Below, in pieces: positions 1 through 50,818 of a stretch of DNA of 50,818 bases. The notes below the pieces were generated by a model, which was given only the letters and a program-made list of their open reading frames with translations, did no database searches and was not told the origin of the DNA. The stretch is from an uncultured Clostridia bacterium (GTDB lineage Bacteria; Bacillota; Clostridia; Oscillospirales; Acutalibacteraceae): NCBI GenBank assembly GCA_945982035.1, contig CAMFRO010000002.1, positions 1 to 50,818 of the forward strand, written 5' to 3'. Each line of letters opens with the position of its first letter. The first letter of the stretch is position 1. Both the position numbers and the translations under genes were made by a program.

Positions 1-43
1 ACCTAAGCCTTCGTCGGCAGCGTCAGATGTGTATAAGAGACAG
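1..43 (+). other. Sequencing adapter artefact: 'AC' of the P5 tail, i5 index CTAAGCCT (3-10), Nextera Read-1 adapter/mosaic end TCGTCGGCAGCGTCAGATGTGTATAAGAGACAG (11-43)
   Basis: Exact match by eye to the Illumina Nextera Read 1 transposase adapter, preceded by an 8-nt i5-type index. Confidence 0.97.
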
Positions 44-285
44 TTACTATACAATATTAGTAAATTGTATAGTTTTTGAAACATTTTAATGAATCAAATT
101 GAAATTTTTTATCTGAAAAAATTTATTTGCAGTATTAATGTGTTGGAGGGGCGCAGATAGACATAAAAAAGCACTGCTTAACTCTTGATATTATACTATT
201 TGTAATTTGAGGAGGTGGTACAGTAAAAATGAAAATGCGATTATAACAGCAGACCAAATGCTTTTAAATATACAGGAGTGATTAT

Positions 286-594
286 ATGAATAAATTTATT
301 TTAAACATTGATAATTTAAAACATTTAATCAATTATTTAACTGAAGAAATTGAAAATAATAAATCATTGAGAACAAAGCAGAAAATTCACTTTTTAAATA
401 CAAAGGAAGTATCGGAAATTCTTAAATTGTCAACGGGTCAGACTCAAAGATTGTTTTTAAGAGAGGACTTCCCTGCCTGCAATTTTGTTAGACCTCAAAT
501 GATTGAATACAATGCTTTTATTCAATTTCTTAAAGAACATCAAAATGAAAATGATAATTTCAAAAATACTTATGATAATCTCAAGGAGGATTAA
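286..594 (+). CDS. Small DNA-binding/excisionase-like protein of a mobile element
   Basis: 102-aa ORF; 'LNTKEVSEILKLS' resembles a MerR/excisionase-type winged-helix start; immediately upstream of an integrase; paralogous to the next ORF. Confidence 0.6.
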   Translation: MNKFILNIDNLKHLINYLTEEIENNKSLRTKQKIHFLNTKEVSEILKLSTGQTQRLFLREDFPACNFVRPQMIEYNAFIQFLKEHQNENDNFKNTYDNLKED

Positions 595-595
595 T

Positions 596-910
596 TTGAC
601 AGAAAATATAAATATGCCTACAACGGCAGAGCTTAGAGAATACATTGAACTTCTTACACTTGCAAAAGATAAATATACAGAGCTAATGGAATTGCAGGAA
701 GAGCCTGTAAGCATTGAGTTTCTTTCAATATCAAATGTTTGTGATATTCTTAAATGTAATATAAAAACTGCGTTAAAGCTATTTAACGACCCTGAATTCC
801 CATGTGAAAATTACGGGAAAGAAAAGAAAATATTGGCTAAAGAATTTATCAGATATTTTAGTGTAAGGCGTGACAAAAATAAGAGCCTTTATTGGCTTAA
901 TGCAGCATAA
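596..910 (+). CDS. Second small DNA-binding/excisionase-like protein, probable TTG start (LTENINMPTTAELREYI...)
   Basis: In frame with the 503..910 ORF; AAGGAGG SD at 583-589 before TTG at 596; upstream stop overlaps the SD region; similar to 286..594 ('FLSISNVCDILK...LF...EFP'). Confidence 0.6.
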   Translation: MTENINMPTTAELREYIELLTLAKDKYTELMELQEEPVSIEFLSISNVCDILKCNIKTALKLFNDPEFPCENYGKEKKILAKEFIRYFSVRRDKNKSLYWLNAA

Positions 911-922
911 GGAGGTTTAATT

Positions 923-2143
923 ATGGCATACAGACAAAATAAAAGAAAAAGAAACGGCAAGCGCCCTAAGGAGCACAACGGTGAGGGTTCGTACAAAGAA
1001 TACAGATTAAGAAACGGAGAGATGAAATTGAGCTACACCTTTACATATAAAGACATTAACGGAAAATCAAAGAGAAAAACCGTAACAGGAATTTCAGAGG
1101 TTGATTGCAACAATAAAAAAGAAGACTTTTTAAGAAAAGAATTAAGAAATCTTCCTGAAAATCTAAAAAATGCCACAATTGTTCAGTTGGTAGAATTACA
1201 GCGTGACATTAATATTAAAACTAATAAATGCCACGAGGCAGGAGATTCAAGAAATGAATCTACCCAAAAAATATTTGAAAGGCTTCCCGTTGATAATCCG
1301 ATAGGCTTTATTCCTATTAAAGACATTACCGAAAGCACAATTGAAAGGTTTAGAAATGAACTGCCGGACAGATACTCGCAAAGCGTAATAAGGAAAATAT
1401 ATATTCAGCTAAGACAAGCCTTTAAATTAGCAGTTAGGAAGAAAATAATTGACGAGAATCTTTTAGATGACCCGGAGCTTAATACAGCTCCTACATCAAA
1501 AATTAAAACAAAAACCGTCAATGCATTTACACCAAGCGAAGAAAAAGAATTCTTTGAGCTTCTTGATAATATAAAAATTAGAAAAAACGGTAATGACTAC
1601 CGTTTGCAATTACATATTTCCCAAACAACAGGTTTACGTATGGGCGAAATTAACGCTCTTACAATTGACTCGGTTAATTTAAAGAAAAAGGTTATATATG
1701 TAAACAAAACAATCTCACGCAGTAAGAAATATAGACCTGTTCTAAAAAGCGGTACAAAAACCAAAAAAGGAACAAGGGTTGTGCCTATTTCAGACGCTGC
1801 ACTCCCCTACTTAGAAAAAGCAGTTAATAATTTCATACCAAATTCGGATAATTTACTGTTTTATGACCATAAGAAAAAATCATATATCACAACTCAGCAA
1901 GTAAATGACTGGACTAAGCGGTTTTGTAAAAAGAACAACATAAGATATGAGGGTGTTCACATGATTAGGCATACATTTGCTACGAATTGTGCAAGAAACG
2001 GAATGCCGATTAATATACTTGCAGAGATTCTCGGACACGAAGATACAAAAGTTACGATGAAATATTATATTACAATAGAAAACGAGGACAAGTCTAAGGC
2101 ATTAAATGATGTAATAAATAATATGAAAAAACAGGAGGCATAA
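923..2143 (+). CDS. int: Tyrosine recombinase/phage-type integrase
   Basis: Catalytic signatures GLRMGE, HMIRHTFAT, LGHED, MKYY; N-terminal AP2-like/SAM-like region. Confidence 0.93.
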   Translation: MAYRQNKRKRNGKRPKEHNGEGSYKEYRLRNGEMKLSYTFTYKDINGKSKRKTVTGISEVDCNNKKEDFLRKELRNLPENLKNATIVQLVELQRDINIKTNKCHEAGDSRNESTQKIFERLPVDNPIGFIPIKDITESTIERFRNELPDRYSQSVIRKIYIQLRQAFKLAVRKKIIDENLLDDPELNTAPTSKIKTKTVNAFTPSEEKEFFELLDNIKIRKNGNDYRLQLHISQTTGLRMGEINALTIDSVNLKKKVIYVNKTISRSKKYRPVLKSGTKTKKGTRVVPISDAALPYLEKAVNNFIPNSDNLLFYDHKKKSYITTQQVNDWTKRFCKKNNIRYEGVHMIRHTFATNCARNGMPINILAEILGHEDTKVTMKYYITIENEDKSKALNDVINNMKKQEA

Positions 2144-2160
2144 ATTAGGAACATAAATTT

Positions 2161-2196
2161 TCTGTAATTTCATCTGTAATTTTTTCTGTAATTTGT
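2161..2196. repeat. Three 12-bp-periodic direct repeats TCTGTAATTT(NN) between int and the tRNA; candidate integrase arm-binding sites
   Basis: TCTGTAATTT at 2161, 2173 and 2185. Confidence 0.6.
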
Positions 2197-2285
2197 CAAA
2201 CATTTATGGTGTATGAACGAACATAAAACAGAACGAATAGATTAAATTTATTTAAAAAAGCCTTTATTTATGGGCATTTTAGGCG

Positions 2286-2324
2286 AAAAAATACCGGTCA
2301 AATCCAAATGGATTTAACCGGTAT
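2286..2324 (-). terminator. Rho-independent terminator downstream of tRNA-Leu
   Basis: ATACCGGT-c-AAATCC / GGATTT-a-ACCGGTAT hairpin followed on the minus strand by a T-run. Confidence 0.85.
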
Positions 2325-2326
2325 CT

Positions 2327-2411
2327 TGGTGCGAGAGACGGGACTTGAACCCGTACGAGTCGCCCCACACGCCCCTCAAACGTGCGCGTCTGCCGATTCC
2401 GCCACTCTCGC
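2327..2411 (-). tRNA. tRNA-Leu(GAG), CCA encoded
   Basis: Acceptor GCGAGAG/CTCTCGC, T-arm GGGTTCAAGTCCC, anticodon loop TTGAGGG, long variable arm, genomic CCA. Confidence 0.95.
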
Positions 2412-2461
2412 GTCAACGTTATGAATTATAACAAATAGTGGTATAAATGTCAACACTTTTT

Positions 2462-3115
2462 TCAAAAAAGTTTTGAAATATATTTAGGTTCGTCAATTAT
2501 TGCTGACGGATGCTGCGCAAACAGCTCTGTGAAGCTGCGAAATCCCCAGCTTACGCCTATTGCCTCAATACCGGCATTACGTGCAGTAATCATATCTACA
2601 TCACTGTCGCCGAAATACAATGAATCCTTTGGACTGCATTTAACTATATCAAGTGCCTTTAAGACATTTGCAGGGTCAGGCTTATTCGGAATGCCGTCAA
2701 CTGCTCCGATAATTACATCAAAAAAGCCTTTTCCGAATATGTATTCAACCATACCCTTTGCAGCGGCGTTAGGCTTATTGGTAACAACACATAGCTTAAT
2801 CCCCTGCTCTTTTAAAATATTTAGCTGTTCAACAATGCCCTCATAAGGATATGCGTGATCAAGCTTAATATTGTTATATATTACCTTGAATTCTTCATAG
2901 CGTAGATTTAATTCATCGTCACTTAATGTATTATCAAAAGCACGCTTAACAAGAAGCTTTGCACCATTACCCACGAATTTTTTATAATCGTCAAGGCTCC
3001 ATTTAGCACTAAAATTATATTTTTTTAGCAATAATTCACAGGCTCCGGCAAGGTCGTCAATTGTGTTGACGAGGGTTCCGTCTAAATCAAAAATCGCACA
3101 TTTAAAACTACTCAT
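2462..3115 (-). CDS. HAD-family phosphoglycolate phosphatase-like hydrolase
   Basis: DLDGTL, TNKP, FGDSDVDM HAD motifs. Confidence 0.85.
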   Translation of the reverse strand: MSSFKCAIFDLDGTLVNTIDDLAGACELLLKKYNFSAKWSLDDYKKFVGNGAKLLVKRAFDNTLSDDELNLRYEEFKVIYNNIKLDHAYPYEGIVEQLNILKEQGIKLCVVTNKPNAAAKGMVEYIFGKGFFDVIIGAVDGIPNKPDPANVLKALDIVKCSPKDSLYFGDSDVDMITARNAGIEAIGVSWGFRSFTELFAQHPSAIIDEPKYISKLF

Positions 3116-4368
3116 TAGTATAAATCACTCAAATCCTCTTCTTTTTTCTTTTTAAATTTATACACTACCCTCGCCAAAACCACTACTGCGGCCGCAACGG
3201 CAAGAACAGTGAATTGTGTATAAATTCTTTTTTCATTTTTGCTACTGCTTTCGCTTAATTTGCCGCTTTTAACCTGACTGAAATAATTATTTTGCAGTTC
3301 AAGAATATTTTGAGGCAGATTTTTAAAAGACTGACATTTAGGATCGGTCTTAGGATAAACAATTTCATTTCCGTAAAGTGAATTATCCTCGTTCTGCTCA
3401 ACGGTAATATTTGCTGACGCATAGTATATATATTCCTCATTGGCAAGCGCAACCTGAGGCTCGTTCATAAAGTTTATAAATGCCTCTGCGCCTTTTTTAT
3501 TTTGACTGCACTTGGGAATACAAAATGCATCATAAAACTTGTTAACGCCCTCTTTAGGGAAGCAATAACCCAAATCCGGATTATTTTCAAGCATTAGCAA
3601 ATAATCTCCTGCGTAATATGTGGCAAAGGCATATTCGCCGGATTCCATAAGGTTAAACACCTCATCCATAACATAAACGGGATTTACATTGTCCTTCTGT
3701 TCTGCCAAAAGCTTGGCACTTTCAAGCCATTCCTGTTCATTTGATGAATTAAAGTCCTGACCTAAAACAGCCTGAGCAATAGCAAAGGCATCACGGGAAT
3801 TATTGAACATCAGCACTTTACCGTTATACTGCTTATCCCACAGGACCTTCCAGGAATCGGGTGTACCTTTAACAAGCTTTTTATTATATATCAGAATTGT
3901 AGTGCCTAAATTAAAGCATACTGAATACTTTTGTTCAGGGTCAAAATAAAGATTTTTGCAATCCTTACGAATATACTTAAAATTAGGAATATTACCATAA
4001 TCAAGCGGTAAAAGCATATCCTCGTCAACAAGACGGTCTATCATATAGTCGGACGGAACGATAACATCGTACGATACACCTCCGCCGGTCAGCTTTGAAT
4101 ACATATTTTCGTTTGACTCAAAGTTTGAATAATTAACCTTAGCTCCCGTTAAACGCTCAAATTCGGAAACGACGTTCATAGTACCATTATCGCCCTCCGA
4201 TATATACTCGCCCCAGTTATATACATTTACGACGGTACCTTTAAGTCCAAGATTTTTGTAGTATTCAATCTGTTCCTGCGTGAAATACTTATCCTTGGCA
4301 AGTATTGATTGGGGAAAAGCACATATTAACAAAACCAACGCTATAAGGAAGGATACGATTTTTTTCAT
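3115..4368 (-). CDS. potD: Spermidine/putrescine ABC transporter substrate-binding protein with C-terminal TM segment
   Basis: VYNWGEYI..., operonic with potABC; C-terminal FTVLAVAAAVVVLARVVYKFKKKK. Confidence 0.88.
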   Translation of the reverse strand: MKKIVSFLIALVLLICAFPQSILAKDKYFTQEQIEYYKNLGLKGTVVNVYNWGEYISEGDNGTMNVVSEFERLTGAKVNYSNFESNENMYSKLTGGGVSYDVIVPSDYMIDRLVDEDMLLPLDYGNIPNFKYIRKDCKNLYFDPEQKYSVCFNLGTTILIYNKKLVKGTPDSWKVLWDKQYNGKVLMFNNSRDAFAIAQAVLGQDFNSSNEQEWLESAKLLAEQKDNVNPVYVMDEVFNLMESGEYAFATYYAGDYLLMLENNPDLGYCFPKEGVNKFYDAFCIPKCSQNKKGAEAFINFMNEPQVALANEEYIYYASANITVEQNEDNSLYGNEIVYPKTDPKCQSFKNLPQNILELQNNYFSQVKSGKLSESSSKNEKRIYTQFTVLAVAAAVVVLARVVYKFKKKKEEDLSDLY

Positions 4369-5183
4369 TAACGTACCTCCTTTTTCTTATCAGCACGGCT
4401 TTGCGATATGTTCATTAGCACAAGCAAAACCAAAATCACAAGGAACATAAGCGTTGAAAGAGCAAACATATCCGGCTTAACTCTCTTTTTTGTAAGTGAA
4501 AATATATAAATTGGAAGGGTTTGAAATGAGGGACCGTTTGTAAAATATGAAATAATGAAATCGTCAAGAGATAATGTAAAGGACATAACGCATCCCGTAA
4601 TTATTCCGCTTACAATTTCCGGAAGTACAACCTTCATAAAAGCCTTAAAGGGCTTACATCCCAAATCAAGTGCCGCTTCATAAATATTCATATCAAGCTG
4701 TCTTAATTTAGGCATAACATTCAATATAACGTAAGGCAAGGCAAATGTTATGTGGGCAATAAGAAGCGTCCAAAATCCTAAAACATCAGACTGCTTTATA
4801 AGTGCTCCTGCAAACACAAACAAAAGCATCATTGAAATACCGGTTACAATTTCAGGGTTCATCATAGGTATGTTAGTAGCCGTCATCATTGCTCTTTTAT
4901 AAAGCTTGTTTTTAGACAAAAATAATCCCACAGCTGCAAGAATACCGATTATTGATGCAAGTACGGCAGTACAAACCGCCAAAATAAGCGTATTTTTAAG
5001 AGACTGCATTGCAGAGGTATCATTAAACATTTCCTTCCACCAATATAGAGAAAGACCGTCAAAGGTATATGTGCTTGTGGAGGAATTGAATGAAAACACA
5101 GTCATAACAGCAATCGGAGCATATAAAAATATGAAAATAAGCACCATATAGAATTTTGAAAATGCAGAAGATGTTTTTTTCAT
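4368..5183 (-). CDS. potC: Spermidine/putrescine ABC transporter permease
   Basis: Multi-TM permease with EAALDLGCKP EAA motif. Confidence 0.9.
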   Translation of the reverse strand: MKKTSSAFSKFYMVLIFIFLYAPIAVMTVFSFNSSTSTYTFDGLSLYWWKEMFNDTSAMQSLKNTLILAVCTAVLASIIGILAAVGLFLSKNKLYKRAMMTATNIPMMNPEIVTGISMMLLFVFAGALIKQSDVLGFWTLLIAHITFALPYVILNVMPKLRQLDMNIYEAALDLGCKPFKAFMKVVLPEIVSGIITGCVMSFTLSLDDFIISYFTNGPSFQTLPIYIFSLTKKRVKPDMFALSTLMFLVILVLLVLMNISQSRADKKKEVR

Positions 5184-6004
5184 ATAATTACACCTCCATC
5201 ACTGTCGTCTGTATCGAAATAGTTCATTACACCCAAGCAGATGAAAATCAGTATCATAAGAACAAAGCTTAGGCTTGCACCTAAATTATAGTTATTTGCA
5301 CTTTGGAACTGAGATTCAATTACGTCGCCGATTAATACAATCTGACCGCCGCCAAGCTTTTGAGTTATATAAAATGTAGAAACACAGGGTACGAAAACCA
5401 TTGTAATTCCGCTTAAAAGCCCCGGCAAAGAAGTGGGCAGAATAACTCGCCTAAACACCTGAAATCTGTTGGAGCCAAGGTCCTGTGCTGCCTCAACAAG
5501 TGAATTATCCATTTTGGACAAAACAGAATAAATGGGCAGTATCATATAAGGCAAAAAGTTATATACCATACCTAATATAACCGCACCGGAGGTATTAATC
5601 ATATGAACAGAATCCAATCCGATTGCGTTTAACATGGAATTAATCACACCTGTGTCACCAAGGATGGTCATAAGAGAATATGTTCTTATAAGAAAGTTCA
5701 TCCACATAGGAAGCATAATGAGAAGAACAATTGTACGTTGTGTTTTTTCAGTATGCTTTGAAAGGTAATATGCAAAGGGATAACCTAACAAAACGCAGAT
5801 TACCGTTGCAAAAACGCCATATAAAATTGACAGCAAAATTGTCGGCAGATAATCACTGATAACGGTAAAATTATCTATGGTAAATGCACCTGTTTTATCG
5901 GTAAAAGCATAGTATGCCACCATTACAAGCGGTGCAATTATGAAAAGTAAGACCCATACAAGATATGGCTTATCAAGCAATTTTTTTGAAAAGTTATTCC
6001 TCAT
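5180..6004 (-). CDS. potB: Spermidine/putrescine ABC transporter permease
   Basis: EAAQDLGSN motif; likely start MRNNFSKK at 6004 rather than the ORF-track start. Confidence 0.88.
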
Positions 6005-7133
6005 CTTCTTCCTCCTCCCAATTATAGGAGGCGTCGGAAATATGGTCCATTTCATCAGAGAATGAAGAATAGTCGCCGAACTCGCCCGAATATTCGCTTC
6101 GTTTCATAATATGAATGGCGTCCGGCTCAATATACATACCGATTTTTTCGCCCTCTTTATGATTTTCCTCGGTGGTTTGAATCATCCAAATAAATCCGCC
6201 CACGTCAACGAGAATTTCAAAATGAACGCCCTTAAATGTAATACCTGTAATTGTGCCGGTAAGAGAGGCTTTTGCACCCGGCTCGGTTATTTTAATATCC
6301 TCCGGTCTTACAACTGCTTCAACAAATTCATTTTCAGCGAATCCGCTGTCAAGGCACTCAAATTTAACGCCGCCAAAGGAAACAAGATAGTCCTTAAGCA
6401 TAATAGCATCAACAATATTTGACTCACCGATAAAGTCTGCTACAAAAGCGTTTACAGGCTCGTTATATATATCCTCAGGAGTGCCTATTTGCTGAATTTT
6501 ACCTTTGTCCATAACAACAACGGTGTCAGACATAGAAAGTGCTTCCTCCTGGTCGTGAGTAACATATATGAAGGTTATACCCAATTCCTTTTGAATGTTT
6601 TTAAGCTCTCGTTGCATATCCTTTCTAAGCTTCAAATCAAGCGCACCTAAAGGCTCGTCAAGCAAGAGAACATGGGGATTGTTTGCAAGAGCACGAGCAA
6701 TGGCAACACGTTGCTGCTGACCGCCGGATAAAGAGTCAATACTCCTTTGCTCAAAGCCCTTCAAATTAACAAGGCTTAACATTTTTGCAACGGTTTGACG
6801 TGTTTCGTCCTTTGATTTTTTCTGCAGCTGTGGACCGAACGCAATGTTCTCATATACGTTTAAATGAGAAAAAAGAGCATAACGCTGAAAAATGGTGTTA
6901 ACCTGCCTTTTGTGAGCAGGAACATCATTAATTCTCTTTCCCTCAAAAATTATATCTCCGCTATCAGGCTTAATAAATCCTGCAATAGCACGCAATGTGG
7001 TGGTTTTACCGCATCCTGAAGGACCGAGCAGCGTTATAAACTCTTTTTCGTTAATATACAGATTAAGATTATCTAAAACGACGTTATCGCCGTAGCTTAC
7101 ACAAATATTTTTAAGGTCAATTATCTTCTTCAA
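5994..7133 (-). CDS. potA: Spermidine/putrescine ABC transporter ATP-binding protein
   Basis: Walker [30 protein letters not shown]-terminal TOBE. Confidence 0.93.
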
Positions 7134-7221
7134 TTATGCACTTCCTCTTTGTAACCCGATTTACGTAAATTGCGCATAAGATAAATATATTCAATTTAAC
7201 TCTTAAAGTCAACAATTATTA

Positions 7222-7773
7222 TTAATTTTTTTCATAATTTGATAAAGAATATACTGTTTTTGCTACTTTTGAAAAATCACACACCATTGATTTAGGCTTT
7301 TTAACAGGGTCATCCATATTAAATGGCACAAAGTAGTAATTTTTGTAATTAAGTAGATGACCGATATTTTTTGCGGCACCGCCTAAAGCATCGTTTGTAG
7401 AAACACCTATAACAACAGGCTTTGAATTTCTCAAATGAGATTTAACTGCCATTGTAACGCTGGTATCGGTTATCCCGTATGCAAGCTTTGCCAATGTGTT
7501 TCCGGTACATGGTACAACGCATAATACATCAAACATATTGCGAGGACCGATAGGCTCTGCCTGTTCAATAGTATGAATTATTTTTTTATTTGTAAGAGCC
7601 TCAACTTCATTTCTAAAGCTTAATGCACTGCCGAAGCGTGTATTTGTATTATATGCATTTTCACTCATAATAGGCGTAACCTCATTACCGTCAATTACAA
7701 GATTTTTAAGTACCTGAATGCTTTTTGAAAAAGTACAAAAAGAGCCGGTAAAGCAGTATCCGATTTTCATCAT
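7222..7773 (-). CDS. dpaB: Dipicolinate synthase subunit B
   Basis: Flavoprotein-like KIGYCFTGSFCTF..., PCTGNTLAKLA; paired with dpaA. Confidence 0.9.
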   Translation of the reverse strand: MMKIGYCFTGSFCTFSKSIQVLKNLVIDGNEVTPIMSENAYNTNTRFGSALSFRNEVEALTNKKIIHTIEQAEPIGPRNMFDVLCVVPCTGNTLAKLAYGITDTSVTMAVKSHLRNSKPVVIGVSTNDALGGAAKNIGHLLNYKNYYFVPFNMDDPVKKPKSMVCDFSKVAKTVYSLSNYEKN

Positions 7774-8486
7774 TTTCCCTCCGTTATCATTGTATTTACC
7801 GTTTCGGCAACAATTTTCCCCGCAGTTTCAGGAGAATATTTTGCCGGCAGTCCCCTTGCAGTAATTAGGTTGATGTTTTTACTTTTAGCAATATGTTTGT
7901 CAACTCCGCCGGGAAAGGACGCAAGGTCAATCAAAAGCGTTTTTGGACTTATTTGAGACAATTCTTCTTCATTAAATACCGGATGAGGAACAGTATTGAA
8001 TATAAAATCATAATTGCCGTTTGCCTTAAGAGAATCAAAATCAATAGCTTTAGCATTATTTAAGCACGCCGAAGCCCTTTGAAGCGGATTTCTTGCACTA
8101 ACAGTAATGTCCGTTGTAAAAGCGCTTAAATATCTATGCAAAGCTTTTGATATTCTGCCGTATCCCGTCAGCAAAACCGATGAATTTATCAAGCTTTTTT
8201 CGCTGAGAGTTATTGCGGTTGCCAAAGCACTTTCAGCGGTTACATAAGCATTTTCGGCGGCAAATCCCTCTGATTTTGTATAATCAAAAACATTATCTGC
8301 ACTGACATTGCCTGCGTATATAGGAATGTCATGGGATAAGTACTTTTTATCCGGGTTAACACCAAGCAGTACAAAATCTGCATTTTGACAGTTTTCCACC
8401 TGCTGATAACCTGTTTTTTCAAGATATTTTGAGGCGTAGTAAATTCTTTTATCACTTAAATCGGGTGAATAAAATTTCTTTTTCAT
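7770..8486 (-). CDS. dpaA: Dipicolinate synthase subunit A
   Basis: LLTGYGRISKAL nucleotide-binding motif, IDLASFPGGVD; adjacent to dpaB. Confidence 0.88.
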   Translation of the reverse strand: MKKKFYSPDLSDKRIYYASKYLEKTGYQQVENCQNADFVLLGVNPDKKYLSHDIPIYAGNVSADNVFDYTKSEGFAAENAYVTAESALATAITLSEKSLINSSVLLTGYGRISKALHRYLSAFTTDITVSARNPLQRASACLNNAKAIDFDSLKANGNYDFIFNTVPHPVFNEEELSQISPKTLLIDLASFPGGVDKHIAKSKNINLITARGLPAKYSPETAGKIVAETVNTMITEGK

Positions 8487-8499
8487 ATCATCACCTTTT

Positions 8500-8528
8500 T
8501 ATTCTATGAAAGAATATTAAAAAGGGTG
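8500..8528 (-). promoter_or_regulatory. Candidate sigma-K-type promoter for dpaAB (cACc-N16-CATAGAATA)
   Basis: CATANNNTA and mACm with 16-nt spacer, 14 bp upstream of dpaA ATG. Confidence 0.45.
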
Positions 8529-8588
8529 TTTATTTTTGATACAAAACGTAGTATAATATTAAAAATATAGAATATTGGGGGATTAACC

Positions 8589-9986
8589 TTGAAGGATATA
8601 GATACATTACTAAAAGAAGTAAAAAGAATACATTTTATAGGAATAGGCGGCTCCGGAATGTGTCCCCTCGCCGAAATACTTATTTCACTGGGCTATGAAC
8701 TGTCAGGCTCCGACAATAATGATACGGAAACCTTTAGAAGAATTGAGAAAGAGGGCGCAAAGGTTTATCTCGGTCAGGTTAAAGAAAACATAACCGATGA
8801 TATTGAGCTTGTAATTTACACAAACGCAATTCTAAAGGGCAACGAGGAGCTTGAATACGCAAAATCAAAGTTTCCCTGCTTTGAACGTGCAGACCTTCTC
8901 GGCGCTGTCAGCAGAATTTTTTCAAATTGCATCGGAATATGCGGTACTCACGGAAAAACCACAACCTCATCAATGACAACACAAATTTTGATGCAGGCAG
9001 GTCTTGATCCGTCGGCAGTTATCGGCGGTAAGCTTCCGCTTATTAACGCTTACGGCAGATACGGTCACAGTCAGAATTTTGTTTGCGAAAGCTGTGAATT
9101 CAACAATACATTTCTCAAAATGAATCCGGACATTGCTGTTATACTTAATATTGACGAGGACCATTTGGACTTTTTCGGTAATCTTGATAATATAAAAAAA
9201 TCATTCCGTGAATTTGCCGAAAAAACCACGAAAACAATTATTTACAACGGTGATGATGATAATACCGTTGACGCCCTTAAAGGCATTACCGGTAAAAAAT
9301 TAATTTCAATAGGCAAAAGCGGTAAAACTGAATGGAATGCACAAAACATCAGTGTTCCCGGCGGATTTCATTCGGAATACGATGTTTATCATAACGGAGA
9401 GCTTGTTACTCACGTTGAGCTTTCTGTTCCCGGTGAGCATAATATTCTCAACTCGCTTTGCGCCTTTGTTGCTTCTTATGAAAGCGGCGCAGATGTTGAA
9501 AGCATTTGTAAGGGATTAAAAGCCTTCGGCGGTGCATCAAGGCGTTTTGAGCTTTTAGGCACATACTGCGGTGTTACCTTTGCTGATGATTATGCACACC
9601 ACCCGGCAGAGCTAAAGGTTACTCTTGAGGCAGCTATGAAGATGGGATACAACAATGTTTGGGCAGTACATCAACCCTTTACATTTACAAGAACAAGTCT
9701 TTTGCTTGATGATTTTGCAAGGGTACTGCAAATTCCCGATAAATGCGTTATCAGTGCAATTATGGGCAGTCGTGAGGTTAACACAATAGGAATTAAAGCA
9801 TCGGATTTGTCCGAGAAGGTTCCCGGCTCAGTTCAGCTTGATACATTTGATGAAATCTGCGATTATGTATGCGATAATGCACAGGAGGGAGATCTTGTTA
9901 TTACACTCGGATGCGGTGATGTATATAAGGTCGCAAGAATGATGTGTAAAAAAATGAAAGAAAAAGAAACGACCGGCAATGAGTAA
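8589..9986 (+). CDS. murC: UDP-N-acetylmuramate--L-alanine ligase (TTG start)
   Basis: HFIGIGGSGMCPLAEIL, GTHGKTTT, DDYAHHPAE. Confidence 0.96.
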   Translation: MKDIDTLLKEVKRIHFIGIGGSGMCPLAEILISLGYELSGSDNNDTETFRRIEKEGAKVYLGQVKENITDDIELVIYTNAILKGNEELEYAKSKFPCFERADLLGAVSRIFSNCIGICGTHGKTTTSSMTTQILMQAGLDPSAVIGGKLPLINAYGRYGHSQNFVCESCEFNNTFLKMNPDIAVILNIDEDHLDFFGNLDNIKKSFREFAEKTTKTIIYNGDDDNTVDALKGITGKKLISIGKSGKTEWNAQNISVPGGFHSEYDVYHNGELVTHVELSVPGEHNILNSLCAFVASYESGADVESICKGLKAFGGASRRFELLGTYCGVTFADDYAHHPAELKVTLEAAMKMGYNNVWAVHQPFTFTRTSLLLDDFARVLQIPDKCVISAIMGSREVNTIGIKASDLSEKVPGSVQLDTFDEICDYVCDNAQEGDLVITLGCGDVYKVARMMCKKMKEKETTGNE

Positions 9987-10401
9987 TAATTATAAAATCT
10001 TTGATACCCTGCCCTGTCAGGCAAAGGATATAAGAACGCAGGTTTTTGTTCAGGAGCAGGGATTTAAAAATGAATTTGATTCTGTTGACGAATACGCTAA
10101 GCATATTGTAATTTTTGATGAAAACGGAATTGGCATTGCAACCGGCAGAGTATTTACCGACGATGGTGAAAATTATCATATTGGCAGGGTTGCAGTTGTA
10201 AAATCTCACCGAGGCGAAGGCTTGGGATTGGAAATTATGGAGATTGCCGAAGCCGTCGCAAAAGAAGAAAATGCAAAATCGTTAATAATTTCAGCACAGC
10301 TTCAGGCTAAGCATTTTTATGAAAAATGCGGATTTTTTCCAATCGGTGAAATTTATTATGATGAGCATTGTGAGCATATTAAGATGATAAAAGCGATATA
10401 A
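9979..10401 (+). CDS. GNAT family N-acetyltransferase
   Basis: VFVQEQGF..., GRVAVVKSHRGEGLG acetyl-CoA motif, FYEKCGF. Confidence 0.88.
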   Translation: MSNNYKIFDTLPCQAKDIRTQVFVQEQGFKNEFDSVDEYAKHIVIFDENGIGIATGRVFTDDGENYHIGRVAVVKSHRGEGLGLEIMEIAEAVAKEENAKSLIISAQLQAKHFYEKCGFFPIGEIYYDEHCEHIKMIKAI

Positions 10402-10405
10402 TATT

Positions 10406-10448
10406 AAAGACCGTGGAGTGCGACAATTGAGCCGTCCACGGTCTTTTT
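10406..10448. terminator. Bidirectional terminator between convergent genes
   Basis: AAAGACCGTGGA ... TCCACGGTCTTTTT hairpin. Confidence 0.88.
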
Positions 10449-10459
10449 ATATTCATATA

Positions 10460-11590
10460 TTATTTAAAGAAATCTTTTATAACACCATTTAGAAGATTAG
10501 GTATATCAATACTTTGAGGGCAATGACCTTTGCATTTTCCACAGGAAATGCAGCTATCATATCCCACATCAATATTTTTATACTGAGCCATTGCCTCATT
10601 CCAGCTGATATCACAGCTTTTATACCTGTTGTAAACAGAAAACATTGAGCTGATTTTAACGCCTTGGGGACAGTCGGAGCAATAATCGCATCCGGTACAA
10701 CCAATTAATTCCTGCTTATTAATAAGTGATGCTGCCTGACGGCAAATCTCAAACTCATCATCATTAAAAGGTTTAAAATCGGTAAGATTTTCAATATTAT
10801 CATAAAGCTGTTCAAGGGAATTCATACCGCTTAATATTGTAAGCACATTTCTGTATGAAGCAACAAAGCTAATAGCCCAGGAGGCAATGCTTTTGTCGGG
10901 CTTTGCATTCTTTAGCAACTCCTCTGTTTCCTTACCGGGCATTGCCAGCTTGCCGCCTCTTACAGGCTCCATAACGATAACAGGAATACCTGAATCCGTT
11001 AAAATACGATACTGCTCGTCGGCACTTTGAATTTTCCAATCAAGATAATTCATTTGAATTTGTGCAAAATCCCAATGATGCTCACCGACAATTCGTCTTA
11101 AATCCTCGGTAGTTCCGTGAAAGGAAAAGCCGATATTACGGATTTTTCCCTCGTCACGCTTTCTGCTGATAAATTCGTATGCTTTAAATCTTTCGCATTT
11201 ATCATAATTTTCGCCGTCAAGAGCGTGGAGCAAATAAAAATCAAAATATTCCACACCGCACTTTTCAAGCTGATCGTTAAAAACTCTCTCCATATCTTCG
11301 GGAGTGTCACACATCCAAATAGGTAGCTTGTCGGCAAGAAAGAAGCTTTCTCTTGGATATTTTTTCAGTGCTTTGCCGATAAAATTCTCACTTTTACCCT
11401 CATGATACATATAAGCAGTATCAAAATAATTAATTCCGTTTTCTATTGCGGTATCTACTATTTTACTTGCTTTTTCAAAATCTATGGCGTCGCTTGACTC
11501 GAATTTCTTACCATCGGTGCAGGGCAGACGCATTGTACCGAGTCCCAAACGAGAAACCTGAGTGTTTTTAAACTTAACTCTGTCTATCAT
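10460..11590 (-). CDS. Aldo/keto reductase with C-terminal 4Fe-4S ferredoxin domain
   Basis: AKR N-terminus (VSRLGLGTMRLP); CTGCDYCSDCP and CISCGKCKGHCP. Confidence 0.9.
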   Translation of the reverse strand: MIDRVKFKNTQVSRLGLGTMRLPCTDGKKFESSDAIDFEKASKIVDTAIENGINYFDTAYMYHEGKSENFIGKALKKYPRESFFLADKLPIWMCDTPEDMERVFNDQLEKCGVEYFDFYLLHALDGENYDKCERFKAYEFISRKRDEGKIRNIGFSFHGTTEDLRRIVGEHHWDFAQIQMNYLDWKIQSADEQYRILTDSGIPVIVMEPVRGGKLAMPGKETEELLKNAKPDKSIASWAISFVASYRNVLTILSGMNSLEQLYDNIENLTDFKPFNDDEFEICRQAASLINKQELIGCTGCDYCSDCPQGVKISSMFSVYNRYKSCDISWNEAMAQYKNIDVGYDSCISCGKCKGHCPQSIDIPNLLNGVIKDFFK

Positions 11591-11593
11591 AGC

Positions 11594-12988
11594 TTACTCC
11601 TTAGTCCATGTGACTCCGTTAGGGGTATCCTTAAGAATAATGCCTCTTGCCTTTAAATCATCTCTGATTTTGTCGGCAGTTGCCCAATCCTTATTCTTTC
11701 TGGCTTGTTGGCGTTGTTCTATCAAATCTTCAATTTCGCTGTCAATATCATTTGACTTTCTATTATAAAGAATACCAAGAACTGCACAAAGCTCATCAAA
11801 CAAATCAGCGGCGGTGGTGCATACATTTTTTGACACCTTCTTGTCAAGTATAAGCGTGTTTATATCCTTAACAAGGTCAAATACTGCGGCAATACCGTCA
11901 GCAGTATTAAGGTCGTCATCCATAGCGTCAATAAACTGCTGTCTGTGTGAATTAATTTTACTGATAAGATTTTCGTCATCTGCAATACTATCATCAGCAT
12001 TTTTTACTGCAAAATCAAGGGATTCACGACATGTGTATAATCTGTCAAGTGCGGCTTGGCACTGCTCAATTATTTCAAGATTATAATTGATAGGAGAGCG
12101 GTAATGAGATGAAATAAGGAAGTATCTGATTACCTCATATCCGTATTTTTCGGCAATTTCACGAACAGTTTTGAAGTTGCCGAGAGATTTACTCATCTTT
12201 ACGTTATCTACATTAATATAACCGTTGTGCATCCAGTATCTTGAAAAAGTACATCCGTTAGCACATTCACTTTGGGCGATTTCATTTTCGTGATGAGGAA
12301 AAATAAGGTCTTGACCGCCGCAATGAATATCAATAGTATTTCCAAGATATTTTCTGTTCATGGCAGAGCACTCAATATGCCAACCCGGTCTGCCCTTTCC
12401 CCAAGGTGACTCCCAGTAAGGCTCCCCCTCCTTTGCAGCCTTCCAAAGTGCAAAATCAAGCGGGTCCTCCTTTTGCTCGCCTACAGCAATTCTTGCACCG
12501 CTTTGCAAATCGTCAATAGGCTGATGAGAAAGCTTACCGTATTCATTAAATTTAAGAGTTCTGAAATAAACATCGCCGTTAACTGCGTAAGCGTATCCCT
12601 TTTCAACAAGCGAGCTTATAATATCAATGATTTCATCAATATTTTCAGTAGCTTTTGGGTGAACTGTTGCATCCTTAAAATTAAGTCCGTGAGCATCAGT
12701 CCAAAACTCGTTAATATATTTTTCTGAAATCTCCTTAAATGTGCTGTTTTCCTCAATTGCACGGTTGATGATTTTGTCGTCAACATCAGTAAAATTCTGT
12801 ACAAATTTTACGTTATATCCTCTGTATTCAAGGTATCTTCTTAAAACGTCAAACACACAAAGAGGTCTTGCATTGCCGATATGAATATAATTATACACGG
12901 TAGGTCCGCAGGCGTAAATCTTTACCTCATTCGGATCGGCAGGAACAAATTCCTCCTTAGTTCTGGTCATCGTGTTGAATATTTTCAT
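11594..12988 (-). CDS. cysS: Cysteinyl-tRNA synthetase
   Basis: YACGPTVYNYIHIGNARP, KMSKSLGN. Confidence 0.97.
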   Translation of the reverse strand: MKIFNTMTRTKEEFVPADPNEVKIYACGPTVYNYIHIGNARPLCVFDVLRRYLEYRGYNVKFVQNFTDVDDKIINRAIEENSTFKEISEKYINEFWTDAHGLNFKDATVHPKATENIDEIIDIISSLVEKGYAYAVNGDVYFRTLKFNEYGKLSHQPIDDLQSGARIAVGEQKEDPLDFALWKAAKEGEPYWESPWGKGRPGWHIECSAMNRKYLGNTIDIHCGGQDLIFPHHENEIAQSECANGCTFSRYWMHNGYINVDNVKMSKSLGNFKTVREIAEKYGYEVIRYFLISSHYRSPINYNLEIIEQCQAALDRLYTCRESLDFAVKNADDSIADDENLISKINSHRQQFIDAMDDDLNTADGIAAVFDLVKDINTLILDKKVSKNVCTTAADLFDELCAVLGILYNRKSNDIDSEIEDLIEQRQQARKNKDWATADKIRDDLKARGIILKDTPNGVTWTKE

Positions 12989-13625
12989 TTTTTAAGTCCT
13001 CCAATTTTTTAATTTTATCTTCAAGCTCATTAATCTTTTTCTGATTTTCGGTAATGGCATTCATTATTGGGTCGGGAATATTTATTTGATCCAAATCGTC
13101 AACTCGTTCCCCGTCAATTCTAACAACCTCACCGGGAACGCCAACAACCGTACAGTTAGGCTCAACATCCTTTACCACCACTGCACCGGCGGCAACCTTT
13201 GCATTCTTTCCTATTGTAATCGGTCCGAGAACCTTTGCCCCTGCACCAATCATAACACCGCTTTCAATGGTTGGATGTCTTTTTCCGATATCCTTGCCGG
13301 TACCGCCAAGAGTTACTCCTTGATAAATCATTACGTCATCTCCAACCTCTGCGGTTTCACCGATAACAATGCCGTGACCATGATCTATAACAACCCTTTT
13401 ACCTATCGTTGCGCCGGGATGAATTTCTATTCCTGTTTTGTGAGCACTGCGCTGGCTGATATATCTTGCAATAAAGGGCATATTATGGCGTAAAAACCAA
13501 TTTGCTCTCTTATGGCTTTGTAACGCCTTAAATCCCGGGTAAAGCAGCACTATTTCAATAGGTGAATGAGCGGCAGGGTCGTGGTCAATAAAGCTTTGAA
13601 TATCCTCTTTATACTGTTTGAACAT
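12957..13625 (-). CDS. cysE: Serine O-acetyltransferase
   Basis: Left-handed beta-helix hexapeptides, GIEIHPGATIG, GVTLGGTGK. Confidence 0.95.
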   Translation of the reverse strand: MFKQYKEDIQSFIDHDPAAHSPIEIVLLYPGFKALQSHKRANWFLRHNMPFIARYISQRSAHKTGIEIHPGATIGKRVVIDHGHGIVIGETAEVGDDVMIYQGVTLGGTGKDIGKRHPTIESGVMIGAGAKVLGPITIGKNAKVAAGAVVVKDVEPNCTVVGVPGEVVRIDGERVDDLDQINIPDPIMNAITENQKKINELEDKIKKLEDLKNENIQHDDQN

Positions 13626-13638
13626 AATCTCACTCCAT

Positions 13639-13870
13639 AAAAAAGCCTCCGCCGATTTCTCGACAGAGGCAATAATACTTACTGCGGTTCCACTCCGTTT
13701 TTATACTCAACTACTTACATAGCGTGGCCGTTAACGGGGCTTACCGTCTCGGAATACTGTATTTCCTCCGAGAAGCTCATGGGCGCACTTCATAATAATG
13801 CTTATACAGACATTTCAGCAAGCAGTCTGTTCTCTGAAATAAGCGAAAATTACTACTTTTCCCAATCAAT
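13639..13870 (-). promoter_or_regulatory. T-box leader upstream of cysE-cysS
   Basis: Minus-strand GAGTGGAACCGC T-box core (13684-13695), then terminator GCCTCtGTC...GgCgGAGGC-TTTTTT (13639-13670). Confidence 0.9.
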
Positions 13871-13922
13871 GCTTTTGTCATTTACAATACTATTATATAA
13901 AATTTTAAAAAAAATGCAACAC

Positions 13923-14507
13923 TTATTTTGTTTTTATTAAATACCAACCGTCTTTTGCGTACTTAATACCGCTGAGAAGTGTAACTACTGCGTCAATCCA
14001 AAAAGCTATTGTACAATAAATCATAAGCCAATGAGGAGCTGTTGTTGGAGAAGATGAAATAATAATCTCTCCATCCTTTTCCAATATGGCAAGAATAAGG
14101 AATGTGATACCTGTGGTTGACATTTGAAGAAATGTTTTTGCCTTACCAAAGGCGTTCGCCTGAACAACCTTGCCCTCTGAAGCCGCCGCCATTCTGATAC
14201 CTGCCACAAGAAATTCGCGAGCAAGCATTATCATAATAACAAGGTCGGTATGCCAACCGAGATTAATCTGTACTAAAAATGCAGCAAAAACAAGGGATTT
14301 ATCTGATAACGGGTCCATAAGCTTACCGAAATCGGTAACAAGTCCCTGCTTGCGTGCTATCATTCCGTCAGCCTTATCACTCATACAGGCAACAAAATAA
14401 ACAAGAAGGGCCGCTACCCAATGATACCTAAATTCAATAAGCGATACCGCCAGCAATACGGGAATACAGCAAAATCTGAAAACCGTAATTTTATTTGGTA
14501 AATTCAT
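13923..14507 (-). CDS. pgsA: CDP-diacylglycerol--glycerol-3-phosphate 3-phosphatidyltransferase
   Basis: SDKADGMIARKQGLVTDFGKLMDPLSDK CDP-alcohol phosphotransferase motif. Confidence 0.95.
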   Translation of the reverse strand: MNLPNKITVFRFCCIPVLLAVSLIEFRYHWVAALLVYFVACMSDKADGMIARKQGLVTDFGKLMDPLSDKSLVFAAFLVQINLGWHTDLVIMIMLAREFLVAGIRMAAASEGKVVQANAFGKAKTFLQMSTTGITFLILAILEKDGEIIISSSPTTAPHWLMIYCTIAFWIDAVVTLLSGIKYAKDGWYLIKTK

Positions 14508-14508
14508 A

Positions 14509-15825
14509 TTACACACTCTCTCCAATCAAATCATATCCGTCAAAGTCAGTAATTACAACCTCTGCAAAATCACCTATGCAGATACTTTTATCAGAAGTAA
14601 AAATTATTCCGCTGTCTATTTCGGGTGAATCCATATAGGAACGTCCTGTATATTTTCCGTCATCAAAGGAATCAACAATAACCTTGTACTTTTTACCGAT
14701 TCTTGATTTGTTACAATTCTCGGTAATACTGTACTGAGTGTCCATTAAAACCTCTGCTCGTCTGTTTTTCACCTGTTCGTCAAGCTGATTTTTCATATCA
14801 AAGGCAGGTGTACCCTCCTCCGGCGAAAAAGCAAAGCAACCCATTTTGTCAAACTTTACATCTTTTACAAACGAACACAAATCTTCAAAATCGCTTTCAC
14901 CTTCTCCGGGAAAGCCTACCATTAAAGTTGTTCTTATTGAAATATCGGGAATCTCAGTGCGGAGTTTATTTACAAGCATTTTGTACTCATCGCCGTCACC
15001 GGGACGATTCATAGCCTTAAGCACATTTTTTGAAGAATGCTGAAGCGGAATATCTATGTAATTGCATATTTTATCATTATTTTTAATAACATCAATCAAG
15101 CTATCGGTAATTCTGTGAGGATAGCAGTAAAAAAGTCTTATCCACTCAATGCCGTCTATTTTAACCAATTCGGTAAGCAAAACGTCAAGCTTATATTCGC
15201 CGTAGATATCCTGTCCGTACTTAGTTGTATCTTGGGCAATTAATATTACTTCCTTAACGCCTGACTGTGCAAGAGTCTTAGCCTCGTCAATTATAGATTC
15301 AATTTTTCTGCTTCTGTATTTACCTCTGATTGACGGAATGGCGCAAAAGGCGCATCTGTTATCACATCCGTCGGCAATCTTTAAATATGCCCAATGTGAC
15401 GGCGTAGAAAGAATTCTTTTGTCATCAAGGGGAAGATTACACCTATCGGGATAACTCGTGGTTACAATGCCGCACAGAGCCTTTTTGCAGGCTTTAACAA
15501 TATCTGCATTAGCACCTATACCAAGCACTGCATCAACCTCAGGCATCTCCTTGATTATTTCATCTTGATAACGCTGAGCAAGACAGCCTGTAACAATAAT
15601 GGCGGAAATAGCGCCCGACTTTTTGTACTCGGCAACCTCAAGAATAGTTTCTATGGCTTCCCTTTTGGCATCGTCTATAAATCCGCAGGTATTAACAATC
15701 ATTATATCGCTTTGCTCTATTTGAGTAACAATTTCAAATCCTGCGTCTGCCAGCTTTGAAAGCATCATCTCGCCGTCAACCTGATTTTTCGGACAGCCGA
15801 GAGATATCATTCCTACTTTATACAT
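14509..15825 (-). CDS. rimO: Ribosomal protein S12 methylthiotransferase
   Basis: SLGCPKNQVDGE, CDNRCAFCAIPSIRGKYRSR radical SAM; start MYKVGM at 15825. Confidence 0.95.
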   Translation of the reverse strand: MYKVGMISLGCPKNQVDGEMMLSKLADAGFEIVTQIEQSDIMIVNTCGFIDDAKREAIETILEVAEYKKSGAISAIIVTGCLAQRYQDEIIKEMPEVDAVLGIGANADIVKACKKALCGIVTTSYPDRCNLPLDDKRILSTPSHWAYLKIADGCDNRCAFCAIPSIRGKYRSRKIESIIDEAKTLAQSGVKEVILIAQDTTKYGQDIYGEYKLDVLLTELVKIDGIEWIRLFYCYPHRITDSLIDVIKNNDKICNYIDIPLQHSSKNVLKAMNRPGDGDEYKMLVNKLRTEIPDISIRTTLMVGFPGEGESDFEDLCSFVKDVKFDKMGCFAFSPEEGTPAFDMKNQLDEQVKNRRAEVLMDTQYSITENCNKSRIGKKYKVIVDSFDDGKYTGRSYMDSPEIDSGIIFTSDKSICIGDFAEVVITDFDGYDLIGESV

Positions 15826-16429
15826 AATCCTCGTTCTCAATTCTGTAAAATGCACTTTTTATATCTGAATAGGAGAAGCCTTTTCTTGCAAGAGATGCCA
15901 TAACCTTTTGCTTTCCGTTCTCTCCCTGAAGCTTTCCGGCGTATTTTGAATTAATCAGTTCAACAATATTTGCCACATTGTCAACTTCATTTTCACAGAG
16001 AACATCTTCAATTATGAAAGAGTCAATGCCCTTCATATACATTTCACGTTTAATAAAATTCAGTGACATCTTTTTATTATCGTACAAATGGCGAAACAGT
16101 GTTCTTGCATATTTTTCATCGTCAAGATAGCCTAAATCAAGCATTTTTTCTATTGCTTTGTCGGCATTGTCGGGGTCAACGGTTCTTAAAAGCTTCTTCC
16201 TAAGCTCCTTAACGGAATGGTCACGTCTTGAAAGAAGATCGTAGCATTTGTTTACTGCCTTTCTGTAATTTATGGCGTCAACAAGCTCCTGCCACTGCTC
16301 TTCGTCAATGTCAGTTCCGTCGTTAATATAATTCTGAGACCAAAAATCAACGTCGGTGGTAATTTGGTATTCATCATCAATAAGTATATGAATTTTTTTA
16401 CCACGACCGTTTTGATGAGATATAATCAT
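15818..16429 (-). CDS. recX: Regulatory protein RecX
   Basis: RecX three-helix repeats (SVKELRKKL, LDDEKYARTL); directly downstream of recA. Confidence 0.88.
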   Translation of the reverse strand: MIISHQNGRGKKIHILIDDEYQITTDVDFWSQNYINDGTDIDEEQWQELVDAINYRKAVNKCYDLLSRRDHSVKELRKKLLRTVDPDNADKAIEKMLDLGYLDDEKYARTLFRHLYDNKKMSLNFIKREMYMKGIDSFIIEDVLCENEVDNVANIVELINSKYAGKLQGENGKQKVMASLARKGFSYSDIKSAFYRIENEDYV

Positions 16430-17589
16430 TACTCATCCTCGTCGTCTTCAATGGCAATGTCAAGCTTTGCCTTTGCTGCGGCACGAGTTTGAGTAATAGG
16501 TCTTCTCTCCTCTGCTGTAAAATCCCCATTCTCTGCTTTTTCTTCTACCTGTGCCTCTTCCTTTGATTTAAGGGCATCCATTACCTTTTGAGTAATCTCG
16601 TCGGCAAATTCAGGCTCATTGACAAACAGCTCCTTAACCTTTTCTCTGCCCTGTCCAAGACGTCTGTCGCCATAAGAGAACCAAGAACCACTCTTTTTGA
16701 TAATTCCTTCTTCAACAGCAACGTCACAAATTTCTCCGTTTCTGTCAATTCCGGTTCCATACATAATATCAAATTCTGCAGATTTAAATGGAGGAGCAAC
16801 CTTGTTTTTAACGATTTTTACTTTTGTGTGAGCACCGATTGTATCACTGCCAACCTTTATGGTTTCGCCCTTTCTTACGTCTATTCTCATTGTGGCATAG
16901 AATTTAAGTGCGCGTCCGCCGGTGGTTACCTCCGGATTACCGTACATAACTCCAACCTTTTCACGAAGCTGGTTAATAAATACGATAATACAATTTGATT
17001 TGTTAATTGCACCGGCAAGCTTGCGAAGTGCCTGTGACATAAGTCTTGCATGCAATCCTACGTGAGAATCACCCATATCCCCCTCAATCTCACTTTTTGG
17101 AACAAGGGCGGCAACAGAGTCAACAACAATAATATCAATGGCTGCCGAACGAACAAGCTGCTCTGTAATTTCAAGAGCCTGCTCACCGTTATCCGGCTGA
17201 GACACAAGCAGCGAATCAACATCAACACCGAGATTAGCAGCATAATCAGGGTCAAGAGCATGCTCGGCATCAATGAAAGCCGCCTCGCCGCCCTGCTTCT
17301 GTGCCTGAGCAACACAATGAAGTGCAAGTGTGGTTTTACCGGATGATTCAGGACCGTAAATTTCAATAATTCTTCCCTTTGGAAGTCCGCCAATACCTGT
17401 GGCAAGGTCAAGAGTAAGGGACCCTGTTGAGATTGCATCTACCTTAAGATGCTTATTTTGACCGAGACGCATAATTGCACCGGCACCGTACTGCTTTTCA
17501 ATCTGCTTTAAGGCAGAGTCAAGAGCCTTCTTTTTATCTTCGGCAGTTTTGTTTTCTGCTATTGTTTTTTCTTTCTTAGCGGTTGCCAT
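16429..17589 (-). CDS. recA: Recombinase A
   Basis: [10 protein letters not shown], canonical RecA core; start MATAKKEK at 17589. Confidence 0.98.
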
Positions 17590-17713
17590 ATATTTAACCT
17601 CCAAATATGATATTAAATCTTATTTATTATACTAAATATTGTATATAAAATCAAGAAATAACAACACAAAAGTTCTAATATTTACACCATTTTCAAATTA
17701 ATTAAAAAAACAC

Positions 17714-17742
17714 TTGCATTTTCGTAACAATTCTGTTATTAT
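17714..17742 (+). promoter_or_regulatory. Candidate sigma-A promoter for rpmB (TTGCAT-N17-TATTAT)
   Basis: Consensus-like -35/-10 with 17-bp spacing upstream of rpmB. Confidence 0.5.
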
Positions 17743-17777
17743 ATTTGCGTTGTAAATATATAAGGAGGTGTTCGCAA

Positions 17778-17963
17778 ATGGCAAAATGTGAATACTGTGG
17801 CAAAGAAATGTCATTTGGTATTAAAGTATCACACTCACACAGACGTTCAAACAGAACATGGAAACCAAATATTAAGAAGGTTAAGGCCGTAGTTAACGGT
17901 TCACCTAAAAGAGTTTACGTTTGCACAAGATGCCTTCGTTCAGGTAAGGTAGAAAGAGCGTAA
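17778..17963 (+). CDS. rpmB: 50S ribosomal protein L28 (zinc-ribbon form)
   Basis: MAKCEYCGKEMSFGIKVSHSHRRSNRTWKPN...VCTRCLRSGKV; SD AAGGAGG. Confidence 0.96.
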   Translation: MAKCEYCGKEMSFGIKVSHSHRRSNRTWKPNIKKVKAVVNGSPKRVYVCTRCLRSGKVERA

Positions 17964-17965
17964 GA

Positions 17966-18000
17966 AAAAACCGTCTGACAACAGACGGTTTTAGTTTTTA
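17966..18000 (+). terminator. Terminator after rpmB
   Basis: AAAACCGTCTG-acaa-CAGACGGTTTT then T-rich. Confidence 0.8.
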
Positions 18001-18010
18001 TAAAGGATAT

Positions 18011-18041
18011 AAAAAAAGACAGTTAAATTAACTGTCTTTTT
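18011..18041 (-). terminator. Terminator at the plsY 3' end (overlaps last codons)
   Basis: AAAAAGACAGTTAA/TTAACTGTCTTTTT palindrome. Confidence 0.7.
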
Positions 18042-18690
18042 TCTTTTTATCCGTAATTTTACTTTCGCTATGATTAATAAGCTTAACTATATTACTGCGA
18101 TGTGCAACAAACACAACAACTGCAAAAACAACTGCAATCAGTGTTAAAACAACGTCCTGATAAAAAGCAAAAATAAATACAGGGTAGAAAAACGCCATAA
18201 TCAACGATCCAAGGCTTACATATTTGGTTATAGCCACAACTACGATAAACATTGCAAGAAGAATAAGAGCAATCCTCCAGTCAATCATAAATACCATACC
18301 GCCGCTGGTGGCAACTCCCTTTCCTCCCTTAAAATTAAAAAAGCAAGGAAAAATATGACCGAGGACACAGAAAAATCCGGAAAAGCATTTAACAATAATA
18401 CGTGAATTTTCTGCAAAAGCCGTATTTATAAATTCTTTTTCAAGGTCTGCATCGGGAATTATCAAAAAAGCAATAAAAATTGCAACAATTACCTTAAGCA
18501 TATCACCGGCCATTGTAAATGCTGCCATACCCTTCCCGTAATTTCGCAGCATATTTGTACTTCCTGCGTTACCGCTGCCGTGACTTCGCACATCCTCTTT
18601 AGCAAGCTTACAAGAAAGAATAACTCCGAAATTCAGGCTTCCGAGAAGATAAGAGATTACCGCAACAATGATAAATTTAACAACTATCAT
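18028..18690 (-). CDS. plsY: Glycerol-3-phosphate acyltransferase PlsY
   Basis: YLLGSLNFGVILS, GSGNAGSTNMLRNYGK, GHIFPCFFNFKGGKGVAT. Confidence 0.95.
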   Translation of the reverse strand: MIVVKFIIVAVISYLLGSLNFGVILSCKLAKEDVRSHGSGNAGSTNMLRNYGKGMAAFTMAGDMLKVIVAIFIAFLIIPDADLEKEFINTAFAENSRIIVKCFSGFFCVLGHIFPCFFNFKGGKGVATSGGMVFMIDWRIALILLAMFIVVVAITKYVSLGSLIMAFFYPVFIFAFYQDVVLTLIAVVFAVVVFVAHRSNIVKLINHSESKITDKKKKDS

Positions 18691-20015
18691 TTAGAGCCCT
18701 CTCCCCTTTCACGAATAATAAAACGTATCGGTGTACCGTCAAGACCGAATATTTCTCTAATCTGATTTTCAAGATAACGCTGATATGAAAAATGAAACAG
18801 TTGAGCGTTATTTACAAAAAATACAAATGTGGGCGGTCTTGTTGATGCCTGAGTCATATAATAAATTTTGAGCCTTTTTCCTTTATCGGTAGGTGGCTGA
18901 ACCCTTGCTGTTGCGTCTGCCAAAACCTCGTTGAGCTTACCGGTGGAAATTCTCATTGAGTTTTGAGAATGAACAAAAACAATGGTTTCATACAATCTGT
19001 CAATTCTCTGTCCTGTCTGTGCGGAAATAAACACTACCGGAGCATAAGACATAAAGGAAAAATCCACTGCGAGCTTATTTTTAAACTCCTTCATGGTGTT
19101 TCCGTCTTTTTCAACCGCATCCCATTTATTTACTGCAATTACGCAAGCCTTGCCCTGTTCAATGGCAATGCCGGCAACCTTGGAATCCTGTTCGGTAAAT
19201 CCCTCGGTAGCATCAATCATAATAACGCACACGTTTGCCCGTTCAACTGCCATACGTGCTCTTATAATACTATATTTTTCAATTTGGTCGTTAACTCTGC
19301 TTTTACGCCTTAATCCTGCAGTATCAATAAAGTTAAACTTACCATAAGAATTTTCAATAAAGGTATCGGTGGTATCACGTGTTGTTCCTGCTATATCGGA
19401 TACAATCGCTCTGTTAGTTCCGCTTATACGGTTAACAAGGGATGATTTGCCAACATTTGGTTTACCGATAATAGCAACACTGATAACCTCTTCATCCTCT
19501 TCTTCGTTATCTTCTTCGGGGAAATACTTAATAACCTCATCAAGTAAATCACCCGTGCCGTGACCGTGAGTAGAGGAAACTGCTATCGGGTCGCCAACGC
19601 CTAAATTATAAAATTCGTAAAATTCAGGCTCAGGTGCACCGATGGTATCACATTTATTAACGCATAAAACAATCGGCTTGCCGCTTCTTAAAAGCATTGA
19701 AGCAACCTCCTGATCGGTTGCAACTACGCCGCATCTCAAATCCGTTACAAGAATAATAACATCTGCGGTATCAATGGCAATTTGGGCCTGAGTACGCATT
19801 TGGGAAAGAATTACATCATCAGAATAAGGCTCAATTCCACCTGTATCAACGAGAAGAAAATGATGGTTAAGCCACTCACATTCGCCGTAAATTCTATCTC
19901 TTGTAACACCCGGAGTGTCGTTTACGATTGATAAGCGTTTACCTATTAATTTGTTAAAAAGTGTTGATTTACCGACATTTGGTCTGCCTACAATGGCAAC
20001 GATCGGTTTTGACAT
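18687..20015 (-). CDS. der: Ribosome-associated GTPase Der (EngA)
   Basis: Tandem G domains GRPNVGKSTLFN and GKPNVGKSSLVN. Confidence 0.97.
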   Translation of the reverse strand: MSKPIVAIVGRPNVGKSTLFNKLIGKRLSIVNDTPGVTRDRIYGECEWLNHHFLLVDTGGIEPYSDDVILSQMRTQAQIAIDTADVIILVTDLRCGVVATDQEVASMLLRSGKPIVLCVNKCDTIGAPEPEFYEFYNLGVGDPIAVSSTHGHGTGDLLDEVIKYFPEEDNEEEDEEVISVAIIGKPNVGKSSLVNRISGTNRAIVSDIAGTTRDTTDTFIENSYGKFNFIDTAGLRRKSRVNDQIEKYSIIRARMAVERANVCVIMIDATEGFTEQDSKVAGIAIEQGKACVIAVNKWDAVEKDGNTMKEFKNKLAVDFSFMSYAPVVFISAQTGQRIDRLYETIVFVHSQNSMRISTGKLNEVLADATARVQPPTDKGKRLKIYYMTQASTRPPTFVFFVNNAQLFHFSYQRYLENQIREIFGLDGTPIRFIIRERGEGSK

Positions 20016-20078
20016 AGAATAACACCACCTTATAACAAGAAAGGCGGACTAATAGCCCGCCAAATGCTCAGTTTATTA

Positions 20079-20258
20079 TCAGTCCTTGCTGATTACTTCT
20101 TTGCCATTGTAATAGCCGCAGCTTGCACATACCTTGTGAGGTACTGTGTACTCAGCACAATTTGGGCACTTTACAAGAGTCGGAGCGTCCAATTTCCAAA
20201 CGCTGGAACGTCTTTTATTTTTTCTTGTTTTTGATGTTTTTCTTGCAGGTACTGCCAT
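20079..20258 (-). CDS. rpmF: 50S ribosomal protein L32 (59 aa, absent from the ORF track)
   Basis: [59 protein letters not shown] translated by hand. Confidence 0.95.
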
Positions 20259-20286
20259 TTTTGTTGCCTCCTTTATTTAAAAAGCA

Positions 20287-20793
20287 TTATTCATCATCAA
20301 GCAACTGCAAAAGCGATGACAACCTTGGGTCAACATCAGCCTTGCAATCACATTTACCTGAATTAAGATTTTTACCGCATTTTGGGCAAAGCCCTTTACA
20401 ATCATCACTGCAAAGCATTTTATGCGGTAAAAACAACTGGACCTCCTCATTGACAAGAGCATCAATATCAAGGAGATTATTATCTACAACAATGTATGAT
20501 TCATCATCATCGTCGTCATCGTTTGCCAACTGAGGTACAAGGATTTTTTCTAAATCAAAAGCATAATGCTTTGTTACATTCTCAGCACATCTGTCGCAGA
20601 TGCCGAAAAAATCAAATGATATATTCAACTGAAGATAAACAACATCTGCCTTGGAAAAAATCCTTCCGCACGCCTTTGCGCCGTTTTTTATTGGGCAATA
20701 TGTTGAATACTCAAAATCCGTCATATCAACAACGCAGTCAATATTAATATCTTCTCCGCCGCCGTTAAACAGATTTGTCAAATCGAGCTGCAT
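20287..20793 (-). CDS. DUF177/YceD family protein
   Basis: Immediately upstream of rpmF, C-terminal CKGLCPKCGKNLNSGKCDC. Confidence 0.9.
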   Translation of the reverse strand: MQLDLTNLFNGGGEDINIDCVVDMTDFEYSTYCPIKNGAKACGRIFSKADVVYLQLNISFDFFGICDRCAENVTKHYAFDLEKILVPQLANDDDDDDESYIVVDNNLLDIDALVNEEVQLFLPHKMLCSDDCKGLCPKCGKNLNSGKCDCKADVDPRLSSLLQLLDDE

Positions 20794-20867
20794 ATAATCA
20801 CCTCAAGTTCGCACTTTAAGTATTATATATATAAGAAGTGCCTTTGTCAATACTTAAATTGAAAAAA

Positions 20868-20896
20868 ATGAGCACAGCAAACACACTGTGCTCATT
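20868..20896 (-). terminator. Terminator downstream of the P-loop protein gene
   Basis: TGAGCACAG...CTGTGCTCA palindrome with minus-strand T-run. Confidence 0.8.
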
Positions 20897-20915
20897 AATA
20901 TGCTGTAAAAAAATA

Positions 20916-21332
20916 TTAAACTTCTTCGCAGTAATCAAAAATTTCAACAGGTAAATCTTCTTTGTCACAGCTGATGGTGAAATAGAAGTTTACATCTGAT
21001 GCTTCGCTGAGATTTGAAAGCATCTCAAAAAACTGAGGAAGCTTTTCGTACTCACGGCCAACAATTTTGAATGTAGCATCAATAAGAATATCGGTTACAT
21101 CGTAGTTACCGGCACATATTCCTGCCAAAAATCCGTAAAAAGCCTTGTGGCCCTTAATAGCGTATGTATCAGTCTCCAAAAGTCTTGCCTTTGAAGATAC
21201 ATCGTAAGTGAGCTTAGGCTCATTTTCAATACATACAACGTTACCGTCAGAATTTTCAACACAAGAATTTACAAGGTCAATCAGTCTCTTAGTTTTACCG
21301 TGACCTTTGTTACCTATGATAAGTTTAATCAT
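20916..21332 (-). CDS. Small P-loop NTP-binding protein of unknown function
   Basis: MIKLIIGNKGHGKTKRLIDLV Walker A; likely start at MIKLI. Confidence 0.7.
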   Translation of the reverse strand: MIKLIIGNKGHGKTKRLIDLVNSCVENSDGNVVCIENEPKLTYDVSSKARLLETDTYAIKGHKAFYGFLAGICAGNYDVTDILIDATFKIVGREYEKLPQFFEMLSNLSEASDVNFYFTISCDKEDLPVEIFDYCEEV

Positions 21333-21372
21333 TTTATTTCCTCCCGAAAGGTTCATTTTCACTATTATAGTA

Positions 21373-22716
21373 TCATAAACCTAATTGTTTTTCAAGTTTT
21401 TCTTTTTCACTTTCATATCCCGGCTTTCCGAGAAGGGCAAACATATTTCTTTTATAGCTCTCTACACCCGGCTGATTAAAGGGATTTACGCCCAAAATAT
21501 AGCCGGAAATTGCACAGGCTTTTTCAAAGAAATAAATTAAATATCCTATTGAAAATTCGTCAATACAGTCGCTTTCAACTATAAGATTTGCAACTCCACC
21601 CTCTGTGTGAGCGAGCAATGTACCCTGCCTTGCCTTATCGTTAACATAGCTCATTGTTTTACCGGCAAGGAAATTAAGTCCGTCAATATTTCCCTCTTGT
21701 TCATCAATAACAAAATCATTGCTGACATTGTTAAAGTTAACAACCGTTTCAAACATAAGGTCTGAACCCGACTCCTGAATATACTGACCAAGTGAGTGAA
21801 GGTCTGTGGAAAATACACAGGATACGGGGAACAACCCTTTACCGTCCTTACCCTCTGACTCGCCGAAAAGCTGCTTGAGCCATTCGTTGAACATTGCCAT
21901 TGAAGGCTCGTAAGAAACGAAGCACTCGCATTTTTTACCTGCGTTATAAAGGCAGTTTCTTACTGCGGCATATTTAAGGCAGGGATTTTCGTTTATATTC
22001 TCACTGCAAAGTGAATTTTGAGCCTCTCTTGCGCCTGCCATAAGCTTATCAATATCAATACCTGCTGCCGCAATGGGAAGAAGTCCTACTGCTGTAAGAA
22101 CAGAAAAACGTCCGCCCACATCGTCAGGCACTACGAATGTTTCATATCCCTCGGCATCTGCAAGAGATTTAAGAGTTCCCTTAGCCTTATCTGTTGTACA
22201 GAAAATTCTTTTTGCTGCCTCTTCCTTTGAATACTTGCTGTTAACAAGCTCTCTAAACACTCTGAAAGCAATAGCAGGCTCGGTGGTTGTACCGCTTTTT
22301 GAAATTACGTTTACGCAGATATCCTTATCCTTGCAAAGCTCAACTACTTCATTGAGCATAGCGGGACTGATTGAATTACCGATATAATAAATCTGCGGAG
22401 TATCCTTTGCCAAAAGGTTATAGTTGCAGGATTTAATGCTCTCTATAACCGCTCTTGCGCCGAGATAAGAACCGCCTATACCGATTACGATTAAAACATC
22501 TGCGTTATTTTTAATATATTCGGCTGATTTTTTAATACGGTCAAATTCCTCTTTATCATAATCCGTAGGAAGATTTATCCAACCGAGAAAATCATTGCCC
22601 TCTCCTGTTTTGTTCATAAGCGTATGCATAGCATCAACGGCTTTGGGCGCCATTGCGTCTATATCCGCCGTTGTAACCGTATTCTGCGCATACTTGGATT
22701 CAAATTTAAATGACAT
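21373..22716 (-). CDS. pgi: Glucose-6-phosphate isomerase
   Basis: [45 protein letters not shown]. Confidence 0.96.
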
Positions 22717-22785
22717 TTGTGATTACCTTCTTTGTATCAATTAGTAAATATAATACAATATACGCAGACAAAAATCAACATTTTA

Positions 22786-23922
22786 TCAAATATTTCTTGC
22801 AACTTCACGTAAAACTGCGGCAAAAGTAATTTTTTGTATAGTTTTAGGCGCAACAAGATAAATGTTTTTTGCTTTCTTGCCCTTTGACTTTACGGATATC
22901 GTGCCCAACCTTTGATTTTTGTTAATAGGTGCTGTTACACTTTTTTCAAAATTATATTCAAGAGTATAATCACCATTGCCCTTTTCGGTTAGAATTTTCA
23001 CATTATCCGATACAACCGGTGTTATTTCTTTTTCAACGCCGTTTTTAACCTTAACGGTTTTAATTTTTCTTTTATCAATTTCGGGAGTGATAATTTGATA
23101 ATTTGCAAAGCCTGTATCTAACAAATAGGACGCTGTGTTAAATCGGTCCTCGCTTGTTTCGCTGCCGAGAACAACAGCAACAAGATTCATATTATCTCGG
23201 CAGGCAGTAGCGGCAACACAAAATCCTGCGTTTGATGTAGTACCTGTTTTAAGTCCTGTTATTCCGTTATAAGTATTTACAAGCTTATTTGTATTATTAA
23301 GCTCTGTTTCCCCTCCCCTTAACGAATCAAGCCAAATTGTTGTGTACTTGGTAATCACCTTGTGCTTCATTACCTCTGCGGAAATTACCGCTAAATCGTG
23401 GGCACAGGAGTAGTGATTTTTCACAGTATCGTCAAGACCCGTGCAATTTTCAAAGTTGGTATTTTTCAGTCCAAGCTCATTACTTTTATCATTCATCATT
23501 TTAACAAAGCCTGTGGATGAACCGCCTACGTATTCCCCCAATGCGGTGCAGGCATCATTGGCACTGGCAACAACTACGGCTTTTAGCAGCTCGTCAACGG
23601 TCATAGCTTCACCAACTTCAAGCCAAATCTGCGAACCACCCATCTTTACCGCCTCCTGTGATGCAGTGACCTTATCATTTAGTGAGATTTTTCTGTTGTC
23701 TATTGCCTCAGCAATAAGCAATAAAGACATAATTTTTGTAACGGACGCAGGCGAAAGATGCTCATACTCATTTTTTGTATAAAGAAATTCGCCTGTGTCC
23801 ATACACATTAATACGGCTGATTTTGCCTTAACATTTTCATCCTCTTTTTCCTTTGCGTCGGCAATGGCGGGAATATTTATACAAAGCACAACACTAATAA
23901 GGAAAATAATTACTTTTTTCAT
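22786..23922 (-). CDS. D-alanyl-D-alanine carboxypeptidase (DacF/DacB-like, S11)
   Basis: Signal peptide; SxxK 'SPASVTKIM', SAN, KTG 'GLKTGTTSNAGFC'. Confidence 0.92.
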   Translation of the reverse strand: MKKVIIFLISVVLCINIPAIADAKEKEDENVKAKSAVLMCMDTGEFLYTKNEYEHLSPASVTKIMSLLLIAEAIDNRKISLNDKVTASQEAVKMGGSQIWLEVGEAMTVDELLKAVVVASANDACTALGEYVGGSSTGFVKMMNDKSNELGLKNTNFENCTGLDDTVKNHYSCAHDLAVISAEVMKHKVITKYTTIWLDSLRGGETELNNTNKLVNTYNGITGLKTGTTSNAGFCVAATACRDNMNLVAVVLGSETSEDRFNTASYLLDTGFANYQIITPEIDKRKIKTVKVKNGVEKEITPVVSDNVKILTEKGNGDYTLEYNFEKSVTAPINKNQRLGTISVKSKGKKAKNIYLVAPKTIQKITFAAVLREVARNI

Positions 23923-24026
23923 ATATATCACCACTTTATTATTATTCGTATGCTATTGTAATAATGATAGGTTTTTGTTATAATGTTCAAGATAATGGTT
24001 ATAAGAAACAGAAAAGGATTGAAAAG

Positions 24027-25313
24027 ATGAAGGCGGCATTTTACACATTAGGATGCAAGGTAAATCAGTATGAAACGGAATATATGGCGGAGCTTTTAAA
24101 AAACGCCGGATTTGAAATTGTATCGCCCGGAGAGGATGCTGATTTTTATATTATTAACTCTTGCACCGTAACTGCTACGGCTGACCAAAAAACGAGGCAA
24201 AATGTAAGGAAATTTAAAAGAAAGCATCCTGATTCGGCAGTTATTCTGACAGGATGTATGCCCCAGGCTTTTCCTGAAAGTGCAAACGAGTTAATTCAAG
24301 CTGATATAGTTCTCAGCAACAAAAACAACGGCGATATTTTATCATTAATCAACCGGTATCTTACGAACAAGCACAGAATAGTTGATATTGAAAAGCACGA
24401 AAAAAATGACAAGTTTGGAAAATGCTCTATTGAAAATTTTGGAGAGAGAATAAGAGCATTTGTAAAAATTGAAGACGGCTGTGACAGATTTTGCTCCTAC
24501 TGCATAATACCTATGTCAAGAGGACGTGTTAGGTCAAAATCCCTCGGTGATTTAAAAGATGAAGTACGTATTTTAGGTGAAAACGGTGTTAAGGAAATCG
24601 TGCTTGTGGGAATAAATCTGTCCTCCTACGGAAAAGGCGAGGATTTTGATTTAGTAGATGCAGTAAAAATCTGCAATGAGGACAAAAACATAATGCGTGT
24701 ACGTTTAGGTTCTCTTGAACCTGACCATATTACAGATGATGTAATAGACAGATTAAGTGCGTTTGATAAGCTTTGTCCTCAATTTCATATTTCTCTGCAA
24801 AGCGGATGCGACACAACACTGAAGAATATGAACCGTCACTACACAAGCGATGAATACAGGGGATTGTGTGACAAGCTGAGAGGCACATTTAAAGACGCCA
24901 CAATCACCACAGATGTTATGGTGGGCTTTAACGAAGAAAGTGAAGAGGATTTTTACAAATCTTTATCCTTCGTAAAAGATATAAAATTTGAAAAGGTACA
25001 CGTTTTCCCCTATTCACAGAGAGAAGGCACTGCAGCATCTAAAAAAGGTGACAGTGTAAGCAAGTCAGAAAAAGAGCGCAGAGCATCAATTATGATTGAC
25101 GAATGTGAAAAAATACGCAGTGAATACTTTGAGTCACTAATCGGTAAAGAATTTAAGGTACTTTTTGAAAATGAAATTGAAAAAGGAATATATCAGGGGT
25201 ACACAAAGAATTATGTACCGGTACGGATAAAATCAAGCACCAATCTCGTAGGACAGGAGCTAACGGTAAAAATTAAAACAGCAGACGTTAATTCTGACTG
25301 CTGTTTTGCATAG
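24027..25313 (+). CDS. mtaB: tRNA t6A37 methylthiotransferase MtaB
   Basis: FYTLGCKVNQYETEYMAELL, CDRFCSYCIIPMSRGRVRS. Confidence 0.94.
   Translation: MKAAFYTLGCKVNQYETEYMAELLKNAGFEIVSPGEDADFYIINSCTVTATADQKTRQNVRKFKRKHPDSAVILTGCMPQAFPESANELIQADIVLSNKNNGDILSLINRYLTNKHRIVDIEKHEKNDKFGKCSIENFGERIRAFVKIEDGCDRFCSYCIIPMSRGRVRSKSLGDLKDEVRILGENGVKEIVLVGINLSSYGKGEDFDLVDAVKICNEDKNIMRVRLGSLEPDHITDDVIDRLSAFDKLCPQFHISLQSGCDTTLKNMNRHYTSDEYRGLCDKLRGTFKDATITTDVMVGFNEESEEDFYKSLSFVKDIKFEKVHVFPYSQREGTAASKKGDSVSKSEKERRASIMIDECEKIRSEYFESLIGKEFKVLFENEIEKGIYQGYTKNYVPVRIKSSTNLVGQELTVKIKTADVNSDCCFA
25275..25307. terminator. Bidirectional hairpin inside the overlapping 3' ends of convergent genes
   Basis: AAAACAGCAG-N13-CTGCTGTTTT perfect 10-bp stem. 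Confidence 0.7.
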
Positions 25314-26496
25314 CGGAAAGTAGATTTTCTACCTCCTGTGCTTTATCTTTATCGTATAAATTACTGTAAGAAAAGATATAAAAACCTTTTATGTCCTCAA
25401 TTTTACCCAAGTAATTAATCTGCCGTGAAATAATATTTTGATTATTTATAAACTCTTTTACTGCAGCTTTATCGGAGGATGAGGCGTATTTATCCTCCTT
25501 TGAGCATTTATAAAGAGGAAGTCCGACGTAAAGAGTTTTTTCACTGAGAGAAACCCATTTTTTTACAGTTTGCATAAACGGCTGATTTTCATTTTTAAAG
25601 CCGAAGTAAATCTGCGGACAAATGTAATCGATATAACCGTCGGCAGTACACCATTTTTCAACATCGGCATAAAGAGAAGAATAATCGTTTTCTATATCCG
25701 ATGCAGGACTAATACCGAAGGAAACATTTTTATTAACGGATTTTATCGTTTTATATACCCTGCTTACCATATCGCTGACATTATCACGACGCCAGTCGGC
25801 AAGGCTCAGCTCACCGCCGCTGTCAGTATATTCATTATACTGAATGCTGTCAATTTTCTTATCCTTTGACGGATAAAAATAATCGTCAAAATGAATGGCG
25901 TTTACGGGATAGCTTGAAACAATTTCCTTTACTCCGTTGACTATTAGCGTTTTAACCTCGTCAGCGGCAGGGTTAAAATAAATTGAAGATTTTCCAATAT
26001 ATACATAGGATTTTTTATCCTTACTGTTATACCATTTTTTTGCGATATTATCATCACACAGTTCGCTGATTTTATTATTTTGGCTGACTCTGTAAGGATT
26101 TATCCAGGCTTCAATTTTTAAGCCCTGATTTTGAGCCTGAGCGCAAATTATTTCAAAAGGGTCATACGCCATATCCGCACCCTGAAAGCCAAAGCAATAC
26201 TTACTTGAGGGAAAGTATTTACTGCGGTAAAAGGCGTCGGCACAAGGTCTTACCTGCACCGTTACCGTATTAAATCCCTTATCCTTTAAATCGGAAAACA
26301 CGGAGGAAATCTTATCCGTAAATTTGCTTTCGGATTTATCCTCAATAAAATCCTGCAATTCATAATATGTAATCCAAACGGCTTTCACATACTGCTCATT
26401 GCTTTGACTTTTACTTTTGGTTTGCGTATTGAAATTGTTGCCGGTGCATCCCGATAAAAGCAAAATAGGTATTAATAAAAATATTAATTTTTTCAC
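25288..26496 (-). CDS. Lipoprotein, glycosyl hydrolase-like 10 (GHL10/YngK-type)
   Basis: Lipobox LLSGC; VKAVWITYYELQDF, FNTVTVQVRPCADAFY, AIHFDDYFYP. Confidence 0.88.
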   Translation of the reverse strand: MKKLIFLLIPILLLSGCTGNNFNTQTKSKSQSNEQYVKAVWITYYELQDFIEDKSESKFTDKISSVFSDLKDKGFNTVTVQVRPCADAFYRSKYFPSSKYCFGFQGADMAYDPFEIICAQAQNQGLKIEAWINPYRVSQNNKISELCDDNIAKKWYNSKDKKSYVYIGKSSIYFNPAADEVKTLIVNGVKEIVSSYPVNAIHFDDYFYPSKDKKIDSIQYNEYTDSGGELSLADWRRDNVSDMVSRVYKTIKSVNKNVSFGISPASDIENDYSSLYADVEKWCTADGYIDYICPQIYFGFKNENQPFMQTVKKWVSLSEKTLYVGLPLYKCSKEDKYASSSDKAAVKEFINNQNIISRQINYLGKIEDIKGFYIFSYSNLYDKDKAQEVENLLSAMQNSSQN

Positions 26497-26552
26497 TCTT
26501 GAACACTCCGCTTTAATATTGTATCATATTTATTATTAAGAGGTGATTAACT

Positions 26553-26843
26553 ATGGAATACAGACTCGGTAATTCCGACAGGGTTTACGACCATGGCGAA
26601 ACTGTTAAAATTGAATGTCCTAAATGCGGTAATACGGTTAATTTCTCCGTGTTTACAAATTTTGATATGAGGCTGGCAGTTAAATTTCCGCCGGTTGAAA
26701 TGAAAAATGTATATTTTCTTGTTTGCCCATGGTGTGCAGGCGTTTTTACAGTTGACGGTGAAAAAGGCAAGACCTTCAAAAAAGGTGAAAAACTTGCAAT
26801 AGGAAATTATGATTTAAAGGAACTTGAAAAATTTGATAAGTAA
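26553..26843 (+). CDS. Zinc-ribbon-like hypothetical protein
   Basis: CPKC...CPWC pairs; SD AGAGGTGA upstream. Confidence 0.65.
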   Translation: MEYRLGNSDRVYDHGETVKIECPKCGNTVNFSVFTNFDMRLAVKFPPVEMKNVYFLVCPWCAGVFTVDGEKGKTFKKGEKLAIGNYDLKELEKFDK

Positions 26844-27114
26844 AGCACTGATAATTTACCTAATTGCAATTAACTCTGCAGGCGTTATAATCAACATAAC
26901 CGACAAACACAACGCAGTGCACAAAAAGTGGCGAATATCGGAAAAGGCTTTATGGACGACGGCATTGCTGGGAGGCGCAGCCGGCAGTTACATAACAATG
27001 AAACTCATTCGTCATAAAACCAAACACAAATCATTTATGATATTTTTTCCGATAATAGCAATAATTCAAATTATAGCGGTAACACTGTATTTTACTAAAG
27101 AATTATACATATAA
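26824..27114 (+). CDS. DUF1294 family membrane protein
   Basis: NSAGVIINITDKHNAVHKKWRISEKALWTTALLGGAAGSYITMKLIRHKTKH. Confidence 0.85.
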   Translation: MKNLISKALIIYLIAINSAGVIINITDKHNAVHKKWRISEKALWTTALLGGAAGSYITMKLIRHKTKHKSFMIFFPIIAIIQIIAVTLYFTKELYI

Positions 27115-28570
27115 GACCGCTGCAACCCTCGTTAATTACACGTTCAATGGTTTCTCTGAATTTATTTCTTGCATCCTCGGGCATACGGTAAAGCTTATTA
27201 TTAAGTCCTTCATTAACCAAAGAATTTAGGGATTTGCCGAATATATTGGTGTTCCAAATCTCCGAGGGATTTTCCTCAAATTCTTTAAGCAGATACACAA
27301 CAAGCTCTTGGCTTTGTGATTCACTTCCCACAATAGGGGCAACCTCTGTATAAGTGTTGCATTTAATCATATGAATTGACGGAGCATGTGCCTTTAGACG
27401 CACTCCGTATTTTCCGCCCTGCTTCATAATTTCCGGCTCTTCAAGAGAAAGCTCGTCAACAGTAGGCATAACAATTCCGTATCCGGTGGCATTGACCTGC
27501 TCAAGTGCAGCCTCAATCCTTTTGTACTTGCTTTTAATCTGTGACAGCTCGGAAATTTCCCTAAACAAATCCTCGTCATTTTTAATTTCAATACTGCATT
27601 TTTGAGAAATAATTGAATAAAAATAAGAGTTATCTATATCGACCTTGACGCTGACCTTTCCGCAGGACAAATCAAGGTCGTTTATTCTTGTATCTAAAAC
27701 ATTCTCATTTTCATTTATCGCAGTAGCAAACCTGTTAACCGACCGGATACTGCTTACATCATCTGCGCTTGACTTAATGCGGTTTATCAACGATGAGCGC
27801 AAATCGTCATTTTCGTCAAGTCCCTTAAACCAACCCGGCAAATCAATACCGATGCTTGCCACGGGAAATTCATAAAGCACCTTCAACAGAATTTCGTTAA
27901 TTTGATTTTCGTCAAGCTCAAGACAATTTACAGGCAGAACAGGAACGTCGTATTTTTCGCTTAACTCGTCACAAAGCTGTTTTGTACCGAGAGCCGTGGG
28001 GTTAACGCAGTTCATAAGAACTATAAAGGGTTTATTTATCTCCTTTAGCTCGTTGATTACACGCTCCTCTGCTTCGGCGTATTCACTGCGTTCAATAGAG
28101 CTTATTGAGCCGTCTGTGGTAATAACAAGACCGATGGTTGAATGCTCCTTTATAACCTTTCTTGTGCCGATTTCAGCAGCCATATTAAAGGGTATTTCCT
28201 CATCTGACCAGGGAGTCATTACCATTCTCGGCTGGTCCTCCTCAATATAACCCTCGGAGCTTGGTACAATATAGCCTACACAGTCAATCATTCTTACCTT
28301 AAGTCGCAGATTTTCACGCATTGTCAATTCAATAGCGTCCTCAGGTATGAATTTAGGCTCCGTTGTCATTATTGTTCTGCCGGCGGCGGATTGGGGCAGC
28401 TCATCTCTTGCACGTTCCTTTTGAAATTCACCATCAATATTAGGTATAACAAGCGTATCCATAAAACGCTTAATAAATGTTGATTTACCGGTTCTTACAG
28501 GACCTACAACACCGATGTAAATATCACCCTGCGTTCTTGAGGAGATATCCGAATATATATTTTCATTCAT
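27095..28570 (-). CDS. spoIVA: Stage IV sporulation protein A (spore coat morphogenetic ATPase)
   Basis: SRTQGDIYIGVVGPVRTGKSTFIKRFMD..., full-length (491 aa) SpoIVA. Confidence 0.97.
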   Translation of the reverse strand: MNENIYSDISSRTQGDIYIGVVGPVRTGKSTFIKRFMDTLVIPNIDGEFQKERARDELPQSAAGRTIMTTEPKFIPEDAIELTMRENLRLKVRMIDCVGYIVPSSEGYIEEDQPRMVMTPWSDEEIPFNMAAEIGTRKVIKEHSTIGLVITTDGSISSIERSEYAEAEERVINELKEINKPFIVLMNCVNPTALGTKQLCDELSEKYDVPVLPVNCLELDENQINEILLKVLYEFPVASIGIDLPGWFKGLDENDDLRSSLINRIKSSADDVSSIRSVNRFATAINENENVLDTRINDLDLSCGKVSVKVDIDNSYFYSIISQKCSIEIKNDEDLFREISELSQIKSKYKRIEAALEQVNATGYGIVMPTVDELSLEEPEIMKQGGKYGVRLKAHAPSIHMIKCNTYTEVAPIVGSESQSQELVVYLLKEFEENPSEIWNTNIFGKSLNSLVNEGLNNKLYRMPEDARNKFRETIERVINEGCSGLICIIL

Positions 28571-28582
28571 ATTGTCACGCCC

Positions 28583-30073
28583 CTATATTCCCGGTATTAT
28601 TAATACTTTATTTGTATCAAGTATTTCATTTTCAAGATTATTTTCTTTCATAATCATATCAATATCCGATGAAAAGCTTTTAGCAATACTCCACACCGAT
28701 TCGCTCTTTTTGCCGAAATAAACAGTAAGTGCCGGAAAATTAATACATTCATCACTTGCTTCAATTTCGTTCAAGACCTTTACAACCTGCTTACTAAAGC
28801 AGTAGGCTGTATATGAAAGCGACAGGCGTACATCTATTCTTGTATCATTTACGATGGAATAATCAACAGAATTAATCCAAACAGAAGCCAGTGCGTCCTC
28901 GTAGCCATCAATAGAAAATTCTATATCAACAGAATTATTAAGAGAATTAATTACATTGTCACTATCACAGCACAGGGCACAGGCAGTTGCTTTGAAAGCT
29001 ATTTTCTCATTTCTCACGCAGGGCGCAGACAGGCTTATGCTGAAATCCTTAATACAATTAATAGCCGTGCCGAAATCAAATGAAATATTTTTCATAACCG
29101 TATCGGTTAAAAATTTTCCGTTTTTAACGCATCGGTAATCGGAATATTTACAGGTACATTCCCTGTTTAAAACATAGCCGTCGGTAACAATAGTTTCCTG
29201 AGCTTCACGCACAAACACACAGCTCATTGCCAAATCGCCGTAAATCTCTACAACTGTAAGCCTATCATCGCCGGCGCATTTTGGTTTAAAGTACACATTG
29301 CACAAATCAAGAGTTACAATAGGAATATCGCCTTCCTGTATTCCCACAGCGTCAATTATTTTTGACACTTCAATAGTATTACAACACCTGATACACTCAC
29401 AATTTGTATCATCTGCGGTATAGAGAATTGAAATATTGAGATTTGTTTTCACAAGCATTTTATCGTTAATAATTTTAGTTTCGGTAAGCTGAGGATAAGC
29501 AAAACAGTTAACAATTCTTTTAATGGGCTTTGAATCGGCGGGGATCGGAAATTCATCATCAAATTCAGCCTTACAGTTAGCGGTGGCAACAATATCCGCA
29601 CTGTTAATTTTTTCCAATCTTAATTTTGATGAGAAACAGGAGGTCAGGCAGGGACTCGAATCCCTGTCATAAGCCTTTACGAATATATCACAGGCAATAT
29701 GAATATCAATCCTTTTTTGATTGATAACCCTGAAATTAGTATATTTATCCGTAATATGCGCAGTTGCAAAGGCTTTTTCGCTAAGATTATCTATGCTGAT
29801 ATTTTTGATAAATTCCTCTTCAAAATCAGCGTATGCCAATTCCATATTTTCATTGTAATATGTAATATTTATCACAGTTTTACAGAAAATTTTGACCTCG
29901 CTTGAACTACAGTCAACATTTGTAACAAAGCTGTGTGCAGAGCATTTTACAATTTTAAAAAGCTCATCGCAGTACGCAGGTACGGTTTCCTGATAATCCT
30001 CGTCATTGTCAATGTGTTTAGAATAAACGCAGGCATTTTTTTCAAGACATACATATTCCTTTTCAATATCCAT
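28583..30073 (-). CDS. sipL: SPOCS (DUF3794) repeat plus C-terminal LysM protein, SipL/SpoVID-like
   Basis: Repeated SPOCS-like beta segments; C-terminal LysM 'KKSESVWSIAKSFSSDIDMIMKENNL..NKVLIIPGI'; 12 bp upstream of spoIVA. Confidence 0.85.
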   Translation of the reverse strand: MDIEKEYVCLEKNACVYSKHIDNDEDYQETVPAYCDELFKIVKCSAHSFVTNVDCSSSEVKIFCKTVINITYYNENMELAYADFEEEFIKNISIDNLSEKAFATAHITDKYTNFRVINQKRIDIHIACDIFVKAYDRDSSPCLTSCFSSKLRLEKINSADIVATANCKAEFDDEFPIPADSKPIKRIVNCFAYPQLTETKIINDKMLVKTNLNISILYTADDTNCECIRCCNTIEVSKIIDAVGIQEGDIPIVTLDLCNVYFKPKCAGDDRLTVVEIYGDLAMSCVFVREAQETIVTDGYVLNRECTCKYSDYRCVKNGKFLTDTVMKNISFDFGTAINCIKDFSISLSAPCVRNEKIAFKATACALCCDSDNVINSLNNSVDIEFSIDGYEDALASVWINSVDYSIVNDTRIDVRLSLSYTAYCFSKQVVKVLNEIEASDECINFPALTVYFGKKSESVWSIAKSFSSDIDMIMKENNLENEILDTNKVLIIPGI

Positions 30074-30094
30074 AGTTTTGCTCCTTTCTGTTTA

Positions 30095-30123
30095 TATCTA
30101 TGCAATAGAAAAAAGAAATATAA
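30095..30123 (-). promoter_or_regulatory. Candidate sigma-E-type promoter for sipL-spoIVA (TTATATT-N14-CATAGATA)
   Basis: Similar to kmATATT-N13/14-CATACANT; about 20 bp upstream of sipL ATG. Confidence 0.4.
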
Positions 30124-30128
30124 CACAA

Positions 30129-30171
30129 AATCATAAGGCTTAAACCTAAATTCGGTTTAAGCCTTATGATT
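30129..30171 (-). terminator. 18-bp perfect hairpin between spoVM and sipL
   Basis: AATCATAAGGCTTAAACC-TAAATTC-GGTTTAAGCCTTATGATT; minus-strand TTTT tail. Confidence 0.75.
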
Positions 30172-30259
30172 ACTCACTGTATGTTATTTTTTTGACTTTG
30201 AACACTGCTCTTAAAATCGGAGCCAAGAGTTTAGGACTTTTAATAAGTATGACTTTCAT
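30170..30259 (-). CDS. spoVM: Stage V sporulation protein M-like peptide, 29 aa (absent from the ORF track)
   Basis: MKVILIKSPKLLAPILRAVFKVKKITYSE; aligns with B. subtilis SpoVM MKFYTIKLPKFLGGIVRAMLGSFRKD; prkC-rsgA-thiN-spoVM synteny. Confidence 0.85.
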   Translation of the reverse strand: MKVILIKSPKLLAPILRAVFKVKKITYSE

Positions 30260-30271
30260 AAAAAACACTCC

Positions 30272-30415
30272 CTATCTTTTGCAGCAAATAATTCCAAGAA
30301 TGATTACTACAATAGCCAAAACTCTGGTTACCCAAACAGTAGGCAAACAACATGCGATAACGCATCCTGCTCCGAAAGCAATAAAAAGAAAACTTCTTCT
30401 GCAGGTTTTATTCAT
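30272..30415 (-). CDS. 47-aa Cys-rich hydrophobic peptide (absent from the ORF track)
   Basis: MNKTCRRSFLFIAFGAGCVIACCLPTVWVTRVLAIVVIILGIICCKR; between thiN and spoVM, same strand. Confidence 0.65.
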   Translation of the reverse strand: MNKTCRRSFLFIAFGAGCVIACCLPTVWVTRVLAIVVIILGIICCKR

Positions 30416-30464
30416 AGTAAACACCACCAATCGCTGCATTTACTATATAATATGAAATTGTTTT

Positions 30465-31109
30465 TTAATCGTTACTCTCTGCCAGCAATAAAATTCCTTT
30501 TTCAACTGACACGGTACATTCCTCGCCGTCAATATAATTACTGTTGGCAATCTGGTCCCATGGCTTAAAATCAAGCTTTTGCAAGCTGTAAAAGCCTGCG
30601 TCATAATAGGCACCTTTTATTGCAACGCCCTTACATTCCCCCATAAAGGCAAACAGGGAGAAATTGTCATATTCTTTATTGAATGTTTTACTTTTTTCAA
30701 TTAACGATAGCCTGTTATGCCTGTCAATGATTGTACAATCAACACCATGTTTGAGGCAGTAATCAAGGCACAAAACATTTGCGTAGGTATGGTCAAAGCG
30801 AGTGCCTATTGCAAAGAATATATCTATTTGCTTAAATTCTCTTTTTACTGCTTCTCTTACACAGGTAAATGTATCGGTATAAGCCTTTTCGGGATTAAGG
30901 ACAATAATTTCACAGTCAGCATTAGGCTTGGGCGATGAGTCAAAGTCGCCGATTATTAAATCAGGTTTAATGCCCGCCTTGTTCAATACTGTATATCCGG
31001 AATCGGCGGCTATAATAAAAGAATTATTATCAATTTTATCTGCCAAAAATTCGACGTCATTCATCGGCGAGCCTGACACAATTGTACATTTACTTACTTG
31101 TTTTCCCAT
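30465..31109 (-). CDS. thiN: Thiamine pyrophosphokinase
   Basis: IIAADSGYTVLNKAGIKPDLIIGDFDS, GTRFDHTYAN. Confidence 0.93.
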   Translation of the reverse strand: MGKQVSKCTIVSGSPMNDVEFLADKIDNNSFIIAADSGYTVLNKAGIKPDLIIGDFDSSPKPNADCEIIVLNPEKAYTDTFTCVREAVKREFKQIDIFFAIGTRFDHTYANVLCLDYCLKHGVDCTIIDRHNRLSLIEKSKTFNKEYDNFSLFAFMGECKGVAIKGAYYDAGFYSLQKLDFKPWDQIANSNYIDGEECTVSVEKGILLLAESND

Positions 31110-31975
31110 TCCTTAATATCCTTTACATCATTGTACATTGAAATGTAGCTGTTGTGCCGAGAATCGCAAATAATTCCGTTTTTAACTGCCTGTACTACGG
31201 CACAGCCCTTGTCGTTAATGTGAGAACAGCTATTAAATTTACATTCGCCCAAGTAATCTCGGAAATCTCTAAAGCAGTATGGCAAATCGTCCTTCAATAT
31301 TTTTTCGCACCTTTCAAAATCAAGGGAGGAAAAGCCGGGAGTATCGGCAATATATCCGCCCTCAACCTTAAAAAGCTCACAATGACGTGTTGTGTGACGT
31401 CCCCTGCCCAATTTCTTACTTGTTTCGCCCGTAGGCAATTCAAGGTGCGGAAACAGAGCGTTTAAAATAGAGGACTTACCTACACCGGTATTTCCCGTAA
31501 AAGCGCTTATTTTGCCATTTAGCATTGATTTAACCGTATCGCAGCCTTCACCGGTAATGTTGTTGCAGGCTATGACGGTAAATCCCGACTTTTCATAAAT
31601 ATCTTTATACTTAGTATATGACGGGTCCAAATCGGTTTTTGTAATAACAATCACCGGCTCAATATTTTTATGCTCGGCTATGGCGGTCAACTTATCAATA
31701 ATAAGCGTATTAATTTTTGGATCCGTTACAGATGACACAATAAAAAGGGTATCAAGATTTGCAAGAGGCGGTCTTACAAGCTCATTTTTTCTCGGACAAA
31801 TTGCGTCAATTGTATTTTCTGCGTTTTCATTAACGGAGAATTCAACATTATCTCCCACAAGAGGAGTAACTTTTTGCTTTCTAAAGCTTCCTCTTGCCTT
31901 ACATTCATATACAATATCGGCGGATTCTACATAGTAGAAACCGCCAATACCTTTAATTATTTTTCCTAAGCTCAT
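31094..31975 (-). CDS. rsgA: Ribosome small subunit-dependent GTPase A
   Basis: Circularly permuted GTPase: GNTGVGKSSILN, DTPGFSSLDF, zinc-binding C-term. Confidence 0.95.
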   Translation of the reverse strand: MSLGKIIKGIGGFYYVESADIVYECKARGSFRKQKVTPLVGDNVEFSVNENAENTIDAICPRKNELVRPPLANLDTLFIVSSVTDPKINTLIIDKLTAIAEHKNIEPVIVITKTDLDPSYTKYKDIYEKSGFTVIACNNITGEGCDTVKSMLNGKISAFTGNTGVGKSSILNALFPHLELPTGETSKKLGRGRHTTRHCELFKVEGGYIADTPGFSSLDFERCEKILKDDLPYCFRDFRDYLGECKFNSCSHINDKGCAVVQAVKNGIICDSRHNSYISMYNDVKDIKEWENK

Positions 31976-31978
31976 ATA

Positions 31979-34024
31979 TTATTCTGTCGTTTCTTCATCC
32001 GGTTCTTCAGGTTCTGTTTTCGGTTTTGTCGTTGTAGTTGTTGTTTCAGTGCTTGAGAAGCTTCTGAAATCAACGGTGAAGCTTTCCTCTTTCTTGCCGG
32101 TAGTATTGATTGACTCTGCTGCGCCTAAGCCGCTGAGTGTTACAACAATAGTCTGTTTACTTTTATCCTGGAGATTAACGCTGAGCTGCTGATTTGTACC
32201 GTTAAGCTTAACATTTTGGTTGCGGTAGGTCTTTCCGCCGATTGTAACCTTAAGCTTATCGGTTTTATAATTGCCCTTTGCATCAAGGCATTTCGGCAGA
32301 CGAACGTTGATAGATACCTTAATTGATTCGTCCTTAGTGGTAGTTGTGCCGGAGCTTATAACAACCTTAACGGCTGTATTTGCTTTAACAGTTTCGCCTG
32401 CGCCCGGGGACTGAGCAATTACTACATCCTTAGGATAATCACTGTCCTGAGTTTCAAAGGAAACATTGGTAAAGCCGTATTTTTCAAGGAATGCACGGGC
32501 ACCGCTCTTTGTAAGTCCCGACACATCCGGAACCTTTACTTCCTCAATCACAGTAGTTGACGGTCCTGTTGAAACGTATATTGTAACCTCAGTATCCTCG
32601 GAGGCTACCATTGTAGCCTTGGGGTCCGTATATACAACCTGACCCTCGGCAACGTTCTCGCTGGAAATCTGTACAACCTTATATTTTGTGAGTCCCTCTC
32701 GCTCCAATGCCTGTTCGGCACGTTCAACAGTAAGTCCGTAAACATTGGGAACGGTTATATCATCCTCCGAGGAGGCAACAATAAGCTTTACCTGTGAGCC
32801 TTCAAGAACCTTTGAGCCGGCCTCGGGGCTTTGATCTATTACTGTACCCGGATCGTAATCGCCTGTTTGCTCATATTCGGCAACAAATTCATAATTGTAG
32901 GTACCTTGGTCCTTAAGCTCGTCGTATGAAAATCCAACAAAATTAGGAAGCTTGTCGGTGGTTTTATTAATATTGCCTGTAAATGCCATTACAAGAAGGA
33001 TGACTGCCGCCGCCAAAACTATAAGACCTATTGCTACGGCTGAAATAACCTTTTTCTTATGGTCAGGGTCGGTATATTCAATCTGCTCCTCATCATATTC
33101 GCCGTCATTAGAGTCAATTTGCTCTGAAATGTCGGATTTGCTTACAATTTTTGTAGGGTTCGAGTCAACCTTTGATATATATTCAAAGGTCACATTGGGA
33201 TTTTTTATAACCTCCTCAATGTCAAGGAGCATTTCTGTTGCAGTCTGGTATCTGTCCAAAGGGTTTTTCTGCATTGCGTGAATACAAATCTGTTCAAGTC
33301 CTTTAGGAATATCAGGATTAATATCAGTAAGCTTTTTTGCGTCTGCCTGAAGCTGCATAAGTGCAACAGAAACAGCACTGTCTGCCTCAAAGGGTACACT
33401 GCCTGCAAGCATTTCGTAAAGAACAACGCCGAGAGAATAAATATCGGCTTTTTCGTCGGTAAATTCGCCCTTTGCCTGCTCAGGAGAAATATAATGCACA
33501 GAGCCTATTGCATTTTCGGTTAGAGTTCTTGTTTCGCTTCTTGAAAATCTTGCAATACCGAAATCCGTAACCTTAATATTACCGTTAGGCAAAAGAATTA
33601 TATTCTGAGGTTTAATATCCCTATGAACAATTCCCTTGTCGTGAGCGTGCTGAACAGCACGGAGAATCTGTGTCATAAAAAACAGTGCGTCGTTCCAAGT
33701 GATTGCGCCCTGCTTATTGATATACTCTTTAAGGGTGATACCGTCAATATATTCCATTACGATATACTGAAGCTTTTCACCAAAATTAACATCATAAACC
33801 TTAACTATATTAGGATGAGAAAGTAATGCAATAGCCTTAGATTCATTTTTAAATCTACGCTTAAATTCCTCATTATTTAAAAATTCTTCTTTAAGAATTT
33901 TTATTGCAACAATTCTATCGTCAATATTGTCGTATGCTTTATAAACTACGGACATACCGCCGACGCCGATTATCTCCTGCACCTCGTATCTGCCGTCTAA
34001 TCTCTTACCTACATAATTATCCAT
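31979..34024 (-). CDS. prkC: PASTA-domain Ser/Thr protein kinase
   Basis: HRDIKPQNI, DFGIARFS kinase motifs; TM; three PASTA repeats; Thr-rich tail. Confidence 0.95.
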   Translation of the reverse strand: MDNYVGKRLDGRYEVQEIIGVGGMSVVYKAYDNIDDRIVAIKILKEEFLNNEEFKRRFKNESKAIALLSHPNIVKVYDVNFGEKLQYIVMEYIDGITLKEYINKQGAITWNDALFFMTQILRAVQHAHDKGIVHRDIKPQNIILLPNGNIKVTDFGIARFSRSETRTLTENAIGSVHYISPEQAKGEFTDEKADIYSLGVVLYEMLAGSVPFEADSAVSVALMQLQADAKKLTDINPDIPKGLEQICIHAMQKNPLDRYQTATEMLLDIEEVIKNPNVTFEYISKVDSNPTKIVSKSDISEQIDSNDGEYDEEQIEYTDPDHKKKVISAVAIGLIVLAAAVILLVMAFTGNINKTTDKLPNFVGFSYDELKDQGTYNYEFVAEYEQTGDYDPGTVIDQSPEAGSKVLEGSQVKLIVASSEDDITVPNVYGLTVERAEQALEREGLTKYKVVQISSENVAEGQVVYTDPKATMVASEDTEVTIYVSTGPSTTVIEEVKVPDVSGLTKSGARAFLEKYGFTNVSFETQDSDYPKDVVIAQSPGAGETVKANTAVKVVISSGTTTTKDESIKVSINVRLPKCLDAKGNYKTDKLKVTIGGKTYRNQNVKLNGTNQQLSVNLQDKSKQTIVVTLSGLGAAESINTTGKKEESFTVDFRSFSSTETTTTTTKPKTEPEEPDEETTE

Positions 34025-34040
34025 ATATTAAACACTCCGA

Positions 34041-34784
34041 TTAATTTGCTATTGCAACAACGGTGATATTGTCTCCGCCGCCGTTATTATTTGCCTTTTT
34101 TACAAGTCTGTCGGCAAAGGCATAATACTGACCGTCACTGATATTTTCAAAAAGCTCGTTTGAGCTTACATAATTACTTAAACCATCTGTACATAAAATA
34201 AGCGTTTCCTCGTCATTAAGAGGTATTTGATTAAATTCTATATCAATCTTTTTATCAACGCCAACTGCACGGGTAATGATATTTTTGTTAGGGTGATTTT
34301 CTGCTTCCTCCGGGGTGATTTTACCCTCGTCAACCAACGCCTGAACCATACTGTGGTCAGTAGTGATTTGTTTAATTGAGCTCTTGTCGGCAATATAGGC
34401 CCTGCTGTCCCCGGCGTGAGCGATAAATGCCTGATTATCACGTACAATTGAGCAAACAACAGTAGTACCCATTCCCTTAAGCTCGGGACGGGAGTCAGCC
34501 ATATCATAGACCTCAATGTTTGCCGCCGTAATTGCGGAATCAAGGAGATTTTTGATTGATGAATCCTTCATATTCTCGTTATATGAGGCATTTATCTTAT
34601 CGCTTATAACCTTGACTGCCAGTGCAGAGGCAATATTGCCCCCGGCGGCACCGCCCATACCGTCACAAACAACAGCCCAGGCAACCTCGCCCGGAAGCTC
34701 GCCTACCGCATAAGCGTCCTGATTAGATTCACGAATCATTCCTTTATCGGTCTTTGCAACAATTTTCACTGCTGTCACCTTCAT
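34041..34784 (-). CDS. prpC: PP2C-family Ser/Thr phosphatase
   Basis: RESNQDAY, VCDGMGGAAGGNIAS, GGGDNITVV. Confidence 0.94.
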   Translation of the reverse strand: MKVTAVKIVAKTDKGMIRESNQDAYAVGELPGEVAWAVVCDGMGGAAGGNIASALAVKVISDKINASYNENMKDSSIKNLLDSAITAANIEVYDMADSRPELKGMGTTVVCSIVRDNQAFIAHAGDSRAYIADKSSIKQITTDHSMVQALVDEGKITPEEAENHPNKNIITRAVGVDKKIDIEFNQIPLNDEETLILCTDGLSNYVSSNELFENISDGQYYAFADRLVKKANNNGGGDNITVVAIAN

Positions 34785-35802
34785 TCTTTTTACGCCTCAG
34801 CTGTCCGCAGGACGCATTTATATCTTTACCTAAAGTTCTTCTTATTGTAGCATTAATCCCTTTGGATTTCAAGGTTTCAAGGAAATTTATGACAGAAGTT
34901 TGGGTGCTTCTGACATTTCCCCTTTCTTCTACATCATTTACAGGGATTAAATTAACATGACAAATAAAGCCTTTAAGCTTGGATGCCAATTCGTTTGCAC
35001 ATTCTACGGTATCATTTACACCGTTAATAAGCGTGTATTCAAAGGAAACACGTCTTGACGTTTTTTCAGCATAATCCCGACACGCACATATTGCCTCATC
35101 AACACTGTATTTGTCGTTAACAGGCATCATACTGCTTCTCAGTCTATCATTAGGTGCGTGCAACGACAGAGTTAGGGTTATGGGCAGATTTTCATTCATC
35201 AAATCGTAAATTTTAGGCACAATACCACAGGTTGATATTGTGATATCTCTCATACTTATGTTAAGTCCTGCATCGTTATTAACAGTTCTTAAAAAAGAAA
35301 TAAGATTATCATAATTATCAAGAGGCTCGCCTATGCCCATTAAAACTATATGCGAAATACGTATATTCAAATCCTTTTGTGCAGCGTGAATTTGTGATTC
35401 CATCTCGGCAGGAAGAAGATTGCGCTTAAATCCCGCTAAGGTTGAGGCACAAAATTTACACCCCATTTTACAGCCAACCTGGCTTGATATACATATTGTA
35501 TAGCCGTATTTATATTTCATAATTACGGATTCAATGTACTCGCCGTCAAACAATTTAAATAGATATTTTACGGTACCGTCAATAGCTGAAACATATTTAT
35601 CCTCAATTGTGCAATGGGGAATAAAATATTTTTCGCTCAGTAAATTTCTCAATGACTTTGAAATATCGGTCATTTCATCAAAGGAGGAAACGCCGAACCT
35701 ATGAAGCCATTTATACACCTGATCTGCTCTGAATTTCGGCAGAGAAAGAGCGGTTAATTCACTTTTCAATTCTTCGTAAGTCAGTGATTTAATATCAATC
35801 AT
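34744..35802 (-). CDS. rlmN: 23S rRNA/tRNA adenine-C2 methyltransferase
   Basis: CISSQVGCKMGCKFCAST, MGIGEPLDNYDN. Confidence 0.95.
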   Translation of the reverse strand: MIDIKSLTYEELKSELTALSLPKFRADQVYKWLHRFGVSSFDEMTDISKSLRNLLSEKYFIPHCTIEDKYVSAIDGTVKYLFKLFDGEYIESVIMKYKYGYTICISSQVGCKMGCKFCASTLAGFKRNLLPAEMESQIHAAQKDLNIRISHIVLMGIGEPLDNYDNLISFLRTVNNDAGLNISMRDITISTCGIVPKIYDLMNENLPITLTLSLHAPNDRLRSSMMPVNDKYSVDEAICACRDYAEKTSRRVSFEYTLINGVNDTVECANELASKLKGFICHVNLIPVNDVEERGNVRSTQTSVINFLETLKSKGINATIRRTLGKDINASCGQLRRKKNEGDSSENCCKDR

Positions 35803-37042
35803 TATTCATTTCCATTATAGCGTAATAGAAGCCGTCTCCTCCGTCTGAAGTTATAAATGTTGTATTATCCTTAATCAACGAAAAATTACTATGCTCATCA
35901 AGGAATTTTGAAACAACCCTTTCGTTTTCTTTTTTGTTCAAGGTACAGGTGGAATATATTATTCTTCCGCCTTTTTTAAGGTACCTTGACGAAGTATCAA
36001 GTATTTTGTACTGAACATCCGGTAAATTTTTAATATCGTCAAGGTTTTTATATCTTATCTCCGGCTTTCTTCTTATAATACCGAAGCCGGAGCAAACCAC
36101 GTCGCAAATAATTTTATCTGCCAATGGTATTTCATCATTGTAAATCTCCGCATTATTAACGCCGGCGGTAATGTTTTTAAATCCCAATCTGTCTATTCCG
36201 TTTTGAATTAATTTTACACGATGCTCGTACAAATCATAGGAATAAACTCTGCCCTGATTATTCATTGATGAGGCAATGGTAAAGGTTTTTCCGCCGGGAG
36301 CGGCACACACATCAAGAACTATTTCACCGGGCTTAGCGTCAAGGGCTTTGGCACAAAGGTAAGAGCTTTTGTCTTCTATGTAAAAAAGTCCGTCCTTAAA
36401 GGCTTTACATTTATTCAAATCAAAGGACGAATTTATTATAACAAGGTCACCGCACACCTCGCCGTCAATACCGCAGTTGTTCAGCTCATATAAAAGCTCA
36501 TGTGAATCAACATAAGCGGGATTAGGCACGGCAAAAACAGGAGGCTTACTATTTATGCATTCAAGCATTTCCAATGCATTCTCTCTGCCGTACATCTTGC
36601 TCCACATATTTATGAGATTTTGCGGACAGGAATATCTAACTGACAAATCCTCAATCAAATCAAGATTAATCCTATTACTGTCTATTTTGTGCAAAACGGC
36701 ATTAATAAGATTTTTATAGTAGCCTAAGCCCACCTGCTTTGAAAGCTCAACGCTTTCGTTTACAGCGGCACTTGAGGGTACCTTATCCATAAAATAAAGC
36801 TGATATGCGCCCATAAGTAAAATTGTTTTTACTTTAGGCTTTGTTCTGCCGTTTAAAAATTCATCTGTAATATATTCCAAAGTCAGACGTCGTTCAATAA
36901 CTCCGTAAACAAGAGTTGTTACAAACGCCTTGTCTTTTACTTCATTATCTTTAAAATACTTTTCCAAGGCAATATTTGAATATGCATTATTGCTAAACAC
37001 ATCATAAAGTATTTCAAAAGCTGCAAGTCTGCTGTTTTTCAT
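35795..37042 (-). CDS. rsmB: 16S rRNA m5C967 methyltransferase
   Basis: NusB-like N-term plus VLDVCAAPGGKTFTIAS. Confidence 0.93.
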   Translation of the reverse strand: MKNSRLAAFEILYDVFSNNAYSNIALEKYFKDNEVKDKAFVTTLVYGVIERRLTLEYITDEFLNGRTKPKVKTILLMGAYQLYFMDKVPSSAAVNESVELSKQVGLGYYKNLINAVLHKIDSNRINLDLIEDLSVRYSCPQNLINMWSKMYGRENALEMLECINSKPPVFAVPNPAYVDSHELLYELNNCGIDGEVCGDLVIINSSFDLNKCKAFKDGLFYIEDKSSYLCAKALDAKPGEIVLDVCAAPGGKTFTIASSMNNQGRVYSYDLYEHRVKLIQNGIDRLGFKNITAGVNNAEIYNDEIPLADKIICDVVCSGFGIIRRKPEIRYKNLDDIKNLPDVQYKILDTSSRYLKKGGRIIYSTCTLNKKENERVVSKFLDEHSNFSLIKDNTTFITSDGGDGFYYAIMEMNND

Positions 37043-37725
37043 CGTCTGTTACCGCTGAGAATAACCAAAATGAGCCTGAGCATAGTTACAAGCACGCTGG
37101 CAAGTGCGGCAACATAGGTCAATGCAGCAGAAGCAAGAACCTTTCTTGCTCCTTTATATTCCGTATCTGTTAAAAAGCCGTAGGTTTCAATAGTTTGTAA
37201 GGCTCTCTTGCTGGCATTAAATTCCACAGGCAAAGTAATAAACTGAAACAGTGCAACAAATCCGTACAGCGCAAGACCGACATACGCCAATTCAACTGTA
37301 TTAATAAAAATACCTATTAAGCAAAGCGGAATACCAATCCAAGAGCCGATACGAGTAATTGGAATTACAGCATTTCTAAACTTAAGCGGTGCGTAGCCCA
37401 TAGCATGCTGACAGGCGTGACCTGCTTCGTGGCAGGCTACTCCGATAGCAGCGATACTGCGTGAGTCAAAAACGTCCTGAGAAAGACAGATTTCCTTTTT
37501 CTTAGGGTCATAATAATCGGTTAGCTTACCGCCTATTCTTTTGATTTTAACATCTGTAATACCGTTTAACTGAAGAAGTCTCCAAGCGGCATCGGCACCT
37601 GTCATACCACTTCTGCTGACGGTGCGTGAATACTTATTAAAATTTGAATTTACTTTTATCTGGCATATAACAGAAAATATAAACACGGGGATTACCAAAA
37701 ATCCTGTAAGATAATAAACCAACAT
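37039..37725 (-). CDS. Zinc metallopeptidase, YugP family
   Basis: ACHEAGHACQHA motif, multi-TM. Confidence 0.92.
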   Translation of the reverse strand: MLVYYLTGFLVIPVFIFSVICQIKVNSNFNKYSRTVSRSGMTGADAAWRLLQLNGITDVKIKRIGGKLTDYYDPKKKEICLSQDVFDSRSIAAIGVACHEAGHACQHAMGYAPLKFRNAVIPITRIGSWIGIPLCLIGIFINTVELAYVGLALYGFVALFQFITLPVEFNASKRALQTIETYGFLTDTEYKGARKVLASAALTYVAALASVLVTMLRLILVILSGNRR

Positions 37726-37728
37726 AAT

Positions 37729-38658
37729 CTATTCTCCTAAAATTGTACCGATTTCAACCTTATTTCCCTGCAAAAACGATTTTGTGTCCATAGCTTTTTT
37801 TCCCTCAGGCTGTAAGCTTAAAATTTCAACACATTTACCGTCTCCGCAGCAGACAACAAGATTATTTTTATTATCAATAACTTCACCGCAGTTTATACCT
37901 GTTTTGTCGGACAAAACCGTACGGTGAATTTTTACATTTTTTCCGTTAATTTTTGTAATGGCAACAGGCCAGGTTTGAAGGCCTCTTACCTTATTATGAA
38001 CTGCATTTGCATTGTCAGACCAATCAATAGGGCACAAATCTCTGCCTATCATTCTTGCATACTGATACTCTCCCGGCTCTTGCTTTTCGGCAACGGCAGA
38101 GCCGTTTTCAATCATATCAAGTGCTTCAATAAGCGCATCTGCACCGATTACAGACAATCTGTCAAAAAGCTCGGCAGAGGTTTCATTTTCGCCGATTTCT
38201 GTTTCTTTTTTCAAAATAATATCGCCGGTATCAAGTCCCTCATCCATCTGCATAATACAAACACCTGTTTTACTGTCACCGTTTAACACAGCCCACTGAA
38301 TAGGTGCGGCACCGCGGTATTTCGGTAAAAGCGAAGCGTGAACATTGACACATCCGTAAGGTGCGATATTTAATATCTCGGCGGGCAAAATCTTACCGTA
38401 TGCAACAACTACAATAATATCCGGAGCGAGCTTTTTTATAATATCAACCGAGTCGGAATTTTTAATTTTCTCCGGCTGATATACGGGGATATTATATTTT
38501 AAGGCAGTTTTTTTAACCTGAGGAGGAGTTAATACCAGCTTTCTTCCTACCGGCTTATCAGGTTGGGTAAAAACACCGGACACGTTATGTCCCGCTTCTA
38601 TTAACTTTTCAAGACAGGGAACGGCAAAATCCGGCGTTCCCATAAAAACAATATTCAT
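37729..38658 (-). CDS. fmt: Methionyl-tRNA formyltransferase
   Basis: FMGTPDFAVPCLEKL, NVHASLLPKYRGAAPIQWA. Confidence 0.96.
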   Translation of the reverse strand: MNIVFMGTPDFAVPCLEKLIEAGHNVSGVFTQPDKPVGRKLVLTPPQVKKTALKYNIPVYQPEKIKNSDSVDIIKKLAPDIIVVVAYGKILPAEILNIAPYGCVNVHASLLPKYRGAAPIQWAVLNGDSKTGVCIMQMDEGLDTGDIILKKETEIGENETSAELFDRLSVIGADALIEALDMIENGSAVAEKQEPGEYQYARMIGRDLCPIDWSDNANAVHNKVRGLQTWPVAITKINGKNVKIHRTVLSDKTGINCGEVIDNKNNLVVCCGDGKCVEILSLQPEGKKAMDTKSFLQGNKVEIGTILGE

Positions 38659-39110
38659 CAGCCTTCTAATTCTCCTACAACATGCGAAGTAAATAATACA
38701 CCGTCAAGATGGTCAATCTCGTGACAAAAAGCACGTGCCTTCAGGTCTTCGCCGGTAAACACCTGCCATTTGCCGTGTCTGTCCTGTGCTTTAACCTGAA
38801 CCTTTTGGGGTCTTACGGTTACGCCGTATTTACCCGGCAAAGAAAGACATCCCTCAGATTCACGCTGCTCGCCCTCTCTAAGTGTAATTTCCGGGTTGAC
38901 AAGCTCCATAGGGCCTTCGCCGATATCAATAACTACAACCTTTTTTAATATACCTACCTGTACTGCAGCAAGACCTACGCCGTTGGCGTTATACATTGTT
39001 TCAAGCATATCGTCAATAAGCTGCGACAAACGATCGTCAAATTTTTCAACTGTTCTGCTTTTTTTGTATAAAATAGGGTCGCCCAGTTCAACAATATTTC
39101 TTAATGCCAT
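38658..39110 (-). CDS. def: Peptide deformylase
   Basis: [26 protein letters not shown]. Confidence 0.96.
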
Positions 39111-39122
39111 TTACAATTCTCC

Positions 39123-41348
39123 TCAGGAAATTTCACCGGGATTTAAGTCAACTGACAGAGAAACTTCCTTATACTTATTTATTTTACTTATTCTTTTTAA
39201 AATTTCTGTTATCATATTACGAACATTTATAGAATTTTTACATTTTATTGCAATTCTATATCTGTAATTATTGTTAATTTTGGAAATCTTCGCCTGTGAA
39301 GGACCAAGAACAACCAATTTTACATCCTTATATTCCTTTGAATTAAGCTCAACTAAAATATCAAAAAATTCCTTTGAGCATAAAGTAGCCTTATTTTCGT
39401 CCTCACAGGTAAAGGTAACACTGAAAATATCACAAAACGGCGGATATATCATCAGCCTTCGCAACTGTATTTCATTGTTATAAAACCCCTTATAATCCTG
39501 CCGTGATGCAAATTCTATGGTTTCATTATAAGGGTTAATGGTCTGTATTACAGCCTTTCCTGCGAAATCACGCCTACCCGAACGACCTACAACCTGTGTA
39601 ATCAAATCAAAGGAGCGTTCGCCGGCATTATAGCTTTCATCATAAAGCGAATTATCGGCATTAACAACGCCAACAAGAGTAACATTTGGAAAATCAAGTC
39701 CCTTTGCTACCATTTGGGTTCCTATTAAAATATCATATTCACCATTAGCAAAGGAGTCAAACAGTTTACGGTGAGAAAACTTTTTGGCAGTGGTATCCGC
39801 ATCCATTCGCAATATGCGTGCATCGGGAAAAAGTGCGGCAAGCTCATCCTCAATTCTTTGAGTTCCGTATCCGCTGTAACGCACGCTGTCGCTTTTACAT
39901 TCCGGACAAATATTATCAAGGCTTTTACTGAAGCCGCAGTAGTGGCACACAAGTCGGTTTGAATAACTGTGATAGGTAAGCGAAATTGAACAGTTGGGAC
40001 AGGTTATAACATGACCGCATTCATTACAGGCAATAAAGGTATTATAGCCTCTGCGGTTTATAAGTAATATAGCCTGCTTTTTACTGTCAAGACATTCTCG
40101 GATTAAATGATTAAGCTCTGATGAAATGGGCGATTTGTTACCGCTTTTCATCTCATTTTTCATATCCACGGTAATAACCTGAGGAAGATTTGAATTGCCG
40201 TAACGCTCGCCGATTTCGCAAAGCTTATACTTACCTTTAAGCGCATTACTGTAGCTTTCCAACGACGGAGTTGCAGAAGTCATCAAAAACAAAGCGTTAT
40301 TGTATTTTGCTCTGAATTTGGCGACGTCTTTGGCATTGTATCGTGGAGTACGTTGGGATTTATAAGTGCTTTCCTGTTCCTCATCCATAATAATGAGTCC
40401 AAGATTATGGAGCGGAGCAAAAATAGCAGAACGTGTGCCTATTACAATTTTCGCCTCTCCCCTGTCGGCTCTCTTGTATTCATCATTTCTCTCGCCCAGG
40501 GATAAACCACTGTGAAAAACGGCACAGATTTTACCGTATCTGTGGTGAAAAATGTCAAGCATCTGCGGTGTAAGAGAAATTTCCGGCACCATTACAATAA
40601 CATCTTTTCCCTGTTCAACGGCATCATCAATAAGCTTAAGATAAACCTGGGTTTTACCGCTACCGGTTACGCCGAAAAGCAGCCCTATACCACCGGTTTT
40701 CATCATATCACGATAGGTGCAATACGCCTGATTTTGCTGGTCAGAAAGGATGATTTCCTGCTTATCGCCATCGGAAATATTACTGTACGGATTGCGGTAA
40801 ATCTCGTTATCGTAAATCTCAACAATTCCGTTTTTTTCAAGATTTTTGATTACACCTACGCCAACTCCGCAGAACTCACAGACCTCACCGACACCTGCAC
40901 AACCTGCATCAAGCAGTAAATCACATACAATTTTTTGTTTTTTTGTAACACCGCTGAGACAGGCTTCATCATCAACAAGAAGCTTTACCATTTTTTCGCT
41001 TTTTGATTTTATTGAGCCGTATCTTCTCGGCAGCATCTGCTTTAGGCAATCATAGGTGGTACAAAAGCAGCGTTCCTTAAGCCATAACGCCAGCTTAACC
41101 ATTTCCTCGGATAAAACCGGTTTGTCACCGACAACACTGTCAATGGATTTTAGCATTGAAATGTCCGCATTTTTATCAAACGCAACAACAATACCACTTC
41201 TAAGCACATTGCCTCTACCAAAGGGAACCTGTACCTTACTGCCTATTAAAACGCTGTTTTTCAGCTCTTTGGGTACAATATAACTGTAATCCGTATCAAA
41301 GCTGAAAAAGGTGTTATCAACTGCAACAACAGCAATATTATCTTCCAT
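39123..41348 (-). CDS. priA: Primosomal protein N' (helicase PriA)
   Basis: FGVTGSGKTQVYL, DEEQ, zinc cysteines, TQMVAKGLDFPNVTLVG. Confidence 0.96.
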   Translation of the reverse strand: MEDNIAVVAVDNTFFSFDTDYSYIVPKELKNSVLIGSKVQVPFGRGNVLRSGIVVAFDKNADISMLKSIDSVVGDKPVLSEEMVKLALWLKERCFCTTYDCLKQMLPRRYGSIKSKSEKMVKLLVDDEACLSGVTKKQKIVCDLLLDAGCAGVGEVCEFCGVGVGVIKNLEKNGIVEIYDNEIYRNPYSNISDGDKQEIILSDQQNQAYCTYRDMMKTGGIGLLFGVTGSGKTQVYLKLIDDAVEQGKDVIVMVPEISLTPQMLDIFHHRYGKICAVFHSGLSLGERNDEYKRADRGEAKIVIGTRSAIFAPLHNLGLIIMDEEQESTYKSQRTPRYNAKDVAKFRAKYNNALFLMTSATPSLESYSNALKGKYKLCEIGERYGNSNLPQVITVDMKNEMKSGNKSPISSELNHLIRECLDSKKQAILLINRRGYNTFIACNECGHVITCPNCSISLTYHSYSNRLVCHYCGFSKSLDNICPECKSDSVRYSGYGTQRIEDELAALFPDARILRMDADTTAKKFSHRKLFDSFANGEYDILIGTQMVAKGLDFPNVTLVGVVNADNSLYDESYNAGERSFDLITQVVGRSGRRDFAGKAVIQTINPYNETIEFASRQDYKGFYNNEIQLRRLMIYPPFCDIFSVTFTCEDENKATLCSKEFFDILVELNSKEYKDVKLVVLGPSQAKISKINNNYRYRIAIKCKNSINVRNMITEILKRISKINKYKEVSLSVDLNPGEIS

Positions 41349-41556
41349 TATGATTCTTTAATTCTTCCGGTTCTTCAATAACATATTTGCCCTCGCAAAT
41401 ATCGTCAATAGCGGTTGAAACTGTTTTTACATCAATAGGCTGTTCCTTTTCAATAGCCTCGTCACGAATTTCTCTGGCTCTTTTTGCCGTGCCTACAACA
41501 AGGCTGTAACGGCTGTTAACATTTTTAAGCATTTTCTTTAAATCGGGATTAAACAT
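41338..41556 (-). CDS. rpoZ: RNA polymerase omega subunit
   Basis: NSRYSLVVGTAKRAREI, position between gmk and priA. Confidence 0.88.
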   Translation of the reverse strand: MFNPDLKKMLKNVNSRYSLVVGTAKRAREIRDEAIEKEQPIDVKTVSTAIDDICEGKYVIEEPEELKNHNGR

Positions 41557-41583
41557 AATAATAACTCCTTAGTACTTTTTATA

Positions 41584-42159
41584 TTATTTACTGCGTTTTT
41601 GCAGTTCATTATCAATAATTTCATTAATTTCGCTGACTGCCTTATCTAAATCATCATTTACAACCTGATATTTGTAGCTATCTGCGTGAGCAAGCTCAAA
41701 ATCAGCAATAGACATTCGCTTTTCAATCATTTCAGGTGAGTCGGTACCACGTGAAGAAAGACGTTTGTACAAATCATCACGACTTGGCGGCAGAAGAAAA
41801 ATTGAAACGGCGTCAGGAAGCATTTCCATAACCTTTTCTGCACCCTGCACCTCAATAATCAAAAAGCAAACCAAGCCCTTGCTAACTGCTCTTTTCACTC
41901 CGTCAATGGGAGTGCCGTAATAAAAGCCGTTATAGCAGGCATATTCAAGCAGTTGGTTGTCGGCAATCATCTGCTCAAACTCACTTTTTGTTTTGAAATA
42001 GTAATTTACACCGTTTTCCTCGCCTCGCCTCGGGGAGCGTGTGGTTGCAGAAACAGACTCAACGCAGTCGCCTCTGAGTCTGCAAATTTTATTAAATACA
42101 GTATCCTTTCCACATCCGCTGGGTGCAGAAAGAATTACAATAAGTCCCTCATTCCTCAT
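41584..42159 (-). CDS. gmk: Guanylate kinase
   Basis: VILSAPSGCGKDTV, SATTRSPRRGEENGVNYYF; start MRNEG. Confidence 0.95.
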   Translation of the reverse strand: MRNEGLIVILSAPSGCGKDTVFNKICRLRGDCVESVSATTRSPRRGEENGVNYYFKTKSEFEQMIADNQLLEYACYNGFYYGTPIDGVKRAVSKGLVCFLIIEVQGAEKVMEMLPDAVSIFLLPPSRDDLYKRLSSRGTDSPEMIEKRMSIADFELAHADSYKYQVVNDDLDKAVSEINEIIDNELQKRSK

Positions 42160-42400
42160 CGTCAAACTCCCTTCCGAATCTTTCAGCAATTCTTTTTAAA
42201 TCCATATAAGATAAAATCACATTCGGCGTGTCGGTAATAATTACGCTCATGGTTTTTCTGCCATGAGTGGCGTCTATCAATGTGCCGTTTTCCTTGCATT
42301 TTTGCACAAGTCTTTTTATCGGTGAGGATTCCGGACTGACAACGGCAAGGACTCTATCGGCATTTACCATATTGCCGAAGCCAACGTTAACTAATTCCAT
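42149..42400 (-). CDS. remA: Extracellular matrix regulator RemA/DUF370
   Basis: MELVNVGFGNMVNADRVLAVVSPESSPIKRLVQ. Confidence 0.93.
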   Translation of the reverse strand: MELVNVGFGNMVNADRVLAVVSPESSPIKRLVQKCKENGTLIDATHGRKTMSVIITDTPNVILSYMDLKRIAERFGREFDDEE

Positions 42401-42409
42401 ACAGTCACC

Positions 42410-43288
42410 TTATTCTATATTTTGAATCTGCTCACGGATTTTTTCAACCTCGGCTTTGATGTCAACTACCTTGCGTGCAATTTCAACATCATTTGCCTTG
42501 GAGCCTATGGTATTTGTTTCACGGTTAATTTCCTGTACGAGAAAATCCATTTTTCTGCCCACAGGCTCGTCGGAATTAATAAAATCATTAAGCTGGGCAA
42601 TATGTGAGCGCAGCCTAACAGTTTCTTCAGCAACTGCTACCTTGTCGGCAAAGACCGCAACCTCCTGAATAATTCTGCTCTCGTCAAGAGTAACGTCGCC
42701 GATAAGGTCGTGTACACGCTCAATCAGTTTATCATTATATTCCTTAACAGTTTGGGGTGAACGCTCCTCAATAAAGGATACACATTCAAGAATATAATTT
42801 GACCTTGATGCAATATCAGCTTTCATATTAGCACCTTCAACCGTGCGCATTTGAATGAATTTGTCAACAGCCTCGGAGGTAACGGTGCGAACATAATTCC
42901 AAATTTTCTCCTCGTCCTCCTCCTCTTTTTTGACAACGAGAACATCGGGAAAACGGCTTATTGCAGAAACGCCGAAATCCTCTTTAAGCTCGTAATCGCA
43001 GGCAAGCTGTTTAAGTGCCTTTACATAAGCGCCGGCAAGAGTTTTGTTAACAACAACCTGAGCAGAATCGGTATCAAGCGCCTCAATAGTAACAAAGCAC
43101 TCAACCTTGCCCCTTGATACTCGTGAATTAATATAGGATTTAAGCTTGTCATCAAGAAATCCGTACTGTCTGGGAATACGTGAATTAAATTCAAAATATT
43201 TGTGATTGACAGACTTAATTTCAACAGTGATAACATAACCGTCTATTTCTTTTACGCTTCTTCCGAAGCCTGTCATTGACTTGAGCAT
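42410..43288 (-). CDS. YicC family endoribonuclease-like protein
   Basis: MLKSMTGFGRS..., EIKSVNHKYFEFNSRIPR. Confidence 0.94.
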   Translation of the reverse strand: MLKSMTGFGRSVKEIDGYVITVEIKSVNHKYFEFNSRIPRQYGFLDDKLKSYINSRVSRGKVECFVTIEALDTDSAQVVVNKTLAGAYVKALKQLACDYELKEDFGVSAISRFPDVLVVKKEEEDEEKIWNYVRTVTSEAVDKFIQMRTVEGANMKADIASRSNYILECVSFIEERSPQTVKEYNDKLIERVHDLIGDVTLDESRIIQEVAVFADKVAVAEETVRLRSHIAQLNDFINSDEPVGRKMDFLVQEINRETNTIGSKANDVEIARKVVDIKAEVEKIREQIQNIE

Positions 43289-43317
43289 AAGCAACTCCTT
43301 AAATTTTATTAAAAAAT

Positions 43318-43346
43318 ATTATAGTAAGTAACAATAGTAAGGTCAA
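43318..43346 (-). promoter_or_regulatory. Sigma-A promoter for the yicC-remA-gmk-... operon (TTGACC-N17-TATAAT)
   Basis: Near-consensus hexamers with 17-bp spacer, upstream of yicC. Confidence 0.8.
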
Positions 43347-43396
43347 TAGTTTGTTAACAGTTTGTTTACAATATTAAATATTTATTTACAATAGGC

Positions 43397-43428
43397 ATAA
43401 AAAACAAGGACGGAGAACTCCGTCCTTG
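43397..43428 (-). terminator. Terminator after the 45-aa ORF
   Basis: CAAGGACGGAG-aa-CTCCGTCCTTG followed on minus strand by TTTTTT. Confidence 0.9.
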
Positions 43429-43441
43429 CTGACAATTTGAT

Positions 43442-43579
43442 TTAGAATTCACCAAAGGGATCTATCTCTTCACCGCCCCCTTCAATACCGCCTTCAACAT
43501 TACTTGATTCGGTCATTACGGTGTCAATTCTAAATTTTTCAATCTCCGCCTCGGGAGAAATATATTTTTTCTTTGCCAT
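43442..43579 (-). CDS. 45-aa small protein of unknown function (absent from the ORF track)
   Basis: MAKKKYISPEAEIEKFRIDTVMTESSNVEGGIEGGGEEIDPFGEF; SD GGGAGGA; lies between the giant secreted gene and its terminator. Confidence 0.75.
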   Translation of the reverse strand: MAKKKYISPEAEIEKFRIDTVMTESSNVEGGIEGGGEEIDPFGEF

Positions 43580-43596
43580 GATTTAATTCCTCCCTG

Positions 43597-46500
43597 TTAG
43601 TTGTTGCAGATGTTACCGTAGTCAATTGACTGAACTACTGTGTTTTGGTCAAAGCTTGTGTCTGTATCGGCAACGGTGGGGTTGTAGCTGTACTTAACAT
43701 AAGCACGAGTGTAAACCTTTGTTCCGTCAGTAGGTACTTTAGCAAATCTAAGGTAATACTGACATGTTTCGGTTGCATCCTTGTTGGATACAAATCTAAC
43801 ATTTTCGCCGCCTATTACAAACTTATTGGGATCGGTACCAACCGTTGAATCGGTTGTGTAAAGAGTACCCTTTTCAGTAACAACGCCGCAAACGCCGGTG
43901 GTTTGATTTATGCCTGATGCATATTGAGTATATTGAGTATAAATCGTGTACTTCTCGCTTGTTTGTAATACACTTGAAACGTAAGGAAGTTTAGCGTCAA
44001 GCTTTCTAATCATTTCTGAGTCGGTAACGGTTGTACCGTTAATTGTATATGTGCCTGTTGTGGTATCCTTAGATACTGAATACAATGCCATATCGCCGAC
44101 TGTGAAGAACGGATACGAAGTATCGGTACGTGAATTATACTTAACAATTGAGTAAGTGCCGTCAGCATTGAGAAGTGCAATTGCATAGGAACCTGTCTTG
44201 CCAACAGCAGTTGCCTTTGTATCGTAGTACAACGGCTGTGATGTTGAAGAAAGAACGCTTGTGCCGTCTATGGAAACATTATATGTGGTTCCTGCCTTTT
44301 CATACTTAGGCTTAAGAACTACAAGACCGTTCTCATCCTTGTAATCGGACATAGTGTAGGTTCCGTCATTTACAGATGTGCCGTTAATGCTCCAGCCGCT
44401 CTGAGTGTAATACGGATAGTCATCTGCAGGAACAGATGTTGAACCGATTACGCAGGTATTTTTACCTAACTGAACTGATGTACTTTCGTCAACATTATAT
44501 TCCTGTACGGTGTTACCGTAGATGTTGAGAACTCTTACCTTAACCTGACCGGTTACAGGCTCTGATGAGCAGTAAGCGGAAACAGTAGTGGTGCCATCCT
44601 GCTGAATGCTGAGGTTATAGCTGTCGGCTGCAGGAATTGTTTGCGATGTGCCATCGCTGTAAGAAACAATCCACTTGTAATTATTAAGGCCGGCGGGAAC
44701 ATTAAATGTTACCGTTTCTCCATAAATGTGAGAAGTTGTTTCTGTTGAATATACAGTATTTTCATCATCGTTATAAACGTTGAATGTAACTGTGCAGCTT
44801 CTTCTGTTAGCCGACGTACTGTCCTCAAGTGCTGAAAGCACGTTAGTGGTAACAGCGTCAAGCTGAGTCTGCTGATTTGCAGAGGTGTTGTACCAAATTG
44901 TACCGCCAACATTTACATAAGCCGTGCAATCCTCGGATGAAACATCTGTATAAGCAGGTGTTGTAACAGTCTGTTTAGCGGCAGAGCCTACGCCGTTTTG
45001 ATAAGCAACAACGGCACTGTTAAGTCCCTGCTTCTGTACAGTTTTGTAAACCGAGCTGTCAGATGCAAGATAAGCGTCTGAAAATGCACCTACATCATAG
45101 TACTTAAGAAGATTTGTTGCAGAATCATAAGCGTCATAATCTGCGCACTCTGCAAGATTGCCCTTTTGTACGCCAACATTCTGTCCGTCGCTTATAATTG
45201 CAGTCTGGCGTGCAGATTGGGTAGAAGTATCAACTGCTGAAGCATAGTATCTGTGTCCGTTAAGCTTTACATATACTCCGTTGATAAGAACGTAATCACC
45301 ATCTTCAAATTCTGTCGGATTTGCATCACCATCGTTCATATAGAACACGCCTATATAGGTGTAATGGTCAATATTTTTCGCCTGCTTATCAGTAGTGACG
45401 ATATTGCCGTCTTTATCGTATGCAATATACGGACCGTATGCGTTATTAACATAAGTTACTTTGTACTTTTCAGTATCGTTCTTATAATCGGTTGACTTAT
45501 CTGCCCAAGCCTTTGCAGTATTATATGCGTTTGTGAAATTCAGCCAAGTTTTGTAAGAATAATTTTGGTTAAGGTACGAGGTACCATTGCCGACAACCAG
45601 CGTTGCAGTGTTATCAGATGTGGATGCAACAGCGTTCTCCGGCTCTGAATAATCAGCCTTTTCAACAAGAACTGCCTGTGCGGCGGTTACATTGCTTTGA
45701 AGTCTTGAAATAGTAGCTTTATCGGTAATGAAAGCATTATCTTCGCCGAATGGGTTAAGAGAATCTACATGCTCTTCAATCTTGTTATATGCGTTTTTGT
45801 AAGCAGTCCAAGAAGAATTTGTGTAAACTGCGTCTGTTGCTGTGTATGTTCCGTCGCCGTTGTCAATAGTAACGTTACCGTAGGAATCGTCAGTACCGGC
45901 GGCAGCTTCATAGAAGCCTGTGTTAGCGTCAACTACATCGTAAAGGGTTTTGTAGTCAGCCTTTTTCTCTATCTTAGTAAGGTCAACCGCCTCAAGAGCG
46001 TCAACCTTAGTCTTAAGGGTTCTTGCAAGTTCTGAAGCGTCGGCTGTTGCAGTTAAGGCATAGGACTGTGATGTAAGAGCATCATAGGCTTCAAGCAATT
46101 CCTTAGCAGATTCCGGAGTGTAGTCGGCTATATTTCCAAGAATCTCTCTTCTTTTGCTATCCATCAATACAGACTTAACTGTTGAGTAGTTAATTACTGT
46201 TACTGTACCACGACCAGAAGCCCATCCGGGAACAGATTTCGAACAGTCTCTATAACCACTTTTTACTGCTTTCCAACGCTTATAAGCATGGAATGTAGGG
46301 GTAAAGGAATAAATATAGCTGTAAATAGAACCATCAGAAGTTGTATAGGTAGTATCACTTGCTGTATTAACCTTAAAGGTGTCAAGATTACCTGTAAAAC
46401 GTGCATAACCGGAAGCATTATAGAAAGTTTTTGCCGACATATCAGCAGCGAAGGTATCTTTTGCATTAGTCATTCTGTATTTTTCCTGATAATTATCATA

Positions 46501-49500
46501 ATACCAGTTAACATTACTATCTTTACCTGAACCATCAGTATTACTTGTGTTTTGGTGCCAATATTCATCATCCTTTGTTCCTATACCGGCACCACCAAAC
46601 GCCATAGGCACGTTATTATAAACAAATATTGCTGCACCGTACTGATTTGTAGTACTTGAATTTTGCTTATAAAAACGAGATGAGAAAGGAGCTATTGGAG
46701 TATCACCATCAATACCGGTATAAAGCCAAACATACTCAGAAGATGAAAGTGCCGCAGAAGCATTGTCATAAGCACCGTTATCTTGTTCTATACATTTATA
46801 CACTTCGGTTGGTTGAGTAAGCATATTATGAGTAAACTTTTCAGGTATATCATTCTTACCGGACTGTGTATAACCCTTAACAGTATCAGTGGGCTTAGTG
46901 TACTTAACCATCAATTCGATAGAATTCTCAAGTTCATTATAGAGTTGAAGAATTTCATCCGGGTTTTCCTGTACAGTACCATGCTTACAAGCCTCAATAT
47001 AACGGCGGATTCTGTCGTAAGCCTTATAAGCAGCACTCATATTAGTGTAAACAAACTCTGATTTTCCCACATCAGCCATAGCTTTTTCAAAGTCGCCTAA
47101 AGCCTTTGGTAAAAGAGTATTCGCTATGTCACGACAGTCAAGATTGTACAGACTCTTTGCAGAATACAATGCGTTATAAATTTTAAAATTGTCTAAGTAA
47201 GCATCAGTAGCATTTACCCAATATCCGCAAGAGTTACCATAGAACACGCCGCGGTCCGAGTTGAAATAGTCGTGAATTGAATGACCGGATGTTTTAGCAT
47301 TTGCTGAAACATAATAGTCAATTTTTTTAGTAAGCTTTCCGTCTATATAGAAATAGATATTGTCCCAGCTACCGTGCGGCTCTATTTGAATTTCAATATG
47401 TGACCACTTATTAAGCGGAAGACCGTTTGTGCCGAATACGCCTGTGGCGTTGATATAGTTGTCACCGGCAGCGTCTGCATCCCAAACATAATGTAATTCA
47501 CCATTTTCAAGGACTTCAAAAAATCTTCGCGAGCCCCCATTAGTGTGGTCTTCACCGATATTAAAAATAGTCTCGCCGTTAATAGCTGCACCCGGATTAT
47601 ACCACATAGAAATTGTATAACCCTTTGACTTATCAGTGGTTGAGCCGTAGTAGGTATATTTGGAATTAACGCCGTTTGCGGCATTAAGAACCTTTCCGTT
47701 AATACCAAGTGGGTCGTCAACGGTTGTAGCGTAAGCAGTTTTATCATTATTTCCGTCGCCGGTGGTGTCTTTATCTTCCATGGGGTCATAGTAAACTGCG
47801 GAAGCATTTACATCATCGGCTACGTTTGTACCCGGAGTAGCATTCGCCAATTCCTCAATAGACTCGTCAACATCATAGTAAGAAAGCGCTCTGTTGTAAA
47901 TACGGAAGTCGGAAATGTAACCGTTAAGCATATCATCAGCTGCATAAGAGGAAATACCGAAATAAAGATTACCTGCTATCAAATTATCAAAGAATGCTTG
48001 GTTCATAGCCGTATTATTGATAGGACAACCTACCGTTTTGATGCTTTCGCCGTTTTTAGCGTAAACATATTTAAGCAATGCACCGTCAACGCAGAATGTA
48101 ACATAGCCCTTTGAAATAGTATATGTGTAAAGATGCCATGCGCCCTTATATGAGGTACCCTTGTAACCGTCTGCAATAGTCTGTGTGCCTATGTTATTTG
48201 CACCAAACTCCATATTAGCCGCCGCATAAACGTAGGAGGTATTTAATTGTGAATATCCTCTGCCAAGCTCGTCATCCCAGGAAACATTACCTGGATCGGA
48301 CATACTTGACCAGTCAAAGAAACGACCGTAGTTAGCGTTAGTTGCATAACCGTACCAAGAGAAGGTTATTCCGTCGTCAATGTTAAGTCCTCTTAGCATA
48401 CTTGAGGTATTGATGCTTGCATAAGCACCATTTTTATTACCTGAATCGTTAACGGTTGATGCAGCGGCAGATGCAGTTCTGTCCGAAGCCGTACCTGCAA
48501 AGTTAGCGGCAACCTTACCGTTATAATTATTTGTCATTGTAACGCCGGAATTGGTAAGAGTATTTCCATTGCCTGTTGCGTCATAGGTAGCGTCGTCATT
48601 AGTAAAGTAACGTGCTACAAGATAATCGTTAGCAGTTTTGCCGGATTCAATACCTGTTGAATCGTATGTTGTTTTACCGTATTTGGCAATAAGCTTATTA
48701 TACTCTGCCGTGGTAATATTAATAACTGAGCCGTGACGAGGTGTTAAATAGTTTAAATTCATAGAGTCAACTCTTGAACTCTCAAAATTCATTAAATCCG
48801 AAGATGAATACACTGCAAAGTATGAAAGAGAGCTTGAATAGTGGTCAGCCATCATCATATATGCACCTGTATTGTAAAGTCTGTAAACCTCGGGACCTTC
48901 AAGAGAAGAACCATAGTTACCATCTGTAAATGAAACAGGAGTTGAATAAGGACCGCTTGCATGTGTGGAGGTTGAATAAGCAATTTTCTTGGTTGTTTCA
49001 TCCTTAAACCACATATAATAAATATTTCCGTCAAAAGTAATGTTACCGTCTATATTATCATTACCTGTATCAATTAACTGTTTAGGTTTTGTAAGGAAGG
49101 TCTTGAAGTCATCAGTATAGGTGTAATACATAACTGTATGACCGCCAATATAACCAACTGCCCAAAATAGCATATAGTGACCTGCCTCTTCATCCCAAAT
49201 AGCCTCGGGAGCCCAAGCACGTGATACCGAACCGCCGCAGAGGTCACCCATAATTGACTGGGTATCAATAAACCATGGTTCTGTATCCGCAAGCTCTTCC
49301 ATACTATTAAGATGCCATACCATAAGCTTTGAGTTATTACCCCAGTTGGTACCGTTCTCTGTATTTAAGTCGGTAGCGAGAATGTAGTATGAGCCATCTT
49401 GTGCCTGGAACGCATAGGGGTCACGAACATGTCCGGATGCGGCAATACCGGAATTATCTGGATAAGAGGTAATTGTTGAAGGCAGATTGTTAGCAGCACT

Positions 49501-50484
49501 CCAAATAGGCATATTACCGTTAAGAGCCTCCCAGTTGTAGCCGTCGTCCGATACAGCCATGTGAAGTGTTTCGCCGTCTGCACTGTTACCTGTAAAGTAA
49601 GTAAACAGATATTTATCCTTAGTAGTATCTACGTCCTTGGTAGTATCTTCATATTGACCGGAGTAGAGCTTGATGCTCTTATATGAAACATTTTGGTAAT
49701 AAGCACCATTCGAGGTACCGAGATAAAGTCCGGTAATATTTGACGTATCAAGAGTATATCTGCAAGAGCCGTAATTTATTATTATTTCGCCGGAATCATC
49801 GGTAACATAAGATACAAAATGGCCCTTTTCATAATACATAATATAATGATAATCAGTACTTTTAGCCAAATTGTTGGTATCAAGCCTATAAGTACCGCCC
49901 TCATGTGAGGTAGCAGGCGATTTTGTTGAACCGTCAATATGCGTTCTACCATAACCGTCCTGTGCAAAGAACTCGTTATACCATGGATATTCACTATAAA
50001 AATCATTTACATATCCACTTTTTGTTGAAATCTTGAAAAAGGTTGACTTATCCAAGCTTGCGATAGAAAAATCACCGTAAAATTGAAATTCAACATCAAC
50101 TTTAAAGGAGCTTAATCCCTTAAGCGGATTGACATTGCCGTTATATGCAGAAACATACATATAACCGTTGCTGATATGTGTACCTGTTGAATCAACAGTA
50201 GGTGTAAGCGCATTATAACCATCACCAGGTTTATACCATTCAGCTGCCTTCCAGCCGATTTGATGATCAGCAGAATCAACAGAAGCGACAGCAGTATCCT
50301 CATAAATATTTACACCGTCGTCTGTATTAGTTACACTGGAATCAGACCATTGTGCATTAGTAAAATCAGATGATGCAAACTGAGTCCAGCTTGTTTGACC
50401 GGCATACGAGGTTAGCGGCATAGCTGACGTAGCCATAACCAGTGACAAAACTACACAGACAAGTCTTGAAAAATGTTTTTTCAT
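43597..50484 (-). CDS. Giant secreted multidomain GH43-family glycoside hydrolase (GH43, two LamG-like, FIVAR-like, bacterial-repeat regions)
   Basis: Signal peptide; GH43 acids in HVRDPYAF, NIDGNITF, SLEGPEVY; LamG-like segments ending NGYISDFRIYNRALS and DAYLDNFKIYNALYS. Confidence 0.88.
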   Translation of the reverse strand: MKKHFSRLVCVVLSLVMATSAMPLTSYAGQTSWTQFASSDFTNAQWSDSSVTNTDDGVNIYEDTAVASVDSADHQIGWKAAEWYKPGDGYNALTPTVDSTGTHISNGYMYVSAYNGNVNPLKGLSSFKVDVEFQFYGDFSIASLDKSTFFKISTKSGYVNDFYSEYPWYNEFFAQDGYGRTHIDGSTKSPATSHEGGTYRLDTNNLAKSTDYHYIMYYEKGHFVSYVTDDSGEIIINYGSCRYTLDTSNITGLYLGTSNGAYYQNVSYKSIKLYSGQYEDTTKDVDTTKDKYLFTYFTGNSADGETLHMAVSDDGYNWEALNGNMPIWSAANNLPSTITSYPDNSGIAASGHVRDPYAFQAQDGSYYILATDLNTENGTNWGNNSKLMVWHLNSMEELADTEPWFIDTQSIMGDLCGGSVSRAWAPEAIWDEEAGHYMLFWAVGYIGGHTVMYYTYTDDFKTFLTKPKQLIDTGNDNIDGNITFDGNIYYMWFKDETTKKIAYSTSTHASGPYSTPVSFTDGNYGSSLEGPEVYRLYNTGAYMMMADHYSSSLSYFAVYSSSDLMNFESSRVDSMNLNYLTPRHGSVINITTAEYNKLIAKYGKTTYDSTGIESGKTANDYLVARYFTNDDATYDATGNGNTLTNSGVTMTNNYNGKVAANFAGTASDRTASAAASTVNDSGNKNGAYASINTSSMLRGLNIDDGITFSWYGYATNANYGRFFDWSSMSDPGNVSWDDELGRGYSQLNTSYVYAAANMEFGANNIGTQTIADGYKGTSYKGAWHLYTYTISKGYVTFCVDGALLKYVYAKNGESIKTVGCPINNTAMNQAFFDNLIAGNLYFGISSYAADDMLNGYISDFRIYNRALSYYDVDESIEELANATPGTNVADDVNASAVYYDPMEDKDTTGDGNNDKTAYATTVDDPLGINGKVLNAANGVNSKYTYYGSTTDKSKGYTISMWYNPGAAINGETIFNIGEDHTNGGSRRFFEVLENGELHYVWDADAAGDNYINATGVFGTNGLPLNKWSHIEIQIEPHGSWDNIYFYIDGKLTKKIDYYVSANAKTSGHSIHDYFNSDRGVFYGNSCGYWVNATDAYLDNFKIYNALYSAKSLYNLDCRDIANTLLPKALGDFEKAMADVGKSEFVYTNMSAAYKAYDRIRRYIEACKHGTVQENPDEILQLYNELENSIELMVKYTKPTDTVKGYTQSGKNDIPEKFTHNMLTQPTEVYKCIEQDNGAYDNASAALSSSEYVWLYTGIDGDTPIAPFSSRFYKQNSSTTNQYGAAIFVYNNVPMAFGGAGIGTKDDEYWHQNTSNTDGSGKDSNVNWYYDNYQEKYRMTNAKDTFAADMSAKTFYNASGYARFTGNLDTFKVNTASDTTYTTSDGSIYSYIYSFTPTFHAYKRWKAVKSGYRDCSKSVPGWASGRGTVTVINYSTVKSVLMDSKRREILGNIADYTPESAKELLEAYDALTSQSYALTATADASELARTLKTKVDALEAVDLTKIEKKADYKTLYDVVDANTGFYEAAAGTDDSYGNVTIDNGDGTYTATDAVYTNSSWTAYKNAYNKIEEHVDSLNPFGEDNAFITDKATISRLQSNVTAAQAVLVEKADYSEPENAVASTSDNTATLVVGNGTSYLNQNYSYKTWLNFTNAYNTAKAWADKSTDYKNDTEKYKVTYVNNAYGPYIAYDKDGNIVTTDKQAKNIDHYTYIGVFYMNDGDANPTEFEDGDYVLINGVYVKLNGHRYYASAVDTSTQSARQTAIISDGQNVGVQKGNLAECADYDAYDSATNLLKYYDVGAFSDAYLASDSSVYKTVQKQGLNSAVVAYQNGVGSAAKQTVTTPAYTDVSSEDCTAYVNVGGTIWYNTSANQQTQLDAVTTNVLSALEDSTSANRRSCTVTFNVYNDDENTVYSTETTSHIYGETVTFNVPAGLNNYKWIVSYSDGTSQTIPAADSYNLSIQQDGTTTVSAYCSSEPVTGQVKVRVLNIYGNTVQEYNVDESTSVQLGKNTCVIGSTSVPADDYPYYTQSGWSINGTSVNDGTYTMSDYKDENGLVVLKPKYEKAGTTYNVSIDGTSVLSSTSQPLYYDTKATAVGKTGSYAIALLNADGTYSIVKYNSRTDTSYPFFTVGDMALYSVSKDTTTGTYTINGTTVTDSEMIRKLDAKLPYVSSVLQTSEKYTIYTQYTQYASGINQTTGVCGVVTEKGTLYTTDSTVGTDPNKFVIGGENVRFVSNKDATETCQYYLRFAKVPTDGTKVYTRAYVKYSYNPTVADTDTSFDQNTVVQSIDYGNICNN

Positions 50485-50506
50485 AACAAAATCCCCCTAT
50501 TTGCAA

Positions 50507-50598
50507 ATAAACGCAATTAACCTATGGTTTACTGACTACACCATTAGGCAATATTGTTTATCGGAAAGCTTATAAATTTGCAAAAATGCATACTTTCC
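50507..50598 (-). promoter_or_regulatory. Predicted structured 5' leader of the GH43 gene (two nested hairpins)
   Basis: ATAAAC..CCTAATGG/CCATAGG..GTTTAT (50507-50561) and GGAAAG/CTTTCC (50563-50598). Confidence 0.4.
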
Positions 50599-50613
50599 CA
50601 TTTATTCTCTAAT

Positions 50614-50642
50614 ATAGTATATTATTAAAATTGTAAAGTCAA
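50614..50642 (-). promoter_or_regulatory. Candidate sigma-A promoter for the GH43 gene (TTGACT-N17-TACTAT)
   Basis: Hexamers with 17-bp spacer, about 120 nt of leader before ATG. Confidence 0.6.
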
Positions 50643-50765
50643 GAAAATTTTGAATTTTTTGTAAATAAATTTAATTTTTTTACACATTGCATAATCTGTA
50701 AGGTTACAATAGCTTTTCAGCAGTTACTATACAATGTATATAATATATAAAAACCTCCACGTAAA

Positions 50766-50818
50766 TGAACTGCCCCAGATTGTGCAGACAGTACAAAAAG
50801 AGCCTACTTGAAGTAGAA
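50766..50818. mobile_element. Possible terminus of an IS3-family (IS150-like) element truncated by the contig end
   Basis: TGAACTGCCCCAGATTGTGCAGACA resembles IS3-family terminal inverted repeats; contig ends here. Confidence 0.35.

Follow-up and report, generated by a model that had tools for sequence, protein, structure and literature searches.

A 45-residue peptide encoded behind a giant secreted protein is a predicted precursor of an LPP-like RiPP system in Clostridia

The window, i.e. the whole 50,818-nt stretch of DNA that was analyzed, belongs to an uncultured Clostridia bacterium represented by a 1.58-Mb MAG (G000) that is 88.6% complete. Its minus strand carries a gene for a giant secreted protein, followed by a 45-aa open reading frame (ORF) and a terminator. 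In the direction of transcription, the features are:

43597..50484, minus strand: 2295-aa secreted partner protein with signal peptide MKKHFSRLVCVVLSLVMATSAMPLTSYA (ORF and domain searches)
about 48688-49617, minus strand: GH43-like region of the partner (NCBIfam arabinofuranosidase model, below cut-off)
about 47158-47646, minus strand: LamG_3 of the partner (domain search)
43600..43989, minus strand: C-terminal ~130-aa beta-sandwich domain of the partner (...VYTRAYVKYSY...VQSIDYGNICNN), kept in the partners of other copies
43580..43596, minus strand: 17-nt gap with the Shine-Dalgarno sequence GGGAGG at 43594-43589 (sequence)
43442..43579, minus strand: predicted 45-aa LPP-like RiPP precursor MAKKKYISPEAEIEKFRIDTVMTESSNVEGGIEGGGEEIDPFGEF (ORF reading and family profile)
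43403..43430, minus strand: intrinsic terminator with a 12-bp stem, a 4-nt loop and the tail TTTTATGCCT (terminator scan)

The 17 nt between the stop codon of the giant gene and the start of the peptide gene contain, on the minus strand, aGGGAGGaattaaatc-ATG, in which GGGAGG lies nine bases 5′ of the ATG at 43579. Because this gap is too short for a separate promoter, transcription would be shared with the giant gene. The next feature after the peptide ORF is the T-rich-tailed terminator, which was the strongest in the 5.5 kb scanned. We ruled out a readthrough or in-frame fusion that would extend the giant protein into the peptide, since the two frames differ when the codon grid is compared with the ATG at 43579. 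Just past the terminator, a near-consensus promoter (TTGACC-17-TATAAT, 11/12; 43318-43346, minus strand) is located upstream of a gene at 42410-43294, which by eye appears to encode a YicC-like protein (MLKSMTGFGR). This YicC-like gene is probably a separate transcription unit and, considering that it has its own −10/−35-like site, the giant gene and the peptide gene would form a closed two-gene unit. The original prediction, which gave no strand, had proposed that a 45-aa ORF with a good Shine-Dalgarno sequence, a 17-nt spacing and a strong terminator had been overlooked, and in all of these points it was correct, down to the peptide sequence it quoted. Its GH43 label for the giant protein could be kept only in part: residues 290-599 match the NCBIfam arabinofuranosidase model, but at 85 bits against a cut-off of 500. 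The LamG_3 match covers residues 947-1109.

When used alone as a query, the peptide had no match in Pfam, NCBIfam, PHROGs or the PDB. A search with a profile built on genus members detected the family in 70 of the 80 congeneric genomes, at 1-13 copies each, in 61 of 300 genomes of the taxonomic family, spanning 33 of its 135 genera, and in 35 of 391 genomes sampled across the class. Between related copies (20 pairs), substitutions at codon positions 1, 2 and 3 numbered 117, 67 and 296, respectively. This excess at third positions argues that the ORF is translated and constrained; on the evidence of these substitutions it is under purifying selection, and the codon-position bias ruled out a tail-ORF or translation-only artefact. 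About 47 of the 57 unique genus copies start within 70 nt (2-65 nt; median, about 18 nt) of the end of a larger ORF on the same strand, which is usually 700-3600 aa long, and a secreted-looking protein likewise ends ~20 nt ahead of several copies from distant families of the class. The two-gene layout, from which co-transcription had been proposed at a single locus, and the link to secreted proteins hold genus-wide and beyond. A few copies (at L059, L064 and L070) have no obvious partner protein. At L059 (3977-4253), tandem peptide genes with no large secreted gene upstream are directly followed by a gene for a membrane protein of ~249 aa, and this locus may be a variant that has no partner. 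Very many copies were observed in single genomes of different families (15 in G391, 11 in G587, and 13 each in G076 and G078), and at G052:C3:30279-42498 (L032, L044) two divergent giant secreted genes each end in their own, differing peptide gene.

Alignment of the copies revealed a conserved leader, YxxPExEIEKF...DVITxS, and a variable, acidic core of Gly, Asp and Glu with an aromatic or aliphatic end. Among 107 unique copies, the Tyr was found in 94%, Pro at Y+3 in 96% and Phe or Tyr at Y+10 in 93%, the YxxP frequencies being partly conditioned because the seed alignment was chosen using the Y..P pattern. Thr at Y+17 and Ser at Y+19 were each present in 64% of the copies, and a hydrophobic-hydrophobic-T/S-x(0-2)-S junction was present in 99 of the 107. 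Mean pairwise identity was 0.45 in the first 11 positions (Y to Y+10), compared to 0.13 in the core. The cores have a median net charge of −5, no Cys and almost no Lys or Arg, and in 93% at least one of the last three positions is aromatic or aliphatic. The Y-x-x-P start that had been noticed as leader-like thus belongs to a leader motif that hardly varies, the T/S junction corresponds to the conserved DV(I/V)TxS element, and most cores take the form of an acidic tail with an aromatic end. RiPP precursors are built in this way, with a conserved leader ahead of a variable core. By analogy with LppA (PMC13381572), the leader of the window peptide is predicted to comprise about residues 1-23 (Y6, P9, F16, V21-M22-T23) and the core about residues 24-45 (ESSNVEGGIEGGGEEIDPFGEF; pI about 4.05), with S25/S26 as candidate phosphoacceptors.

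No maturation-enzyme gene was noticed within the 50-kb window. The original prediction had likewise seen no maturase, RRE or peptidase gene; genes of these kinds do occur, but at other sites in the genomes. Elsewhere in the taxonomic family, in genera other than that of the window, the peptide gene, often as a tandem pair, is located between a secreted protein and a series of enzyme genes: HprK-like kinase, ABC exporter, PqqD-type RRE, S26 signal-peptidase-like protease and PF14907 nucleotidyltransferase (NTase). We scanned 84,980 species genomes with the HprK-like protein and obtained 80 loci, 44 of which had enough flank. These 44 loci contained PqqD (33), S26 (24), the ABC exporter (21), the NTase (13) and a same-strand family peptide nearby (13). 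Directly ahead of HprK-PqqD-S26-ABC-NTase is also where the peptide gene is found in other Clostridia, among them Acetivibrio alkalicellulosi and Herbivorax. Hosts of the kinase loci include Acetivibrio alkalicellulosi DSM 17461 (L160), Herbivorax sp. ANBcel31 (L185) and Clostridiales VE202-01 (L181). The neighbors of homologues, whose tabulation had been suggested as a check for linkage either to secreted proteins or to peptide-maturation genes, include both. In the Acetivibrio and Herbivorax loci, the peptide and the cassette are separated by a gene for an SLH-like protein that is secreted and ends in an acidic tail rich in Asp and Glu; this protein could be a surface scaffold for the system.

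The window's genome encodes an HprK-like kinase, alone on contig C3 (G000:C3:18102-18809; E = 1e-86), in which the P-loop SGTGKSTHT and NDDKP are intact. It also contains two PqqD RRE genes above the Pfam cut-off, on contigs C74 and C76, and a PF14907-like NTase gene directly behind the PqqD gene on C74. At L095 1889-3137 (G000:C76), the second PqqD gene adjoins a DPM1/GtrB-like family-2 glycosyltransferase gene, with no other RiPP gene close by; in a congener (L107), it is conserved beside serine-dehydratase-like genes. The S26 protease was not found in the window's own genome, the 88.6%-complete MAG. It is encoded in 65 of the 80 genus genomes, with the conserved Ser of GxSM and the His of HR, and adjoins an ABC transporter in the genus loci inspected.

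To relate the peptide to these enzymes, we compared their distributions. PqqD was detected in 70 of the 80 genus genomes, and the ten genomes without it (G005, G010, G026, G030, G036, G037, G042, G074, G075 and G079) are exactly the ten without the peptide. The same ten also lack the HprK-like kinase, S26 and the C-terminal domain of the partner proteins, which are absent from 17, 15 and 12 of the 80 genomes, respectively. The probability of an exact match between PqqD and the peptide by chance is 6e-13 if genomes are independent, a calculation in which related genomes count as independent; a few clade-level losses could lie behind the ten negative genomes. Across the taxonomic family (135 genera), PqqD was present in 60 of 61 peptide-positive genomes compared to 171 of 300 genomes overall (hypergeometric probability with kinship ignored, 3e-16).

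The partners are diverse large secreted proteins that differ in size and domain content. The proposed link to a secreted enzyme holds as regards secretion, but the family is not specific to GH43 enzymes. All 29 complete partners longer than 700 aa have a signal-like N-terminus by a crude test, and a simple pattern scan of these 29 revealed no LPxTG, C-terminal membrane anchor, SLH or dockerin. The last ~100-130 residues of the partners form a common domain (...QYxxxI...VYxRAYVKYxY...YGN...) with no convincing Pfam match. The AlphaFold2 model of this domain is a beta-sandwich (pLDDT 82, pTM 0.78), for which a PDB fold search returned weak Ig-like matches (best E, 0.05); the model would assign it to no narrower class than 'Ig-like beta-sandwich'. 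A profile of the domain matched 68 of the 80 genus genomes, and 14 of the 20 strong domain matches without a listed peptide showed, on reading, a peptide directly downstream. One partner subfamily has its own conserved core type (...DLHDDDEYDYFG). The Acetivibrio and Herbivorax proteins adjoining the complete cassette have a C-terminus of the same kind, and in distant families the partner domain differs. In the partner subfamily comprising L218-L229 and L022, the peptide core is almost fixed (DPxxDxDLHDDDEYDYFG), and several of these copies lie beside prephenate-dehydrogenase-type aromatic amino acid genes or within head-to-tail arrays of secreted-protein genes.

Per-genome counts of the partner domain and of the peptide correlate among positive genomes (Spearman 0.63). 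Together with the position of almost every copy directly downstream of a long secreted-protein gene, this correlation would also be expected if the peptide were an intracellular accessory of the giant protein, such as a chaperone, a secretion pilot or a translation/mRNA-3′-end factor, whose YxxP likeness is convergent. The data lend no support to the chaperone-like or signalling partner that the original prediction offered as an alternative. We consider an accessory role unlikely, as it predicts neither the exact co-absence with PqqD, HprK and S26, nor the location beside HprK-PqqD-S26-ABC cassettes in other genera, nor a conserved leader with a variable core; moreover, the partners already possess Sec signal peptides (29/29 by the crude test). 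It is also rather improbable that the peptide, although recognized by the RRE, acts with the kinase and NTase in signalling or immunity unrelated to its neighbor, its site behind secreted genes serving as a convenient strong operon. The differences among partners in size and domains, the other C-terminal domain in distant families and the few copies without an obvious partner are consistent with this reading. Against it stand the genomes with up to 13 copies, most with their own secreted partner, the core type particular to one partner subfamily, and the loss of the partner domain from the same ten genomes.

The reading that we prefer, an RRE-dependent RiPP precursor, finds its closest counterpart in the LPP RiPPs, linear polyphosphorylated peptides specified by lppAKBSDN (Popov et al. 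2026, Nat Commun 17:6633; PMC13381572). There, the RRE protein LppB binds the YxxP leader via N33 and D70, which hold P-13 and Y-16; the HprK-like LppK places several phosphates on core Ser3; the SpI-like LppS, helped by LppB, removes the leader by a cut behind T-1; LppD acts as an MsbA-like exporter, and no effect of LppN was visible (PMC13381572). The LPP and Clostridial systems have five maturation genes in common (HprK-like kinase, discrete RRE and NTP transferase, which the window's genome also encodes, and an archaeal-type signal-peptidase-like protease and MsbA-like exporter, which were seen in its relatives), as well as a YxxP leader, a conserved N-terminus with a variable C-terminus, a Ser 15-16 residues past the leader Pro and the absence of a B2 protease from the core set. 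By contrast, the LPP leader is YxxPxVLxHQxIxFETxxS whereas that of the present family is YxxPExEIEKFx3DV(I/V)TxS, and the published LPP pattern Px9Fx[T/A] was matched by none of 51 genus seed peptides and none of 22 cassette peptides (0/73), which have Px6F instead. Published work on LPPs centers on Bacilli, where the clusters often lie in capsule loci (PMC13381572), whereas the present family extends across Clostridia, has many precursors scattered over each genome with partly dispersed enzymes in trans, and is associated with large secreted proteins. As the Clostridial gene set is the same but the precursor motif differs, we propose that the peptide functions in the manner of an LPP precursor, without classing it as a strict LPP.

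We also aligned both RREs of the window's genome to PDB 9x8z and 9x90, which we read, from residue numbering and molecule names, as LppB and PbaB1. At the positions that align with LppB N33 and D70, the Tyr-selecting residues, both RREs have Asn and Asp, where paeninodin RREs have Gly and Gln; because Asn/Asp are common also in other lasso and PQQ RREs, they exclude paeninodin-type selection and do not prove an LPP. That the peptide is a lasso precursor is very improbable and was rejected on the protease family PF13471, which gave a single, weak match in 80 genus genomes and none in the window's genome, unlike paeninodin-type clusters with their B2 protease; neither a B2 nor a cyclase gene stood out among the genes listed for the cassettes, and the cores show no evident conservation of a ring-forming Gly1...Asp/Glu7-9 spacing, even though rumen Ruminococcus lasso leaders are similar (MTYNKPSFEKISSFKESTM; PMC7533575), paeninodin clusters contain PqqD, HprK-like and NTase genes (PMC13381572), and the exporter type and a [Y/W]xxP leader are likewise in common. 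Resemblance to SynChlorMet is slight: the HprK-like protein is weakly like ScmC (TIGR04249) and one PqqD weakly like ScmD (TIGR04248), but the matches are far below the equivalog cut-offs, and no radical-SAM partner was noticed.

Taken together, we propose, with a probability of about 0.7, that the 45-aa ORF encodes the precursor of an RRE-dependent, LPP-like RiPP system whose maturation enzymes are encoded in trans. The data support a translated and constrained gene, a shared-transcript architecture, an enzyme set in trans, co-occurrence of peptide and enzymes, and coupling to secreted proteins and their C-terminal domain. The RiPP character first suggested for the peptide thereby gains strong genomic support, with RRE and kinase genes identified in the window's genome and protease and exporter genes in its relatives, while its chemistry is drawn by analogy; this chemistry and the final function of the peptide we infer. 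In such a system, the giant secreted protein and the peptide would be made from one mRNA. As in the Lpp system, the leader KKKYxxPExEIEKF would add a beta-strand to the PqqD-type RRE via Y6 and P9, and the HprK-like kinase would phosphorylate the serine just past the DVxTxS junction (S25/S26 here). The signal-peptidase-like serine protease would then cut off the leader near T23, the paired ABC transporter would export the acidic core, and the PF14907 NTase may decorate the phosphate. Copy numbers speak against this scheme, as there are 1-13 peptides but 1-3 enzymes per genome, and it assumes that every copy is processed in trans.

The role of LPPs and their paeninodin relatives has been stated as unknown (PMC13381572). 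For the present family, we conjecture that the mature phosphopeptide acts extracellularly in concert with the secreted protein expressed alongside it, most likely to keep these enzymes at the cell surface or organize them there via their conserved C-terminal domain. A more tentative and rather doubtful extension is a two-part surface system, in which LPP-like peptides, phosphorylated or decorated in another way, are exported and anchored (e.g. to a glycopolymer via the NTase) and the beta-sandwich of each partner docks onto its own peptide. If so, it would constitute RiPP-based anchoring or tagging of extracellular Clostridia enzymes, replacing LPxTG, SLH or dockerin signals.

The enzyme kit has been known since 2026, whereas three features appear to be unreported: the dispersal of many precursors over each genome, the leader type seen in Clostridia, and the coupling to large secreted proteins and their C-terminal domain; the open-licence PMC literature yielded one LPP paper (PMC13381572) and no account of such coupling. 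RiPP mining that starts from enzyme clusters would overlook many of these precursors, as their genes are located elsewhere. Their connection, gene by gene, to identifiable extracellular proteins with a common C-terminal domain provides a concrete, testable partner. If the peptides anchor or organize giant glycan-active proteins, this would explain how many of the gut Clostridia display enzymes that carry no known surface signal.
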